DNA from: an endosymbiont of Bathymodiolus septemdierum str. Myojin knoll
Lineage (GTDB): Bacteria; Pseudomonadota; Gammaproteobacteria; PS1; Pseudothioglobaceae
Length of the DNA: 64,000 nt
Direction: 5' to 3'
Assembly (NCBI RefSeq): GCF_001547755.1
Contig: NZ_AP013042.1
Coordinates: 186,001-250,000 of the forward strand
The notes beneath the pieces are model-generated. The model did not search any database. It was not told the DNA's origin and saw only the letters and a list, made by a program, of their open reading frames with translations. Positions 1 to 64,000 of the stretch are shown piece by piece (the first letter of the stretch is position 1; each line of letters begins with the position of its first letter). Both the position numbers and the translations under genes were made by a program.

Positions 1-102
1 AAACATCACCTTTTCCACTCAAAAACTCGTCAAATAACTGGCTATTTGTTTAATCCCACAATCTTATGGTGTGTCATTACCCCGGCTATAGGAGACTAAC
101 TT

Positions 103-174
103 ATGGGAAACATAAATAACAAGCAATCTTTTAGAGAAAATCCAAACCATGAGATTGTAGGGCTAAACAGATAA
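103..174 (+). CDS. Possible 23-residue small ORF
   Basis: A short reading frame starts at ATG 103, preceded by an AGGAG ribosome-binding sequence at 90-94, and stops at TAA 172-174. The product would be polar (many Asn, Glu, Arg) with no membrane segment or known motif. It ends about 40 bases before the promoter of the adhesin gene. It may be a leader-like peptide or the remnant of a longer gene. I do not recognise it; the ribosome-binding site is the only positive evidence. Confidence 0.25.
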   Translation: MGNINNKQSFRENPNHEIVGLNR

Positions 175-213
175 GTAGAGAAAAAGCAAAAAAAAAAACG
201 ATTATTTTCTGTG

Positions 214-219
214 TATAAT
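214..219 (+). promoter_or_regulatory. -10 box upstream of the adhesin gene
   Basis: A perfect TATAAT sits at 214-219 inside the 12-mer TGTGTATAATGC. The same 12-mer precedes the secreted repeat-protein gene near 19.97 kb. Transcription would begin near 226, after the ATG at 222, so the next in-frame ATG at 255 is the likelier start. No good -35 hexamer is evident in the A-rich stretch upstream. Confidence 0.5.
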
Positions 220-254
220 GCATGTTTTATCTTAGTCCATTATTAATTTATATT

Positions 255-3200
255 ATGAATACATTATTAACAAACTCAACCCAAACCCACTCATCAATAG
301 CAAATATCGCGGGGGGGCACATTTCTAATGTACTCAACAAACTCAAACAACTCCTCCTCTTCAGCGCACTAACCTTATCACTGAATGTTACCGCTGTTGA
401 CAAGCCTCAAAGCTTTGATAAAGAAGCCTACTTAAACCTTAACCAAGAATACAACTGGAACAACCCTCAAACTTATTACAAAAAAGACAACCAAGGGCTG
501 CTAATACTCAAGCAAGTCGGTAGCACAGTGCGTAACACTCTAGGCGCTACTAATTCAGACAATGCCAACCAATTTGGCAGCACACTTAAAAACAACCTTA
601 AAAACCAAGCCATTAACCAAGCCGTTAGTGGTACCGAAGGCTATATCAACAACAAAGCCAACGAATATGCCAATCAATTTGGCGCTGGTCGCACTGAAAT
701 CCAATTAGGTGGATTTAACTCAGAAGCACTCAATTACAACATTAGAACCATTCAACCCCTCTCTGAACTTAACGAAGACAGCCAAGATTTAATCTTCTTC
801 CAAGGACAACTAACCTCAGGTCAAAATCACAGCGAACGCCGTGAAACCTTAAACCTAGGTATCGGCTATCGCAAATTACTAGAAGCAGGGCAATCGATTG
901 CCGGCATCAACCTCTTCACCGACTATGAAACCCAATCTGCACACAAACGCGCCAGCATCGGCTTAGAATACCAAAGAACCAATTTTAAAGCCAACTTTAA
1001 CAAATACCAATCACTCTCAGACAAAAAAGTCATTGGTAGTTTTACTGAAGAAGTACTTGATGGTTATGATGTGAAACTAGAAGGACAAATCCCTTACCTG
1101 CCTTGGGCTAAAATCAAAGGCACCCGCTATGTTTGGGACAAAACCACCAACGCCAACAGCGTAGATATTAAAGGCACCATTCTTGGTGTTGAAGTGCAAC
1201 TCTCTGACGCCGCTCGCTTTGAGTTCGGCACTGAGAAGTCCAACAGCGCTGATAGTAACAGCTACGCCCGCCTAAGCATGGCAATACCTTTTAAAGACAG
1301 TAAGTTCACCAACTTTAAAATAGCCGATAAAGCCTTTAAAAACACAAACAAAATGCAATTGGGTGAATTTGCCTGGGTAGAACGAAGCAACAAAATCCGT
1401 ATTGAAAAAGTCACAAATGGTGGCACTATTATCCTAGGTGAATACAATGCCTTTACTGTCGGCGCAACTTGTACCATCACTGACAGTGCAAGCGTATCAA
1501 CAGTCGCAACCACAGGATCCGATGGCTCTGTTACCCTGCCAAGTCTTAGTATTCCAGCAGGCTTAGTGACTATGAGTTGTACTGGCGGTACCTACACCGA
1601 TGAGGCAACAGGACAAACTGTTGACCCTGCACCAACCTTACGCGTGGTAAAAAAATACTCAGGCACAGGCCCTTTAACGATAATAGCTTCACCACTGTCT
1701 GAGATTGCTTATCAATTAGCAGACGCAGCAGGTGGCATTGCAGGTAATATTGCCGACAAAAACACTGATGTTGCTACTGCCTTTGGTATTAAAGGGGTTG
1801 ACTTTACTGGCACCATTCCAACTGATCTTAATAACGAAGCAGCAGGCAACGACGACGCTGGCAAATTTGGTTTGGTATTAGCAGGCATCTCACAAATGCA
1901 AGAGTCTACCCCATCAGTTACCATCGCTACTTTGGTCGCAGACCTAAATACTGACGGTATTTTAAATATGCCAAATCAAGATTTGACAACTGCGATAAAC
2001 ACTTGTATGGCTGGAAACACAGCTTCTGATACAGACGGTATTGCTTGTAATGGCGCTTCAGGTAATCCAGGCACTGCAGCCACAGCCGTCAAAGACAACC
2101 TAGCCATTCTTGCCTCTGACAGTGTGCTAGCCGATATTGGTACTGATGCTAATACTTCTAGCACCTCTGACACCACCATTGCTGAGTTTGGCAGTATCTT
2201 GCCAGCACTCACTGATTTTGTGAATGCCAACTTGAGCGCTTATCAAACTTACATTGATGCCAACCCAGGCAGTTTTGCCTCGCCTGCCACGCAAGCTGAA
2301 GTACAAGCAATGATTACTGCGGTGAATGCTGCGGTAACTGCTGCTGCCTCTGACAGTGTGCTAGCCGATATTGGTACTGATGCTAATACTGCTAGCACCT
2401 CTGACACCACCATTGCTGAGTTTGGCAGTATCTTGCCAGCACTCACTGATTTTGTGAATGCCAACTTGAGCGCTTATCAAACTTACATTGATGCCAACCC
2501 AGGCAGTTTTGCCTCGCCTGCCACGCAAGCTGAAGTACAAGCAATGATTACTGCGGTGAATGCTGCGGTGAATACTCCACCAACTCTAAGCAGCTCTACC
2601 CCAGCTGACAATGCATCTGCTGTTGCTGTCGCTAGCAATATCGTACTAACCTTTAGTAAACCTATGATAAAAGGCAGCAGTGGTGATATCGTACTCCGTA
2701 GATTGATTTCAGGCACCGACACAATCATTGAAACCTTTGCTTTTAATAGTGCAAAAGTTACGATAGGCACAGGTGCCACACAAAATGTGGTTACCATTAA
2801 CCCAACGGCTGATTTAGTGTTTAATGGTGTCTACCATATCACCATTGCCAGCGGTGCACTAACAGATGTTTCAGCCAATGCCTATACAGGTATTACTAAT
2901 GCTACGACACTGAACTTTGAAGTGATTGCACAAAGTATAGACGGCTATAAAACAGTGCGCTCTCCAGATACAGATAAACTATGGCTAGATAGAAACCTAG
3001 GAGCAACACAAGTAGCCACTTCAAGCACAGATAGCGCTAGTTATGGTGATTTATACCAATGGGGCAGAAAGGCTGATGGACATGAAGACAGAACAAAGAC
3101 TAGCACATCAAGCACACTGACTTCTGATATCACCAATGCAAGCACAACGCTATTTATTACTAGTGCTAGTGATTGGGTAAATGTAGATTCATCAGGTGCA

Positions 3201-3542
3201 TCGCGCACTGCCGCTTGGGCAGATGGTGGCAGTAATGACATTTGTCCAGCAGGCTTTAGTGTGCCAACTGATGCTGAACTAGCCGCTGATACTACCGGTG
3301 CCACCACCACGGATATTATCAACAGCGCCACAGCCTTCTCTAGCTTCTTGAAAATCCCACTTGCTGGCTTCCGCGCTCGGTCGAATGGCACGCTTAACGG
3401 TGTTGGCACTTACGCCCTCTTGTGGAGTCGCTCTGCTTATGGGTCGTCGGCTGCTCGCAGTTTGTACATCGGTGGTGGCGGTGCGGACTTCGCCAGCGAT
3501 GATCGTGCCCTCGGCTTTAGTGTTCGTTGTATTAAGGATTAA
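255..3542 (+). CDS. Inverse autotransporter adhesin (intimin/invasin-like) with FISUMP-type C-terminal domain
   Basis: Large outer-membrane adhesin. Residues are counted from the upstream ATG at 222; start 255 (residue 12) is preferred because of the -10 box at 214-219. A hydrophobic export segment lies near residues 45-60. An inverse-autotransporter beta-barrel domain spans about 160-355 (for example LGIGYRKLLEAGQSIAGINL). Ig-like and low-complexity passenger segments follow, including two near-identical 75-residue units at about 630-783. A Big_5/SbsA-type Ig domain covers about 784-904. A FISUMP/C-type-lectin-like domain (LYQWGRKADGH, CPAGFSVPTDAE, SVRCIKD) ends the protein. In this family the barrel anchors the N-terminus and the passenger is exported, so the C-terminal domain would be the exposed tip. 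Its last ~60 codons are adenine-poor and GC-rich. The ligand cannot be read from sequence. Confidence 0.88.
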   Translation: MNTLLTNSTQTHSSIANIAGGHISNVLNKLKQLLLFSALTLSLNVTAVDKPQSFDKEAYLNLNQEYNWNNPQTYYKKDNQGLLILKQVGSTVRNTLGATNSDNANQFGSTLKNNLKNQAINQAVSGTEGYINNKANEYANQFGAGRTEIQLGGFNSEALNYNIRTIQPLSELNEDSQDLIFFQGQLTSGQNHSERRETLNLGIGYRKLLEAGQSIAGINLFTDYETQSAHKRASIGLEYQRTNFKANFNKYQSLSDKKVIGSFTEEVLDGYDVKLEGQIPYLPWAKIKGTRYVWDKTTNANSVDIKGTILGVEVQLSDAARFEFGTEKSNSADSNSYARLSMAIPFKDSKFTNFKIADKAFKNTNKMQLGEFAWVERSNKIRIEKVTNGGTIILGEYNAFTVGATCTITDSASVSTVATTGSDGSVTLPSLSIPAGLVTMSCTGGTYTDEATGQTVDPAPTLRVVKKYSGTGPLTIIASPLSEIAYQLADAAGGIAGNIADKNTDVATAFGIKGVDFTGTIPTDLNNEAAGNDDAGKFGLVLAGISQMQESTPSVTIATLVADLNTDGILNMPNQDLTTAINTCMAGNTASDTDGIACNGASGNPGTAATAVKDNLAILASDSVLADIGTDANTSSTSDTTIAEFGSILPALTDFVNANLSAYQTYIDANPGSFASPATQAEVQAMITAVNAAVTAAASDSVLADIGTDANTASTSDTTIAEFGSILPALTDFVNANLSAYQTYIDANPGSFASPATQAEVQAMITAVNAAVNTPPTLSSSTPADNASAVAVASNIVLTFSKPMIKGSSGDIVLRRLISGTDTIIETFAFNSAKVTIGTGATQNVVTINPTADLVFNGVYHITIASGALTDVSANAYTGITNATTLNFEVIAQSIDGYKTVRSPDTDKLWLDRNLGATQVATSSTDSASYGDLYQWGRKADGHEDRTKTSTSSTLTSDITNASTTLFITSASDWVNVDSSGASRTAAWADGGSNDICPAGFSVPTDAELAADTTGATTTDIINSATAFSSFLKIPLAGFRARSNGTLNGVGTYALLWSRSAYGSSAARSLYIGGGGADFASDDRALGFSVRCIKD
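2111..2569 (+). repeat. Two 225-bp near-identical tandem units in the adhesin gene
   Basis: Copy 1 is 2111-2335 and copy 2 is 2345-2569, offset 234 bases (78 codons), so the reading frame is kept. I see one difference (T to G, changing Ser to Ala). Such identity points to recent duplication or ongoing unequal recombination that would change passenger length. Confidence 0.95.
3366..3539 (+). other. Putative diversity-generating-retroelement variable region
   Basis: The last ~58 codons of the adhesin lie in a FISUMP/C-lectin fold of the kind often diversified by retroelements, and end in GFSVRCIKD directly before the stop. By hand count the coding strand of 3361-3540 has only 21 adenines in 180 bases, and about 57% G+C, far from the AT-rich surroundings. 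Many codons look like products of AAC/AAT template codons after adenine replacement (runs of GCT, CGC, TCG, GGT, GAT, CTC). No reverse transcriptase or template repeat is in the window, so a cassette elsewhere must be assumed. Confidence 0.55.
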
Positions 3543-3625
3543 GCGCAGCGTGATACTTTGATTTATTTGCACACTTTGACCCTTGACACAGACATTCCGC
3601 AGGGTGGCTGGGTGCTCTTAAATAT

Positions 3626-3645
3626 AAAGGGACGCTACCCTTTTT
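3626..3645 (+). repeat. REP-like inverted repeat, left of transposase
   Basis: AAAGGGACGCTACCCTTTTT lies just before the RAYT-type transposase gene. Its reverse complement recurs right after that gene at 4308-4329, and a one-base variant of the core lies at 31780-31798. Genes of this family are typically flanked by and act on such REP sequences. Confidence 0.8.
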
Positions 3646-3661
3646 ATGCTAAAATATCCAA

Positions 3662-4319
3662 ATGCCAAGACAAGCCAGAAGTGTATTTGCCAATATTCCA
3701 CACCATGTAACTCAGCGAGGTAATCGCAAAACTGATGTGTTTTTTTGTGATAAAGATAAAGATTATTACCTAGAATTATTACAAGAATACACTACAAAGC
3801 ACCAAGTGAAAGTATTAGCATATTGTCTAATGACAAACCATATTCATTTAATTTTACAACCAGCCACAGCAGATGGGCTACAAAAAGTCTTAAAACTATT
3901 GCATATGCGCTATAGCCAATATATCAATAAACAACAAAATACGAGTGGTATTTTATGGCAAGGCAGGTTTTTTTTCTTGTGCTTTGGATGAAAAATACAC
4001 TTATTACGCATTTGCTTATGTTGAGAATAACCCTGTAAAAGCAAATATGGTAGAAAATGTGCAAGATTATTTTTATTCAAGCGCAAGATTTCATCTTGGG
4101 TTGAGTAAAAATAGTTTGTTGGTTGAGTATGATATTGGCGTTAGGCAAGATGAGTATGACAATTATTTAAAAAGTATGTCTTTTCAAAATAATGATATTT
4201 TAAAATGCAATACTAGAAAGGGCTTACCTTGCGGAAGTACTGGTTTTGTAAAAAAACTTGGAAAAATTGTAGGTAGAGATTTGAGTTTTAAAGGCGTTGG
4301 TAGATCTAAAAAAGGGTAG
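3662..4319 (+). pseudogene. REP-associated tyrosine transposase (IS200-like Y1 family), frameshifted
   Basis: The first frame (3662-3991) encodes the N-terminal Y1/IS200-like transposase: MPRQARSVF, HHVTQRGNR, and the HUH motif in LMTNHIHLIL. The reading then continues one frame over as FSCALDEKYTYYAFAYVENN PV..., the usual C-terminal half with YVENNPVKA. The switch occurs at an eight-T run after GGCAGG near 3967-3974; seven Ts would restore one continuous ~215-residue protein. It is flanked by inverted REP-like sequences. It could be a true pseudogene, a slippery programmed frameshift, or a homopolymer sequencing error. Confidence 0.82.
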
Positions 4320-4329
4320 CGTCCCCTTT
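4308..4329 (-). repeat. REP-like inverted repeat, right of transposase
   Basis: This carries the reverse complement of the 3626-3645 repeat (shared core AAAAAGGGTAGCGTCCC) with one extra C before the closing TTT. With the left copy it brackets the transposase gene. Directly downstream begins the broken Nif3-family gene, so this repeat marks the insertion junction. Confidence 0.8.
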
Positions 4330-4330
4330 A

Positions 4331-4907
4331 ATCCAAAAACTGACGCACTTTTTGTCCATCATGGTTTTTTCTGGAAGGGCGAAGACCAACGCATCACCGG
4401 TATCAAAAAAAATCGCATCAAAGCCTTATTGGATAACAACATCAATTTATTTGGCTACCATTTGCCCCTTGATGCCCACACCGAAGTCGGTAATAATTTC
4501 CAACTTGCCGAACGCTTTGGTATCAAAAATCCAACGCCCATTGGCGATACTTTAGTCTGGAGGGGGGAATTGACGCAACACTGGGCGCACTTTCAAAAAC
4601 GATTGAACAGGCGTTAAGTCGCAAGCTACTAATATTCGGCAATGAAGGCAAGCCTTTAAAAACGATTGCTTGGTGTAGTGGTGGTGCACAAAATTATATG
4701 GATCACGCCATCGATATTAACGCCGACTGTTTCATCACTGGCGAAATCTCCGAACAAAATCCCGCCATCGCTAAAGAAAATAACATTGCTTTTATTGCCG
4801 CCGGACACCATGCCACTGAACGATACGGTGTGCAAGCCCTTTGTCAACATTTAAGCGATAAATTTGGTATTAAGCATCAATTTATTGACATTGACAATCA
4901 AGTATAA
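4331..4907 (+). pseudogene. Nif3-family (YbgI-like, GTP cyclohydrolase 1 type 2 homologue) remnant
   Basis: The remnant begins inside the family sequence at DALFVHHGFFWKGE and lacks the first ~50-60 residues; nothing upstream of the transposase supplies them. It continues as GYHLPLDAHTEVGNN, then shifts frame near 4578 (one base appears missing after GACGCA) and resumes as TLGALSKTIEQALSRK through ADCFITGEISEQN and AAGHHATERYGVQAL to a normal end at 4907. Nif3 proteins are dinuclear-metal enzymes of uncertain role. Truncation by the REP-bounded transposase plus the frameshift make this a dead gene. Confidence 0.85.
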
Positions 4908-4941
4908 TATCTCATTTTTATAATCTTTACATTTTTATATA

Positions 4942-5964
4942 ATGAGCAAAAAATTTGATGTATGTGTTGTTGGCGCAACAGGGGCTGTGGGCGAGACGAT
5001 TCTTTCTATTTTAGAGCAACGAAACTTTCCGATTAATAATTTATATCCGTTGGCCAGTAGCAATTCTGCGGGTAAGAAGATAATGTGCCAGGGTAAGACT
5101 TGGATGGTGCAAGATTTGGCAACTTTTGATTTTTCACAGGCGCAGATCGGTTTGTTTTCGGCGGGTGGGCATATTTCTGAAAAGTATGCGCCAATTGCAG
5201 CGCAAGCAGGCTGTGTGGTGATTGATAATACAGCGCATTTTCGTCGTGATGAAGATATTCCATTAGTGGTGCCAGAGGTGAATCCACACGCGATTGCGGG
5301 TTATACAAAACGCAATATTATTGCCAATCCAAATTGTTCAACTATTCAAATGTTAGTAGCGTTAAAACCTATTTATGATGCGGTGGGTATTGAACGAATC
5401 AATGTCGCGACTTATCAGGCGGTGTCGGGTTCTGGCAAGGAGGCGATTTCGGAATTGACCAATCAAGCGGTTAATTTGTTGAACGGTAAGGAGGTCGATG
5501 TTGAAGTTTATCCTAAGCAAATTGCGTTTAATGTGATTCCGCATATTGATGTTTTCCAAGACAATGGTTACACCAAAGAAGAAATGAAAATGGTGTGGGA
5601 AACAAAGAAGATTTTTGAAGACGAAGACATTTTGGTTAATCCAACTGCGGTGCGTGTGCCAGTTCTGTATGGGCATTCTGAGGCAATTAATATTGAAACT
5701 AAGACTAAAATTACAGCAGCAGAAGCCACTGCAATTTTAGAAAAAGCCGACGGCGTTAAGGTGATGGATGTGCGCGGGGATGGTGGTTATGCGACACCAT
5801 TTGTTGAGGCGACGAACCACGATGAAACTTTTGTTAGTCGTATTCGTGAAGATATTTCACACGAGAAAGGCTTGAATTTATGGGTGGTTTCTGATAATAT
5901 CCGCAAGGGTGCTGCATTAAATAGCATTCAAATCGCTGAAATTCTAATTGAAAAATATTTATAG
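4942..5964 (+). CDS. asd: Aspartate-semialdehyde dehydrogenase
   Basis: Catalyses NADPH-dependent reduction of aspartyl phosphate to aspartate semialdehyde, the branch point to lysine/diaminopimelate, threonine and methionine. The N-terminal nucleotide-binding motif VGATGAVGETIL and the active-site cysteine motif NPNCSTIQM (around residue 132) are intact, and the 340-residue length is normal. There is little ribosome-binding sequence before the ATG. It is followed 9 bases later by a small membrane-protein gene and then by hisB and hisH, all on the same strand. Confidence 0.95.
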   Translation: MSKKFDVCVVGATGAVGETILSILEQRNFPINNLYPLASSNSAGKKIMCQGKTWMVQDLATFDFSQAQIGLFSAGGHISEKYAPIAAQAGCVVIDNTAHFRRDEDIPLVVPEVNPHAIAGYTKRNIIANPNCSTIQMLVALKPIYDAVGIERINVATYQAVSGSGKEAISELTNQAVNLLNGKEVDVEVYPKQIAFNVIPHIDVFQDNGYTKEEMKMVWETKKIFEDEDILVNPTAVRVPVLYGHSEAINIETKTKITAAEATAILEKADGVKVMDVRGDGGYATPFVEATNHDETFVSRIREDISHEKGLNLWVVSDNIRKGAALNSIQIAEILIEKYL

Positions 5965-5973
5965 GAGCGTATT

Positions 5974-6213
5974 ATGGTAGAAAAATTACCAACTAAAAGC
6001 CTTATTGTTGCTATCCTTTTGGCGGTATTTTTTGGTCCAATTGGTTTATTTTATGCTAGCGTTGTTGGTGCATTAGTTATGCTAGTTATTACTGCAATTA
6101 TCGGCTTTGTTACTTTCGGATTTGGCTTGTTTGTTCCTTATATTATTTGTATTATATGGGCAATTATTGCTGTTAATAATTACAATAAAAAGATAATTGA
6201 AATTTCAAAATAA
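5974..6213 (+). CDS. Small membrane protein of unknown function, 79 residues
   Basis: Two or three hydrophobic helices cover about residues 9-30, 32-52 and 53-70, with a short charged start and a lysine-rich end. A good GGAG ribosome-binding site lies before the ATG. The pattern '[13 protein letters not shown]' recalls small bacterial membrane proteins of uncertain role, but I cannot assign a family. It sits between asd and hisB, and its stop nearly abuts the hisB start, so it is probably cotranscribed. Confidence 0.7.
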
Positions 6214-6214
6214 T

Positions 6215-6796
6215 ATGATAAAAGTATCCAGAAAAACCAATGAGACTGACATTGAAGTAGCATTAAATTTGTATGGTACAGGTCAGGCAAATATTGATAC
6301 AGGCGTGCCATTTTTAGACCATATGCTTGACCAAATTGCACGCCATGGTTTGATGGATTTAACCATTAAATGTGATGGTGATACGCAAATTGATGACCAT
6401 CACAGTGTTGAAGATATTGGCATTACTTTTGGTCAGGCGTTCACCAAAGCGGTGGGTGACAAAGCAGGACTTACTCGTTATGGGCACGCTTTCGTGCCGC
6501 TAGATGAAGCATTGTCACGCGTGGTTTTAGACTTATCTGGTCGTCCAGGTTTGGAACTTAATGTCGCTTTCACTCGTGCGATGATTGGCACATTTGATGT
6601 AGACTTAATCTCAGAATTTTTTCAAGGTTTTGTCAATCATGCGTTAATTACGCTACACATTGACAATCTAAAAGGGGTGAATTCCCACCACCAGGCTGAA
6701 ACGATTTTCAAAGCATTTGGTCGTGCATTGCGTATGGCAGTTACTTTAGACGATCGTCAGGTAGGCATTATTCCTTCAACCAAAGGTAGTCTGTAA
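6215..6796 (+). CDS. hisB: Imidazoleglycerol-phosphate dehydratase
   Basis: Sixth step of histidine synthesis: dehydration of imidazole glycerol phosphate. The single-function form (193 residues) without the histidinol-phosphatase domain. Metal-binding motifs [21 protein letters not shown] and [12 protein letters not shown] are intact. An in-frame ATG at 6197 lies within the preceding gene; the ATG at 6215, directly after that gene's stop, fits the family start ([13 protein letters not shown]). hisH follows six bases after the stop. Confidence 0.95.
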
Positions 6797-6802
6797 AATC
6801 TA

Positions 6803-7420
6803 ATGCCCCAAAGTATTGCGATTGTTGACTATGGTATGGGTAATGTGCGTTCGGTGCAAAAGGCATTGGCGCATGTTGCGCCGAACGACAACATTTTCTT
6901 AACCGATAATGCTGATTTAATTCGTAGTGCAGACCGCGTTGTGTTTCCTGGACAAGGGGCAATTGGTGCTTGTATGCAGGCATTGAATGCGCATAATTTG
7001 GTTGAGGTTATTAAGCAATCAGCACTCGAAAAACCATTTCTTGGTATTTGTCTTGGCTTGCAATTATTGTTTGACCATTCACAAGAAAATGGGGGTGTTG
7101 AGGGTTTATCTATCTTGCCTGGGAATGTGGTGCATTTTCCAAAAAGTGCACTGAAAATCCCGCATATGGGATGGAACACTGTCAAGCAAACCTCAGAGCA
7201 TCCACTTTGGCACAATATTGATGATAATGCGCGCTTTTATAGTGTCCACAGTTATTTTGTGGAGACGCTCGATACTGATGTAATTACAGGGTCAAGCAGT
7301 TATGGTATTGATTTCACTTGCGCTGTGGCAAAAGACAACTTATTCGCCGTGCAATTTCACCCTGAAAAATCTCAGCACGACGGCTTACAATTATTGGAAA
7401 ACTTTGTTAATTGGGCGTGA
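6803..7420 (+). CDS. hisH: Imidazole glycerol phosphate synthase, glutaminase subunit
   Basis: Supplies ammonia from glutamine to HisF in histidine synthesis. The class I amidotransferase triad is visible: nucleophile Cys in GICLGLQLLF, and His-x-Glu in FHPEKSQHDG. Length (205) is normal. It is tightly linked to hisB; hisA and hisF are not in the window, so the pathway is split on this chromosome. Confidence 0.95.
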   Translation: MPQSIAIVDYGMGNVRSVQKALAHVAPNDNIFLTDNADLIRSADRVVFPGQGAIGACMQALNAHNLVEVIKQSALEKPFLGICLGLQLLFDHSQENGGVEGLSILPGNVVHFPKSALKIPHMGWNTVKQTSEHPLWHNIDDNARFYSVHSYFVETLDTDVITGSSSYGIDFTCAVAKDNLFAVQFHPEKSQHDGLQLLENFVNWA

Positions 7421-7421
7421 A

Positions 7422-7844
7422 TTAACGCAGAGAGTTGTTCTCCAGGCAGTGTATATATGCTTGATGATCCATCGGGGTTTTGTTTTTTTGTGAAGAGAAG
7501 ATCATTTCGGCGATACAGTCCATCATCTTGTGTTCTGCTGCGTGAGGGTCTTGGACTTTTTTCACAATTTTTTGATAATACCCTTGAATGCCTATTGGCT
7601 GGTTGATGGATAATTGTTCTCTGAGAGATAGGTGTAAATTAATGTGTAAAAAAGGGTTGACTTCGCCCTGTTCTGGAAAATAATCTGACTCTATGTCATT
7701 GATGTATGTGTGATATTCAGGGTGCATTTCAATCACTTTCGTGAGCTGATCTTCTAGGGGGTCTAAGGGTTTTTTATTTAAAAATTTTTGCCATGCATTA
7801 GCAAGGAATTGGCGTTGTTGCGTTCTATCTTGTGTGTAAAGCAC
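7422..7844 (-). CDS. DUF1841 family protein
   Basis: A 140-residue soluble protein matching the DUF1841 pattern: an N-terminal RxxFxxAWxK-like segment, a central MHPEYHTYI, and EVNPFLHINLHLSLREQ. Function is not known for the family. It converges on hisH with one base between stops, and its start is adjacent to the nth stop, so it is the distal gene of an nth operon. Confidence 0.8.
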   Translation of the reverse strand: MLYTQDRTQQRQFLANAWQKFLNKKPLDPLEDQLTKVIEMHPEYHTYINDIESDYFPEQGEVNPFLHINLHLSLREQLSINQPIGIQGYYQKIVKKVQDPHAAEHKMMDCIAEMIFSSQKNKTPMDHQAYIHCLENNSLR

Positions 7845-8480
7845 TTAGTCTAAATTCTTTTCTTCGTACTCACATAAGTCAAGCAAAATACACTCAGGGC
7901 ACAACGGCGAACGCGCTTTACAAGTATAACGACCGTGTAAAATCATTAAGTGATGTGCGGGCACACGATATTCATCAGGGATGAATTTAACCAATTTCTT
8001 TTCTACTTCTAACACAGTCTTACCACTGGCAATCGCTGTGCGATTGGCAACACGATAAATGTGTGTGTCAACAGCAATGGTCGGATGTCCAAAAGCTGTG
8101 TTTAAAACCACATTTGCTGTTTTGCGACCAACGCCTGGCAGGGCTTCTAGTTCTTTGCGTGTTTCGGGTACTTTAGAATCGTATTTATCAATCAAAATTT
8201 TGCATGCTTGAACGATATGCTTGGCTTTTGAGTTAAACAGACCGATGGTTTTGATGGTTTCTCTCACTGCATCTTCACCCAATTCATAAATTGCTTCAGG
8301 TGTATTTGCCAATGGGAAAAGTTTCTCCGTGACCTTGTTGACACTTTTATCCGTCGCTTGTGCTGATAAAGTTACCGCGACCAACAATTCAAAAGGCGTT
8401 GAATAGTTTAATTCTGTTGTTGGATTAGGTATCTTTTTTAGTAACCTACCAAATATTTCACTGCGAGTTTCGGCGTTCAT
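7845..8480 (-). CDS. nth: Endonuclease III (base-excision DNA glycosylase/AP lyase)
   Basis: Removes oxidised pyrimidines from DNA and nicks the abasic site. The helix-hairpin-helix LPGVGRKTANVV carries the catalytic Lys, the catalytic Asp is in AVDTHIYRV, and the C-terminal [4Fe-4S] motif is C-x6-C-x2-C-x5-C (in CKARSPLCPECILLDLC). A longer frame from TTG at 8510 exists, but a TATAAT at 8513-8518 on this strand lies just upstream, so the ATG at 8480, matching the family N-terminus, is preferred. Confidence 0.95.
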   Translation of the reverse strand: MNAETRSEIFGRLLKKIPNPTTELNYSTPFELLVAVTLSAQATDKSVNKVTEKLFPLANTPEAIYELGEDAVRETIKTIGLFNSKAKHIVQACKILIDKYDSKVPETRKELEALPGVGRKTANVVLNTAFGHPTIAVDTHIYRVANRTAIASGKTVLEVEKKLVKFIPDEYRVPAHHLMILHGRYTCKARSPLCPECILLDLCEYEEKNLD

Positions 8481-8578
8481 TGTTTTTTTTGTATCACTTT
8501 GATTGAGCAAATATTATACAGTGAAAACCCATAAATAGCAAAGTCATGCTACAGCATACTTTATAAGAGATATGGGTC

Positions 8579-9997
8579 CTATAAAAAGGATTCTGCATAT
8601 TGTTCTAATTGCGCCCATAAGTTTTCTTTTTCAGGGTGTATCTTACGCATTGTATTGATGGTATTTGAATATTTATCAATTGACAAATATCCATTTTCTC
8701 CAGACTGCATACGCCCCTGCACGGTTTCAAACCAGTTTTCTTGCTCATCTTCAGTTAAAGATTCTGGATAATTTCTAGCTTTAAAATGGATTAATAAGGT
8801 ATTGAGTTTTGCATCTTTAAATTTTGGATGAAATGCCTTTAACTGCTCTACACTCAGTGTTTGAATTTGATCGCAGATTACCCTATCTGTGTTATCTATA
8901 AAACCGTCATACAACAACTGGTCGGCATCCGTACTTGGTGCAGGTCTATCGCCTTCATTGCGATATAAATCTTGTGCTACTTTACCAAGTGCAATTTGAT
9001 TATCTTTAATAAATTCCAACCTTTGTAACCTAATATCCATATCCAGTTGCAATTGCCCTGCAATCGCAGGGTCTAATTTGTAAACATTTGGTACAAACAT
9101 TGGACTTTTGTTAAAAATTAAATCTTTAATTTGCAATCTTTCCATGCCCTCTGGTAAATCTGACTGTTTGGTGAACATTAATTTTTTTAATTCATCAATT
9201 TCCAATTCCAATAAAATTGCAGGATCTTGGTCAAGATTAAACACAATTGCACGGTCATTATATTCAGGGTGATACGCTAATGCTGTACATAGACGCGTAC
9301 AAGAAAGCATAGCAGGATACATTCCTGAAGTATGCAGCATTGGTTCAAACAGTTTGATTTTATTCTCAACCGTTTTCTTTTCTCTGAGACTGAATGCATA
9401 CGCAAATAATTTCGGTTGCGTGTCCTTGATAATTTTCGCAATCGCAATCGTCGCCCGTACATCTGCCAATGCATCGTGGGCATCACTATGTTCAATGCCA
9501 TTCGCAGGTGCAAGTTGGTCTAATCTAAAGACAGGTTTACCATTTTCATCAAATACCCATTTTAGGCAATTGTCTTTTTTTAATGCATAACACAAGCGCA
9601 CTACATCTAAAATATCCCAACGCGTATTGCCATTTTTCCAATGCCAAGTATAAGGATCAATGAAGTTTCGATATAAAGTGTAGCGGGTAAATTCATCGTC
9701 AAAACGAATGCTGTTGTAGCCAACCACACAGGTGTTCGGCGCTGAAAATTCAGTGTGAATTTTCTTAATAAATTGGTGTTCAATTAAGCCATTTTGCTCA
9801 CAATATTGTGGTGTGATACCCGTCACTGCACACGCCTCTGGCGATGGTAAGCAATCATTCGTCGGCTTACAATAAAACATATGCTCATCTAAGATATTTA
9901 GATTTTCATCTGTGCGAATGCCTGCAAATTGTGAGATGCGAGATGTTTTCGGGCTCAATCCAAAAGTTTCGTAGTCGTACCAATAAAATGTTTTCAT
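8579..9997 (-). CDS. sbcB: Exodeoxyribonuclease I
   Basis: 3'-5' single-strand DNA exonuclease used in mismatch repair and recombination. The DEDD-type exonuclease core starts with FYWYDYETFG (Asp and Glu metal ligands), followed by NSIRFDDEFTRY and HDALADVRATI. The SH3-like and helical C-terminal domains are present (472 residues, family-typical). The start was moved 17 codons in from the longest frame to MKTFYWYDYE; a GGAGG sequence lies upstream at 10011-10015. Confidence 0.95.
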   Translation of the reverse strand: MKTFYWYDYETFGLSPKTSRISQFAGIRTDENLNILDEHMFYCKPTNDCLPSPEACAVTGITPQYCEQNGLIEHQFIKKIHTEFSAPNTCVVGYNSIRFDDEFTRYTLYRNFIDPYTWHWKNGNTRWDILDVVRLCYALKKDNCLKWVFDENGKPVFRLDQLAPANGIEHSDAHDALADVRATIAIAKIIKDTQPKLFAYAFSLREKKTVENKIKLFEPMLHTSGMYPAMLSCTRLCTALAYHPEYNDRAIVFNLDQDPAILLELEIDELKKLMFTKQSDLPEGMERLQIKDLIFNKSPMFVPNVYKLDPAIAGQLQLDMDIRLQRLEFIKDNQIALGKVAQDLYRNEGDRPAPSTDADQLLYDGFIDNTDRVICDQIQTLSVEQLKAFHPKFKDAKLNTLLIHFKARNYPESLTEDEQENWFETVQGRMQSGENGYLSIDKYSNTINTMRKIHPEKENLWAQLEQYAESFL

Positions 9998-10033
9998 ATT
10001 TATACAAAGACCTCCATGGGTTATTTTAGCAAT

Positions 10034-10065
10034 AAAAAACCCAGTCATTAAGACTGGGTTTTTTT
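10034..10065 (-). terminator. Rho-independent terminator after the cold-shock gene
   Basis: Stem AAAAAACCCAGTC / GACTGGGTTTTTT with an ATTAA-type loop; T-runs occur on both strands. It lies 19 bases past the csp stop on the minus strand and just upstream of sbcB, separating the two genes. Confidence 0.9.
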
Positions 10066-10083
10066 AATTCTAAATAAATAAAT

Positions 10084-10287
10084 TTACTGTGGAATTACAT
10101 TTACAGCTTGAGGGCCTTTAGCACCGTCTTCTAAATCGAACACAACTTCCTGACCTTCATCTAGTGATTTATAGCCATCACCCTCAATAGCGCGGAAGTG
10201 AACGAATACATCGTCACCACTTTCTTGCTCAATAAAACCAAAACCTTTTTTTGCGTCAAACCATTTGACCTTTCCTGTTGTAGACAT
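10084..10287 (-). CDS. Cold-shock-domain protein (CspA family)
   Basis: A 67-residue nucleic-acid chaperone of the CspA family. RNA-binding motifs [14 protein letters not shown] (RNP1-like) and [11 protein letters not shown] (RNP2-like) are intact. A GGAG site lies just before the ATG. The 5' region between 10288 and about 10450 is long and AT-rich, as is common for cold-shock mRNAs with regulatory leaders, but no specific cold-box element could be confirmed. It is monocistronic with a strong terminator. Confidence 0.93.
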
Positions 10288-10452
10288 AATAGTCTCCTTT
10301 ATTATAAAAAAAAATACCGAAAAAAAACGAGACCACTTTTATAACTCAGAGTTGATGCAAAGCATCAGTACCACATAATAAACAGCAGCTGTATTCTTAC
10401 CAGCATTTGCTATTTTAATGAATTATACGACGATGTGAAGCTTATTTGAATT

Positions 10453-12195
10453 TTATTGGGAGTGACACTCATGGAAAATCTGCGCTGGACAGGTGGCACA
10501 GATTTCCCTCTCCAATCTTTTGTAAATAGAGGCGATTGCCTGTGATTTTGAGTCAAAGAAATTCGCTCTACCGATACGCTCAATGAAATGTGACTTGGCG
10601 GAAAATTCATAAACAGGGGCTTTTAGACCTACAAAATATAAGCCACCTCCATTTTTTACCAAACTATTGTTCTCCGAAATGAGTGCCTCTGTGCCTGCTA
10701 AGTCAATAAAGTTAATGCCACTGGCAACAATTAAAATATGGTTGATACGCTCATTTTCAACAATGGTGGCAATGCGTTTTTGAATGTGACTCACAGAGCC
10801 AAAATAAACCGACATATCGATACGGATAATTTTAAGTTGAGGACATTGTTTGAGTGGTTTTTCCTCAATATTGATCAATTTGCGCTTACCACTAGTTTCG
10901 ACATTATCCAATGATAGAGTGGGGATGCTTGGGGTGGAGGTTTTACTCAAAAATAGCACCAATGAAAGCAAAACACCCAAATAAATAGCAAATTCTAATT
11001 CAAGAAAGAGGGTGGCCAAGAAAGTGGTTATTAAAACTGCCGACTCTTCCATGCTAAAACTCAGAGTCTCGCGAATATGATGAAAATCAATCAAATTATA
11101 GGCAACCACCAAAATCACACCTGCCATTGCAGCAATTGGTAAATATGCCATTAAGGGTGCGATTAATAACACGATTGCCATCAAAATAATGGCTGCAAAA
11201 ATAGCAGATAACGGGGTTTTTGCACCAGATGCATAATTCAATCCTGAGCGGGTAAATGAACCAGAGCCTGCGTAACTTGACATAAAACTACCGAATATAT
11301 TTGACATGCCTTGTCCAATAAATTCTTGGTTAGAATTGATGCGTTGATTGGATTTAGTGGCAACAGCCCGGCTGATTGAAACAGCTTCAATTAAACCCAG
11401 TAGAGCCACAGCAAAGGCCTCAGGTGCTAGCATCTTGATGGTTTCAAGAGAGAAACTTGGCATTGACAATGGTGGTAAATGTGCGGGAATTTCACCGACT
11501 AATTTAATTTCTGAGGTAAATTCCTTAAAATACAAAGCAAGCACACTACCAACAATCATTCCTATTAATAAATTCGGCAATTTAGGTAGAAATTTTTTGA
11601 TTAAAATCGTTGTAATTAGGGTGGCTAAGCCAATAGTGACAAGATAAAAATTGGTATTACCTACGCCTTGATATAAGTCTATTAAAGTGTGAAAAAAAGA
11701 CTCACCTTTGGGGATAAAAATCCCTGTAATATGCTTTAACTGACTGCTGGCAATTAAAATCGCTGCACCTGCAGTAAAACCAATAACCACTGTATGCGAA
11801 ACGAAATTAACCATTGCACCTAATCGTGCCAAGCCAAAGGCTAATTGATATACGCCTGCAAGGAAAGTGAGCGTCAATGTTAAAGAAACAAATTCAGTAG
11901 TACCAGGTTCTGCATGATGAGAAATCGCAGAAAAAACCACAATAGAAATTGCCGTTGTTGGCCCCGACACTAGATGTAGTGACGAGCCAAATAAAGCAGC
12001 AATAATCGGCGTGACCATTGCGGTATAAAGTCCGTATTCAGGGGGTAATCCTGCGATTGTTGCAAATGCCACACCTTGTGGTAGGACGATAACTGCACCT
12101 GTTAAACCTGCGATTAAGTCTGCTTTAATCGTGTCTTTAGTAATAAGTTTGAACCACGCTAAAAAAGGGAAAAAGTTTCTAAAATTAAAATTCAT
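10453..12195 (-). CDS. SulP family anion transporter with STAS domain
   Basis: Inner-membrane anion transporter (sulfate, bicarbonate or related). About 11-14 hydrophobic helices fill residues 1-400, with the SulP signatures AGLTGAVIVLPQGVAFA near the N-terminus and SSYAGSGSFTRSGLNY in the core. A cytoplasmic STAS domain follows (about 450-550, ASGINFIDLAGTEAL). The tail has an unusual cysteine/histidine cluster, CATCPAQIFHECHSQ. It is four bases from the helicase gene upstream and likely cotranscribed. Bicarbonate uptake would suit an autotroph, but the substrate cannot be read from sequence. Confidence 0.9.
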   Translation of the reverse strand: MNFNFRNFFPFLAWFKLITKDTIKADLIAGLTGAVIVLPQGVAFATIAGLPPEYGLYTAMVTPIIAALFGSSLHLVSGPTTAISIVVFSAISHHAEPGTTEFVSLTLTLTFLAGVYQLAFGLARLGAMVNFVSHTVVIGFTAGAAILIASSQLKHITGIFIPKGESFFHTLIDLYQGVGNTNFYLVTIGLATLITTILIKKFLPKLPNLLIGMIVGSVLALYFKEFTSEIKLVGEIPAHLPPLSMPSFSLETIKMLAPEAFAVALLGLIEAVSISRAVATKSNQRINSNQEFIGQGMSNIFGSFMSSYAGSGSFTRSGLNYASGAKTPLSAIFAAIILMAIVLLIAPLMAYLPIAAMAGVILVVAYNLIDFHHIRETLSFSMEESAVLITTFLATLFLELEFAIYLGVLLSLVLFLSKTSTPSIPTLSLDNVETSGKRKLINIEEKPLKQCPQLKIIRIDMSVYFGSVSHIQKRIATIVENERINHILIVASGINFIDLAGTEALISENNSLVKNGGGLYFVGLKAPVYEFSAKSHFIERIGRANFFDSKSQAIASIYKRLEREICATCPAQIFHECHSQ

Positions 12196-12198
12196 TAC

Positions 12199-14049
12199 TT
12201 ACCTCGAAAATTTTGGTTTCTTGCTGCGTCGGTTATTTCCATCGCTGCCTTTGCCTTTGTAGTTTGAACTTTTTCCTTTACTTCTGCGGTCTTTTGAGAA
12301 TTTCTTGCGACCAAATTTACGGTCTCTATCACCACCATTAAAATTTGAACCACCGATTCTTGCTGTGTTATTTTTATCCGTCAATGCAACTATATTTAGA
12401 CGCTTACCGCAAACCACAGTTTTTTGTAATAATGTCAAAACCTCTTTTGGCATTTCATCTGGTAAATCAACGGTTGAAAAATTATCAAAAATCTGAATTG
12501 AACCGATATATTCACTATCAATATCGGCTTCATTTGCAACCGCACCCAAAATATTGCCTGGCTTTACGCTGTTATTATTACCGACATCAACACGGTAACG
12601 CAACATTGGAACTTGTGGATTGTCTTTGAGTGGTGAGGCTTCTGTTGAAATGGTTTTTTCTTCGCCTTGCCTTTGCTCTCTGCCAAAACTTTGGGTTTTA
12701 TCAGAAATCAACAATGGCTCTTTGCCTTGTGCGATAAATGCTAAGGCAGCAGCTACTTTTACCGATTCTAATTCTGGATTTGCTTCTTGGAATTCAGTCA
12801 CTAATTTCTCAAAAACTTCTAAGTTTTGGTTGTTAATCGTGTCTGAAATATTGTTTTTAAAAGTTTCAATGCGTTTTGCGTTGATAATTTTGGCAGTCGG
12901 CAATTCAATTGGTTCAATTTTTTGGCGTGTGACTCGTTCAATGGTATTTAGCATGCGTCTTTCACGGTTTGAGACGAATAAAATTGCCTCTCCAGAACGA
13001 CCTGCACGACCTGTTCTGCCAATGCGATGCACATAGGTTTCGGCATCTTGTGGAATGTCGTAATTAACCACATGTGAAATTCGTTGTACATCTAAACCAC
13101 GCGCGGCTACATCTGTTGCCACTAAAATATCAATCTTACCTTTTTTGTAATTATTAATAATGCGTTCGCGTTGATTTTGAGCGATGTCGCCGTTGATTGC
13201 AGCCACAGAAAACCCACGAGCAGAGAGTTTTTCTTCTAATTCAACCGTCATGGTTTTAGTGCGAGCAAAAACAATCATTGCGTCGAACGAAATAACTTCT
13301 AAGATACGCGTCAACGCATCTAATTTCATTGCCATATTACTCACCATCATATACTTTTGAGTAATTGTTAGCGCTGTTTCTGTCTTGTTTTTAACTTGGA
13401 CAATCTTTGGGTTGTTTAAAAACTTTTCTGCCACTTTCTTAATGACAGTGGGCATTGTCGCTGAAAATAAGGCAATTTGACGCGCTTCTGGAATGCGCTC
13501 CATTACCCATTTAATATCATCAATAAAACCCATCTTTAGCATTTCATCGGCTTCATCTAAAACGAATGATTTCAAGTTATCCAACTTCAAAGTGCCGCGT
13601 TTAATATGGTCCATCACCCTGCCAGGTGTGCCAACCACAGCGTGGACGCCGCGTTTTAACGGTCGTAATTGCACATCGTAAGATTGCCCGCCATAAATTG
13701 GCAATACATGAAAACCTTTTAAACCTCGTGCATAGGTCTGCACTGCCTCGGATACTTGAATGGCAAGTTCACGCGTTGGTGTTAAAATCAGAAGTTGTGG
13801 CGCATTTAAATCCAGATTAATTTTGTCTAATAAAGGTAAAGCAAAAGCGGCCGTTTTACCTGTGCCTGTTTGTGCTTGACCGATGACATCTTTACCATCT
13901 AGTAGGTAATTAATACATTGTTCTTGAATGGGTGACGGTGTCTCATAACCGATTTTGTCCAAAACCCCTAAAATAGAGTCAGATAATCCCAAGTCACTAA
14001 ACTTGATTTGCGGTTTATTGTTTTCTTGCTTTTCTTGAGAATCAGACAT
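12199..14049 (-). CDS. deaD: DEAD-box ATP-dependent RNA helicase, DeaD/CsdA type
   Basis: RNA helicase for ribosome assembly and RNA turnover, often cold-associated. All core motifs are present: Q-motif, AQTGTGKT (motif I), PTRELA (Ia), VGTPGR (Ib), LDEADEML (II), FSATMP (III), ARGLDVQRI and YVHRIGRTGRAGR (V, VI). The DbpA-like RNA-binding domain follows (about 470-545) and the end is rich in Arg, Lys and Gly (RKFGRKKFSKDRRSKGK). The 616-residue length matches DeaD rather than the shorter RhlE/SrmB. It heads a two-gene unit with the SulP transporter. Confidence 0.93.
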   Translation of the reverse strand: MSDSQEKQENNKPQIKFSDLGLSDSILGVLDKIGYETPSPIQEQCINYLLDGKDVIGQAQTGTGKTAAFALPLLDKINLDLNAPQLLILTPTRELAIQVSEAVQTYARGLKGFHVLPIYGGQSYDVQLRPLKRGVHAVVGTPGRVMDHIKRGTLKLDNLKSFVLDEADEMLKMGFIDDIKWVMERIPEARQIALFSATMPTVIKKVAEKFLNNPKIVQVKNKTETALTITQKYMMVSNMAMKLDALTRILEVISFDAMIVFARTKTMTVELEEKLSARGFSVAAINGDIAQNQRERIINNYKKGKIDILVATDVAARGLDVQRISHVVNYDIPQDAETYVHRIGRTGRAGRSGEAILFVSNRERRMLNTIERVTRQKIEPIELPTAKIINAKRIETFKNNISDTINNQNLEVFEKLVTEFQEANPELESVKVAAALAFIAQGKEPLLISDKTQSFGREQRQGEEKTISTEASPLKDNPQVPMLRYRVDVGNNNSVKPGNILGAVANEADIDSEYIGSIQIFDNFSTVDLPDEMPKEVLTLLQKTVVCGKRLNIVALTDKNNTARIGGSNFNGGDRDRKFGRKKFSKDRRSKGKSSNYKGKGSDGNNRRSKKPKFSR

Positions 14050-14177
14050 GGTGTCTTTTATAGGGGGCGTGTGTTAAAGAATGAAATTATACACTATTGC
14101 GTACCTAATATTAGTATTTCATTATATAATAATCAACTTTTACGATAATAGGCGATTTTTATGGTATCGTTAAACAA

Positions 14178-14954
14178 ATGAAAACTCAGATAAATACGGC
14201 TAATTTAGAATTTTCTGATTGTAGCCAATGTGCTGTCAGGTCAAGAGCTTTATTCAGTGCAGTTGACGAGGACAAAGTGCATATTACGCAAGAATATCGT
14301 GACAAATGCCGTGTTTTTTCAGCGGGTGATATTATTCATATAGAGAAAGAGCCTATTAATTATGCTTTCACACTACGCACTGGCTGTTTGATTTTGTACA
14401 ATGATTTAAGCAATGGCGAGCGCCAGATTTTAAGAGTTGCGCTACCAGGTGATTTTGTCGGCTTTAGTCGTAACCGTAATGGCGAATTGTTGTATTCCAT
14501 CAAGGCAGAAACCGATTCCAGTATTTGCTTATTTTTTGATGATAATGTCACCAAAATGATTTCAGAGAATGCTGAAATTGCCAAAAGATTGATTGAATTA
14601 CAATCGCACGAAGCCAGTTTATGCCAACAACGCCTCTTAAATTTAGGGCAGAAAACGGCGACTGAAAGTTTGGCTTATTTGATTATGGAGCTTTATTCAC
14701 GCATTCGCATGCAATCCCCCAAAGAGTTTAACTTTACAACGGGTGAGGCATTTTTCCCACTCAGTCAGGCAGATATGGGCGATGCCTTAGGATTAACTAA
14801 GGTGCATGTAAATAGAGTAATTACCAATTTTAAAAAGCAAGGATTGATTGCTTATAGTCGTAAAAAAATACGCGTGATTGACGAACAAAAACTCTCTGAG
14901 GTCGCACAGTTTGATATTGCGTTAATTGAAGATCCATTTCGCCAATTTATTTAA
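14178..14954 (+). CDS. Crp/Fnr family transcriptional regulator
   Basis: A cyclic-nucleotide-binding-fold sensor domain (about residues 40-160) precedes a winged helix-turn-helix (ADMGDALGLTKVHVNRVITNFKKQG, about 195-220). Near the N-terminus is C15-x2-C18 (DCSQCAVRSRALF). Classic Fnr has a third N-terminal Cys that is missing here, so the four-Cys oxygen-sensing cluster is not supported in its usual form. It lies directly upstream of the cbb3 oxidase genes on the same strand, with a long AT palindrome between, and may control respiration genes. Confidence 0.88.
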   Translation: MKTQINTANLEFSDCSQCAVRSRALFSAVDEDKVHITQEYRDKCRVFSAGDIIHIEKEPINYAFTLRTGCLILYNDLSNGERQILRVALPGDFVGFSRNRNGELLYSIKAETDSSICLFFDDNVTKMISENAEIAKRLIELQSHEASLCQQRLLNLGQKTATESLAYLIMELYSRIRMQSPKEFNFTTGEAFFPLSQADMGDALGLTKVHVNRVITNFKKQGLIAYSRKKIRVIDEQKLSEVAQFDIALIEDPFRQFI

Positions 14955-14969
14955 ACAAAAGCAACATAA

Positions 14970-15002
14970 GTTATTTATTTAAAATAAATAACTCGATATA
15001 AT
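14970..15002 (+). promoter_or_regulatory. AT palindrome and -10 box upstream of the ccoNOQP unit
   Basis: GTTATTTATTT / AAATAAATAAC form perfect 11-base arms around one base at 14970-14992. TATAAT follows at 14997-15002. The palindrome covers the position expected for the -35 region. Its shape suits a dimeric regulator, though it does not match the TTGAT-N4-ATCAA consensus of Fnr. It could alternatively be a weak terminator of the upstream gene, but there is no T-run after it. Confidence 0.5.
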
Positions 15003-15081
15003 GTTCAGCAATTATCAAAAAAATGTAGTGTTAGATGCAATATTTTAATTATTCAACTGGTAAAGACACAGGAAGGTTATT

Positions 15082-15651
15082 ATGATTCAAGCAAGTATTC
15101 AGCGTTTAGTAGATTCGCAATATTCCCCCGCTAAATTATTTTTTGGCTTTTCAGTTTGGTTGATTCTTATTCCACCTATTAGCGCATTTTATGGCAGTTA
15201 TTATACGGGCTGGTCATTAGGTATTGGCGAACCAATTCACTTGTCTTTTTCAGAGTCTATCGCTATTGCAATTTTTTATGCTATGGCATTAATCATAGCC
15301 TGGTTTTTAACCGCATTTATTATTAAATGGATGTCCAGAGTTTATGCCCCAGAGGCAACATTAAAAGACGCCTTTGCTGTTGTAACAGTAGTAACTACAC
15401 CAATTATGATAGGCGGTTTTGCACATTTGTATCCTTCTGTGTTATTCCATGTTGTTGCACTTACGCCTGTTTTTATTTTAAGTGGGTATTTATTATTTGC
15501 CTCTATTCCAGTATTGTTAAAAACCAACTATGATCGTGGCATTTTTATGGGTTGCTCACTATTAGGATTTGTGGCGACTGGTTTTTTATGTTTTTTAGGT
15601 ATTGTTACTACCGCTTGGGTACAAGGTATCGGCCCTAACTTAGGAGTTTAA
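15082..15651 (+). CDS. Yip1-family integral membrane protein
   Basis: Five hydrophobic helices fill its 189 residues (about 25-45, 60-85, 100-125, 128-150, 160-182). Pattern and length fit the Yip1/DUF1282 membrane family, whose bacterial function is not established. A GGAAGG ribosome-binding site precedes the ATG. It is the first gene of the oxidase unit, four bases before ccoN, so it may assist assembly of the oxidase, but that is inference from position only. Confidence 0.7.
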
Positions 15652-15655
15652 AATT

Positions 15656-17095
15656 ATGAACAAAAATAGTTACTACACGGATTCTACAACTGTATTTTTA
15701 ATTGCCTGCACCATGCTTTGGGCGGTAATAGGTATGAGTGCCGGGGTTTATTTGGCGGCTGAGTTGGTGATGCCACATCTTAATTTTGATATTCCGCAAA
15801 TCACCTTTGGTCGTTTACGCCCCTTTCATACTAATGCCGTTATTTTTGGTTTTGGTGGGTCAGCTTTGATTGCTACCGCATTTTACACAGTGCAACGCAC
15901 CTGCCATGTGCGTTTATTTTCACCAAAATTAGCATGGATTGTGGCGATTGGTTGGCAAATTGGCGTAGCTCTTGGTGTGGGTAGTTTGCTAATGGGTTAT
16001 ACTTCAAGTAAAGAATATGCAGAATTTGAATGGCCTATTGATATTGCTGTTACCATCGTTTGGGTTAGTTTTGCTATTGTATTTTTCGGCACATTGGCAA
16101 CCAGAAAAATTCGCCCTATTTACGTGTCTAATTGGTTCTATGGTGCTTTGATTATCGTAGTGGCAATGCTACACATTGTTAATAATTTGGCGATTCCTTA
16201 TAGTTGGACGCAGGCTTATCCAATTTATGAGGGCGCACAAGATGCCATTGTGCAATGGTGGTATGGACATAATGCGGTTGGTTTCTTTTTAACCGCAGGT
16301 TTCTTAGGTATGTTTTATTATACATTACCCAAACAAGCAGACAAACCAGTATGGAGTTATCGCCTTTCAGTGATTGCATTTTGGGCATTTGTCTACACTT
16401 ATATTTGGGTAGGTCCGCACCATTTACACTACACCGCTATCCCTGATTGGCTGATGACAGTGGCAATGATAATGAGTGTGATTTTAGTCCTGCCTTCTTG
16501 GGCAACCATGATAAATGCAGTGATGACCATGAGTGGTGCTTGGGACAAACTCAAAACCGACCCAGGAATGAAATTTGTGGTTGTGTCGATGATTTTTTAT
16601 GCCATGGCAACCTTTGAAGGGCCGATGATGGCGATTAAGAGTGTGAATGTAATTAGTCACTATACCGATTGGACGATAGGGCATGTGCATTCGGGTGCGC
16701 TTGGTTGGAATGCTTTTGTAACCTTTGGGACACTTTATTTCCTAGTGCCTAAATTATTAGGCACAACAGAGTTATTTAGCAAGCGATTGGCAAATATCCA
16801 TTTTTGGTTAGCACTAATAGGTGTTTTGCTTTATATTGTGGCACTTTGGGGCTCGGGCGTTTCACAGGGCGTTATGAACTTATCTTTGAATAATTATGGA
16901 CAATTGAATTATAGTTTTATTGATATAGTGATTGTTACTATTCCTTATCATTGGATTCGATTAACGGGTGGCTTGTTATTCTTATCAGGTGCATTGTTAA
17001 TGACTTATAATTTATATAAAACTTACTCTACTAACAAAAGTGCATTACCAGTATTGGTGAAGATACCTAAGGTTCATCCAGGTAACGAAATTTAG
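15656..17095 (+). CDS. ccoN: cbb3-type cytochrome c oxidase subunit I
   Basis: Catalytic subunit of the high-affinity cbb3 oxidase, carrying haem b and the b3/CuB centre in the inner membrane. About 12 helices; histidine ligands appear in [37 protein letters not shown] and [12 protein letters not shown]. The 479-residue length is normal. Gene order ccoN-ccoO-ccoQ-ccoP follows. The enzyme lets cells respire at low oxygen, in keeping with a redox-interface or symbiotic habitat. Confidence 0.96.
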
Positions 17096-17107
17096 GAGAT
17101 TTATAAT

Positions 17108-17710
17108 ATGTTAAAACTACATAAAACCATTGAAAGCAATTCAGCGTTATTAATTTTTGGCATCTTGATTGTTGCCTCAATTGGTGGCTTCGTGCAAATC
17201 GTGCCAAATTTATTTGATGAATCTTTACATAAAGGCACGGAAAATGTTAGACCTTATTCTGCTTTGGAGTTAACAGGCAGAGATATCTATATTCGCGAAG
17301 GTTGCGTTGGTTGTCACTCCCAGCAAATTAGACCTTTGGTGGCAGAAGTAATGCGTTATGGCGAGGCTTCAGTAGCAGGAGAAGGTATTTATGACCGTCC
17401 ATTCTTATGGGGTTCAAAACGCACAGGTCCTGATTTGGCACGCTTAGGTGGTAAATATAGCGACAAGTGGCATGAGTTACATTTGAACAACCCAAGATCG
17501 GTTGTACCTGCTTCTATTATGCCAGCTTACCCTTGGTTGACTAAAAATAAGGTAGATAGCAAAGACATTGTTGCTAAATTAGAATTGCTTAAATGGTATG
17601 GGCATCCTTACACAGATGAAGAGATTAGGCAATCAAAATCAGCAATTGAAGGCAAGACAGAATTAGAGGCCATTACTGCCTACCTACAAATATTGGGCAC
17701 TTTCCGATAA
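17108..17710 (+). CDS. ccoO: cbb3-type cytochrome c oxidase monohaem subunit II
   Basis: Membrane-anchored monohaem cytochrome c that passes electrons to CcoN. One N-terminal helix (about 13-33) and one haem c motif CVGCH at about residues 66-70, with RPLVAEVMRYG following; the distal methionine is probably in SIMPAYPWL. The stop TAA overlaps the ATG of ccoQ (TAATG), which indicates translational coupling. Confidence 0.96.
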   Translation: MLKLHKTIESNSALLIFGILIVASIGGFVQIVPNLFDESLHKGTENVRPYSALELTGRDIYIREGCVGCHSQQIRPLVAEVMRYGEASVAGEGIYDRPFLWGSKRTGPDLARLGGKYSDKWHELHLNNPRSVVPASIMPAYPWLTKNKVDSKDIVAKLELLKWYGHPYTDEEIRQSKSAIEGKTELEAITAYLQILGTFR

Positions 17711-17871
17711 TGTGGCAGTTTGTTCTTATTGGCGATATGATAGCAATGGGCTTTATGATTGTATTGGTGATGTGGATGTCAATGAAACAAAGCAAAGAGG
17801 CACAGGATTTTTGTATGAATATTCCATTATTTGACGAAGAAATAACAACAGGAGATAATAACCATGGCTAA
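17710..17871 (+). CDS. ccoQ: cbb3 oxidase small subunit CcoQ-like
   Basis: A 53-residue single-helix protein (hydrophobic about 3-24, ending [11 protein letters not shown]) between ccoO and ccoP, as expected for CcoQ, which stabilises the complex. Its ATG overlaps the ccoO stop, and its last codons overlap the ccoP start by 8 bases. The similarity is mainly by size, topology and position. Confidence 0.75.
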
Positions 17872-19066
17872 TTTACCTTTTTTATGGCAGACCGTTGTCG
17901 TTGTATTAACAGTTGCGGGGTTATTGTATTTACTATTTTTAGGTATTACGATTTACTTTGACAAAAAGCCAGTTGCGCACGAGGTTATCTGGGATGAAAA
18001 TTTAGAAGAAGGACAAGCTCCCGTTCCCTCTTGGTGGTTTTGGTCAGGTATTGCTGCTGCGATTTTTGCTTTATTGTATATGGCTTTCTATCCGAGTTTT
18101 GGTAATTACAAAGGCTTATTTGAGAATGCACTTAATGTTGAGCGTTATGCCGAAAGTAAAGCAAGTATTGATCATGATTATTACAGAGAACTTGAAGCAT
18201 TGAAGCAAGAAGATATAGCAACTTTGCAATCTAATGACGATGCAATGAAACTGGCAAAAAATACCTTTGCCCAAAATTGTGCTGTTTGTCATACCAGTAA
18301 TGCCAAAGGTCAAACCAATTTTCCCAACTTAACCGACCATGCTTGGATTTGGGGTGGCTCATCTAATCAAATTACTCGTAGTATTGCTTTTGGCAGGAAA
18401 GCACTAATGCCACCTTGGGGTTCAGCTTTAGGTGAAGAGGGGGTAGATAATGTTGCCCGATATGTGAAGAGTATTGCTGATAATACTTACAATGAGGGTG
18501 ACCATGCCGCTGGAAAAGCAATTTTTCAACAATCCTGCGTTGGTTGTCATGGTGCTAATTTACAAGGAAACCCAGCATTGGGTGCGCCTAACTTAGGTGA
18601 TAGCGCTTGGATTTATGGCGGTGATTTAGACAGAATTAAGCAAACAATTAAATTCGGTAGAAACGGCGTTATGCCAGCACATAAAGACCGATTGACGCCA
18701 CTACAAATAAAGTTATTAGTGGCATGGTTAAGTCGTAATAAAGAAGATAGCACGCCTTCACCAGCGTCAACAGTAACAAAAAAAGTTTCAGCAGCGCCAG
18801 TAGTGGTAGAAAAGATAGCAAATTCAACAGATCAAGTAGATGGTAAAGCGGCATATGCAGCTGGTGGTTGCGCCGCCTGTCACGGCGCTGCTGGCAAATC
18901 ATCGGTTCCAATTTATCCAAAGTTGGCAGGTCAAAAATCCGCTTATATCGTTAAACAACTAAAAGACTTTCAATCTGGCGCACGCAAAGATCCAACCATG
19001 AGTGCAATGGCGGCAATGGCAGCTGGCAAAGAACAAGCAATTGCTGATTGGTTAGCCACACAATAA
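17864..19066 (+). CDS. ccoP: cbb3-type cytochrome c oxidase subunit III with an extra third cytochrome c domain
   Basis: CcoP normally has about 300 residues and two haems. This one has 400 residues and three motifs: CAVCH (about 139), CVGCH (about 225) and CAACH (about 336). Two N-terminal helices (about 7-27, 55-75) precede the haem domains. The third domain follows a low-complexity linker rich in Ser, Ala, Pro and Val (about 288-320) and resembles a class I cytochrome c (c553/c4-like), with [19 protein letters not shown]. The fused domain probably acts as a built-in electron donor. A strong terminator follows. Confidence 0.93.
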
Positions 19067-19085
19067 TTCTCGACAGAGAACAAAT

Positions 19086-19115
19086 AAAAAAAACACCTTT
19101 CGAGGTGTTTTTTTT
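19086..19115 (+). terminator. Rho-independent terminator after ccoP
   Basis: Stem A-run-CACCT / AGGTG-T-run closed by a TTCG tetraloop, followed by eight T. It lies 20 bases past the ccoP stop and ends the oxidase unit. Confidence 0.95.
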
Positions 19116-19140
19116 ATTTATACAAAGGTTTTTTAATAAT

Positions 19141-19617
19141 ATGAATACAATCAATATTTGCATAAATACGAACAAAGAGTATAACTTGAGAACTATACTT
19201 TTCAAAGGCCTTAAGTTATTCTTTTGGATAGCGCTATTAAGTTTCAGCCCTTCAAGTATGGCTGATAAGACGCAGGCTTCACAAGAATCTGCCAAAGCGC
19301 AATATATTCAAGCCATTGCTTATTACGATAAGAAAGATAAGAGACAGGCGCTTATTTGGCTTAAGAAATCAGCCGAACAAGGTTATGTTGAGGCGCAGTT
19401 TTTATATGCAAATAAGTTACCTTTTGAGCGCGCTATTAAATGGTACGAAAAATCAGCCAAACAAGGGTATATCAGAGCACAATATATGCTAGGATTGATT
19501 TATTTTACTGGTAGTTATACACAAGCAAAAAAGTGGACGCAAAGGGCCTATGAGAGCAAGGACTCTGCCATGAAAAATAATATGGAATCTTTATGGAAGG
19601 CGTATAAAGATCGTTAA
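19141..19617 (+). CDS. Exported Sel1-repeat protein
   Basis: A signal peptide is predicted from the charged start and hydrophobic segment (FFWIALLSFSPSSMAD, cut near residue 43). Two to three Sel1/TPR-like units follow (ALIWLKKSAEQGYVEAQFLY, AIKWYEKSAKQGYIRAQYML), typical of protein-protein scaffolds. The longer upstream frame runs through the ccoP terminator, so ATG 19141 with an AAAGG site upstream is preferred. A decayed ArsR gene follows four bases later. Specific partner unknown. Confidence 0.82.
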   Translation: MNTINICINTNKEYNLRTILFKGLKLFFWIALLSFSPSSMADKTQASQESAKAQYIQAIAYYDKKDKRQALIWLKKSAEQGYVEAQFLYANKLPFERAIKWYEKSAKQGYIRAQYMLGLIYFTGSYTQAKKWTQRAYESKDSAMKNNMESLWKAYKDR

Positions 19618-19620
19618 AAA

Positions 19621-19925
19621 ATGAATGACATAGGATTACCAAGTAAAGATGAGGATGTAGAAAAGGCAGCTAAGGCGCTAAAAGCGATGACACACCCATT
19701 GCGCTTAAAGATTTTGTGTATATTAAAGAATAATTTGAAATCAGGAAACAAGCTGAGTCCTCGCAATCCAATGTTTCCCAGCATATTGATATTCTTAGAT
19801 CTAAAAATATTATTGAATCACGACGCGAAGGTAATAAAATATTGTGTAAAGTAAAAGATGAAAAAGTTTTGGCGCTAATCACCAATATACAAGCAACTTT
19901 TTGCGTTAAAAATAGTATAACTTGA
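19621..19925 (+). pseudogene. ArsR-family transcriptional regulator, frameshifted
   Basis: The frame opens as a typical ArsR repressor (AAKALKAMTHPLRLKILCIL) but leaves the family pattern after about residue 38. The rest of the winged helix is in another frame: SSQSNVSQHIDILRSKNIIE, REGNKILCKVKDEKVLALI, to a stop at 19923-19925. Between the two parts the sequence is also shorter than the family norm, so a small deletion as well as a frameshift is likely near 19735-19765. As written it would make a 77-residue peptide without a recognition helix. Confidence 0.8.
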
Positions 19926-19970
19926 ATAAAAATTATATTAGAATATCATTGTTTTCTAATATAATTTGTG

Positions 19971-19976
19971 TATAAT
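19971..19976 (+). promoter_or_regulatory. -10 box upstream of the secreted repeat-protein gene
   Basis: TATAAT in TGTGTATAATGC, the same 12-mer as upstream of the adhesin gene. A second partial -10 (ATATAAT at about 19959-19965) lies just before it. The transcript would have a leader of about 70 bases before ATG 20055, with a GGGAG ribosome-binding site. Confidence 0.55.
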
Positions 19977-20054
19977 GCGCATTTGTCAAGAAGGATATTT
20001 GGCGCAAACAAGGTGTATCAATAATGATGCATTAAAATTATTTGGGAGAATAAA

Positions 20055-20567
20055 ATGAAAAAAATTATCGCAATCACTGCTTTAGTGGCAGCTACTTCAG
20101 CTTCGGCTTTCTTTAACAATGGTTCTAACGGCAACAACTGGGATCCAATGAACGGTTCTAGTAACTGGGATCCAATGAACGGTTCTAGTAACTGGGGTCC
20201 AATGAACTCTGGTTCAAATTTTGGTCCTATGAATGGTGGTTCAAACTGGGGTCCTTTTAACGGTGGCAACAACTGGGGTCCTTTTAATGGTGGCTCAAAT
20301 GCTGGTCCTTTCAGCGGCTCTAATAACTGGGGTCCTTTCAAAGGCGGCAATAACTGGTTGAATGATACTGACTTCGGTATGAATTTCGATACTAAGAATA
20401 AGAACGACGCTCAAGCTGCTGGCATTGCTGATGCAACTGCTAAAGGTGCTGCTGATGCATTCGCTAAAGGTCAAGCTGACGGTTTTGCTAAGGCACAAGC
20501 AGATGCATACGCTAAAGGCTACGCTGATGCAATGGCTAAGGCTAAGGCAACAAACAATACTAAGTAA
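20055..20567 (+). CDS. Secreted NWGPxNGG-repeat protein, possible sulfur-globule envelope protein
   Basis: A clear signal peptide (MKKIIAITALVAATSASA, cut near residue 18). Residues about 25-100 are about ten units of the type NNWGPFNGG / SNWGPMNG / NNWDPMNG. Residues about 115-165 are a second repeat of the type 'AKGQADGFAKAQADAYAKG', rich in Ala, Lys and Asp and probably helical. Gly/Asn/aromatic repeats after a signal peptide resemble sulfur-globule envelope proteins of sulfur oxidisers, which fits the host type, but I cannot prove homology. It has its own promoter, good ribosome-binding site and strong terminator, as expected for an abundant protein. Confidence 0.75.
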   Translation: MKKIIAITALVAATSASAFFNNGSNGNNWDPMNGSSNWDPMNGSSNWGPMNSGSNFGPMNGGSNWGPFNGGNNWGPFNGGSNAGPFSGSNNWGPFKGGNNWLNDTDFGMNFDTKNKNDAQAAGIADATAKGAADAFAKGQADGFAKAQADAYAKGYADAMAKAKATNNTK

Positions 20568-20589
20568 CTCTTAAAGTATTGTTCAAAGA

Positions 20590-20614
20590 AACCACCCTGC
20601 GGGGTGGTTTTTTT
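20590..20614 (+). terminator. Rho-independent terminator after the repeat-protein gene
   Basis: AACCACCC-TGCG-GGGTGGTT followed by a T-run; it lies about 23 bases past the stop codon. It ends transcription toward the convergent gene at 20641. Confidence 0.95.
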
Positions 20615-20640
20615 ATGGGTAAAGCAATTGGATAAGACTT

Positions 20641-21066
20641 TTAGTAGTCATTATCAGATTGATACTTCTTTTCTGTATATTTCAATACACCTGCAGCAAC
20701 CGCTAGAACTAAAATCGCAGATACCATCACAATAATGTTAAGCTTATCATGTGATACTAAAGATTTCATATCGATAACCAGGAAACGCGTAATCGCTGTT
20801 ATGGCAATAAATATTAGGAAAACAACGGGCATTTTATGGGTTTTAAAATAAATACCTGTCATCGCCCCTAATTCCAAATAAATAAATAAAAGTAAAATAT
20901 CTTTAAGTGTGGCAAAGCCCATCTCATGCTGCATAATAATTAAGTATTCGTGGACAGACGACCAAACAATAGTGCCACCAATCACAAACAAACCAATAAT
21001 ATGAAACAATTCAATCAGCGCATCACCAAATTGGTCAATTTTCTTTTTTGTCGTTGTGCTTAGCAT
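20641..21066 (-). CDS. PsiE-family (phosphate-starvation-inducible E) membrane protein
   Basis: A 141-residue protein with four hydrophobic helices (about 15-40, 50-75, 78-98, 105-130) and the PsiE-like layout, with EYLIIMQHEMGFATLKDILLL in the first loop. The function of PsiE is not settled. The GGGAG site before the ATG is good. It stands alone between two convergent or divergent neighbours. Confidence 0.75.
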   Translation of the reverse strand: MLSTTTKKKIDQFGDALIELFHIIGLFVIGGTIVWSSVHEYLIIMQHEMGFATLKDILLLFIYLELGAMTGIYFKTHKMPVVFLIFIAITAITRFLVIDMKSLVSHDKLNIIVMVSAILVLAVAAGVLKYTEKKYQSDNDY

Positions 21067-21118
21067 ATTACATCTCCCTTTTTTATTAAATGTTAATTGT
21101 AACTTATAAATATTAAAT

Positions 21119-21670
21119 CTAATACCATTTAATAGAACAACCTATTGACGGGATTTGTTGTTTTGGACCTTTACCAGTTGTCGCTACTTGGCGCATTGCT
21201 TCAAATAAATCACGCTTAACATCCGCCTCCGCAGATTCTTTACCAGAGGCATCAAGTCGTCCGCGATATTGCAATTCCAAATTGCCGTTATAACCAAAGA
21301 AATCAGGTGTGCAAACAGCACCATAAGCCTTTGCCACTGCTTGCGTTTCGTCAATCAGATAAGGAAATGGAAAAGCCATTTGTTTGGCAATTTTTTGCAT
21401 ATTTTCAAAAGAATCGGCTTGGTATTCATTAGGATTGTTTGACATAATTGCCACTGCATTTACCCCCAATACCTTGAGTTCTTTGGTATCACGAATAATG
21501 CGGTCGATGATGGCTTTGACATACGGACAGTGGTTACAAATGAACATGATTAACAGTCCATTCTCGCCCTTGCAACTGTCCAAAGTATGTGTTTTTCCAT
21601 CTGTGCCTTTGAGATTGAAATCAATCGCTGGGGCGTTAAAATCGCAAATTGGGGTTTCTGTACTTACCAT
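21119..21670 (-). CDS. Thioredoxin-fold peroxiredoxin/AhpC-TSA-like protein
   Basis: A 183-residue redoxin-family protein with the motif ICNHCPYVKA (CxxC), typical of a widespread group of 'thioredoxin family' proteins, and the cis-proline region AVCTPDFFGY. No signal peptide is seen, so it is likely cytoplasmic. Its start overlaps the stop of tcdA by one base, and tcdA in turn abuts the TatD gene, forming a three-gene unit. Confidence 0.85.
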   Translation of the reverse strand: MVSTETPICDFNAPAIDFNLKGTDGKTHTLDSCKGENGLLIMFICNHCPYVKAIIDRIIRDTKELKVLGVNAVAIMSNNPNEYQADSFENMQKIAKQMAFPFPYLIDETQAVAKAYGAVCTPDFFGYNGNLELQYRGRLDASGKESAEADVKRDLFEAMRQVATTGKGPKQQIPSIGCSIKWY

Positions 21671-22413
21671 TAGTCCTCCTTGTTCATTAATGTTTGAATG
21701 ATATATCCTGCCATCATCAATCCGAAGATATTAGGCATATAAGAAATTGCACCATTCACTGCTCTTGGCCTTCCAGCGGGGGCGGTGTCGGTTGCTGTAA
21801 CTGCTTGATGGGGTAACGCTTTAATTGGCACTTCAACAGAATGCACCACTGGGAATTTCATTGAGGCACGAATGCGTCGTAATTGTTTACGCATTTCTCT
21901 CGCCAACGCACAATTCTCCGTTTTATCCATTCGTGAAATCTTAACCTTCGTTGGATCCAGTCGTCCTCCAGCCCCCATACTTGAAATAATCGGCATTCCA
22001 GATTGATTGCAACTGTCAATGAGTACCGTTTTGTAGGCAATTGCATCAATGCAATCTGCCACAAAATCCAAATCCTCTTCAACAGCAATTGCCTGAGCTT
22101 TCTCACGGTCAATAAATTCATTGCGCTTGTTAATAATTGTATCAGGATTAATGTCGTGTAATCTATCTGCCAACACATCAATTTTCATTTTTCCAAGGGT
22201 TGAATTCAATGCAACCAATTGTCTATTAAGGTCGGTTTTTTCAATAATATCAAAATCTACCAAAGTGAGGGTGCCAATTCCGGCACGACACAATGCTTCC
22301 GCACAAGCACCACCAACACCACCTAATCCTGCGATGAGAATGTGTGATTCTGCCAACTGCGCCAATCCGTATTGTCCGAGTAATATTTCTGTGCGTGCAC
22401 AACTTCCGCCCAT
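21670..22413 (-). CDS. tcdA: tRNA threonylcarbamoyladenosine dehydratase
   Basis: ThiF/MoeB/E1-like enzyme that cyclises t6A at position 37 of tRNA using ATP. The adenylate-binding glycine motif GLGGVGGACAEALCRAGIG and the following LVDFDIIEKTDLNRQ are intact. The 247-residue length is typical (formerly YgdL/CsdL). It lies between the TatD-family and redoxin genes with one-base overlaps. Confidence 0.93.
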   Translation of the reverse strand: MGGSCARTEILLGQYGLAQLAESHILIAGLGGVGGACAEALCRAGIGTLTLVDFDIIEKTDLNRQLVALNSTLGKMKIDVLADRLHDINPDTIINKRNEFIDREKAQAIAVEEDLDFVADCIDAIAYKTVLIDSCNQSGMPIISSMGAGGRLDPTKVKISRMDKTENCALAREMRKQLRRIRASMKFPVVHSVEVPIKALPHQAVTATDTAPAGRPRAVNGAISYMPNIFGLMMAGYIIQTLMNKED

Positions 22414-23087
22414 TATTGCAATCTAAAAAGTGAAATAGCGTTATTATCACATTGCTGGACCAATTTTTCCACCGAAATTTTCTTAAGTGCCGCAATTTCT
22501 TTCGCAACAATAGATAAATCTGCTGCATTTGGATGGTCGTCAGTTTCAATTAGTAAGGATTCTATCGGTAAATTTTTCACAATTTCTCGTAAACGGATAG
22601 ATTTTTGGTTGGTAATTTGCATGCCAAATCCTAAATAAAATCCCATTTTCACCAGGGTATTTGCCTGTTGTTCACTGCCCGAGAAGCCGTGAATTTCACC
22701 AACTACTTTAGGGTATTTCTTTAATAAAAAAATCACATCTTCGGTAGATTTCACTGCGTGAATAATAACAGGCAAGTCATATCGTTGTGCTAAGTCCAAT
22801 TGTGATGTGAAAAAATGTAGTTGCACCTTTTTATCAATATCTTGCGTGTAATCTAGTCCAAATTCTCCAATTGCAATTGGGTTATTACATTTAATATGGT
22901 ATTCCAAATCCTCTAAATCTCGCTGTTGATGATGCGCTACCATCCACGGATGAATCCCTAATGCAAAATAGGGATACATTTGCACGAGTGCCCAATTCTG
23001 ACTGCCGATACTTGGTACAATGGCAACTGCATTTTCGGCAATACCTGCGACTTCGTCAAAATCAAGATGTGCATGTGAATTAATCAT
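22413..23087 (-). CDS. TatD-family metal-dependent hydrolase
   Basis: TIM-barrel deoxyribonuclease-like hydrolase. Metal ligands fit the family: NSHAHLDF near the N-terminus, [10 protein letters not shown] (Glu), PVIIHAVKS (His), EIHGFSGS (His) and [10 protein letters not shown] (Asp). At 224 residues it is slightly shorter than the usual ~260. It is the first gene of the minus-strand unit and divergent from rplM. Confidence 0.88.
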
Positions 23088-23177
23088 CTTGACTATGATA
23101 CTTTATTTACAGATAATCAACATTTAAGTTTAAAAATGATTATAATAGTCCGATTATTTTGTACGAACTATAGATTT

Positions 23178-23606
23178 ATGAAAACATTTAGCGCCAAAGC
23201 ACATGAAGTAAAAAGAGATTGGTTATTGATTGATGCCGATGGCAAAACATTAGGTCGTTTGGCAACGCAAGTTGCATCTCGCCTTCGTGGCAAGCACAAG
23301 CCTGAGTTTACACCACATACAGATACTGGCGATTACATCGTGATTATCAATGCGGAAAAAGTGACAGTGACAGGTAACAAATTTGATGACAAAACTTACT
23401 ATCACCATACAGGCTATGTTGGTAATTTAAAGTCAATCAAATTTAAAGATTTACAAGCAAAAAAACCTGAAGAAATCATCAACAAAGCCGTTAGAGGTAT
23501 GTTGCCAAAAGGCCCTTTAGGTAGAGATATGTTCAGAAAAATGAAAGTATTTGTGGGTAGCGAGCACACGCATGGTGCACAGCAGCCACAACTTTTAGAG
23601 ATTTAA
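23178..23606 (+). CDS. rplM: 50S ribosomal protein L13
   Basis: Universal large-subunit protein: [56 protein letters not shown] longer frame opens at 23136, but MKTFSAK at 23178 is the family start (142 residues). A -10-like TATAAT lies at about 23141-23146, inside the longer frame, which supports the inner start. rpsI follows 20 bases later. Confidence 0.97.
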
Positions 23607-23626
23607 TTTTAAGGTAAACAATTATT

Positions 23627-24022
23627 ATGGCAAAGACAGAAATATTTTACGCAACAGGCAGAAGAAAGACTTCAGTAGCTCGTGTTTATATGACAAAAGG
23701 TAAAGGTGTATTTACCGTTAATAAACGCCCAATGGGTGAATATTTTGGACGCGAAACTTCTTCAATGATTATTAATCAACCGTTAGACACTGTTGAGATG
23801 CGTGATAAGTTTGACTTCAACATCATCGTTAAAGGTGGTGGCGACACTGGTCAAGCGGGTGCAATTCGTTTAGGCGTTACCCGTGCATTGATGGAATACG
23901 ACAACAACCTAAGACCTGACTTGCGTAAGGCAGGTTTTGTTACGCGTGATGCAAGAATTGTAGAGCGTAAGAAAGTCGGTCATAAGAAAGCGCGTAAGAG
24001 CGAGCAGTACTCAAAGCGTTAA
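23627..24022 (+). CDS. rpsI: 30S ribosomal protein S9
   Basis: Universal small-subunit protein: [34 protein letters not shown] and the basic C-terminal tail [12 protein letters not shown] that reaches the ribosomal P-site tRNA. Length (131) is normal; rplM-rpsI is the conserved operon order. A terminator follows. Confidence 0.97.
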
Positions 24023-24041
24023 TCTTAGTTCAAATTATTAT

Positions 24042-24072
24042 AAAAAAACCCGCAAACTTTGCGGGTTTTTTA
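24042..24072 (+). terminator. Rho-independent terminator after rpsI
   Basis: ACCCGCAAA / TTTGCGGGT stem around one base, A-run before and T-run after. It lies about 20 bases past the rpsI stop and may serve the convergent bax-like gene as well. Confidence 0.95.
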
Positions 24073-24092
24073 TTGCCTGTCTTTCAAAGTAA

Positions 24093-24806
24093 TTAGTCAA
24101 AGCGTGTTAGGTTATTTTGCCTAATGACACTTTGTATTAATTCAATATACTCATAGCCAACCGCTGAATATTTATCCAATCCTTCGGCAAGGCTTCTACC
24201 TGTGAGTTTTAGATTGTGTTTGCGTTTATGGAATCTAATTTGTCGGAGTAATTGATAGTGATGACTGCGATTAAGGTTAAGCATATAATATTCAATAGAT
24301 TTATGCGTGGAAGCAAAATTCATTATTTCGTGTTTGGCGCCTTCGTTACGATTTTTAGGTACGATTCCACAGCCCTTGGTAAAGCACCAAATGCCAAAAT
24401 AATTATTCCAATACTTGGAGAATCTAGACCTGCCCCAATTAGATTCAATCGCCGCCTGTGCTAAAACCAAAGAAGTAGGGATAGTATCCACTCTCTCTAA
24501 TAAGGTGGTTTTATCTATTTTTTTAAGGTGATATTTCTTGGCTATTTTTTTCAACTGCGATTGACCGAGGCGATTATTTTTAATCAAAGAGCGGACGGTG
24601 TTAATTTTTTGATTTTCTTTTTCCACCATCGGTAGTAAATAATTAAAAAATGCAATTTTCATTCGTTTAACATCTTTATTTTCTGAAAAATTAGGTGTAT
24701 TAAGTGAGTTGATTAAGGAAGTAATACGCCAAGTGCCACTTGCCTGAGTTGTTATAGTAGCAGTGACAACGAGTGCTAATAAAATTTTTTTAACAGGATT
24801 ATCCAT
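24093..24806 (-). CDS. Bax-like glucosaminidase-domain protein
   Basis: Exported peptidoglycan-hydrolase-type protein. A signal peptide (KKILLALVVTATITTQASG) is followed by a Bax/glucosaminidase domain with VLAQAAIESNWGRSRF (the conserved Glu), NNYFGIWCF and YSAVGYEYIELIQSVI. The frame continues upstream to 24935 in the neighbouring gene, but MDNPVKKILL at 24806 gives the signal peptide. It is downstream of a phosphatase gene with a 13-base gap. Confidence 0.87.
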   Translation of the reverse strand: MDNPVKKILLALVVTATITTQASGTWRITSLINSLNTPNFSENKDVKRMKIAFFNYLLPMVEKENQKINTVRSLIKNNRLGQSQLKKIAKKYHLKKIDKTTLLERVDTIPTSLVLAQAAIESNWGRSRFSKYWNNYFGIWCFTKGCGIVPKNRNEGAKHEIMNFASTHKSIEYYMLNLNRSHHYQLLRQIRFHKRKHNLKLTGRSLAEGLDKYSAVGYEYIELIQSVIRQNNLTRFD

Positions 24807-24819
24807 AGAAGACCTTTTT

Positions 24820-25350
24820 TTATAATTCAAATCGTTCACAAGATGCGGAAATGACTTCCATTGTAAACATTTTTTCAATCGGCAGATTGAGTAAATGTGA
24901 TTTAATGATTCTGATAACGCCTGCATGGGCAACAATTAAAACAGACTGTTTTTTTCTTGTTTGCGTTATTTGCGTAAAAGTTGACAACACTCGCTCTTGA
25001 AAATCAAACAAATTTTCCGCACCCGGCGGAGCGTTATTAATAGGGTCGTATTTGAACATATCAACGATTTCCTGCCCAATGTCTTTGACGCTTTTTCCTT
25101 GCCAATCGCCGAACCCTAATTCTTTCAAACCCTCAAAAACTTGCATTTTAGTATTCTGTGTTTGTGATAAATTCTGAGCAAATGCTTGACAACGAATCAT
25201 TGGAGAAGTGGCAATAAAGTCCCAGCGTTTGCCATTTGTGGATGCCTGCATTTGTTGCCAGCCTTTTGCTGTTAACGAATCATCAACTTTATTACCACGA
25301 TATAAGCGACCACCTTCGGGTTCTCCGTGCCTTAACAGGTCAAGCGTCAT
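24820..25350 (-). CDS. Histidine phosphatase family protein (phosphoglycerate-mutase-like)
   Basis: A 176-residue member of the branch-1 histidine phosphatases: LDLLRHGEPEGG supplies the phospho-histidine, with GLKELGFGDWQG and VAHAGVIRII (second His). The substrate is unclear; CobC-type alpha-ribazole phosphatase has a similar layout, but no cobalamin genes are nearby. Its start overlaps the gpsA stop by four bases. Confidence 0.85.
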   Translation of the reverse strand: MTLDLLRHGEPEGGRLYRGNKVDDSLTAKGWQQMQASTNGKRWDFIATSPMIRCQAFAQNLSQTQNTKMQVFEGLKELGFGDWQGKSVKDIGQEIVDMFKYDPINNAPPGAENLFDFQERVLSTFTQITQTRKKQSVLIVAHAGVIRIIKSHLLNLPIEKMFTMEVISASCERFEL

Positions 25351-26318
25351 TCTTGAATTCTAACTCTTGACATTAAATGACCAACTGCTTGATTTGGCGT
25401 TACTTGCCCATCAATCACTTGTTTTACTTGTTCGCAAATCGGCATTTCAACTTTGTTGTCTTTGGCAATGGACAAAACCAACGCTAAAGTATTCACCCCT
25501 TCAACCGTTGCATCGACATTTTTTAATGCCTGTTTAGTCCCACAGCCAGCCGCTAGTTCTTTGCCAAATCGACGATTTCTCGACAGGTCATCAGAGCAAG
25601 TCAGCACTAAATCGCCTAATCCTGACAAACCATTAAAGGTAGACGGGGTTGCACCTAATGCCACTCCTAAACGAATCATTTCAGCCAAACCCCGTGTAAT
25701 CAAAGCTGCCTGCGTATTGGCGCCATAGCCCAGCCCTGAGGCGATACCCGCTGCAATTGCCAAAATGTTTTTAACCGAGCCACCGACTTCCACGCCAATG
25801 ACATCATCATTGGTGTAGGCTCTCAGTGCATCAGTATCAAAGGCTTGCGACCAGTAATTTTGCATTGCCATGTCTTTTGAGGCAACAACCAGTGCTGTTG
25901 GTTTGCGATTGGCAACTTCCAATGCAAAACTAGGGCCGGAAATCACACAAGCCGAATAATCAGCCAAAATAGATTCAAAACTTTCGTGTAAAAAGCATTG
26001 CGCATCTGTGTCAAAACCTTTGGTAACCCAAGCAATTGGTTGTTTGTTTAAAAAAGGCTTAATGGCTTTGAGCGTTGTAGAAAAACCATAACTCGGCACA
26101 GCGATTAAAATGCTTTCAGAGTGTCGAATCTTAGACAAATCAAAAGTTAGCATGACATTGTCAGCATAATTGACAGATAGAGCGGGGTGTTGCGGTTGAA
26201 AACACTCAGATTCTTCTTGAGTATGCGTATGCAAATAAATGCTATCAAAGTTATCAGCCAGTGCAATAGACAGCGCACTACCCCAAGCGCCTGCACCAAT
26301 AATGGAGAGACTAGCCAT
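25347..26318 (-). CDS. gpsA: Glycerol-3-phosphate dehydrogenase [NAD(P)+]
   Basis: Makes sn-glycerol 3-phosphate for phospholipids. N-terminal Rossmann motif IIGAGAWGSALSIALA, catalytic Lys in EVGGSVKNILAIAAG, and GLSGLGDLVLTC in the C-terminal domain. Length (323) is normal. It overlaps grxC (upstream) by 8 bases and the phosphatase gene downstream by four. Confidence 0.95.
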   Translation of the reverse strand: MASLSIIGAGAWGSALSIALADNFDSIYLHTHTQEESECFQPQHPALSVNYADNVMLTFDLSKIRHSESILIAVPSYGFSTTLKAIKPFLNKQPIAWVTKGFDTDAQCFLHESFESILADYSACVISGPSFALEVANRKPTALVVASKDMAMQNYWSQAFDTDALRAYTNDDVIGVEVGGSVKNILAIAAGIASGLGYGANTQAALITRGLAEMIRLGVALGATPSTFNGLSGLGDLVLTCSDDLSRNRRFGKELAAGCGTKQALKNVDATVEGVNTLALVLSIAKDNKVEMPICEQVKQVIDGQVTPNQAVGHLMSRVRIQE

Positions 26319-26562
26319 TAAGAATATCGTCTAATTTACCCGACTGTTCTGCTGCAGATAATTCATCAAAGCCACCAATATGCGTACCGTTAATGAAAAT
26401 CTGTGGCACTGTATTTCTGCCTGTTGCTTCCATGACTTCATTCCAATCGTTTTGGTCTTTAACATAACGCTTTTTAAAAGCAATGCTTTTGCTTTCTAGT
26501 AATTGATAAGCCCTCTGACAAAATGGACAACTGTCTGAGCAATAGATGTAATTCTTATTCAT
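26311..26562 (-). CDS. grxC: Glutaredoxin 3
   Basis: An 83-residue dithiol glutaredoxin with active site SCPFCQRA and the glutathione-binding elements NTVPQIFINGTHIGG. Reduces disulfides with glutathione in the cytoplasm. Part of a minus-strand run with the rhodanese upstream and gpsA downstream. Confidence 0.93.
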   Translation of the reverse strand: MNKNYIYCSDSCPFCQRAYQLLESKSIAFKKRYVKDQNDWNEVMEATGRNTVPQIFINGTHIGGFDELSAAEQSGKLDDILNG

Positions 26563-26571
26563 AGTTATTTC

Positions 26572-27021
26572 CTATTTTTTCTTTTTCTTGTTTTTATTTA
26601 CTTTAGTGCTGATTGGTAGGTTAGCCTTTTTCCAGGCGTTAATACCACCTTTTAAACTATAGACATACTCAAATTCATGACGAGTCAACATCCCTGCAAC
26701 ATGGGCTGAACGCGCACCACTACGACAATACACCAAGATTTTTTTAGTTTTATCTATCTCGTTTAATTTATTTTTAACTTGCGCTAGTGGAATGTGTATA
26801 TCGTTCGCAATAAAACCCGACTTTCGTTCTTTTTCTTCGCGCACATCTAAGATGATTAAACCTTCTTCATCCATTAGCGTGGTCGCTTCAGTTGCTGTGA
26901 TTTCTTGGTATTTCCTTAATTTATCGGCAACAAGATTGCCAATGAATAAAGCGATTAAAACGACCAGTGTAATTGTGGTAAATATTTGGTCGTCATTCAA
27001 TAAAAATTCTAAAAGTTCCAT
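26572..27021 (-). CDS. Membrane-anchored rhodanese-like protein
   Basis: One N-terminal helix (about 13-33) anchors a single rhodanese domain with DVREEKERKSGFI and the active-site loop VYCRSGARSAH (Cys about residue 98). Ends in a lysine-rich tail. Such YibN-type proteins sit beside grxC and (elsewhere) secB/gpsA; here grxC and gpsA follow, as in that conserved cluster. It may take part in sulfane-sulfur transfer. Confidence 0.88.
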   Translation of the reverse strand: MELLEFLLNDDQIFTTITLVVLIALFIGNLVADKLRKYQEITATEATTLMDEEGLIILDVREEKERKSGFIANDIHIPLAQVKNKLNEIDKTKKILVYCRSGARSAHVAGMLTRHEFEYVYSLKGGINAWKKANLPISTKVNKNKKKKK

Positions 27022-27038
27022 AAGTATTTTTTCCTAAT

Positions 27039-27617
27039 TTATCTGTTTAAAAAGTTGTTTAACATCTCATGACCTTGTTCGGTCAAAATTGACTCTGGAT
27101 GAAATTGCACCCCTTCAATTGCCATTTCCTTGTGCTGAATACCCATAATTTCATCCATTTCACCCACCTCATCTTTAGTCCAGGCTGTAATTTCAAAGCA
27201 CTTAGGTAGGCTAGATTGTTCAGCAACCAATGAATGATAACGAGTGGCATTTAACGGATTCTTTAAATCAGTAAACACACCTTTACCATTATGGTGCACT
27301 GATGATACTTTGCCATGCATAATCTTTTTTGCGCCAATCACCTTGCCACCAAATGCCTGCGTCATCGCCTGAAAACCCAAGCACACACCTAATATTGGAA
27401 TCTTTCCAGCAAAATGGTTAATTGCTTCAATCGAAATCCCCGCCTCATTCGGCGTGCAAGGTCCCGGTGAAATTACCAAAAACTCTGGATTTAGTTGCTC
27501 AATTTCTGCCACACTAATCTCATCATTTCGATAAACAATCACTTCCTGCCCTAACTCGCCAAAATACTGAACCAAGTTATAGGTAAACGAATCGTAATTG
27601 TCAATCATTAAAAGCAT
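27039..27617 (-). CDS. trpG: Anthranilate/aminodeoxychorismate synthase glutaminase component
   Basis: Class I glutamine amidotransferase of the TrpG/PabA type: [15 protein letters not shown] start, nucleophile Cys in [11 protein letters not shown], and [13 protein letters not shown] for the His and Glu. Length (192) is normal. It could serve tryptophan or folate synthesis; no trpE or pabB is present to decide. Confidence 0.92.
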
Positions 27618-27636
27618 AGTGTTTGCTATTTTACAA

Positions 27637-28350
27637 TTATTTGATGGCTAAGAAAGACGCAAAATTCAAGCATTTGAAATGACAAAGGCTTTCTGCAAAT
27701 CCTGCGTCATCAAAACGCTTGAAATGTGTGGATTGATTATCGGTAATCAATACATTTTCGATTGACTGGCGTTTGGCGGCAATTTCCATTTCACTGTACC
27801 CATTCGCCCGTTTAAAATCCAAGTGTAACTGTGTCATTTCTGCTTGTTTTTTCACATCGTCAAAATGGATTTTTTCCGATACAATTAACACGCCGCCTTT
27901 ATTCAAGCCTTGATAAATGCCATCAATTAAGGTTTGTCGTTGCTCAGGATTAATAAATTGTAGCGTCAAATTAAGCACCACCACTGATGCATTCTTAATG
28001 GCAACTTCTTGAATATTCGTACACATTACTTCAAAATTCCCTGCCTTTCCTGTGAGATTTTCCATACATTTTTTCGTCATCTCTACAGAATTGTCTACTG
28101 CAATAATTCGATTGTTTTTGTGTGGATTGTTGATACCAAGGGCAATTGAAGTTGCACCAGTTGAAGCACCGAGGTCGTAATATTGACTGTTATCCTGCCC
28201 ATATTTCCGCACCATGAGTCCAATCATTTCAATCATTGACTGATACCCAGGCACCGAGCGTCTGACCATGTCATCAAACACATTGACGACGCTGGCATCA
28301 AAAGTAAAGTTTACTAAGTCATTTTTCTTAGCAAAAATATCGTCACGCAT
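27637..28350 (-). CDS. cmoA: Carboxy-S-adenosyl-L-methionine synthase
   Basis: Makes carboxy-SAM from SAM and prephenate for modification of uridine 34 in tRNA. Start sequence [20 protein letters not shown] and the SAM-binding motif [14 protein letters not shown] are typical of CmoA, and the 237-residue length is close to normal. cmoB is not in the window. Its start overlaps the ubiC stop by 8 bases. Confidence 0.92.
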
Positions 28351-28816
28351 ATAAAGCCTCTAAGAAAAATTCACTCACCAGTAATTTTGTCTGTCCAATA
28401 GTAAAAGTTGAGCGCCTACCCCAAATCTCACCCAATTGTGTTATCTGTAATTGCCCGCGAACGATACTTGTATCGTTAAATAAAATCTCTCCCAACGGTT
28501 TAGAGCCAATAGTAAGTAAATCTTTAGTGTCATTGGTAATAGGAATGATAGAGCGGGCAAAAACTATTGCCTGTTGGTTGCCCAGTAATTCTACTTCGCG
28601 GATAATGCAATCGTCTTGTGATTGAATCAAGTCTATTTCGTTGTCATAAGCCTTTCCCTCTATCTGTGACAACACATTGACTGAAAAATCTGGAAATTTT
28701 TGTTTGAGTTTTTTGGTTAAGGAGGTGTTATCAGATAGCCAAGAAAAGAAAAGATGGTCGGCGTCCTTTATTTCCTGCGCATCCAAATTTTTCCAAATAA
28801 GATTTTTAGTATTCAT
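28343..28816 (-). CDS. ubiC: Chorismate lyase
   Basis: Converts chorismate to 4-hydroxybenzoate, first step of ubiquinone synthesis. Family marks: REVELLGNQQAIVFARSIIP, PLGEILFND and EIWGRRSTFTI near the C-terminus. Length (157) is normal. It lies just upstream of cmoA in transcription order. Confidence 0.87.
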   Translation of the reverse strand: MNTKNLIWKNLDAQEIKDADHLFFSWLSDNTSLTKKLKQKFPDFSVNVLSQIEGKAYDNEIDLIQSQDDCIIREVELLGNQQAIVFARSIIPITNDTKDLLTIGSKPLGEILFNDTSIVRGQLQITQLGEIWGRRSTFTIGQTKLLVSEFFLEALYA

Positions 28817-28889
28817 AGTTTTAATATTTTACTGCCCAATTCCAAACTAAAGTTAAATATTCAAAGGTCTCTCAAAATTTGGTTTTGAA

Positions 28890-30953
28890 TTAAGTGTTGG
28901 CATATTGTGATTTATCGTCGGTAATCCAGCGGGCAATTAATGCCTGCTGTTTAGTTTCGTCTTCTTGCATAAACTGCTCACAATAAAAACGCGCCTTTTC
29001 AATCAAATATCCATCACGCACAACATTGGCAATTTTCATATCGGCAACGCCTGTTTGCTGTGTGCCAAGGATTTCGCCTGGACCTCGGAGTTGCAAATCT
29101 TTTTCGGCAATTTTAAAGCCATCGTTGGTCTCTCTAAGAATTCCTAGGCGTTGTTTGGCATTGCTGCTGAGTGGCGCTTGATACATTAAAATACAAATAC
29201 TTTTATCGTTGCCGCGTCCTACGCGACCGCGTAATTGATGTAATTGTGCCAAACCCAATCGCTCTGAGTTTTCAATCACCATTAAAGATGCATTCGGCAC
29301 ATTGACGCCAACTTCAATCACTGTTGTTGCTACTAAAACATTGATTTCACCTTGCTCGAATTGTTGCATAATCTCAGTTTTTTCGTCTTTATTCATTCTG
29401 CCGTGAATTAAAACCACCGATAAATTGGGTAAATTTTCTTGCAAATAAGCGTGCGTATTTGTCGCCGATTCTGCCCGTAAGACCTCCGTTTCATCAATCA
29501 AAGTGCAAACCCAATATACCTGATTACCCGCCTTGCAGACTTGCTCAATCTTCCCGATAATTTCATCTTTTCGTTCATTGTTTAACGCCACCGTTTGCAC
29601 TAGTGTTCTACCTGGCGGTAGTTCATCAATGATTGATGAGTCCAAATCTGCATAGGCACTCATCGTTAATGAACGCGGAATAGGGGTGGCAGTCATTACC
29701 AATTGATGTGGCGTGTTATAGGCTTTTTGTGCCAAAGATAAGCGCTGATGCACGCCAAATTTATGCTGCTCATCAATCACCACCAAGCCGAGTTTTTTAA
29801 ATTCTACCGATTCTTGAAATAAAGCATGTGTGCCAATGACGACTTGCGCTTGTCCCGATTGTATTTTTTCCAATTGCTCCTTGCGGGTCGTTGTATTCTG
29901 TGACCCTGTCAAGAACGCTACCTCAATTCTCAGCGGGTTTAAATAATCTGAAAATCCTTGAAAATGTTGATGAGCAAGAATCTCTGTTGGTGCCATAATT
30001 GCCGTCTGAAACCCGTTCTCCACCGCCTGTAAACAGGCAAAAACCGCAACAATGGTTTTTCCCGAGCCCACATCCCCCTGCAGCAACCGTAACATTGGGT
30101 GATTAGACGACAAATCTGTATTAATATCCGCGATACAACGCTGTTGTGCATTGGTCAAGGTAAAACCCAAATTTTGATGCAGTTGCCTAAATAAACACTC
30201 TTTAATTGCAAAAACATTTGCAATTTTATGCTTGCGCTCTTCTTTTAATCTCAACAAACTCAGTTGCTGTACACACAATTCCTCGATAATTAATCGTTGC
30301 TGTGCAGTGTGCCTAAATTCTGCAATTTCAGTCAGATTTTCACCCTCTTTTGGATGGTGTAAAATTGCCAACGCCTGCTTCAACGACGGCATTGAATGAC
30401 TAATCCCTTTAAAGTTATCCACCAATGGCGAATTTTGCAACGCCTCCATTGCCATGCCCACCCACTTCTTCATCTGCGCTTGATGGATACCTCCTGTCAG
30501 TGGATAAATCGGACTTAAAGTCTTTTCCAACAGCGTACTTTGTCCCTTAGAAATCAGACGATATTCAGGATGATGCATCTCCAATCCATCTTTACCAATT
30601 TTCACCTCGCCAAAACATTGAATAATGTCTTCTCGTGTTAACTGTTCTCGTTGCCACTGGTTAAAATGAAAAAACCGTAACAACAATCGCCATCCATTTT
30701 CATCTGACAAATGACATACCATCTGTCGCGTTCGCAACGGAGTAACCTGCACATCATCAATCGTTAACTGCACTAAAATCTCATTACCTACGTGTGCTTC
30801 ATTCAGTTTTGTAAAGTGGGTTTTATTCTGATAACGGAACGGCAAATGAAACAATAAATGTTCCAAATTATAAATCCCAATGCCATTCAAATTGTCCCGC
30901 GCCTTAGGCCCCAGTCCGTGAATAGAAATAACAGGATCTGATAATTTACTCAT
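28890..30953 (-). CDS. recG: ATP-dependent DNA helicase RecG
   Basis: Branch-migration helicase that rescues stalled forks. An OB-fold wedge domain lies at about 50-150; helicase motifs RLLQGDVGSGKT (I), VVIDEQHKFGVHQR (II), MTATPIPRSL (III) and QLHQLRGRVGRG (VI) are intact. Length (687) is typical. It is one base from the ridA stop and forms a unit with it. Confidence 0.96.
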   Translation of the reverse strand: MSKLSDPVISIHGLGPKARDNLNGIGIYNLEHLLFHLPFRYQNKTHFTKLNEAHVGNEILVQLTIDDVQVTPLRTRQMVCHLSDENGWRLLLRFFHFNQWQREQLTREDIIQCFGEVKIGKDGLEMHHPEYRLISKGQSTLLEKTLSPIYPLTGGIHQAQMKKWVGMAMEALQNSPLVDNFKGISHSMPSLKQALAILHHPKEGENLTEIAEFRHTAQQRLIIEELCVQQLSLLRLKEERKHKIANVFAIKECLFRQLHQNLGFTLTNAQQRCIADINTDLSSNHPMLRLLQGDVGSGKTIVAVFACLQAVENGFQTAIMAPTEILAHQHFQGFSDYLNPLRIEVAFLTGSQNTTTRKEQLEKIQSGQAQVVIGTHALFQESVEFKKLGLVVIDEQHKFGVHQRLSLAQKAYNTPHQLVMTATPIPRSLTMSAYADLDSSIIDELPPGRTLVQTVALNNERKDEIIGKIEQVCKAGNQVYWVCTLIDETEVLRAESATNTHAYLQENLPNLSVVLIHGRMNKDEKTEIMQQFEQGEINVLVATTVIEVGVNVPNASLMVIENSERLGLAQLHQLRGRVGRGNDKSICILMYQAPLSSNAKQRLGILRETNDGFKIAEKDLQLRGPGEILGTQQTGVADMKIANVVRDGYLIEKARFYCEQFMQEDETKQQALIARWITDDKSQYANT

Positions 30954-30954
30954 T

Positions 30955-31341
30955 TTATTTTACCAAAACAGCATCCATTTCTACCTGTGCAGCTTTCGGT
31001 AATTCCTTAATGCCAACTGCCGCTCTGGCAGGATATGGCTGGGTGAAATACTGAGCCATAATCTCATTGACAATTGGAAAACAACTCAAATCGGTCAAGA
31101 AAATATTCAGTTTCACAATATCATTCAACCTGCCATCCGCAGCCTCACACACTGCTGTCAAATTTTTAAATACCTGATGAATCTGCGCACTAATATCGCC
31201 CTCAATCATCTCCATTGTTTCAGGTAATAATGGAATCTGCCCCGAAAGGTAAACCGTCGTCCCGCCTGTTACTGCCAGTGCTTGTGAATAAGTACCAATT
31301 GCTTGGGGTGCGTTGTTTGTTGAAATGACATCTTTGTGCAT
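30955..31341 (-). CDS. ridA: RidA family reactive enamine/imine deaminase
   Basis: Hydrolyses reactive 2-aminoacrylate-type enamines. Family motifs: [42 protein letters not shown], and the conserved Arg in [14 protein letters not shown]. Length (128) is normal. The gene is the first of the recG unit. Confidence 0.94.
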
Positions 31342-31515
31342 AAAAAACTCCTAAATTGACAATATCACTCAATTTTACTTTATCTATTTACGCAAAGGAT
31401 CTGCATTGCCTCAAAAAACCGGACACCATCTTCTAAATTTATGACTATAAAACCACCGAACAAGATGCTTTTTTTGTACTTTAAGTAAAGTGTAAATAAG
31501 ATTTATTTGGAATAA

Positions 31516-31772
31516 CTAAAAATTTTGATTGGCAATATTTTTTAAGGTTGGGACAGGTAAATTAAACGATTTTGCTAATTCAAGTGTGCGTTTTAGTCTT
31601 GCGGGTGCAGATATGCCCATACATTGGTGTGCTAGGTCGCCTTCAAAGGCATCCATCATGCCCTTTTCTAATTTATCTTTGGCGAGGGTTTTGCCTGTGA
31701 GCGCATTTTGTAATTTCAAAATATCACTGGATACATTAAGCATTAAATCAAGATGATTATTGCATAAATCAT
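31516..31772 (-). pseudogene. 3' fragment of a ketopantoate-reductase-like gene
   Basis: About 250 bases are very similar to the 3' end of the intact gene at 58142-58912, on the same strand (shared peptide SSDILKLQ.ALTGK, GDLAHQCMG, SAPARLKRTL, LAKSFNLPVPTLKNIANQ). Homology stops near 31772, just before a REP-like repeat at 31780. Only about 75 codons remain of 257, with no N-terminal nucleotide-binding domain. Confidence 0.88.
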
Positions 31773-31779
31773 TTAAAAT

Positions 31780-31798
31780 AAAAGGGTAGTGTCCCTTT
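31780..31798 (-). repeat. Solo REP-like repeat
   Basis: AAAAGGGTAGTGTCCCTTT differs from the repeat beside the transposase at 4308-4329 by one T for C in the core (GGGTAGYGTCCC). It lies exactly where homology to the ketopantoate-reductase-like gene ends, so insertion of this element may have cut that gene. Confidence 0.7.
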
Positions 31799-31905
31799 CT
31801 ACTTTAATTATTTCTGACCCTAATTTTTTTCCCATTTTTGATTACATTTCTATATTTTGAAATAGAAAAAGATTTGGCTCACCATTTAAGTTTTCAGTGT
31901 TTATG

Positions 31906-32065
31906 AGACCTTTGCATAAATATGAATAATCATCAAAAATCCACTTTTCACCCACTTGGAAATTTTTTAAACCCTGCCTTAGCCCTGCTAGGACTGGGTT
32001 TAAGAAAATCACCAATTGGGCAAAAATTGAATTTTGCTAATCACCCCTATTTATGCAAAGGTCTC
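31906..32065. mobile_element. 160-bp MITE-like element with 18-bp terminal inverted repeats
   Basis: GAGACCTTTGCATAAATA at 31906-31923 and its perfect reverse complement at 32048-32065. The ends resemble those of IS5-family elements. There is no coding capacity; an inner TTAAACCC / GGGTTTAA inverted pair is also present. No clear target duplication could be seen. The rest of the gene-free 31.74-32.15 kb gap holds the REP-like repeat and AT-rich sequence. Confidence 0.72.
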
Positions 32066-32148
32066 TAAGTATATTAAATTCCACCTGTATATTTTAAGAC
32101 GAGAGGTGTTTATATACTTAGAAACAAGACAACTCAAAATAAGATTGA

Positions 32149-33171
32149 CTAACAAATTCTTGGTAATTGATCCCCTACAAGTTTGTCAATAATTTTAGTG
32201 CCGCCAAACAAAGTTTCTAATGCAACAACACCTTTTGGACCGTCTACCACTTCACCAATAATACAGGCATCTTTACCTTCTTCGGTTTGTTGCATTGCTC
32301 TGAGCACCAAATCGGCTTCTTCTGCCGACACTACACAAATCAAAGTACCTTCATTAGCAAGGTAAAGTGGGTCTAGCCCAAGAATTTCACAGACGCCGCG
32401 TGTAGGCACCCTGACGGGCAAGTTATCTTCTTTCAAAGTAATACATACCTTGGAATCATTGGCAATTTCATTCAGTATTGTAGCTACGCCACCACGGGTG
32501 GCATCACGCATTGCGTTAATACCGTTAGAAACATTCAGCATTTTTTCCACCAAATGGTTAAGCACCTGGCAGTCACTATCAATATCGGCCGATATGGCAA
32601 GTTCTGCCCTAGATTGCATAATGGTTGCACCATGGTCGCCGATGAAGCCATTTACAATAATTTTGTCCCCAATGCGCGCACCACTTGAGTGAATCTCAAC
32701 ACCATCTGGGATGACGCCCACACCAGCTGTATTAATAAATATTTTATCGGCACTGCCTTTTTCTACCACTTTAGTATCGCCACATACTATTTTAACGCCG
32801 GCCTCTTGTGCGGTTTTTTGCATGGACTTAATAATCTTATCCAGTGTCTCAATCGGCAGACCTTCTTCTAAAATCAAGCCACACGTTAGATACAGTGGCT
32901 TTGCACCACTCATTGCCAAGTCATTAACTGTTCCAGTAACTGCTAATTTACCGATATCACCGCCTTTAAAAAATATTGGACTAACCACATAACTATCTGT
33001 AGTTAGTGCAAGACGACCCTCTGGCATATCAAACCTTGCCTGATCCTCCATAGTTGATAGATAATCATTATTAAAAGTATCAACGAAGATGTCTTTAATT
33101 AAATCACTACTCGCCTTGCCACCACTACCATGTGCCATGGTGATTTTTTTATTCTGATATTTTTTATTCAT
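32149..33171 (-). CDS. hypE: Hydrogenase maturation factor HypE
   Basis: Dehydrates the carbamoyl group received from HypF to thiocyanate on its C-terminal cysteine, for the cyanide ligands of [NiFe] hydrogenase. The AIR-synthase-like fold starts with MAHGSGGKASSDLI, and the protein ends in the required PRIC. Length (340) is normal. It is the last gene of the hup-hyp transcription unit; its start overlaps the hypD stop by one base. Confidence 0.96.
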   Translation of the reverse strand: MNKKYQNKKITMAHGSGGKASSDLIKDIFVDTFNNDYLSTMEDQARFDMPEGRLALTTDSYVVSPIFFKGGDIGKLAVTGTVNDLAMSGAKPLYLTCGLILEEGLPIETLDKIIKSMQKTAQEAGVKIVCGDTKVVEKGSADKIFINTAGVGVIPDGVEIHSSGARIGDKIIVNGFIGDHGATIMQSRAELAISADIDSDCQVLNHLVEKMLNVSNGINAMRDATRGGVATILNEIANDSKVCITLKEDNLPVRVPTRGVCEILGLDPLYLANEGTLICVVSAEEADLVLRAMQQTEEGKDACIIGEVVDGPKGVVALETLFGGTKIIDKLVGDQLPRIC

Positions 33172-34301
33172 TATTTTGTGTTAATTAGATCAATGTTTTG
33201 CCCATAAGAATATTGGGCAGAGCAGGCACCCTCTGTTGAAACCATGAGAGCACCAAGTGGTGTTTCTGGCGTGCACTCTTTACCAAACACCTTGCACTCC
33301 CACGGTTTTAATATGCCTTTTAATACTTCGCCACATTGACAAATATCAGGGTCAGTTACGGTCACTTCTTTGAGTTTAAACTCCACCTCTGCATCAAAGT
33401 CAGCATAATTGTCGTTGATTTTAATCCCAGAGTGGTTAATTGAACCTAGCCCGCGCCATTCAAAAAAATCTCTCAACTCAAATACCTCTTGAATGGGCGC
33501 TAAAGCACTGGCATTACCATCTTTATGCACCAATCTTTGGTATTGATTTTCAATTTTTGCCTCGCCATTTTTAAGTTGTTTGAGAATCATCCATACCGAT
33601 TGCAAAATATCCAACGGCTCAAATCCAGCAGCTACTAGAGGCTTATGATAATCATCAGCAATAAAATCATATGGATTGGTGCCAATGATTAAACTCACAT
33701 GTCCTGGGCCTAAAAACCCGTCAATACGCATACCTGGTGAGTCCAAAACCGCCTTAATGGTTGGAATGATGGTGATATGGTTACAGAATAAATAAAAATT
33801 ATTAATACCTTGTTTCTTGGCCTGCATAATAGATAGTGCAGTTGACGGCATGGTTGTTTCAAAACCTAAACCAAAAAACACCACGCGTTTATCAGGATTT
33901 TCTTGCGCAATAGTAAGCGCGTCTAACGGCGAATATACCATACGGATATCAGCACCTTCTGCCTTTAAATCAAGCAAACTTTGCTTACTTCCTGGCACCC
34001 GCATCGCATCACCAAAAGTAGTAAAGATTACATCGTCATGCTTAGCAATACGAATACAATTGTCAACCACAGAACGAGGTAAAACGCAAACAGGACACCC
34101 TGGTCCATGAACAAACTCTAATTTTTCAGGTAGTAATTGATTCAGTCCATAACGAAAAATAGAATGTGTGTGTCCGCCACAGACTTCCATAATTTGAATC
34201 GGTCTATCTTCTGTAAGTTTAATTTGAGAGCAGAGGATATCTATCTCTTTAAGAATTTTTTTTGCTTGACTAGGGTCTCTAAATTCATCAACATATTTCA
34301 T
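33171..34301 (-). CDS. hypD: Hydrogenase maturation factor HypD
   Basis: [4Fe-4S] scaffold that, with HypC, assembles the Fe(CN)2CO unit. Conserved cysteine motifs EVCGGHTHSIFRYG, GPGCPVCVLP and the C-terminal CQCGEVLKG region are intact. Length (376) is normal. Located between hypC and hypE with near-overlapping ends. Confidence 0.96.
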   Translation of the reverse strand: MKYVDEFRDPSQAKKILKEIDILCSQIKLTEDRPIQIMEVCGGHTHSIFRYGLNQLLPEKLEFVHGPGCPVCVLPRSVVDNCIRIAKHDDVIFTTFGDAMRVPGSKQSLLDLKAEGADIRMVYSPLDALTIAQENPDKRVVFFGLGFETTMPSTALSIMQAKKQGINNFYLFCNHITIIPTIKAVLDSPGMRIDGFLGPGHVSLIIGTNPYDFIADDYHKPLVAAGFEPLDILQSVWMILKQLKNGEAKIENQYQRLVHKDGNASALAPIQEVFELRDFFEWRGLGSINHSGIKINDNYADFDAEVEFKLKEVTVTDPDICQCGEVLKGILKPWECKVFGKECTPETPLGALMVSTEGACSAQYSYGQNIDLINTK

Positions 34302-34302
34302 A

Positions 34303-34578
34303 TTATTCCCCTTGCTTAATGTCTTCTATGGCGGCAGAAAGCTCGCCTATCTCATCTAATATCTTCAGCGTTTTATGCGCCTCCTCTTCATCAACAATGC
34401 TCAGAGCAAAGCCAACATGAACCAGTACCCATTTATCTACTAAATCACTTGCTTGGTGGGTATCGCCTAAAACACAGGCAATGTTTACCTCCCTAGATAC
34501 ACCCGACAGGTCAACCATTGCGATTTGATTGTCAGTATCTATAATTTCTTTAATTTGCGCTGGAATACCTAAACACAT
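34303..34578 (-). CDS. hypC: Hydrogenase assembly chaperone HypC
   Basis: Small chaperone that carries the iron centre to the large subunit. MCLGIPAQIKEI supplies the essential Cys2, and GDWV-like KWVLVHVGFALSIVDEEEA follows. Start set at 34578 so that Cys is residue 2; the ATG overlaps the stop of the upstream regulator gene (TAATG), indicating coupling. A paralogue, HupF, lies at 40549-40857. Confidence 0.94.
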   Translation of the reverse strand: MCLGIPAQIKEIIDTDNQIAMVDLSGVSREVNIACVLGDTHQASDLVDKWVLVHVGFALSIVDEEEAHKTLKILDEIGELSAAIEDIKQGE

Positions 34579-35825
34579 TAGCATTTCTCCTTTAATTTAG
34601 TTGACAGACTCTCAAAGGTAATCACACTGGTTTTGGTTAAAATCATGGCTTTTTGAATTTCATTTTGCAATTCTCTAACATTGCCAGGCCAGGTGTAATT
34701 TTCAAGTGCTTGACTTGCATCCTCGTCAATTGTTGTAACTTCTTTATCAAACAACAAGTTGCCTTGTTCAATGATGCTCATACAAATCGGCAAAATATCT
34801 GCTTGCCTCTCTCTTAAAGGCGGAATTTTGAATTCTACACCTGCCAATCTGTAAAACAAATCCTCTCTAAAGTTGCCCGCTTTTATTTCTTTCTTTAAGT
34901 CTTTATTAGTCGCCGCAACGATTCTTATATCAATGGGTATATAATTATTTCCACCCAGTTTACGAATCACACCTTCTTGCAAAGCACGCAGTAATTTCAC
35001 CTGAAAGGCTGGCGATATATCACCTATTTCGTCAAGAAAAACTGTCCCTCCTTTGGCTTGTTCAAGCAGTCCTTTTTTATCGCTATAAGCACCAGTAAAG
35101 GCACCTTTAACATGTCCAAACAATTCACTTTCCAATAAATCATCTGGTATGGCGGCGCAGTTTTCTATAATCAAAGGTTTTTCTTCTCTAGTGCTATAAT
35201 AATGAATAGCTCTTGCAAACAACTCTTTCCCAGAGCCAGATTCACCGTAAATTAAAACAGGAATATCATAGCTAGAAAATTGCTTAACATCATCACATAA
35301 ATTGTTTAAAGGACTCTGATCAGAACGCACTAACTGATCAAAAGAATATTTTTTTTGTTTATTTTTCTTAGTGATAATGGCGCAAGTTGTGGTTTTCGGT
35401 GAATCATGCTTAAACACCAGCGGCAATATTTTACCTTTATCTTGAAAAGAAAAAATTTTGGCAGCATTACCAACAATCAGCCTTAAATTATCGGCTTGAA
35501 AAGGTTTGTAAAGAAATTGGTAAATTCCAGCACTATTGCCATGCATACACATTTTTATGTCTTGAAAATCTGCAATCATTAAGCGCACAGTTTCAGGGTA
35601 TTTTTTTTGAACTTGTGTTAAAAAATCTATACCTTTGGTCTTTTCTATGTTTTCATCTACAATAATGACTTCAATAGCGTATTCGTATAATAGTTCCCAA
35701 GCATCATGAGCAGTATCAGCAAAGTAACACTTAAAATCAGCATTGAGTATAGTTGCATAGAACTTCTGATAGGATTTATCCCCATCCACAATTAAAACCT
35801 TTGCCTTGACTGGGTTTTTATACAT
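34578..35825 (-). CDS. NtrC/HupR-like sigma-54 activator lacking the DNA-binding domain
   Basis: A receiver domain (1-120) keeps the acceptor Asp57 and Lys107, but the acidic pair is changed (VDGDKS) and the switch Thr position is replaced (RLMIAD). The AAA+ core has Walker A GESGSGKE (194-201), GAFTGA (241-246), which contacts sigma-54, and Walker B VFLDEIGD. The protein ends at residue 415, just after WPGNVRELQNEIQKAMIL and a short tail. HupR/HoxA proteins usually have about 480 residues with a C-terminal Fis-type helix-turn-helix, absent here. The gene lies between hypB and hypC, and rpoN is at the other end of the cluster, so it probably acts on hydrogenase genes. Confidence 0.88.
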   Translation of the reverse strand: MYKNPVKAKVLIVDGDKSYQKFYATILNADFKCYFADTAHDAWELLYEYAIEVIIVDENIEKTKGIDFLTQVQKKYPETVRLMIADFQDIKMCMHGNSAGIYQFLYKPFQADNLRLIVGNAAKIFSFQDKGKILPLVFKHDSPKTTTCAIITKKNKQKKYSFDQLVRSDQSPLNNLCDDVKQFSSYDIPVLIYGESGSGKELFARAIHYYSTREEKPLIIENCAAIPDDLLESELFGHVKGAFTGAYSDKKGLLEQAKGGTVFLDEIGDISPAFQVKLLRALQEGVIRKLGGNNYIPIDIRIVAATNKDLKKEIKAGNFREDLFYRLAGVEFKIPPLRERQADILPICMSIIEQGNLLFDKEVTTIDEDASQALENYTWPGNVRELQNEIQKAMILTKTSVITFESLSTKLKEKC

Positions 35826-35842
35826 TTGTTTTAATGCTCCTT

Positions 35843-36108
35843 AAGGAGCCCCTGAAGAGTGATGATAAAACTCTGCAAAACTTAACGCTATTAGTTTCAA
35901 GGCAAAATCTGAAGTTGCTAGTTATTCTTAACAACAAAAATTTTAACGCAAAAAATAATGGCGTTAAGCTTTGCCCTACGGGACTTAGCAGATTTTTCAC
36001 AGTCAAGGCATTTGTCTTGTTAAGGCAATAAGCATTACCTGCAACAAATGCCTTGACTGTGAAAAATCTGCGTTGTTAGAGATTGTCATCACTCTTCAGA
36101 GGTTCCTT
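35843..36108. repeat. Nested inverted-repeat structure between hypB and the regulator gene
   Basis: Outer arms 35843-35868 and 36083-36108 (26 bases, three mismatches). Inner arms 35989-36015 and 36044-36070 are 27 bases and perfect, with a 28-base loop. Smaller CTTAACGC / GCGTTAAG arms lie near 35880 and 35961. The right outer arm encodes the C-terminal end of HypB (KEPLKSDD). No gene is seen between the arms. It looks like an inserted palindromic element or inverted duplication, and the RNA would fold into a long hairpin. Confidence 0.85.
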
Positions 36109-36966
36109 CAGCGCAGCAATACTGGCCATTTGTGCTTTAAGCCAGTTATACCATTTATCCATACCCTCACCTGAAGTGGCAGATACTTGCAAAATTTGAA
36201 TCTTAGGGTTAACCTGGCGGGCATAATCAATACACTTTTGTACATCAAAATTAAGGTGTGGCAATAAATCAATTTTATTAAGTAGCATTAAGTCTGCTGC
36301 GGCAAACATATCGGGATATTTAAGGGGCTTGTCTTCACCTTCGGTTACTGACAAAATAGCCACCTTACAATACTCACCTAAGTCAAATGCCGCAGGGCAG
36401 ACTAAATTGCCAACATTTTCAATAAACAGCAAACTGTCTGGCTCAATATTCAGTTCGTCAAAAGCATGTCCAATCATGTGTGCATCCAAATGACAGCCTT
36501 TACCCGTATTCACTTGCAAGGCTTGCACGCCAGTTTTGTTGATTCTATCTGCATCTTGCGTAGTTTGTTGATCACCTTCAATAACCTTAAGGTTTATTTC
36601 ATCTTTTAAATTTATCAAGCTGGTTTCTAAAATCGAGGTTTTTCCCGACCCAGGACTTGATACCAAATTAAGCGCTAAAATACCTTTTTTAAGAAAAAAG
36701 GCGCGATTTTCATTGGCGTAATTATTGTTCTTAGAGAGGATGTCTAATTCTACTTGGACGATTTTTTCTTGACTCATTCCTGCAATATGTAGACCCGCAG
36801 CCCCTTTACCATAATGCTGTTGTTGAGAATGGCTATGCTCATGCTCATGTTCGTGTGAATGCTCATGCCCATGGCTATGTTCGTGTGAATGCCCATGCCC
36901 ATGGCTATGTTCGTGTGAATGCCCATGCTCCTCTTCTGTTTCATTACAACCACATACTGTGCACAT
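36076..36966 (-). CDS. hypB: Hydrogenase nickel incorporation GTPase HypB
   Basis: GTPase that inserts nickel into the hydrogenase large subunit. N-terminal CTVCGC is the high-affinity nickel site; a His-rich stretch follows (about residues 14-48, [10 protein letters not shown] units). G-domain motifs: [12 protein letters not shown] (P-loop), [23 protein letters not shown] and NKIDLLPHL. The last dozen residues are encoded by an inverted-repeat arm and may be a replaced end. Length is 296. Confidence 0.95.
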
Positions 36967-36969
36967 AAT

Positions 36970-37314
36970 CTACTCCTTAATTGATATTTGTTTAATTTTT
37001 AATTCTTCGCCGCCAGTAACGGTTAATTGACTGGAACGACATAATGGACAAACATCATATCTCTGCTTGATTACCACTGTTTTATCACAACCAAAACACC
37101 AAGCCTGCCCCGGTGTTTGAACAACCTCCAACTCGGACTCATGTGCAATACTACCACGAGTTGCCACCTCAAAACTAAACTCTAAGGCACGCACTTCTAC
37201 GCCCGAAAAGGGACCAACCTCTAGCCAAACCTTGTCAATACCTTGATAATTATTCTCTTTTGCAGTTGTTTCTAAAGACTCAACGATGTCCATACAAATA
37301 CTCATTTCATGCAT
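36970..37314 (-). CDS. hypA: Hydrogenase nickel incorporation protein HypA
   Basis: Nickel-binding metallochaperone partner of HypB. MHEMSICMDIVESL holds the nickel-ligating His2, and a zinc site is formed by CFGCDKT and CPLCRSSQL. Start set at 37314 rather than the upstream TTG so that His is residue 2. It overlaps hupK by 8 bases. Confidence 0.95.
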   Translation of the reverse strand: MHEMSICMDIVESLETTAKENNYQGIDKVWLEVGPFSGVEVRALEFSFEVATRGSIAHESELEVVQTPGQAWCFGCDKTVVIKQRYDVCPLCRSSQLTVTGGEELKIKQISIKE

Positions 37315-38476
37315 CAACCACCTCTATCTGATAACCCACACAAGGATCAATTGCATTAACCAGCAATTTTATTTTAGCATTAAAATCTTGCTTGTTTTCA
37401 AAATTAATGGATGTAATCATTTGTTTTAACACCCCCTGAGGATGAAAATTCCATTGTGTTGGTGAGAGTATCCGATACGCTTTAATTTTCTCATCTTTAA
37501 TGGTTAAAGTATGTATCAGTTTCCCGCGTGCTGCATCAATATCAACCATTGCCATGGTGTCGGCAGAAGTATTAACCTCATAATGAATATGCTCATTGTG
37601 AATTTGTGTGTAATTATTCTTTACCCGCTTTAATAGTTCAAATATTTCCAATAATTGAGCGCTAGACCTAGTAAACACCCCGCTGCCATATGTATCAAGC
37701 AGCTGTTGCATCAAAAGGTGTTTATTTTGTCGTGCGTATGGTGTGGTTTCATAACACCTATTTTGATAACTTGGTTGGCTAATAAAAGCATCATTATTGA
37801 GTAATGTTGCCAGTTCTTTTGTTGCTATATTTGGTAAAAAATTAGTCTTAGCATTGCCCAAATCTTTGAATTTAGATTGCTGTATATGGTGTAAAAATAT
37901 CGCACAATCGCTACTTTGAGTCGCTATCCAATAGTCAAAGCTGCCACGACTGTCAAAAACAGTTTCAGGATGAAACTGTTTACCAATGAGGATGATGGTC
38001 AATTGTTTTGCTAATTTTGCCACTAAAGGCGCAATACTGCCAAAAGATTGTAATGTTTTATCTTCTAAAGACAGCGGGCTGCCTGATGAAAACAAACTGC
38101 TATTGATTGCTCTAATCGTGGTAAGCAAATCAATCATACTTTTGTTGATTGTCTGATTATCATTCGCGCGCCACTTTGTGGCAATACTAAAACAATGCTC
38201 TCTAATGGTTTCCAAATCTAACAACAATTGATAAGCCGTTATTTCATTTTGACTTAAACCAATGACTTTGCACTTGTCCAGCAAGCGTAAAAAAGCAAAT
38301 CGGTGCGCAGTATTACATAATTGATATAAGGCATCCAGCGTTGTCGCTACTTTTTGGATAGGTTGTTCGGCAAACAATTGGGTAATATGTAGCGGACGAG
38401 ATGAAGTAATTGAGACCTCTTTAACGCTGTCAAAATCAACCGTGACTTTAACTGCAATCTCTCCTTCAATTGACAT
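37307..38476 (-). CDS. hupK: HupK/HoxV-type hydrogenase maturation scaffold
   Basis: A 389-residue protein that resembles a degenerate large subunit. It keeps an arrangement like SRPLHITQLFAEQPI at the N-terminus and ends in AIDPCVGYQIEVV, echoing the large-subunit DPCxxC motif with only one Cys left. HupK-type proteins are thought to act as a scaffold in cofactor assembly for group 1 hydrogenases. Position hupJ-hupK-hypA matches known hup clusters. Divergent family, so named mainly from context plus the C-terminus. Confidence 0.8.
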   Translation of the reverse strand: MSIEGEIAVKVTVDFDSVKEVSITSSRPLHITQLFAEQPIQKVATTLDALYQLCNTAHRFAFLRLLDKCKVIGLSQNEITAYQLLLDLETIREHCFSIATKWRANDNQTINKSMIDLLTTIRAINSSLFSSGSPLSLEDKTLQSFGSIAPLVAKLAKQLTIILIGKQFHPETVFDSRGSFDYWIATQSSDCAIFLHHIQQSKFKDLGNAKTNFLPNIATKELATLLNNDAFISQPSYQNRCYETTPYARQNKHLLMQQLLDTYGSGVFTRSSAQLLEIFELLKRVKNNYTQIHNEHIHYEVNTSADTMAMVDIDAARGKLIHTLTIKDEKIKAYRILSPTQWNFHPQGVLKQMITSINFENKQDFNAKIKLLVNAIDPCVGYQIEVVDA

Positions 38477-39009
38477 TACGGGTGCCCTGCACTAGATTTT
38501 CCACGAAGAAAATCTCGTCTTGAGGCAACTTTATTTAAAATTTCATCATCTTTAATTTTTTGTTGTCTTTTCTCTTCATTTTTCTTTGTTTCTTTAAATT
38601 TATCACTCTGCAACAATTGTGCCATTATCGCTTCAGCTGTCTCAACCGCCTGCTGTTGGGTGCTGAAATTAGACATTGGAGAGAACAAAGAACAGGTTAA
38701 ATAAATACCAAATTCGTCATCTAACTGAGTTAAAAAAGAATACTCGCCATCGGGAAATAATATGTTGGCAGTCTTGCCCACTCTTGCTTTTTGTTGCATA
38801 ATTTCCTTCGGCAACAAAACGATATTCATAAACCAAGGTGTGATTAAAATACCAACTTCAGATGCAAATTTACTATTTTCTTCACCCCAATTAACAAAAC
38901 CTACCGTCTCAACCTCGAGCTTATTATTAAGAATAGGAATATCATTCATTTTGTGCGTATGCACATATTGGTAATGACTTTTTAAACGCTTAACATTGTC
39001 GCTATCCAT
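38476..39009 (-). CDS. hupJ: HupJ/HybE-family hydrogenase assembly chaperone
   Basis: HybE-family signature: ETVGFVNWGEE... VGILITPWFMNIVLLP and FPDGEYSFLTQLDDEFG. These chaperones bind the Tat substrate/large subunit during maturation. The C-terminus has an added charged linker and an RRDFLRG segment, typical of the HupJ/HoxT forms. Overlaps hupK by one base. Confidence 0.87.
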   Translation of the reverse strand: MDSDNVKRLKSHYQYVHTHKMNDIPILNNKLEVETVGFVNWGEENSKFASEVGILITPWFMNIVLLPKEIMQQKARVGKTANILFPDGEYSFLTQLDDEFGIYLTCSLFSPMSNFSTQQQAVETAEAIMAQLLQSDKFKETKKNEEKRQQKIKDDEILNKVASRRDFLRGKSSAGHP

Positions 39010-39017
39010 GTTACTGG

Positions 39018-39245
39018 CTACAGGATATCAGCACGTGCAATCACCATAAATTGGTCCTGAAGACCATCGCAATTTGGGCAATGCCAATGATCAGGTAGTT
39101 TTGAGAAAGGCGTGTTGGCTTCAATTTGCCAATAATCATCCCCTTCTTCTGGCTTGTAAACATAGTGACAAATCTTACATTCCATACAGGCGTCGTCTGC
39201 TATTTTTTCGTTATCACCTAAATAGCTACCCTCAAAGGTCTTCAT
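39018..39245 (-). CDS. hupI: Hydrogenase-associated rubredoxin HupI
   Basis: A 75-residue rubredoxin with CKICHYVY and CPNCDG (two CxxC iron ligands) and the usual spacing. HupI-type rubredoxins are needed for small-subunit/hydrogenase maturation under oxygen. Stop and start overlap with hupH by 4 bases. Confidence 0.92.
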   Translation of the reverse strand: MKTFEGSYLGDNEKIADDACMECKICHYVYKPEEGDDYWQIEANTPFSKLPDHWHCPNCDGLQDQFMVIARADIL

Positions 39246-40120
39246 AATTCATCGCTAAATTCTTTGAGACGCTCAATACTGTCCGCTAAATCTTCTTGTG
39301 CTGCACAAGCAACAATAGGGATATCCACGACTTCAATGGTGCTGAGTATTTCATTATCGGTAGAATTAAAGTATTTGACCCACCAGATTGAAGAAATCCC
39401 TGTAGAGGTAATACGGCAATTACCATACCCTCTAGAAAGGATAACAGTATTACCTACACCTAATATATTATTAATACAGGCAATGTCTTCTTCGGTATGT
39501 GGCAATAATGTTAAATTAATCGCCTCTGGCATCAAATCGTCTGAATTTAAATTATTGTATTCTGCTCTTTTGTCTTCCAATTCTGTCAAAATTGCTGGTG
39601 CATTAATGACATTTTCTGGCAATAAAGCACTGTTAAATCTAACCTTATCAGACAATTGTTGATTTAAATTAACAATAACCGAAGGTATATCACCAACCTC
39701 AACATAATCATCAACTAAATTACCCTCCTTAATGACACTAATACGCCAAACACCGGTAAAAATTGACTCTTGAATATTGATAACTTCGTCCGTAGCGTTA
39801 ATGATAGCACTAACCTCACCCTCACCTAATAAGGCGTTTAAATAAGCAATGTTCTCGTCATTAAGGCCTTCAACTTTAAACAATAGGTTATCATCAGTAA
39901 TATTATGACCCTCCATTGAAGTATAGATATTTTCTAAAAACGCCTTACATTGAGACAAGTCAATACTTTCATCCCATTCATAAATCTTGCTATTCACATC
40001 AAATGTGGACATTTCAGTAGGCATTTCCATATACTCAAGCTTGTCTTCTTCAGAAACCTCTTGTGAGCCTGCGCCGAGTAAAAAATTTGCTGGAATAGGG
40101 GGGGCGGGTATTGATGACAT
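39242..40120 (-). CDS. hupH: Hydrogenase expression/formation protein HupH (HyaF family)
   Basis: A 292-residue protein with the HyaF/HupH pattern: IPAPPIPANFLLGAGSQ at the start, GEGEVSAIIN and GVGNTVILSRGYGNCRIT, the last close to the family motif with Cys. The frame runs upstream to 40258 inside hupG, but MSSIPAPPIP at 40120 is the family start. Function: maturation of the small subunit is proposed. Confidence 0.9.
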   Translation of the reverse strand: MSSIPAPPIPANFLLGAGSQEVSEEDKLEYMEMPTEMSTFDVNSKIYEWDESIDLSQCKAFLENIYTSMEGHNITDDNLLFKVEGLNDENIAYLNALLGEGEVSAIINATDEVINIQESIFTGVWRISVIKEGNLVDDYVEVGDIPSVIVNLNQQLSDKVRFNSALLPENVINAPAILTELEDKRAEYNNLNSDDLMPEAINLTLLPHTEEDIACINNILGVGNTVILSRGYGNCRITSTGISSIWWVKYFNSTDNEILSTIEVVDIPIVACAAQEDLADSIERLKEFSDEL

Positions 40121-40136
40121 ATAATTTTTCCTTTTT

Positions 40137-40544
40137 TTAGTTTTGCGATAAAGCGATTTTAATCGGTGGGGTGGTTGGTTTTGACATGATAAGTGTTTGA
40201 ATTTCATCAAGGTATTCATCCCAATCTCTAACTTTGGATATCGTACCCAAATAACCACCCTCTTTAAAAAATACCAAGGATGGCCAAGTAGTAAAGCCGT
40301 AATTACGTTGAACTTTCATATCGTCATCTCTGCTAATAATGGCGGGGACGATTCTTCCATTAAATGCAGACATTAATTCTGGCAATATAACAGCAACATC
40401 TAAGGTTTCTGGAAAAAGTTTGGCATCGTTACAAAAAAATAAAACGCTATAAGGGTGTTTGTTAATAAATTCACTAACATCACTTTCACCCAAAAGTGGA
40501 TAGTGATGGGTTGTGATAAGTTGTTGTACTAATTCTGGAAACAT
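40137..40544 (-). CDS. hupG: HupG/HyaE-type thioredoxin-like hydrogenase protein
   Basis: A 135-residue thioredoxin-fold protein with no CxxC in the active-site position (FFCNDAKLFPE instead), as is usual for HyaE/HupG. It is believed to bind the Tat signal of the small subunit. The segment RNYGFTTWPSLVFFKEG is the cis-proline region. Lies between hupF and hupH. Confidence 0.87.
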   Translation of the reverse strand: MFPELVQQLITTHHYPLLGESDVSEFINKHPYSVLFFCNDAKLFPETLDVAVILPELMSAFNGRIVPAIISRDDDMKVQRNYGFTTWPSLVFFKEGGYLGTISKVRDWDEYLDEIQTLIMSKPTTPPIKIALSQN

Positions 40545-40548
40545 AAAA

Positions 40549-40857
40549 TTACTCGCTATTATTCAAAAAAGGGTTAACGGGTTCACGATTGATTAAATCG
40601 CCAAACAATTGCTGCACTCTGTCTTCTTGTCCGCCAGTTGCTGCTAAGGCAACTGCCGCTAACGCAGCATCAATTTCTTTAGCCTTGCCTGCTGAGATAA
40701 CCTCTCTGGCAGCATCAATAAAAACCAACACCCATGTGCCAGTAATTTGTGGGCCGACTAACTGCATATTAATGGTTTTATTGATGCCATTATCTTGGCA
40801 AGTTGCAAAAGTATCACTAACAGAATCTACAACCTGCATGGGTATACCAATACACAT
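40549..40857 (-). CDS. hupF: HupF, HypC-family hydrogenase chaperone
   Basis: HypC/HupF/HybG family: starts MCIGIPMQVVD with Cys2, then GTWVLVFIDAAREVI. The 102-residue length, with a C-terminal extension, matches HupF, which protects the large subunit during maturation under oxygen. It begins one base after the hupD stop. Confidence 0.92.
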   Translation of the reverse strand: MCIGIPMQVVDSVSDTFATCQDNGINKTINMQLVGPQITGTWVLVFIDAAREVISAGKAKEIDAALAAVALAATGGQEDRVQQLFGDLINREPVNPFLNNSE

Positions 40858-41553
40858 CTACTTATCCTCAAAGTGTTTGCGACCATCAACAAAAACATTG
40901 GTGGCACAATTACCATCTATTAACTCGCTATCCCTTTGTTCAAAAGAATTATCAAACAAAATCCGGTCATCGCCTTTTCTACAAGCCAATGCCTCTGAAG
41001 GGCGGTTGGCTTCATAATCCGTTATATCAATAGTTGGGCTGTTGACGCCTTCATCCCCATCAAGTAGCTTAGTGCGTTTTTTGTAAGAAACTGAGTAACT
41101 GTTAAGATATTTTAAACATTCTTTGATTGCTGGCTGAATTTGTGCTTTTACTTCATCGCGTAAACTGCCTCCAAAATCATCTAATTGCACAGGTTGAACG
41201 CCGATCAAAAAAATATGATCCGGTGTTTCGCCCGTTAGTTCAGCAGTTGATAAGACTTCTTGAAAGCCTGTTTGATGCAGACTCATTTTTTTAGCACCCA
41301 TAAACTTAGGCACTTCTTCATCCTGAATTAACTTCATTGTTCCTGGCTCTAAACCATAATCAATCGCATCAAATACAATCAATAAATCGCATTCCTGCAC
41401 ATGCTGAATAAGATAAAGACCTTGTGTGCCACCATCCATTAATTTAACATCATCATCAAATTCATATTGCTGATTGATGGCCTCAACTGTGCGAACACCA
41501 AAGCCCTCGTCCGCCCAAAGGATGTTACCCACACCTAATATTAGAACTTTCAT
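40858..41553 (-). CDS. hupD: Hydrogenase maturation endopeptidase HupD, with extended C-terminus
   Basis: Cleaves the C-terminal tail of the large subunit after nickel insertion. Core motifs: LILGVGNILWADEGFGVR, LMDGGTQGLYLI, VFDAIDYG (Glu/Asp/His nickel ligands as in HyaD/HupD) and MSLHQTGFQEVL. The peptidase ends near residue 165; the remaining ~65 residues are charged and match nothing I recognise, making it longer than usual for HupD. The target site is visible in HupL (15-residue tail after CLACSTH). Confidence 0.93.
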   Translation of the reverse strand: MKVLILGVGNILWADEGFGVRTVEAINQQYEFDDDVKLMDGGTQGLYLIQHVQECDLLIVFDAIDYGLEPGTMKLIQDEEVPKFMGAKKMSLHQTGFQEVLSTAELTGETPDHIFLIGVQPVQLDDFGGSLRDEVKAQIQPAIKECLKYLNSYSVSYKKRTKLLDGDEGVNSPTIDITDYEANRPSEALACRKGDDRILFDNSFEQRDSELIDGNCATNVFVDGRKHFEDK

Positions 41554-41572
41554 CAAGTAACCTCAAAATAAA

Positions 41573-41608
41573 CAACCAAAAGGCGTACAATTAGACGCCT
41601 TTTGGTTG
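41573..41608 (-). terminator. Strong hairpin between hupC and hupD
   Basis: CAACCAAAAGGCGT / ACGCCTTTTGGTTG, a perfect 14-base stem with an 8-base loop, starting 18 bases past the hupC stop. In the minus-strand transcript it is followed by a U-rich stretch (GTTTATTTTGAGG), so it may be a leaky terminator or mRNA processing site that limits readthrough from structural into maturation genes. Confidence 0.75.
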
Positions 41609-41625
41609 AATCAAATTAAAAAAAA

Positions 41626-42357
41626 TTATCTACGGTCGTCCTTCCAAGTTCTCCAGCCATTAATCATTGTACTTACAAGTGATTGTCTTGACATGATATC
41701 CTCTCTAATCGCAGCATAAATGTGAATCATGACAAAAGTCAGAATAAACCACATGCCTATATGGTGCCAAGTGTGCACATCTTGACTTTGTCCAAATAGC
41801 GGGATTAGCCAGCCTGCAAAAGCATCATACCACCAACTGTCCATACCCTGACCTTCAGCATACAGTGCAAAACCTGTAAAAATCATAAAGATAGAACCTG
41901 TTACGAACATCAAAAACATGAACAATGATGCTAGCGGATTGTGCCCTACATATTTCTGTGGCTCTTTTTCTAAAAAAGCATACCATCTGGTTTCTTGCCA
42001 TACTTCTGACCACCAATGTTTACTAAGAAAGGGTGGTAAAAATAATTGTTTAGCATGCCCATTGCCTACAAATGCCCAATATATTCTACCAATCATTCCG
42101 ATAGCAAAGATATAAGCCGCTGCAAAATGAAAAAAGCGAATATAGCCCATAACATAAAAATCACTTGCCTCTCCCGACATGCTTGGCAGTGGCGAGCCAA
42201 TAAAATAACCCGTTATAGACAATACCAAGATTGCTGCTGCATTCACCCAATGCCATAAACGCACCGGTGCTTCATACACATAAGTTGCCTCTACTGTAGA
42301 CTCAATGCCTGATGAACTTAAATCACCAATCGCACTCTCCATCTTTTTTGTGCTCAT
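41626..42357 (-). CDS. hupC: [NiFe]-hydrogenase cytochrome b subunit HupC
   Basis: Membrane dihaem cytochrome b that passes electrons from HupSL to quinone. Four helices with histidine ligands in APVRLWHWVNAAAI, FFHFAAAYIFA and HTWHHIGMWFILTFVMIHIYA. The 243-residue length is normal. It follows hupL and a small membrane-protein gene, and is separated from hupD by a hairpin. Confidence 0.95.
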   Translation of the reverse strand: MSTKKMESAIGDLSSSGIESTVEATYVYEAPVRLWHWVNAAAILVLSITGYFIGSPLPSMSGEASDFYVMGYIRFFHFAAAYIFAIGMIGRIYWAFVGNGHAKQLFLPPFLSKHWWSEVWQETRWYAFLEKEPQKYVGHNPLASLFMFLMFVTGSIFMIFTGFALYAEGQGMDSWWYDAFAGWLIPLFGQSQDVHTWHHIGMWFILTFVMIHIYAAIREDIMSRQSLVSTMINGWRTWKDDRR

Positions 42358-42383
42358 AACTTACTCCTCAAATCAATAAAAGT

Positions 42384-42653
42384 TTAAGACAATAAAAGAC
42401 TCATACCCAACATTAAGCCAACAAGGCCTAACACCATCAACACTGCACTCAGTATTTGCTTTCTCTTAGAAACAATAACTGCGCTTAGCATAAGTGCAAC
42501 ACCAATCGTTAACATTGCAATAATGTGATATGAGCTGGCAAAATAATGTTTAAAAACTTCGGTTACGCCAACAAATTCAAATGGTGTATGACCTGAGTGT
42601 GCCAATACTGATACAGAAAACAAACTTGACACTATTATTAATAATTTTTTCAT
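42384..42653 (-). CDS. Small membrane protein with exported AHSGH N-terminus, in the hup operon
   Basis: An 89-residue protein inserted between hupL and hupC. A signal peptide or first helix (KKLLIIVSSLFSVSVLA) is followed by AHSGHTPFEF, which resembles the His-rich start of HupE/UreJ metal-permease proteins after cleavage, and by two further helices (about 40-62, 68-88). It is far shorter than HupE (~190 residues) and lacks its later motifs. I cannot assign a family; a role in metal supply or membrane anchoring is inference. The upstream in-frame ATG at 42680 lies within hupL. Confidence 0.65.
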   Translation of the reverse strand: MKKLLIIVSSLFSVSVLAHSGHTPFEFVGVTEVFKHYFASSYHIIAMLTIGVALMLSAVIVSKRKQILSAVLMVLGLVGLMLGMSLLLS

Positions 42654-42663
42654 TGTAATACTC

Positions 42664-44478
42664 CTATCGTACTTTAACATTAATTAACTCTTCACCATCT
42701 TCACTCATCACATGAGTAGAGCAAGCAAGACATGGATCGAAACTGTGAATGGTGCGTAGAATTTCAACAGGCTCATTGGCTCTTTCAACTGGCGTTCCCA
42801 TTAAACTGGCTTCAAATGCACCAATATTACCTGCGGGGTCACGAGGTGATCCATTCCAGGTAGTAGGCACAACGCATTGATAATTTTCAATCTTACCGTC
42901 CTTAATCTTAATCCAATGCCCTAATGCGCCACGAGGTGCTGCGGCTGTTCCATAACCTTTGGCTTCTTTTGGCCAAGTTTTAGGGTCCCATTTCTCCATG
43001 TTGGCTGTTGAGGTGTCACCATTTTTAATATTTTTCATCAAATCGTGCCAGTCATCAACCATCATATCAGCCACATACTTAGACTCTAATGCTCTACCAA
43101 GTGTTCTACCAATAGTTGACTGCAGCACTTGTTTGGCATTTAAATTTGTCTTAGCAAGACTATTAAAATCCGACACACTGCGATTAATTTGGTCTATCAC
43201 ATACTCTGAGCCTTGTGCATAAGCCAATACATAGCGAGATAGTGGACCCACTTCAACCGCATGACCTCTCCAACGAGGGGCTTTAATCCATGAATATTTA
43301 GCACTTTCATCCAACTCTTTAATGTCAGTTCTGGTGCCTTTAGTTTTAGAGCCCAACTCATAATTTGCTTCAGTAATACCATCCCAAGGGTGTAAGCCTT
43401 TAGACTCATCTGGGTATTTGTACCAAGAATGTGTCACAAATTCTTGCACTTGCTCTGGGTCTGCTGGATCAACCGGGAATACTTCGTTCCAATTGTCATT
43501 CAAAATTACACCGCCTGGCAATTGATCGGTTGACTTATCATAGTTAACCTTAGGGTAAGCGCCATAATCCATTACACTCTTAGCGCCAATACCACCACCC
43601 CACAATTGACCTTTATAGAAACTGGCAATCGCAATCACATCAGGCACATAAACATTGGTATTAAATTGCACCATTTCATCAATACGAGCCTTAACAAAAT
43701 TCAAGCGCTCCATATTTAGAGGCGCACCAGCAGCCATATCGCCATCCATATTAATAGCACATGGCACACCACCAACTAAATAGTTAGGGTGAGGATTCTT
43801 ACCACCGAAAATTGTATGTAATTTAACAAATTCTTTTTGCAAATCTAACGCTTCAAGATAATGCGCAACCGCCATTAAATCAGCCTCAGGAGACATTTTA
43901 TAGGCAGGATTGTCCCAATAACCATTCTTAAACGGACCCAATTGACCCGATTCAATGAATTTTTTAATTCTGGTTTGAATATCTTTGAAATAACCAGGGC
44001 TTGATTTGGCATGCTTAGGCGACACTATATGTTGTAAGCCAGAAGTAGCTTTTGGATCGGCCTTTAAAGCATTTACTGGATTTACCCAGTCCAACGCATG
44101 AAGATGATAAAAATGCACAACATGGTCATGCACTTGCAGTGTTTTTGCCATCATCTCACGAATTAAATGTGCATTAGGTGGAATCTCAATACCCAAAGCA
44201 TTTTCAACGGCTCTACAAGATGTTAATGCGTGACAACCTGTACACACGCCACAAATTCTTTCAACAAAAGCCCAAGCATCACGAGGGTCTCTGCCTCTTA
44301 AAATAACTTCTAAACCACGCCACATTGTGCCGGTTGATACGGCATTAACAATCACATTATTTGCGTCTAAATTTACCTCGCAACGCATGTGCCCTTCAAT
44401 TCTAGTAACAGGATCAACAACAACACGTTTGCCGCTATTATCCAGTGTATAACCATTAGGTGTATTGATAACTGACAT
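42664..44478 (-). CDS. hupL: [NiFe]-hydrogenase large subunit (uptake, group 1)
   Basis: Holds the NiFe(CN)2CO site. N-terminal motif [12 protein letters not shown] (Cys76, Cys79) and C-terminal DPCLACSTH (Cys583, Cys586) give the four cysteine ligands; the last 15 residues after His589 are the tail removed by HupD. The 604-residue length and motifs fit membrane-bound respiratory group 1 enzymes. It lies just downstream of hupS. Confidence 0.98.
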
Positions 44479-44481
44479 TTT

Positions 44482-45588
44482 CTATTCTCCTTTAGTGTCT
44501 TCTTGATTATTCTTAGCACTTTTCAATGCACTAGCGGCGGCATGTGCTGCAATAACAGCGCCTGTTGCACCTGCCACGGCAAAACCAATTTCATCTGCAT
44601 CGGCCTCAACACCAAAGCCATGAACTTCGGTTAAGCGATCATAAAATGAGCCTTTATCCCAAAATCCATCTTCTGAACAACCGATACAACCGTGCCCTGC
44701 TTGAATTGGAAAGGAGGTGCCTTCATTCCAACGAATGGTAGAGCAAGCGTTATAAGTTGTTGGTCCTTTACAACCAACTTTATACAAGCAATAGCCTTTT
44801 TTCGCATTTTCATCATCAAACTCTTCAACAAATTGACCCGCGTCAAAATGTGGACGACGGTAACATTTGTCATGAATTCTTTGAGAATAAAACATTTTAG
44901 GGCGACCTTGTCTGTCTAAAGTTGGCATCTTGTCAAAAGTCAACATATAGGTGATAACACCCGTCATAACCTCAGCAATTGGCGGACAACCTGGCACCTT
45001 GATAATAGGTTTATTGGTAATTAGTTTATGTGTTGGCGTTGCCTGAGTAGGATTAGGCCTGGCGGCTTGCACACAGCCCCATGAAGCACAAGAGCCCCAT
45101 GAAATAATTGCCTTACAGTGTTTCGCGACTCTTTCAATTTGATGATGGAAAGGTTTACCTGCAATAATACAAGACATGCCATCTTGATTAAGTGGTGTAT
45201 TACCCTCAACAGCAAGGATAAAATTACCATCATATTTCTCGATAGTTTCATCAATAATGGCTTCTGCCTGCTGACCCGCTGCCGCCATAATCGTATCATC
45301 ATAATCCAATGAAATCATCGATAAAATTACATCTTTGGCTAGTGGGTGAGCTGAGCGAATAAACGACTCTGAACAACAAGTACATTCTAAACCATGCAAC
45401 CATAAAACCGGTATTCTGGGTTTGTTTTCCATTGCATAAGCAATTTTACCGACAAACGATGGACCCAAGCCTAAAGCGGTTGCTGTCAAACTACAATACT
45501 TTATAAAGCTACGACGACTGATGCCTTGTCTACGCATGACATCATAAAAGCTCTCAATTGGCGATTTAACTATTTCTGTATTGGCCAT
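44482..45588 (-). CDS. hupS: [NiFe]-hydrogenase small subunit (uptake, Tat-exported)
   Basis: Iron-sulfur subunit that relays electrons. Tat signal [19 protein letters not shown] at about residues 25-43 carries the whole SL dimer to the periplasm. Cysteine ligands: [13 protein letters not shown] (proximal), [19 protein letters not shown], and CSTIRWNEG...[15 protein letters not shown] (medial and distal). A C-terminal hydrophobic helix (about 325-355) anchors it to the membrane. It is the first gene of the hup-hyp unit. Confidence 0.98.
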
Positions 45589-45638
45589 AACACTACTCTC
45601 CTGTAAAAATCAATTAAAACCCATTATTTTTAACAAAC

Positions 45639-45668
45639 GTTATAATGGCTTACTTAATATACAAGCAA
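45639..45668. promoter_or_regulatory. Possible overlapping divergent promoters of hupS and rpoN
   Basis: On the minus strand TTGCTT (45663-45668) and TATAAC (45639-45644) are 18 bases apart, upstream of hupS. On the plus strand TATAAT lies at 45641-45646 before rpoN. No TGGC-N8-TTGC-type sigma-54 element was found by eye in the 85-base gap. Confidence 0.3.
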
Positions 45669-45673
45669 TAACT

Positions 45674-46936
45674 ATGCCAAAAATAGCACTACAAACCAAA
45701 ATAGGGTTTAATCTTAAACTAAGCCCGACTCTTAAAAATTCAATAAACCTTTTATCTATACCGCATATAGAACTTACAGCTGAGATAAATAAAGCCCTAG
45801 AAAATAATATGTTATTAACTGAAGTTGAGCCAAAAACACATGAATATAATACTTATTCAGGACAGAATAAAAATGAAGAAGCCTATGAATTACAAATAAA
45901 ATCTGAGGAATCGTTATTTACTAAATTAGAAAAACAGTTGCTCACCTCTAATTTAAGTGTCCAGCAACTTGCCATTGCCAAAGTAATCATTGACAACTTA
46001 GATGAATTTGGATTTTTAAAAGCAAGCATTGAGATGATTTTTCATGTTTATCAGCGACAATATTCTAAAGAAAAAATCAATATACAAGAGTGTGAAGTGG
46101 TTAGAAATTATATGCAGCATAATTTTGAACCTTTGGGTATTGCCTCATTTAACACACAAGATTTTTTATTATTGCAAGTTGGCAAGCAGGCAAATATTAT
46201 TGAGAAACCTTTGATTATTGGGCTCTTGTCTGAGGATATTAGCATTGATACCATTACGCCAACGCAAAAAAGTATTTTTCTTAAAGTGGTTAAATCACTA
46301 CTGAAAACACCCCTTGATAATACCCAAGACGATGTGCAAACACAGTTTATTCAGGCTGATGCCAGTATTTATAAAGACGAGGGGGGTTGGCACATCAAAC
46401 TAAAGTCACTACCTACAATAGCGATTAATAAGCAATATTTGGCATTGCGTAAAAAAATCAAAGACAAGGCTCTGTTTAATCAGCATTTGTCTAGTGCACG
46501 CGGACTAATGAGTTTTATTGAATATCGCAATAAGTCTTTACAAGTGATTGTTAGTACACTGATTAACAAACAAGAATTGGCTTTAATTAAGGGCGAGAGA
46601 TTTTTAAAACCTTTAAGTCAAAAAGAAATGGCTTTAGAGTTAAACATCGGCGAGTCCACATTATCTCGCCTAATTAAAAATAAATATATTGATACACCTA
46701 TTGGCACTATTAAAATACAAGACTTATTCTCCGCCAATGTTGGTCAAAATTCCTCAAAATCTGTCAAGCAAATGATTATTGAGATTATTCAACAAGAAAA
46801 AAATGCACTTTCAGACCAAAAAATAACTGATATCTTAATGCAAGATAATATCAATATTGGTAGAAGGACGGTAACGAAATACAGAAAGTCTGTTAATATT
46901 CCTTGTGCTAGAGATAGAAATCACCAATTAAGATAA
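45674..46936 (+). CDS. rpoN: RNA polymerase sigma-54 factor
   Basis: Region I at the N-terminus (PKIALQTKIGFNLKLSPTLKNSINLLSI, Gln-poor compared with E. coli), a core-binding region, a helix-turn-helix, and an RpoN box GRRTVTKYRKS at the end that reads the -24 element. The 420-residue length is slightly short. An upstream in-frame ATG at 45581 overlaps hupS; MPKIAL at 45674 gives the family start. Placed divergently from hupS, which is unusual: rpoN usually sits in an lptB-rpoN-hpf context. Confidence 0.92.
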   Translation: MPKIALQTKIGFNLKLSPTLKNSINLLSIPHIELTAEINKALENNMLLTEVEPKTHEYNTYSGQNKNEEAYELQIKSEESLFTKLEKQLLTSNLSVQQLAIAKVIIDNLDEFGFLKASIEMIFHVYQRQYSKEKINIQECEVVRNYMQHNFEPLGIASFNTQDFLLLQVGKQANIIEKPLIIGLLSEDISIDTITPTQKSIFLKVVKSLLKTPLDNTQDDVQTQFIQADASIYKDEGGWHIKLKSLPTIAINKQYLALRKKIKDKALFNQHLSSARGLMSFIEYRNKSLQVIVSTLINKQELALIKGERFLKPLSQKEMALELNIGESTLSRLIKNKYIDTPIGTIKIQDLFSANVGQNSSKSVKQMIIEIIQQEKNALSDQKITDILMQDNINIGRRTVTKYRKSVNIPCARDRNHQLR

Positions 46937-47205
46937 CGCAATCAATAGTGCTTCCATAGTAGTCTTGGCATCGCCAAACAGTATTTTAGTATTTTTCTTA
47001 TTAAACAATGGATTGTTAATATCTGAGTAACCATTAGGCATACCTCGTTTTAGCACTATGGTGGCCTTACTATGTCAAACCTCAAGCACAGGCATGGAGT
47101 ATCAAGGCCTTCTAACGCAGAAAGAGGCTGTGTCATGAGCACTAATGATTACACCGATATTTTTAAAATCCTCATTGATTTATTCCATTTCAAAGACGGC
47201 GTCTT
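46937..47205 (-). pseudogene. Degenerate 3' fragment of pntB
   Basis: On the minus strand this matches the end of the intact pntB at 48278-48560 over most of its length (for example CAAACCTCAAGCACAGGCAT and CTTCTAACGCAGAA occur in both), with small deletions and frameshifts. Nothing upstream of the last ~90 codons remains. It fills the otherwise gene-free gap after rpoN. Confidence 0.85.
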
Positions 47206-47247
47206 AGAGAGTAAGGGAATGTTTAGCAAAACCAGTGCCTATTATCA

Positions 47248-48184
47248 TTACAACCAAAAATCAATACCCTGATTCTTAAATTCATCATAGCGTAAATAGT
47301 GCGTACCATCGCATGAAAAATTTAAACCAATAAAGCCATTAACCAAGTTTAATGACGCCGATCGTAAATAAATGGTTTCATCCATAAAACGCAAGGCTTT
47401 GAATTGATTGAATATGTCCATAATATCCAATGAAGGCACAATGGCTCGTTCAAAATAGGGGCGGCGTGGATAAGCCAGGCAGATATTGGGGTCGCATAAT
47501 TCATCAATAGTCAATATACGATATACATAACAATCATCCGCATGCCAGATGGTCGCCCTATTACTTGAAAAATGAATCTGACAATGGTAAACACCATGCT
47601 CCAGCATCAATTCTTCCATTAAGTACAAGACATTATCAATAGACTGATCAAGCTGACTTTCAACGCGCTCTTGTAAAAACAGCCCACCTCGAATAGAAGG
47701 GTCTCCTTTCATTTGTCGCCATTCATCTGATTCTTGATAAATATTGCCTGTAAAAGGCAATTCGCGTAAATCATAATCAACACCCAGAAAACCAATGCGC
47801 TCATTTTTATCGTTCTTAATCACTTGGATAGCTGTTAATGAGGGGGCGTTTTTTATTCTTGCTGATGTAGGAATCTGACAGCTTAAACTCTTTTTCCCCG
47901 AACATATTTTTCATATAAGGGCGATTTGAACGATTACGCCCATAGGCATCATGCTCAATCTTTTCTCGATTCATGGTTGAGCTGATTTGCACGCCCTGAG
48001 AATCCAGGGCATAGAGGTTTTTACAAAAAGATAATTCCTTACAGGCACTTGATAAGTGTTCATTGAGCAGCAACTGACTATTTATGACTGGTGATAGCTT
48101 TCCAGCCAAGTTCTGCAACGACATGCCTAGGGTTTTTGTCAGTAATTCTTGTTGTTGTTTTATGGATTGTTTAAGATTTTTCAT
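47248..48184 (-). pseudogene. Cache/PDC-type sensor-domain protein, frameshifted
   Basis: Two frames make one protein of about 310 residues: the first (48184 to about 47850) has ALDSQGVQISSTMNREKIEHD and LSDSYISKNKKRP; the second (to 47248) has SLTAIQVIKNDKNERIGFLG, VDYDLRELPFTGNIYQ and a tail ending in FLRYDEF-like sequence. The break is at a five-C run (near 47846 on this strand); four Cs would restore the frame. No output domain is visible, so it would be a stand-alone sensor. It sits between two pntB ends. Decay or sequencing error cannot be separated. Confidence 0.65.
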
Positions 48185-48277
48185 TGTAATTTTATTTCTA
48201 GGCTGTATTAAATGTATTCACCATTGACTAAATAACTCTTATTTCAGAGGTGCATAAACAGCATAACGATTTATAGG

Positions 48278-49675
48278 TCAAGACAATGCAACCAAAAGTG
48301 CCTCCATACTGGTTTTAGCATCACCAAACATCATTCGAGTATTTTCTTTGGTAAATAATGCATTATCAATACCCGAATAACCCGTTGACATACCACGTTT
48401 TAGCACAACGGTGGTCTTGCTATGCCAAACCTCAAGCACAGGCATACCTGCAATAAGGCTATCAGTATCTTCTAACGCAGAAGGATTGACAGTATCATTA
48501 GCGCCAATGACAATGGTTACATCAATATTCTCAAAATCGTGATTAATTTCATCCATTTCAAAAATAGTCGCATAAGGTATATTTGCCTCTGCTAACAAAA
48601 CATTCATATGTCCTGGCATACGACCAGCAACTGGGTGGATACCAAAACGCACATTAATGCCTTTACTTATTAGCAACCCCACAACACCAGAAACAGCATA
48701 TTGTGCTTGTGCAACTGCCATACCATAACCTGGCACAATCATCACTTTTTTAGCTTGATTCAGTAAATCTGCCAAACTATTGACATCAATACTAACCACT
48801 TCATCTTGACTATTTTTAGTGCTGTTTTGAGTAGGTATTGTGGCGTTTAATCCACCACCGGTAATCACACTGATGAAGCTACGATTCATAGCCTGACACA
48901 TAATATAACTTAAAATTGCACCACTACTACCTACTAAAGCACCGATAATAATCAACAAATCATTGCCCAACATAAACCCAGTCACTGCCGCTGCCCAACC
49001 TGAATAACTGTTTAACATTGAAATCACCACAGGCATATCGGCACCACCAATCGCAAGTACCATATGTAGCCCGTAAATAACACCAATGGCGGTCATAACA
49101 TACAATGCCATATAAGCAATTTCTGTTGTTTGGGTAGTAACAAATATCCAGCCTAAAACAATAACAACGACCAGCATCACTAAATTGATCATATGCCTAG
49201 CAGGTAATAACAATGGTTTGCCACCAAGCATAGCACTCAATTTAGCAAAGGCAATGATGGATCCAGATAAAGTTATCGCACCAATATAAATACCCAAATA
49301 AACTTCAATATCATGAATATTCTTTTCCAATCCACTAAATTGAATACTGGTATCCATATAGTTGTTATAGCCAATTAGCACCGCTGCTAAACCCACCAAA
49401 CTGTGTAATATGGCAATCAGTTGTGGCATTTGCACCATTTGCACCCGCACTGCTAAAATTAATCCTAAAACCGCACCTATTGCTATGCTGATAAAAATCA
49501 TTAGATAATTGCTCACAGCACTACCCCCCACAGTCGCACTGACTGCCAACACCATGCCTAAAATCCCATACATTAGTCCTTTTCGAGCATTGTCATTGCT
49601 ACTCAAACCACTTAAGGCCAGAATAAAAAGAATTGCCGCTATGAGATAAATTGCACTAGTAAGATTTTCAGACAT
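48278..49675 (-). CDS. pntB: Proton-translocating transhydrogenase subunit beta
   Basis: Membrane plus NADP(H)-binding subunit: about nine helices (1-260) and domain III with GYGMAVAQAQYAV, RFGIHPVAGRMPGHMNVLLAEA, and IGANDTVNPSA. Uses the proton gradient to reduce NADP+ with NADH. Length (465) is normal. Follows pntA by 8 bases. Confidence 0.96.
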   Translation of the reverse strand: MSENLTSAIYLIAAILFILALSGLSSNDNARKGLMYGILGMVLAVSATVGGSAVSNYLMIFISIAIGAVLGLILAVRVQMVQMPQLIAILHSLVGLAAVLIGYNNYMDTSIQFSGLEKNIHDIEVYLGIYIGAITLSGSIIAFAKLSAMLGGKPLLLPARHMINLVMLVVVIVLGWIFVTTQTTEIAYMALYVMTAIGVIYGLHMVLAIGGADMPVVISMLNSYSGWAAAVTGFMLGNDLLIIIGALVGSSGAILSYIMCQAMNRSFISVITGGGLNATIPTQNSTKNSQDEVVSIDVNSLADLLNQAKKVMIVPGYGMAVAQAQYAVSGVVGLLISKGINVRFGIHPVAGRMPGHMNVLLAEANIPYATIFEMDEINHDFENIDVTIVIGANDTVNPSALEDTDSLIAGMPVLEVWHSKTTVVLKRGMSTGYSGIDNALFTKENTRMMFGDAKTSMEALLVALS

Positions 49676-49683
49676 AAGAATCG

Positions 49684-51249
49684 TTATTTATTAAACATTT
49701 TAAGCATACGATGGGTTACTGCAAAACCAGCAACAATATTGATGGTAGTAATTAAAACAGCAATGCCTGATAACCACATCACTGTATTTGAAGAAGATGA
49801 AACTTGTAATAACGCACCTAAAATAATAATACTGCTAATCGCATTGGTGATACTCATCAGTGGCGTATGTAAAGAATGCGACACATTCCAAATCACCATA
49901 TAACCAATAAAACAGGCTAAAACAAACACGGTTAAATGATTCATAAAAGCAGTAGGTGCAAAGACACCAACACCCCATAACAAACCACCCATAATCAATA
50001 GTAGGACTATATTTTTTAAAGATTTATTTGATGTTGATTGTGTTACATCTACACTTGGAGGAGCAACCATCTTAGCCACCTCCTCTTTGGCAGCAACCTT
50101 AACTGGGGCAGCAGCAGGTAGCTGCCAGACAATCTCACCATCATGCACCACTGTTGCACAGCGGATAACCTCATCTTCCATATTTAATGCTATCTGCCCG
50201 TCTTTCTTAGGGGTTAATTCAGTCAGTAAGTGCGCTATATTGGCAGCATAAAGTTGACTTGATTGTGGTGCTAATCTGCTCGGTAAATCACAATAACCAA
50301 TAATACTTACCCCATGCTCTACGCTGATTGCATGTGCTTTTGTTAGTTCGCAATTACCGCCTTGCTCAGCCGCTAAATCAACAATCACACTGCCCGCTTT
50401 CATTGATTTCACCATAGCAGCGGTGATCAATATAGGCGCAGCTTTGCCAGGAATAAGTGCTGTGGTAATAATTATATCCACTTCCTTTGCCTGCTCAGTA
50501 AATAATGCCATTTCTGCATCAATAAAGGCTTTACTCATAGTCTTGGCATAGCCGCCTTCGCCACTAGCATCTTCGGCAAAATCCAATTCTAAAAATTCTG
50601 CATTTAAACTCAGAATTTGTTCTTTTACCTCAAGCCTAGTGTCAAAGCCACGCACAACCGCACCTAGAGATTTTGCTGTGCCAATAGCAGACAAGCCTGC
50701 CACGCCTGCGCCAATAACTAAAACTTTAGCGGGTGCAATCCGCCCTGCCGCGGTAATTTGTCCAGTAAAAAATTTTCCAAAAATATTCGCCGCTTCAATC
50801 ACTGCTCGATAACCCGCAATATTTGCCATTGAACTGAGAGCGTCCATTTTTTGTGCCCGTGAAATTCTAGGAATGGTGTCCATTGCCAGAGTATTAACTT
50901 TTTGGTCTGCCAGTCTTTGTAATAACGCTGGGTTTTGTATTGGCCAAATAAAACAAATTAGGGTTGTACCAGGCTCCATCAACGAGATTTCATCAGAATC
51001 ATTATCTGTCTCTAATTCAGGTGCACGAACTTTTAAAATAATATCAGCCCCAGCAAAAAGTAGCTTGATGTCATCTGTAATAACAGCACCAGCAGACTGG
51101 TATGCCATATCATCAAAACTTGCTGAGATGCCAGCATTCGTTTCGATTGATACATTAAAACCTAAATCAATTAATTGACTTACTACAGAGGGTGTTACTG
51201 CTACACGCTGTTCTCCGGGGTAGCGTTCTTTTGGAATTGCAATTTTCAT
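49684..51249 (-). CDS. pntA: Proton-translocating transhydrogenase subunit alpha
   Basis: NAD(H)-binding domain I ([60 protein letters not shown]) and a C-terminal part with four helices (about 410-515). Fused alpha form of 521 residues, as in E. coli. Supplies NADPH for biosynthesis such as the Calvin cycle in an autotroph (inference). Confidence 0.96.
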
Positions 51250-51310
51250 ATCAATTTAAAAGGTTCTATTTTTAATGTTATATTCAAAGCAATGAGCGAA
51301 TATGATAAAT

Positions 51311-51841
51311 CTATTTTTGATAAGCGGCAAAAGAGTCGCATAATTCTTGTTTGGCTTCATCAGCATCGCCCCAACCGTCAATTTTTACCCATTTACCTTC
51401 ATCAAGATCTTTGTAATAAGTAAAGAAATGTTCAATTTGGTCTTTTAAAGTTGCACCAACATCATTAATTCCTTGAATATCGTGATAAGATTTGCAGAGC
51501 TTATCTGTCGGCACTGCTAAAATCTTAGAATCTTTACCAGCCTCATCAGTCATCCGCAATACCCCAATTGGGCGGGCTGTAATTACTGCATCGTGAATCA
51601 GTGGGTAGGGGGTAATAACTAGCACGTCCGCAGGATCGCCATCATCAGCAAGCGTTTCAGGGACAAAGCCATAATTGCATGGGTAAAACATTGGCGTGGT
51701 GATAAATCTATCGACAAACATTGCTCCTGTTTCCTTGTCAATTTCATATTTGACTGGCGATGAATTGGCTGGAATCTCAATAATGACATTGATTTCATCA
51801 GGGATATTACCTGCTGATACGGGCCTTAGACTGTTTTGCAT
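51311..51841 (-). CDS. ppa: Inorganic pyrophosphatase
   Basis: Hydrolyses pyrophosphate. Family-I motifs: [40 protein letters not shown] (metal-binding Asps) and KILAVP, with the C-terminal [20 protein letters not shown]. Length (176) is normal. A GGAGT site precedes the ATG. Confidence 0.96.
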
Positions 51842-51859
51842 TTTTTAACTCCATTTTTA

Positions 51860-52093
51860 TTATAAATTTTCGCACATTCTGAATGATTCAAATCCCTCGC
51901 CAGGCTGCAGGTTTATTATCTCATTAGCAGACACTCGAGAGTCTGAACAGCCAATCCATAAATATTTAGGCGTTTGCTGCTTGAATAATTTGGAAAAAAA
52001 ATTAGGATGTTTTTCTTGTAATTGTGCAACCCATAATACATTATTGTCTACAAAGGTGCTGTAAGTCCATTTAAGTATTCTTATGCCAAGCAT
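51860..52093 (-). pseudogene. Beta-carbonic anhydrase N-terminal remnant
   Basis: The first ~65 residues match beta-carbonic anhydrase ([41 protein letters not shown]-type zinc site, [11 protein letters not shown]). The protein then loses the family pattern exactly where HRNVAN is expected (reads SFRMCENL) and stops; the sequence beyond is ppa. Two zinc ligands and most of the fold are missing, so it is not an active enzyme. It overlaps the upstream cytochrome gene by 23 bases. Confidence 0.83.
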
Positions 52094-52814
52094 CTACATT
52101 GCTGATTTTTCCTTGCCAAGGTAATATCCACATTTGATAAAGTGAGGTTGATAACATCACAGTTGAGGCAAGACTGTAACCAACACCACCAATAATGACC
52201 AGCCAAGCAAAAGCAGGGTCTAAGCGCGTTAGCCACCAGGCACTGACATCAAGCAGTAAAAAAGCGAATGGAGTAAAAATAATGAGTATTTTGAGCCATT
52301 CATTAAACCCAGTTGCTAACGAAAAAATCAAACCGACAAAAAAGAAAATAAAAGCAATGCCGAACAAATGAATATGAGAAATACGCGTTAAACTGGATAT
52401 ATCTACCGAAGATTCAGTTTTTGCTAACTCTTTAATTACTGCATAGTTAGTAAGGTTTGGGAGTGTAGCTATATTGGCATGGCAAGCCGCACAATTTGAT
52501 GCAACAATCGGTTTAATATCAGTTTTCCATGCTTGCTCGTCAGCTCCTTTTTTAACCCAGTGGATAATGGCTTTCCGGTCTTGTTCAGATGCCTTATCTT
52601 TCATTGAGCCATTGAGTTTGTTTTCTAATGTAGAATTTGAACGATTGCCATAATAACTATAGACCACATCATCAATTGACAATCCAACTTTGCCATCAGA
52701 CGCACCATGAGTCAGCATAATTTGTGCACCTGCCATCATTAACCCCACGCCAATGACCAAAATATAGCCAGTAAACAATCCTTTAATAGATAAAGGTAAG
52801 TTTGATAAATTCAT
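52071..52814 (-). CDS. Membrane-bound monohaem cytochrome c-like protein
   Basis: One N-terminal helix (about 8-30), a periplasmic region with one haem c motif [15 protein letters not shown] (about 105-117), then four helices (about 147-167, 172-190, 196-215, 218-238). HIHLFGIAF could add a haem ligand. The family is unknown to me beyond this; it may be a quinol- or thiol-linked electron carrier. The start overlaps the stop of the truncated rhodanese gene (TAATG), so they are coupled. Confidence 0.75.
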
Positions 52815-52984
52815 TAACACTGCTCCCAATTAGGCTCGTCTAACCAAGACACCAAAACACTATCAATTGCATGACCTACAAACTTATACTCCGCACAAGA
52901 TCGCACGTCTAAAAATAAGATATTTTTATCATTTTGCAGTTTTTGGTAGGCTTGTTTTGGCGTTAAAGCAATAACTTTACTCAT
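52814..52984 (-). CDS. Short rhodanese-like fragment, 56 residues
   Basis: Translates as MSKVIALTPKQAYQKLQNDK then NILFLDVRSCAEYKFVGHAI, the N-terminal half of a rhodanese domain (LDVR motif), and stops after 56 residues. The catalytic Cys loop is missing. Its stop overlaps the ATG of the membrane cytochrome. It may be a truncated gene kept as a translational leader; function unsupported. Confidence 0.65.
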   Translation of the reverse strand: MSKVIALTPKQAYQKLQNDKNILFLDVRSCAEYKFVGHAIDSVLVSWLDEPNWEQC

Positions 52985-53141
52985 TTTTTTTCAGCAATAA
53001 AAATTAGGTGGCAGAATTTAATACAAACTTAAGGGGGAAATATCCCGCTCTGCCAAACGGTATAAAAAGGTTGTATATCTAATTCAAGCAATAACTATGC
53101 CAAACTGGTAAATTACCCTACTTTCAAGGCATATAGAAGGT

Positions 53142-53780
53142 TTAGAGAAAGCTATGCACTAAATCCCAAAGAATATGATAACTGGTTAAATGAGATTCTT
53201 GCACTCTATGAATACTGTCTGTCTCAACAGTCAAACACAAATCAATGGAAGTGCATTTAGCCATCTCACCCCCTGTTTGACCTGAAAATCCAATGGTAGA
53301 TAAACCCATTTCTTTAGCTTGAACAAAAGCCTGAATCAAGTTTTTTGAATTACCGCTGGTAGAAAATCCAATCAACACATCGTTTTTTCTTGCCAAACAA
53401 ACCAGCTGACGTAAAAAAACATGCTCCTTGCCTACATCATTAGAAACAGCTGTTAGAGTAGCAATATCAGCTGTTAAGTTAGTTGCAGCCAAAGCTTTTC
53501 TGCCTGTGGTTACTGGGTGCATAAATTCAGTGGTAATATGTGCGGCGTCACAAGACGAACCCCCATTACCCATGGCAAATAAATGACCTCCTTGTTGGTA
53601 GCTTTTAGCAATGATTTGTGCGGCATCAATTAATTTATCAGCATTGTTTTGAAAAAAAACTTGCTTAGCCCGAATGCTGTCTGCTACTTTTTTATTGAGA
53701 GATTGTAATAAATCTGGTGTTACACTTTTATTTTTATCCAAGAATGGATACAAACTTGATAGCGTGTCTTTATTCCCCAT
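53142..53780 (-). CDS. SIS-domain protein, sedoheptulose-7-phosphate isomerase (GmhA) type
   Basis: Sugar-isomerase fold: MGNGGSSCDAAHITTEF, GFSTSGNSKNLIQAF and the C-terminal HILWDLVHS fit GmhA-like proteins. True GmhA starts heptose synthesis for lipopolysaccharide. GmhA-like genes are often found next to hypF in hydrogenase loci, and here the ATG at 53780 overlaps the hypF stop by 11 bases, so a link to hydrogenase is plausible but unproven. Confidence 0.87.
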   Translation of the reverse strand: MGNKDTLSSLYPFLDKNKSVTPDLLQSLNKKVADSIRAKQVFFQNNADKLIDAAQIIAKSYQQGGHLFAMGNGGSSCDAAHITTEFMHPVTTGRKALAATNLTADIATLTAVSNDVGKEHVFLRQLVCLARKNDVLIGFSTSGNSKNLIQAFVQAKEMGLSTIGFSGQTGGEMAKCTSIDLCLTVETDSIHRVQESHLTSYHILWDLVHSFL

Positions 53781-56136
53781 ATTTTTTCTCCCTTGCTCTA
53801 CAAATTGCAGCCTGACCAAGGCTAATACCGCCATCGCCAAATGGAAGTTGTGACGGGGTAAGTAATGTTATTCCATCTATTTTATTGAATAACTCACAGG
53901 TTAATGCTAATAATAATTTGTTATTAAAAACACCACCTGACAAAACAACGGTTTCAAATAGGTAATCTTGTTTTAATTGTTGTGTAATTTCAAATAACAA
54001 CCGAGCCAAACAAAGATGAAATTTATAAGCAATAATTGAGCATTCTACTTGATTTTTTAAATCTAATAGAATACCCAACCATATTTGCTTAATATCAATT
54101 TGGCAGTGGCTTGAAGTGGTTTTTAATTCAAACTCATATCCCTCTAATTTGGCATTATTATCATAACAACAACTTTTGGCTAAACTCTCCAATTCAATTG
54201 CTGCCTGTGCCTCATAACTGATATGTTTTGGGCAAATACCTAACACATAGGCTACAGCATCAAACAATCTGCCCACTGAAGAAGTCAAGTTAAGCGGAAT
54301 ATTGCTACCCAGCAAAGCCTCTAAATCTTGAGTCGGTTTATTGGTGAAAAAATCCCCTAACTCTAAATTATAATGTTTGAAGTAAGCGTATGCCATGCGC
54401 CATGGCTGGGTAGCTGCTTTATCACCGCCCAACAAAGGCACATATTCAAATTGTGCTAAGCGCTTAAAACCAACATAATCTGCTAACAAGAACTCTCCGC
54501 CCCAAAGACTATTATCCCCACCTAAACCAATGCCATCCCAAACCACGCCTAAAACTTTATCGCTATCTATGGCTCCACCATGTTCAAACAAACAAGCGGC
54601 GATGTGCGCATGGTGGTGTTGTATCGCTTCTAGTTTAATGTTGTTAGTTTGTGCATAATTATCAGCATATTTAGAAGATAAATATTCTGGATGCAAATCG
54701 CAGGCTAACTGCTTAATTTTTGCGCTATATAGTTGCTGATATAAGTCAATATTATTTTGAAAATCTTGATAACTTTCTAAAGTTTTTAAATCACCAATAT
54801 GTTGCGAAACAATCGCTTGTGATTCAGTCAACAAACAAAATGTATTTTTGAGTTCTGCACCAACCGCCAATAACCCACTATGGCTTGAAAATCCCTTGGG
54901 CAAGGATAATGAAGTTGGACCGTAACCTCTTGCTCTGCGAATAACTCTAAGGTCGCCCGCAACATACTGAACCACTGAATCATCAACACGGTTGACAATA
55001 TCACGATTGTGCATTAAAAAATAATCAGCAATACTTTCAAGTTCATTCAACGCATGCTGATTGTCTATAATTTGAGGATTGTGGCTTTGGTTGCCAGAGG
55101 TCAGTACTAAAGGTTCGCCCAACTCTTGTAACAATAAATAGTGTAACGGCGAATAAGGCAGCATAAACCCCAAATTTTTCTGTTTAGGGGCAATCTGGTC
55201 AGGCAATCTATCATTTGCTTTATTCAGCAATACAATAGGTGATGCCTTATCTGTTAACAAACACTCCTCTTGGTCAGAGACAAAACAATATTGCTTCACC
55301 ATGGAAAGATTTTTAGCCATTAAAGCAAATGGCTTATGTTTTCTGTGCTTTCTTTCTCTAAGTGCAACAACAGCAAATTCAATGCTCGCTAAACAAGCCA
55401 AATGAAACCCACCAATACCTTTAATAGCAACAATTTTTCCTTGTTTTAATAATGAAACAGTTTCCTTGATAATATTATCAACGACAATATCATTGCCATG
55501 CATATCTGTTAATTGTAATTGTGGTCCACAATCAGCACAAGCATTGGGCTGAGCATGAAACCGTCTGTTGACAGGATTTTGATACTCTTTCTTGCACTGC
55601 TCGCACATTGAAAAAACCGACATACTGGTCGAGTTTCGGTCATAAGGTATCTCTTTAATGATAGAAAATCGAGGACCGCAATTAGTACAATTGGTAAACG
55701 CATAACCATAACGACGATTATTTTTATCGGTGATATCAGCTATGCAATCCTTACAAATACTGGCGTCAGGTAAAACAATTGCCGAGATCTCGCCTTTGCT
55801 ACTTTGTCCAATACTAAAATCGTCATAAAATTGATTACTTTGATAATCGTTCTCAATGTTAATATTGGCTATTTTGGCAAGCATCGGCACATCACTTTTA
55901 AGTAACGATAAGAATTGATCAAGCTGTATTTGCGTACATTGAACAATCACAACAACGCCAGCACTATCATTATAAACTTCCCCAACAAGATTAAATTGTC
56001 GTGCAATTTTATAAACAAACGGTCGAAATCCAACACCCTGAACAGCGCCAGTAATCGTTATTTTTTTGCTAATTAGCGTTTTAATGTTTGGTTTATTTTT
56101 TTTTGTTTGCTGGCTTTTTATCAAACGTGGATTCAT
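53770..56136 (-). CDS. hypF: Carbamoyltransferase HypF
   Basis: Makes the carbamoyl adenylate and passes carbamoyl to HypE for the CN ligands. Domains in order: acylphosphatase (GAVQGVGFRPFVYKIA, about 31-46), two zinc-finger-like Cys pairs (CKDC, CTNCGPRF, CEQC, CADCGPQ, about 125-215), a YrdC-like domain and a Kae1-like domain with HHHAHIAACLFEHG (about 500). Length (788) is normal. It lies 8 kb from hupS, apart from the other hyp genes. Confidence 0.96.
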   Translation of the reverse strand: MNPRLIKSQQTKKNKPNIKTLISKKITITGAVQGVGFRPFVYKIARQFNLVGEVYNDSAGVVVIVQCTQIQLDQFLSLLKSDVPMLAKIANINIENDYQSNQFYDDFSIGQSSKGEISAIVLPDASICKDCIADITDKNNRRYGYAFTNCTNCGPRFSIIKEIPYDRNSTSMSVFSMCEQCKKEYQNPVNRRFHAQPNACADCGPQLQLTDMHGNDIVVDNIIKETVSLLKQGKIVAIKGIGGFHLACLASIEFAVVALRERKHRKHKPFALMAKNLSMVKQYCFVSDQEECLLTDKASPIVLLNKANDRLPDQIAPKQKNLGFMLPYSPLHYLLLQELGEPLVLTSGNQSHNPQIIDNQHALNELESIADYFLMHNRDIVNRVDDSVVQYVAGDLRVIRRARGYGPTSLSLPKGFSSHSGLLAVGAELKNTFCLLTESQAIVSQHIGDLKTLESYQDFQNNIDLYQQLYSAKIKQLACDLHPEYLSSKYADNYAQTNNIKLEAIQHHHAHIAACLFEHGGAIDSDKVLGVVWDGIGLGGDNSLWGGEFLLADYVGFKRLAQFEYVPLLGGDKAATQPWRMAYAYFKHYNLELGDFFTNKPTQDLEALLGSNIPLNLTSSVGRLFDAVAYVLGICPKHISYEAQAAIELESLAKSCCYDNNAKLEGYEFELKTTSSHCQIDIKQIWLGILLDLKNQVECSIIAYKFHLCLARLLFEITQQLKQDYLFETVVLSGGVFNNKLLLALTCELFNKIDGITLLTPSQLPFGDGGISLGQAAICRAREKKYGE

Positions 56137-56401
56137 ATTGCCTCATATGTTCTTTTAACATTTTGCTGAACTCTTGCGTATAAAATTCAACAGCATCATC
56201 AGAATTTTTTTGGTAATTCTCTTTTGATTCAGATAAAGATGCAGTAATAAATACACTAAAACGCGCCGCTGCATATAGTAATGATGCATTAACCAATTGA
56301 TGGTCGTTAGACTCGCATTGTTGATTGGCTTGCGCTATAAAAACATCTGCGATTTTAATAAAGTTTTTATCAGCATTTTCTTGTTTCTTGCCCTTACTCA
56401 T
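56093..56401 (-). CDS. DUF3144 family protein
   Basis: A 102-residue soluble, mostly helical protein with the DUF3144 pattern (FIKIADVFIAQANQQ, NASLLYAAARFSVF). Function unknown. It precedes hypF and overlaps its start by 44 bases; a GGGAG site lies before the ATG. Ends in a Lys-rich tail. The 294 bases upstream hold AT-rich sequence and a weak inverted repeat but no gene. Confidence 0.8.
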   Translation of the reverse strand: MSKGKKQENADKNFIKIADVFIAQANQQCESNDHQLVNASLLYAAARFSVFITASLSESKENYQKNSDDAVEFYTQEFSKMLKEHMRQYESTFDKKPANKKK

Positions 56402-56655
56402 ACTATATTTCTCCCATTTAAATTGTGAATAATAACCATTTAAACATCTATTTCCTCAATATTTCAAGCAAAATTTGCAAAAAATTTTCTTACGATTATT
56501 GAATCTAAATTCTAAGAAAAGTATCAAATAACTACAAATATCAAACTAGTCGCGCTATAGGTGGACATAAAAATCTAGATTAGGAGGTTTAGAATAAATT
56601 ATCCTAGATAAAGATTTCATCATGCGGGGCGGCATATTGATGATTAGGTTTTTGA

Positions 56656-58035
56656 GACCCTGTAAACCAGATTGTGTAAACACCTCTTTCAAAAATCAGA
56701 CATAATCCTTTAATCTATCCTCATGTAAGATTATAAACTGATTCATTGCTTGTGACCAATTTCGTATTGGCATTGTCCATTTCTTACTGGCTGCTTCAAT
56801 GGCTAAAAAGACCACTTTAAAAGCAGAGTTATCATGATTAAAAATCTTTCTGTTTTTGATAGATTTTCTAATCACTGAGTTTAAGGATTCAATGGCATTA
56901 GTGGTATAGATTGCCTTTCTGATTGCCTCAGGATAAGCAAATAGAGTAGCAACATTATCCCAATTTCGTCGCCACGATTTGGCGATACTTGGGAACTGCG
57001 TATCCCATTTATACTCAAACTCATCTAACGCCAATAAAGCTTCTTCTTCAGTAATAGACTGATAGATTTGCTTTAAATCACTAGCAACATTCTTACGTTC
57101 CTTATAGCCCACATATTTAAGCGAGTTGCGAACCATATGAACAATACACAGTTGTACATCAGCCTGTGGGAACACGGCATTAATAGCTTCGGGGAATCCC
57201 GTTAACCCATCGACTGAGGCGATCAGGATGTCTTTTACGCCACGATTAGCAATATCGTTAAGAACGCCCAACCAGAACTTAGAAGATTCATTTTTGGACA
57301 ACCATAAGCCAAGACATTCTTTTTTACCCTCAAGATTAACGCCTAGGGCAATGTACATGGTCTTTTTAATGATTTGTTTATCTTGCCTAACTTTAATGAC
57401 AATACCGTCTAAATAAACAATGGGGTAAATCTCATCCAATGGACGATTACGCCACTCTGTGGCTTGAGCAATAACCGCTTGTGTTACATTGGACACCAAC
57501 GTTGCTGAGATGTCAGCGTCATACATCTCTTTAAAGGTTGTGACAATATCACGGGTGCTCATGCCTTTGGCATACAGGCTTAATATTTGATTATCAAAAG
57601 TGCCTAATCTGGTTTGACCCTTCTCAATGATAGCAGGCTCAAAGTTAGCATTGCGATCCCTTGGAATAGCAAGTTCAACTTCGCCATGATTACCTTTAAC
57701 AATTTTAGAGTAGTAGCCATTGCGAGCGTTATTACTGGCATTAGATTCATTGCCATTTTGTCCATATTTTGGATAGCCAAGGTGATGTTCCATCTCAGCA
57801 CCAAGTGCCGCTTCTATGGTCATCTTAACCAATGATGCAGACAAGTCTGCCAAGTCATCTTGGGTGTGGATGTCTTTGGCAAGCTCACCAGCAAAAGCAC
57901 GGAGTTTTTGTTGGTTAATGCCTGTGTTGTTCAGTTGGTTCTTTTGGTTTTTTCTTAGTGTTGCGTTACTCATGTTTTTTCTCCTTTTTAGGGATTATAA
58001 AATATGAGGGTTTACACAATCTGGTTTACAGGGTC
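56656..58035. mobile_element. IS256-family insertion sequence
   Basis: Perfect 26-base terminal inverted repeats, 56656-56681 (GACCCTGTAAACCAGATTGT + GTAAAC) and 58010-58035, enclose a 425-residue transposase gene. Total length about 1.38 kb is normal for the family. The flanks (TTTTTGA and GCCCCAG) share no target duplication, so it may have rearranged since insertion. Confidence 0.93.
56696..57973 (-). CDS. IS256-family DDE transposase
   Basis: Complete mutator-type transposase. The DDE core appears as IVYLDGIVIKVRQ, ASVDGLTGFPEAI and TTNAIESLNSVIRK. Length (425) is normal and no stops interrupt it, so the element may still be active. The promoter side faces 58.0 kb. Confidence 0.95.
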   Translation of the reverse strand: MSNATLRKNQKNQLNNTGINQQKLRAFAGELAKDIHTQDDLADLSASLVKMTIEAALGAEMEHHLGYPKYGQNGNESNASNNARNGYYSKIVKGNHGEVELAIPRDRNANFEPAIIEKGQTRLGTFDNQILSLYAKGMSTRDIVTTFKEMYDADISATLVSNVTQAVIAQATEWRNRPLDEIYPIVYLDGIVIKVRQDKQIIKKTMYIALGVNLEGKKECLGLWLSKNESSKFWLGVLNDIANRGVKDILIASVDGLTGFPEAINAVFPQADVQLCIVHMVRNSLKYVGYKERKNVASDLKQIYQSITEEEALLALDEFEYKWDTQFPSIAKSWRRNWDNVATLFAYPEAIRKAIYTTNAIESLNSVIRKSIKNRKIFNHDNSAFKVVFLAIEAASKKWTMPIRNWSQAMNQFIILHEDRLKDYV

Positions 58036-58141
58036 GCCCCAGAGAGTGATTTATTTTTGAAAACTATTTGTATTGTTGTTCGGGACCAAACAATTAATTC
58101 AATTAAATACGAGTTTAAGGTCTAAAATTTATTTGTAACAA

Positions 58142-58912
58142 TTAAAAAACTTGATTGGCAATATTTTTTAAGGTTGGGACAGGTAAATTAAACGATTTTG
58201 CTAATTTAAGTGTGCGCTTTAGTCTTGCGGGTGCAGATCTGCCCATACATTGGTGTGCTAAATCGCCTTTAAAGGCGTGTATCATGCCTTTTTCTAATTC
58301 ATCTTCGGCAAAATTTTTACCTGTGAGTGCACTTTGTAATTTCAAAATATCACTGGACACATTGCGCATTAAGTCAAGATGATTGTTGCGTAAATCATTA
58401 ACCGTTGCACCCGTTTCAATAGACAATCCTGCAATATTAGTGGTGAGAATATAAATATTTTTTAGCACCAGTTCAAATAATAATTCATTCTTGGTGTTAA
58501 GTGTGCGGGCGGGAATATCAATCAACGCCAAAGAATCTACTAAAATTTGTGCTTTTTTGCCATAGGCAGGGGAGGAGATTAACACATTAGAATCCATACC
58601 TTTTTTCTTTTCAAACCAAACCGAAATAACCGTTGGATTTGTAAAATTATGCACCTCCCAATCTCTTGGTAAAAGCTCATTTTGCATCATTGCTACTCTG
58701 TCCTTCCATTGTTTTGGAATGGATTTTAAGGCATTTTGCAAATCCACTTCTGCAGTGCAAACCAAAATGAGTTCTGGGTCGATAGTATTTGCTAATTTAT
58801 TAATATTAGTTTCACGAGTAATAGGGTAAACGGGGTAATTGTTTTTTAAAAATGCCCGTGCAAAAACACTACCAAGTTCGCCGATTCCCAAGACTACGAT
58901 GGGTTTCTTCAT
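58142..58912 (-). CDS. Ketopantoate-reductase-like dehydrogenase
   Basis: A 257-residue protein with an N-terminal Rossmann motif (VVLGIGELGSVFARAFL) and a C-terminal helical domain like ketopantoate reductases (PanE) and related dehydrogenases. The family Lys region (LKNIYILTTNIAG) is roughly present, but the fit is loose, so substrate is unknown. A decayed copy of its 3' end lies at 31516-31772. It overlaps the next upstream gene's region closely and its start is 6 bases after that gene's stop. Confidence 0.7.
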   Translation of the reverse strand: MKKPIVVLGIGELGSVFARAFLKNNYPVYPITRETNINKLANTIDPELILVCTAEVDLQNALKSIPKQWKDRVAMMQNELLPRDWEVHNFTNPTVISVWFEKKKGMDSNVLISSPAYGKKAQILVDSLALIDIPARTLNTKNELLFELVLKNIYILTTNIAGLSIETGATVNDLRNNHLDLMRNVSSDILKLQSALTGKNFAEDELEKGMIHAFKGDLAHQCMGRSAPARLKRTLKLAKSFNLPVPTLKNIANQVF

Positions 58913-58917
58913 GTTAT

Positions 58918-59247
58918 TTACCAAGGGCCGCGACTACCAGGAATATATGAAGTGCCATCATCATTCCGGTGTTGATTGGGTTTATAAATACTTTCATCGT
59001 AGACCCAATTTTGGACAAATTTTGGTATTAATGAGTAATGCAAACGACATTCTTCTGCTTGCTGGGTAAATCTTAATATAAATGCAAATCCAATTAAGGG
59101 CACTAGCCAAATAAAAACAATTCTGACTATTTTTATCCACAAGTGGCGAATATCTTTTTCTTGCACGGCAATAATAGAAGTGACAATATTAAAATATAAA
59201 ATAAAGGCAATAAAAATCAGGATGAAACCAATAATTATTTCTTTCAT
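58918..59247 (-). CDS. Unknown membrane protein, 109 residues
   Basis: Two hydrophobic helices (about 3-27 and 43-62) and a polar tail ending in [10 protein letters not shown]. No family recognised. It overlaps sucD by 4 bases upstream, which suggests cotranscription with sucCD. Confidence 0.65.
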
Positions 59248-60113
59248 TTTAAAACCTCAAGTAAAGTTTTACCCATTGTTGCAGGAGTAGGAGAGACGGC
59301 AACACCCGCTTTTTCCAAGGCGTTGATTTTATCAATGGCTTTACCCGAGCCAGCACTGATGACGGCACCCGCATGCCCCATGCGTTTGCCTTTTGGGGCG
59401 CTGAGTCCAGCGATATAGGACACCACAGGTTTTGACACATGGGATTGAATGTATTCGGCAGCCTCTTCTTCTGCCATGCCACCGATTTCGCCGACCATGA
59501 TGATGGACTGCGTTTTTTCATCAGCTTCAAATAGTTTAAGGCAGTCAATGAAATTCATACCCTGAACTGGGTCGCCACCGATGCCGATACAGGTGCTTTG
59601 CCCTAATCCCACTTGGGTGGTTTGGTGCACGGCTTCATAAGTCAATGTACCAGAACGAGAGACAATGCCGACACTGCCTGCTTGATGAATATTGCCAGGC
59701 ATAATGCCAAGTTTACATTCATTTGGGGTGATGACACCTGGGCAATTTGGACCGATTAAGGTCGAATTTGAGTCTTTTAAAATCGCCTTTATTTTAAGCA
59801 TATCTTGCACGGGGATGCCTTCGGTAATACAAGTGATGACAGGCATTTGCGCTTCAATCGCTTCAATAATTGAAGCGTAGGCAAAACGAGGCGGAACATA
59901 GATCATACTGGCATTTGCACCAGTTTCACGCATTGCTTCGGAGACACTGTTGAATACGGGTAAATCTAAGTGTGTTTGCCCGCCTTTTCCTGGGGTAACG
60001 CCGCCGACGAATTGGGTGCCGTAGGCAATAGACTGCTGCGAATGAAAAGTGCCTTGTTTACCTGTAAAACCTTGGGTAATTACCTTGGTGTCTTTATTGA
60101 TTAATATACTCAT
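59244..60113 (-). CDS. sucD: Succinyl-CoA synthetase alpha subunit
   Basis: CoA-binding and phospho-histidine subunit. Motifs: [27 protein letters not shown] and the catalytic His in [13 protein letters not shown]. Length (289) is normal. Overlaps sucC by 4 bases. Confidence 0.96.
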
Positions 60114-61270
60114 TTTGATAACGCCACAATTTTAATTGCCGCTTTGGTTAAATCGGCTTCGGTGTGAATATTAACGCCAGATTCATCTAATAATTTAAGC
60201 CCTGCCGCTGCATTTGTACCTTCAAGCCTTACTACAATCGGTAAATTTAATCCTACTTTTTCAATCGCTTGCAAAATCCCTTCTGCAATCAAATCACAAC
60301 GCACAATCCCGCCAAAAATATTCACTAAAATCCCCTTAACATTTACCTCGCTCTGAATGAGCTCAAACGCTTTTGCAACGCGTTGCGCCGTCGTGCCACC
60401 ACCAACATCTAAGAAATTCGCAGGTGAACCTCCATGATGCTCAATCAGGTCCATCGTTGCCATTGCCAGCCCAGCACCATTGACCATACAGCCGATTGTA
60501 CCGTCGAGTGAGATGTAATTCAGTTGCCATTCGCTGGCAGTCATTTCCTTCTCATCTTCTTGGGAAATATCACGCATTGCCAAAATATCTTCGTGGCGAT
60601 ACAAGGCATTATCGTCAAAATCAATTTTTCCATCCAGTGCTAACAGCGTGTTTTCTGCTGTTGTAATGAGTGGATTAATTTCAATTAAACTAACATCTTT
60701 TTGCGTGAAAATATTATACAAACCCAATAATGCAGTGTTAAATTGCTTGGTTAATGCCGTGTTTAATTCTAATTTTTTTGCAATTTCAGCACAGTCCTTT
60801 GTAGATAAAACCCCTAATGGGTCAATGCCAAATTTAATAATTTTATCAGGTGTTTCACTGGCAACTTTTTCAATGTCCATGCCACCTTCAGTTGATGCTA
60901 AAACTGTGATTTTTTGCGTCTGCCTATCAATCAATAAACCTAAATACAATTCGCGTTCAATATTTTGCCCCGCTTCAATTAACAACTGATTAACCGGCAA
61001 ACCCTTGGCGTCCGTTTGCGGTGTAATCAATTGTGTGCCCAATAATTTGTCGCAAGTATTTTCAACTTCTGCCACCGAGTGACATAAAATTACACCGCCC
61101 CCTTTACCGCGACCCCCCGCATGCACTTGCGCTTTAACCACCCAAATATCACCACCCAAAGTATTGCAAGCATCGCTTGCCTGGGCAGTGGCGTCAATCA
61201 AAATACCATTCGGGGTTTGAATGTTATTTTTCTTAAATAATGTTTTCGCTTGGTATTCGTGAATGTGCAT
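60110..61270 (-). CDS. sucC: Succinyl-CoA synthetase beta subunit (ADP-forming)
   Basis: ATP-grasp subunit. Motifs: [34 protein letters not shown] and [17 protein letters not shown]. Length (386) is normal. Makes ATP and succinate from succinyl-CoA or the reverse for biosynthesis; the position without other TCA genes is unremarkable. Confidence 0.96.
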
Positions 61271-61469
61271 AATGTTTGTTTTTTTTAGTTAGAGTCAAGA
61301 ACCAGTAAAGAAAATAATATACATATAAGTAATTGATTTATAATATTTTTTTTATTAAAAAATATAAGATACTTAGTCAAAATCAAGAACTAGTCAAGAA
61401 AATGTCACACCCAAAATGGGTGATGGCCCCTTCTAGGACCTTCCATGTCAGCAATTTTTATTATAGGTT

Positions 61470-62600
61470 TTATAAATATGTTTCTTTAAATGTTTCGTAA
61501 CTACCAACTTTAGCAAAATTTATTTCAAATTCTAAATCATTTATCTTGTCAATTCGTACAGAATCTATTCCTAAAAATTGTAATTTTGCGTAAGTTAGCA
61601 ATTCACCTTCAGGTAATTCTAAAACATCTCTAAGAAGCCATTGCCCTAATTCTTTATTAGAATATGACATTAAGGCTTTACTGCTATCTTGACACATTTT
61701 ACTTTTCATTATTTTACCATTTGGCAGTTTTAATGAAAAAGGCATATCTCTACTTGGAAAAAAATTTGGAAAGTTGTTATGGATTACTATAGGGACAGGT
61801 ATATAAATTTCATTTGCATGCCTTACTCTACCTTTTGCATTCCATTGATTAAGTCCACTTTTTTCAAAAACCTCCATATTTTTACTGTATAAAGGCAAAT
61901 AAACAGTTTGCTTGATTTTAGTGTCAGTTAAAAATATTTTTTCTTGTGTAAAACATTCTTGCAAAGTTAACAACGGGTCTTTTAATATATTAATATCAAA
62001 TTCATCAAGAATTAGGCTAGGATTGGTACTATCGAATCTTTTCGATAGGGTACTTTTTGAAAGTGAAAAAGAATAATCATTAATATCGTCATCAAATTTG
62101 ATGACATTTTTTTTGGCATTGATTTTAATGTGTTGGATATTATTAATAGCAATTTTGTCCATGTTACTTTCAAATATTTTAAACTTACTTTCTTCTCGTA
62201 AAACACAATGATAAATAGAACTTTGTGTTTGATAGGTTTTTTTGGCAAACTGAATTCTAGCATTTCTGAGATTTGCTACCTTTTCAATGAGTTTTTTGTT
62301 GCTTAAACCTATATATAGTTCCCTGTCATTATTAAACTCTGCGATTTTTTGAAAGGTTTTATTATTATTTGCTAAAAATGTTTTTAGCCCTATACCAATA
62401 AGGCCCTTTTTGGCATCTATCGATACATCACCTCTAGACAAATCATCTGCTTTGAATGCTCTGCAAAATAATTTTTCAGCTATTCTATAATAAAGATATG
62501 GTGTTTTTGAATCCGAATATAAGTTTGATAAAGAGCCAACTATTTCTAAAAAATTCTGATAGTCTCCTTGTTGATTATTTGATTGATTTTCAAAAAACAT
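61470..62600 (-). CDS. Probable type II restriction endonuclease (NgoFVII-like C-terminal domain)
   Basis: A 376-residue protein adjacent (4 bases) to a C5 cytosine methyltransferase. The C-terminal third (GRVRHANEIYIPVPIVIH, FPSRDMPFSLKLPNGK, ALMSYSNKELGQWLLRDVL, LLTYAKLQFLGIDSVRI) resembles the DNA-binding domain of NgoFVII/PLD-type restriction enzymes, by recollection of the family. The N-terminal half keeps no motif I can name. Pairing with a methylase is the main support for a restriction role. Composition is AT-rich and lysine-rich. Confidence 0.72.
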   Translation of the reverse strand: MFFENQSNNQQGDYQNFLEIVGSLSNLYSDSKTPYLYYRIAEKLFCRAFKADDLSRGDVSIDAKKGLIGIGLKTFLANNNKTFQKIAEFNNDRELYIGLSNKKLIEKVANLRNARIQFAKKTYQTQSSIYHCVLREESKFKIFESNMDKIAINNIQHIKINAKKNVIKFDDDINDYSFSLSKSTLSKRFDSTNPSLILDEFDINILKDPLLTLQECFTQEKIFLTDTKIKQTVYLPLYSKNMEVFEKSGLNQWNAKGRVRHANEIYIPVPIVIHNNFPNFFPSRDMPFSLKLPNGKIMKSKMCQDSSKALMSYSNKELGQWLLRDVLELPEGELLTYAKLQFLGIDSVRIDKINDLEFEINFAKVGSYETFKETYL

Positions 62601-62604
62601 TTGA

Positions 62605-63702
62605 TTAAGTTTCCAAGGCTAAAGTTATATTATTTATAATTCTCTCTACCAAAGGAACGCAGATAGAGTTGCCAAATTGTTTATACAAATTAGAGTCAGT
62701 TATGTTTGGCAGTATATAGTTTTCTGGATACCCTTGAAAATTCGCACACTCTTTAGGTGTTAACTTTCTAATTCCTTTATTATCTAAAATGATTGGCACA
62801 TTGTGTCCACCCATACCCATATTTGCTGTTAATGTTGGACAGACAGCACTTTTATTTTCTCGAACATATTTTCTACGCCATTGATAAATAGTATTTTTTT
62901 TAGTAATATCATCTTTTAATTTTTTATGCAAGGGTTTATTATTGTAGTAATATTTTTCATCAACTGCTTTTTCCAAACAACTGCTAATGGTTTTTTTGAG
63001 TTCTATTTTCTTCGGAAATGAAAAATTATTAAATGCTTTTTGTTCTAGAAAACCCACAATAAATATTCTTTCTCTATTTTGTGGCGTGTTGCCATATTTC
63101 ATGGCATTCAAAACATTGTCAGTAACTTTATACCCTAATTTCTGTAATTTATTATAAATGACTTTGATTGTATTACCTTTATCATGAGTTTTTAAATTTT
63201 TTACATTCTCCAAAATAAAGGCTTTTGGTTTTTTTTCTTTAAGGATTTTAACTATATCAAAAAACAAATTTCCTCTGCCATTTTTATCATCAAAACCCTG
63301 TCTATGACCTGCAATAGAAAATGGTTGACAAGGAAAGCCTGCAAATAAAAAATCAAAATCGGGTATATCTTTTGCTTTAACTTCGATGATATTGCCAGCA
63401 AAATTACCTGAATAAAATAAATCTTTATTGTGTTTTAAAAAATTAGCCTCATAAGTCTTTCTAGCATTATCATCAAATTCACTAGCGAAAACACATTGAC
63501 CACCTAAATTTGAAGCTGCTAGGTGAAAACCACCGATACCTGCAAATAAATCAATAAAAGTAAAATTGGGTTTTTTATTGACATCAGACTCTTTTGTCTC
63601 GAAGCGATCTAATAATCCCATTTGAAAGGCGTCCTCTACACAGTCAGTGTTTTTTTTGAGGGAATTTTCTTGGATGTAGTTAACATCTTTTATTTTTAGC
63701 AT
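62605..63702 (-). CDS. DNA cytosine-5 methyltransferase
   Basis: C5 methyltransferase with motif I (FIDLFAGIGGFHLA, about 49-62), motif IV with catalytic Cys (FPCQPFSIAG, Cys about 125), motif VI (ILENVKN), motif VIII (QNRERIFIVGF), the target-recognition region between VIII and IX, and motif X near the end (YKQFGNSICVPLVERI). Complete at 365 residues. It forms a modification-restriction pair with the gene that follows; recognition sequence unknown. Confidence 0.95.
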   Translation of the reverse strand: MLKIKDVNYIQENSLKKNTDCVEDAFQMGLLDRFETKESDVNKKPNFTFIDLFAGIGGFHLAASNLGGQCVFASEFDDNARKTYEANFLKHNKDLFYSGNFAGNIIEVKAKDIPDFDFLFAGFPCQPFSIAGHRQGFDDKNGRGNLFFDIVKILKEKKPKAFILENVKNLKTHDKGNTIKVIYNKLQKLGYKVTDNVLNAMKYGNTPQNRERIFIVGFLEQKAFNNFSFPKKIELKKTISSCLEKAVDEKYYYNNKPLHKKLKDDITKKNTIYQWRRKYVRENKSAVCPTLTANMGMGGHNVPIILDNKGIRKLTPKECANFQGYPENYILPNITDSNLYKQFGNSICVPLVERIINNITLALET

Positions 63703-63775
63703 AGCATTATTTTACAAACAAAATACAGTGTAGTTTAAGTAAAATAAGATATTTTATTTTTCGTAATTTTTAAAA

Positions 63776-64000
63776 ATGGCAACTTATTCCACTAGTCAGT
63801 TCAAAAACGGCTTAAAACTTATTTTGGATGGTAATCCTTGTTCGATTATTAATAACGAAATTCGCAAACCTGGCAAGGGGCAGGCGTCTAATAAAGTCAA
63901 ACTTAAAGATTTAATCACGGGTAAAACTTTGGAAAAAACTTTTAAATCTGGCGAGTCTGTGGAAGGTGCTGATGTGATGGAAACAGATATGCAATATTTG
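63776..64000 (+). CDS. efp: Elongation factor P (partial, cut by window end)
   Basis: The first ~75 residues of [18 protein letters not shown], then the loop with the modifiable Lys ([11 protein letters not shown], about residues 27-37) and the beta-strand [16 protein letters not shown]. It relieves ribosome stalling at polyproline. Divergent from the methyltransferase. Confidence 0.95.

Follow-up and report, generated by a model that had tools for sequence, protein, structure and literature searches.

We conclude that the gene at positions 20055 to 20567 of the window (the whole 64,000-nucleotide stretch that was analysed) probably encodes a structural protein of the periplasmic sulfur-globule envelope, one of four paralogues in a sulfur oxidiser of the SUP05 type; from the comparisons of gene and protein described here, we put the probability of this reading at roughly 0.8. 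SUP05-type bacteria are important carbon fixers of the dark ocean that draw on stored sulfur when crossing redox boundaries. In uncultured relatives, where Pfam gave nothing, sulfur storage would become recognisable from sequence through a coat protein that is found across the family and has an identifiable promoter.

Gene and protein

The gene and the signals that flank it are composed as follows (window coordinates).

19938 to 19963, plus strand: conserved promoter element TTAGAA-N10-TTCTAATATA, an inverted repeat around −35
19971 to 19976, plus strand: TATAAT (−10), 16 nt behind TTGTTT
20044 to 20049, plus strand: GGGAGA, ribosome-binding-site-like, read from the sequence
20055 to 20567, plus strand: sgp-like gene, 170 amino acids plus stop, ATG start, open reading frame bounds exact
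20055 to 20108, plus strand: signal-peptide-like start, residues 1 to 18 (MKKIIAITALVAATSASA), read from the sequence
20109 to 20348, plus strand: array of eight 9-residue NWGPxNGG-type units, proline spacing exactly 9, 80 residues
20349 to 20402, plus strand: linker NNWLNDTDFGMNFDTKNK, 18 residues, conserved in relatives and phage copies
20403 to 20564, plus strand: Ala/Lys/Asp tail, 54 residues, period 8, with a small residue every four and Asp and Lys alternating
20590 to 20614, plus strand: terminator-like hairpin and T-run, from folding and comparison of copies

Consistent with the initial annotation, which described a two-part protein with an aromatic/Gly/Asn array followed by an Ala/Lys part, both periods are real: identity at lag 9 is 0.65 in the array (0.16 expected) and identity at lag 8 is 0.59 in the C-terminal part (0.19 expected), and in neither case did any of 2,000 shuffles reach the observed value. 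The number of units had been put at about ten and has to be lowered to eight strict N[WFA][GD]P[MF] units, compared with at most two in any of 20,000 shuffled versions of the mature sequence; their prolines fall at residues 31, 40, 49, 58, 67, 76, 85 and 94, a spacing of nine seven times over. About ten tetrads of the form [G/A]-x-A-[D/K], with D and K taking turns, run through the tail. This second half had been thought unusual, but among 89 relatives chosen by their array and linker patterns it is common, 83 having at least four A[KDE][GA] motifs and the other six being of a different type; SgpD of Allochromatium is also predicted to be partly helical. A second type of relative retains the array and linker and has, in place of the Ala/Lys tail, a tail ending YGRQGFFGY...FPAP (L024:951-1556, L019:706-1308, L030:2188-2730 and L121:3561-4151); it often adjoins the helical type.

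The predicted cleavage point of the signal-like start, of the Sec type and judged by eye from the sequence, lies between ASA and FF, and an A/S-x-A-like site is present at the same place in 83/83 helical-type relatives, as identified by a simple pattern. The mature protein has a mass of 15.7 kDa and is hydrophilic (GRAVY −0.92; array alone −1.09), and cysteine is absent from it, as from all 83 complete relatives with at least four A[KDE][GA] motifs. AlphaFold, run with 36 sequences, gave a pLDDT of 43.8, an array without order and helices only at the signal and at residues 121 to 167, the latter at low confidence (block means up to 52); the tail is thus weakly predicted to be helical. The protein may self-assemble, as its composition suggests. 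No Pfam family was matched by the window protein, and a PDB profile search returned 0 matches. Likeness to Ala-Gly-Lys helices of the FliH and TolA type (NCBIfam) was confined to the tail, with E values of 0.008 and 1.6 and scores of 15 bits (cut-off 293) and 8 bits (cut-off 59), and was rejected as composition only. An open frame of 110 amino acids runs antisense across the array (window 20018 to 20350, minus strand) and is probably a by-product of the repeats.

Copies and distribution

The window's genome (1,469,434 bases in one contig) has four copies of the gene, namely the window's own and those at 683905, 723950 and 724626; a fifth match row overlaps the fourth copy, and the two were counted once. 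Copies 723950 and 724626 lie behind a gene read as isocitrate dehydrogenase (presumed icd). The four copies are under purifying selection (dN/dS 0.11–0.20 across six pairs). The nearest named relative of this genome is G005, taken as 'Ca. Thiodubiliella endoseptemdiera'. In one closed genome, two copies of equal score and with the same promoter site lie far apart (G012:C1:9116-9622 and 861266-861772), a pair that reads as a recent duplication or gene conversion.

Matches were found in 45 of the 95 genomes searched, every one within the window's family (45/60), and in none of 35 genomes representing 35 other families. The marker genes dsrA and soxB were sought in the 60 family genomes; a gene truncated at a contig end was scored as present, and a weak hit to another enzyme, well under the cut-off, did not count. 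Every one of the 45 carriers has at least one of the two markers, including one genome with soxB only (G051, 86% complete) and one with dsrA only (G047, 78% complete). Carriers therefore account for 45 of the 49 family genomes with either marker vs 0 of the 11 with neither (Fisher p 4e-9). The resemblance to sulfur-globule envelope proteins proposed in the initial annotation is supported by this distribution, and the occurrence in non-sulfur relatives that was to speak against it was seen in none of those 11 genomes. However, ten of the 11 belong to genus g3 and one to g9, so the pattern may go back to only two independent events. The other four of the 15 non-carriers (G008, G010, G015 and G025) have soxB, and three of them have a clear dsrA; that of G015 is only a 35-amino-acid piece at a contig edge. 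Contig ends break the gene in several carriers, so fragmentation of the assembly may also account for its not being found in G008 (520 contigs). SoxCD was considered as the cause of the missing gene in genus g5 and was rejected: there was no SoxC match in G015 or G025 (12 genomes, none above the cut-off).

A scan of named genomes yielded 64 loci with titles such as Thioglobus, SUP05 cluster, Thiodubiliella, Ruthia, Vesicomyosocius, Ruthturnera and Bathymodiolus symbionts; many are titled merely 'Gammaproteobacteria' or 'Proteobacteria bacterium', and one 'Piscirickettsiaceae'. The proposal that homologues might lie beside sox or dsr genes was not borne out for the bacterial copies: across the main copies of 14 single-contig genomes none is adjacent, the nearest lying 51,963 bases away, in the window's genome.

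Relation to published sulfur globule proteins

The closest published system is that of EF1, 'Ca. Thioglobus autotrophicus', a member of the same bacterial family in which cryo-tomography revealed periplasmic sulfur globules and for which "four putative" sgp genes, three of them with sulfur globule proteins (Sgp) in the proteome, were reported (Shah et al. 2019, PMC6509183); in the literature available on sulfur globule proteins of Thioglobus/SUP05, only this paper was found to concern SUP05 Sgp. Four genes of the window type are found in the EF1 genome (G031). One lies near 737 kb; the other three follow one another in a row that ends with a type-C relative and that lies next to the presumed icd, as a pair of copies in the window's genome does. 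Because the four window-type genes equal in number the four in print, we infer that they are the same genes, and the window protein has probably already appeared in print as a putative Sgp of a SUP05-specific family.

Sulfur globule proteins are described as having a signal peptide and regularly spaced prolines (PMC10386293, PMC7356093). The window protein is repetitive and has eight prolines exactly nine apart, and its distribution, in sulfur oxidisers and not in non-sulfur relatives, is that expected of such a protein, globule formation itself being known only for EF1. The available descriptions of SgpA, SgpB and SgpC of Allochromatium vinosum resemble the window protein in the Sec signal (a signal-like start in the latter), small size, repeats, spaced prolines and paralogues, and in that the A. 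vinosum sgp genes have their own promoter and terminator (PMC10386293). Those proteins are, however, described as extremely hydrophobic and of 11–13 kDa, whereas the mature window protein is larger and hydrophilic and has an Ala/Lys/Asp tail, a comparison made by description in which the measure of hydrophobicity may differ. SgpD of the same organism is exported, as is predicted for the window protein, and likewise repetitive and predicted to be partly helical; it co-localises with globules, but, again by description, it is reported almost only from Chromatiaceae and its helix is predicted with confidence, unlike that of the window protein.

Beyond the distribution and the four EF1 genes, the globule reading is favoured by the spaced prolines behind a signal-like start, by the gene's own promoter and terminator signals, by purifying selection between the four copies, by dsrA sharing a contig with 4 of 12 phage copies and by the presence of dsrA alongside the relatives in genus g113 (both described below). 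Against it stand the four soxB-bearing family genomes without the gene, the small number of independent events behind the distribution, the hydrophilic protein, the distance from sox and dsr, the lack of a match in any library family or solved structure, and the many dsrA-bearing genomes of the class that have no recognisable copy. Some of these points would also suit a periplasmic or surface structural protein, associated with amyloid, silk or an S-layer, that tracks the sulfur-oxidising lifestyle and does not coat sulfur: composition and repeats fit many self-assembling proteins, and neither the gene's location nor its GRAVY value points to sulfur. We consider such a protein improbable: none of the 11 family genomes that lack both dsrA and soxB has the gene, EF1 has as many copies as there are reported putative sgp genes, and dsrA accompanies the gene on a third of the phage contigs. 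A role in interaction with an animal host, suggested by loci titled Bathymodiolus symbionts, Ruthia and Vesicomyosocius, is very improbable, being weakened by the presence of the gene in EF1, a free-living isolate, as well as on phages and at loci that bear the titles SUP05 cluster and Thioglobus perditus/pontius.

As an envelope protein of sulfur globules, the product would be exported by Sec and its signal removed. One could then envision the uncharged Pro/aromatic/Gly/Asn array spreading and cross-packing over the nascent hydrophobic sulfur surface, while the tail, in which a small residue recurs at every fourth position and Lys takes turns with Asp at the same interval, would either pack sideways against other tails or give the coat a charged outer face. 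With no cysteine available, such a coat would not be fixed to sulfur chains through thiols. The promoter element and terminator, both present as sequence features, would make the gene its own transcription unit.

Expression signals and the promoter element

Strong expression signals of its own had also been claimed for the gene. Promoter, ribosome-binding-site-like and terminator-like sequences are indeed present, the first and last having been missed by a stock promoter/terminator scan and found through comparison of copies and folding, and hairpins likewise lie 3' of the remaining three copies in the window's genome. Codon usage is biased, but agrees with that of two ribosomal-protein genes within the window only in part: it does so for Asn AAC (58%; ribosomal 60%, background 26%) and Gly GGT (70%; ribosomal 64%, background 45%), while Ala GCT disagrees (63%; ribosomal 6% of 18 codons, background 26%).

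Aligned upstream regions give the consensus TATTAGAATATCATTGACTTCTAATATA, followed by seven bases and TATAAT. Six of 74 distinct upstream regions, including those of EF1 (L121) and Ruthia (L083), match it at 28/28 positions and that of the window at 26/28; many upstream regions of other copies lack the element (14–19/28). The 26-base core, with up to 3 mismatches allowed, occurs at 47 sites in 34 of the 60 family genomes, against 0 for a reversed-pattern control. All 34 genomes are sgp carriers, and the core is found in neither the other 11 carriers nor any of the 15 non-carriers. A family match follows 85–180 bases behind 38 of the 47 sites, and another 3 stand ahead of an sgp-like start that a contig end truncates, so that at least 41/47 stand before an sgp-like gene; of the rest, 3 are cut too early to tell and 3 are not ahead of such a gene. 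Within the window's genome, the element is found at 2 of the 4 copies, and these provide two of the three places with the exact arms TTAGAA-N10-TTCTAA; arms alone, with one mismatch, are no commoner there than the control (16 vs 21 per strand). Some of this conservation may simply reflect common ancestry. With its inverted repeat around −35, the element, which looks new, points to a dimeric regulator that presumably acts on it.

An ArsR-type regulator gene upstream of sgp (window 19621 to 19925) is split by a frame change. Its intact relatives resemble BigR (71 bits, cut-off 155) and match in 29 of 32 genomes searched, the three without a match (G013, G019 and G023) lacking dsrA and soxB; locus L190 has an intact relative of its own. 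The ArsR-like gene was rejected as a neighbour regulator: at the 4 loci that were inspected, the intact relatives are located away from sgp and next to a presumed lgt gene. The published descriptions of BigR, SoxR and HlyU, so far as available, contain no operator like the sgp element.

At two of the 3 sites that are not ahead of an sgp-like gene, the element stands before unrelated open reading frames with signal-like starts, at L171 (G042:C45) and L173 (G036:C18), which may be co-regulated with sulfur storage.

Phage copies

Shortened Sgp-like proteins are also encoded on phage genomes, an observation that looks new, since no phage-borne Sgp was found in the available sulfur-globule and phage literature, supplements aside. 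The bacterial profile hit 11 contigs of IMG/VR, and one more came from a mixed phage profile, for 12 distinct contigs (L191–L201 and L233); INPHARED phages gave no match. Three of the 12 have identical copies, and in L201 and L233 only truncated pieces are present. Eight distinct proteins are complete, at 108–137 residues; they retain the signal, between two and four units, the linker NNWxNDTDFGFNFNTKNK and then a YAKGY-type tail that is clipped, after which they continue into unrelated endings. Head, tail-tube, terminase or tail-chaperone genes are found on three of the five contigs examined, and PhoH with further phage-type genes on the other two.

L198: major head protein, tail tube, UvsY
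L207 (contig of L193): terminase small subunit, PhoH
L202 (contig of L196): tail assembly chaperone, PhoH
L195: PhoH, exonuclease, protease
L197: PhoH, methyltransferase

A dsrA gene is present on four of the 12 contigs, three of them near-copies, and on one it lies roughly 1 kb from the sgp-like gene; the gene order on 3300048641_000170 is sgp-like, outer-membrane-like open reading frame, dsrA (481 bits), TusA-like (below the cut-off), IscU and ErpA. Conversely, 1 of 24 dsrA-bearing viral loci, collected with one close query, shows an sgp-like gene in the flanking sequence retrieved. When 77 bacterial proteins and 8 phage proteins were placed in one tree, the phage copies appeared as two changes, and one origin is recovered in 38% of bootstrap trees; branches are long and the bootstrap is not settled.

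We consider the chances about even that SUP05-type phages use a miniature globule coat protein, together with phage DsrA and TusA, to alter sulfur storage or mobilisation in hosts whose main coat-gene type has a dedicated operator-like promoter element. If so, this would be a viral auxiliary gene acting on a storage organelle and not on an enzyme step, and viruses would influence how large the sulfur store is or how it is used, beyond their effects on sulfur enzymes. Phage sulfur genes described by Kieft et al. 2021 (PMC8190135) comprise dsrA, dsrC/tusE, soxC, soxD and soxYZ, and TusA and Fe-S genes are named there as common on phages; phage dsrA, TusA and Fe-S genes, and hosts taken as SUP05/Thioglobus, are shared with the contigs described here. 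The term 'sgp' is absent from the main text of that paper, in which the two mentions of sulfur globules concern host storage.

Alternatively, and somewhat less probably, the phage copies are no longer globule proteins and are exported for another use during infection, such as modification of the envelope with the neighbouring outer-membrane-like protein. Their reduced length, low number of units, clipped tail and unrelated ends would be in keeping with this, as would the missing host promoter element (16–18 of 26 positions match) and the outer-membrane-like frame close to most copies. Retention of signal, units and linker argues against such a change of use, as do the 55–61% identity of the L196 protein to the three bacterial proteins aligned with it, the dN/dS of 0.11–0.45 over 28 phage pairs (many with dS >1 and thus saturated), and the company of dsrA on a third of the contigs. 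The outer-membrane-protein-like frame itself, of 275–293 amino acids, lies beside or near the phage genes at L195:5441-6316, L196:5361-6236, L192:3874-4749, L194, L197, L199, L200 and L201, with a signal-like start and a C-terminal Phe in 8/8; family scans gave it no significant match, and tblastn gave none in the bacterial loci examined.

Relatives beyond the family

The family profile gave weak matches in 13 of 369 genomes of the class, 4 within the family and 9 among the 365 outside it. As 112 of the 369 pass the dsrA cut-off, most dsrA-bearing Gammaproteobacteria sampled lack a recognisable relative. Genus g113 aside, the weak matches shown were rejected as composition or unrelated frames (Met/Gly repeats, Ala/Gly-rich coils), and at one of them, L113, no open reading frame was found. 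The three genomes of genus g113 (G161, G277 and G376; loci L106, L131 and L136) share with the family the signal, an FW start, GPFGG and GWGAMDSM-like stretches and a linker-like stretch, and their proteins carry a Pro/Tyr/Gly-rich tail; one alignment included the G376 protein, so that its match to G376 is by construction. All three have dsrA (in pieces in G277), and their proteins are a possible bridge, as judged from these shared stretches, to the classical Sgp type.
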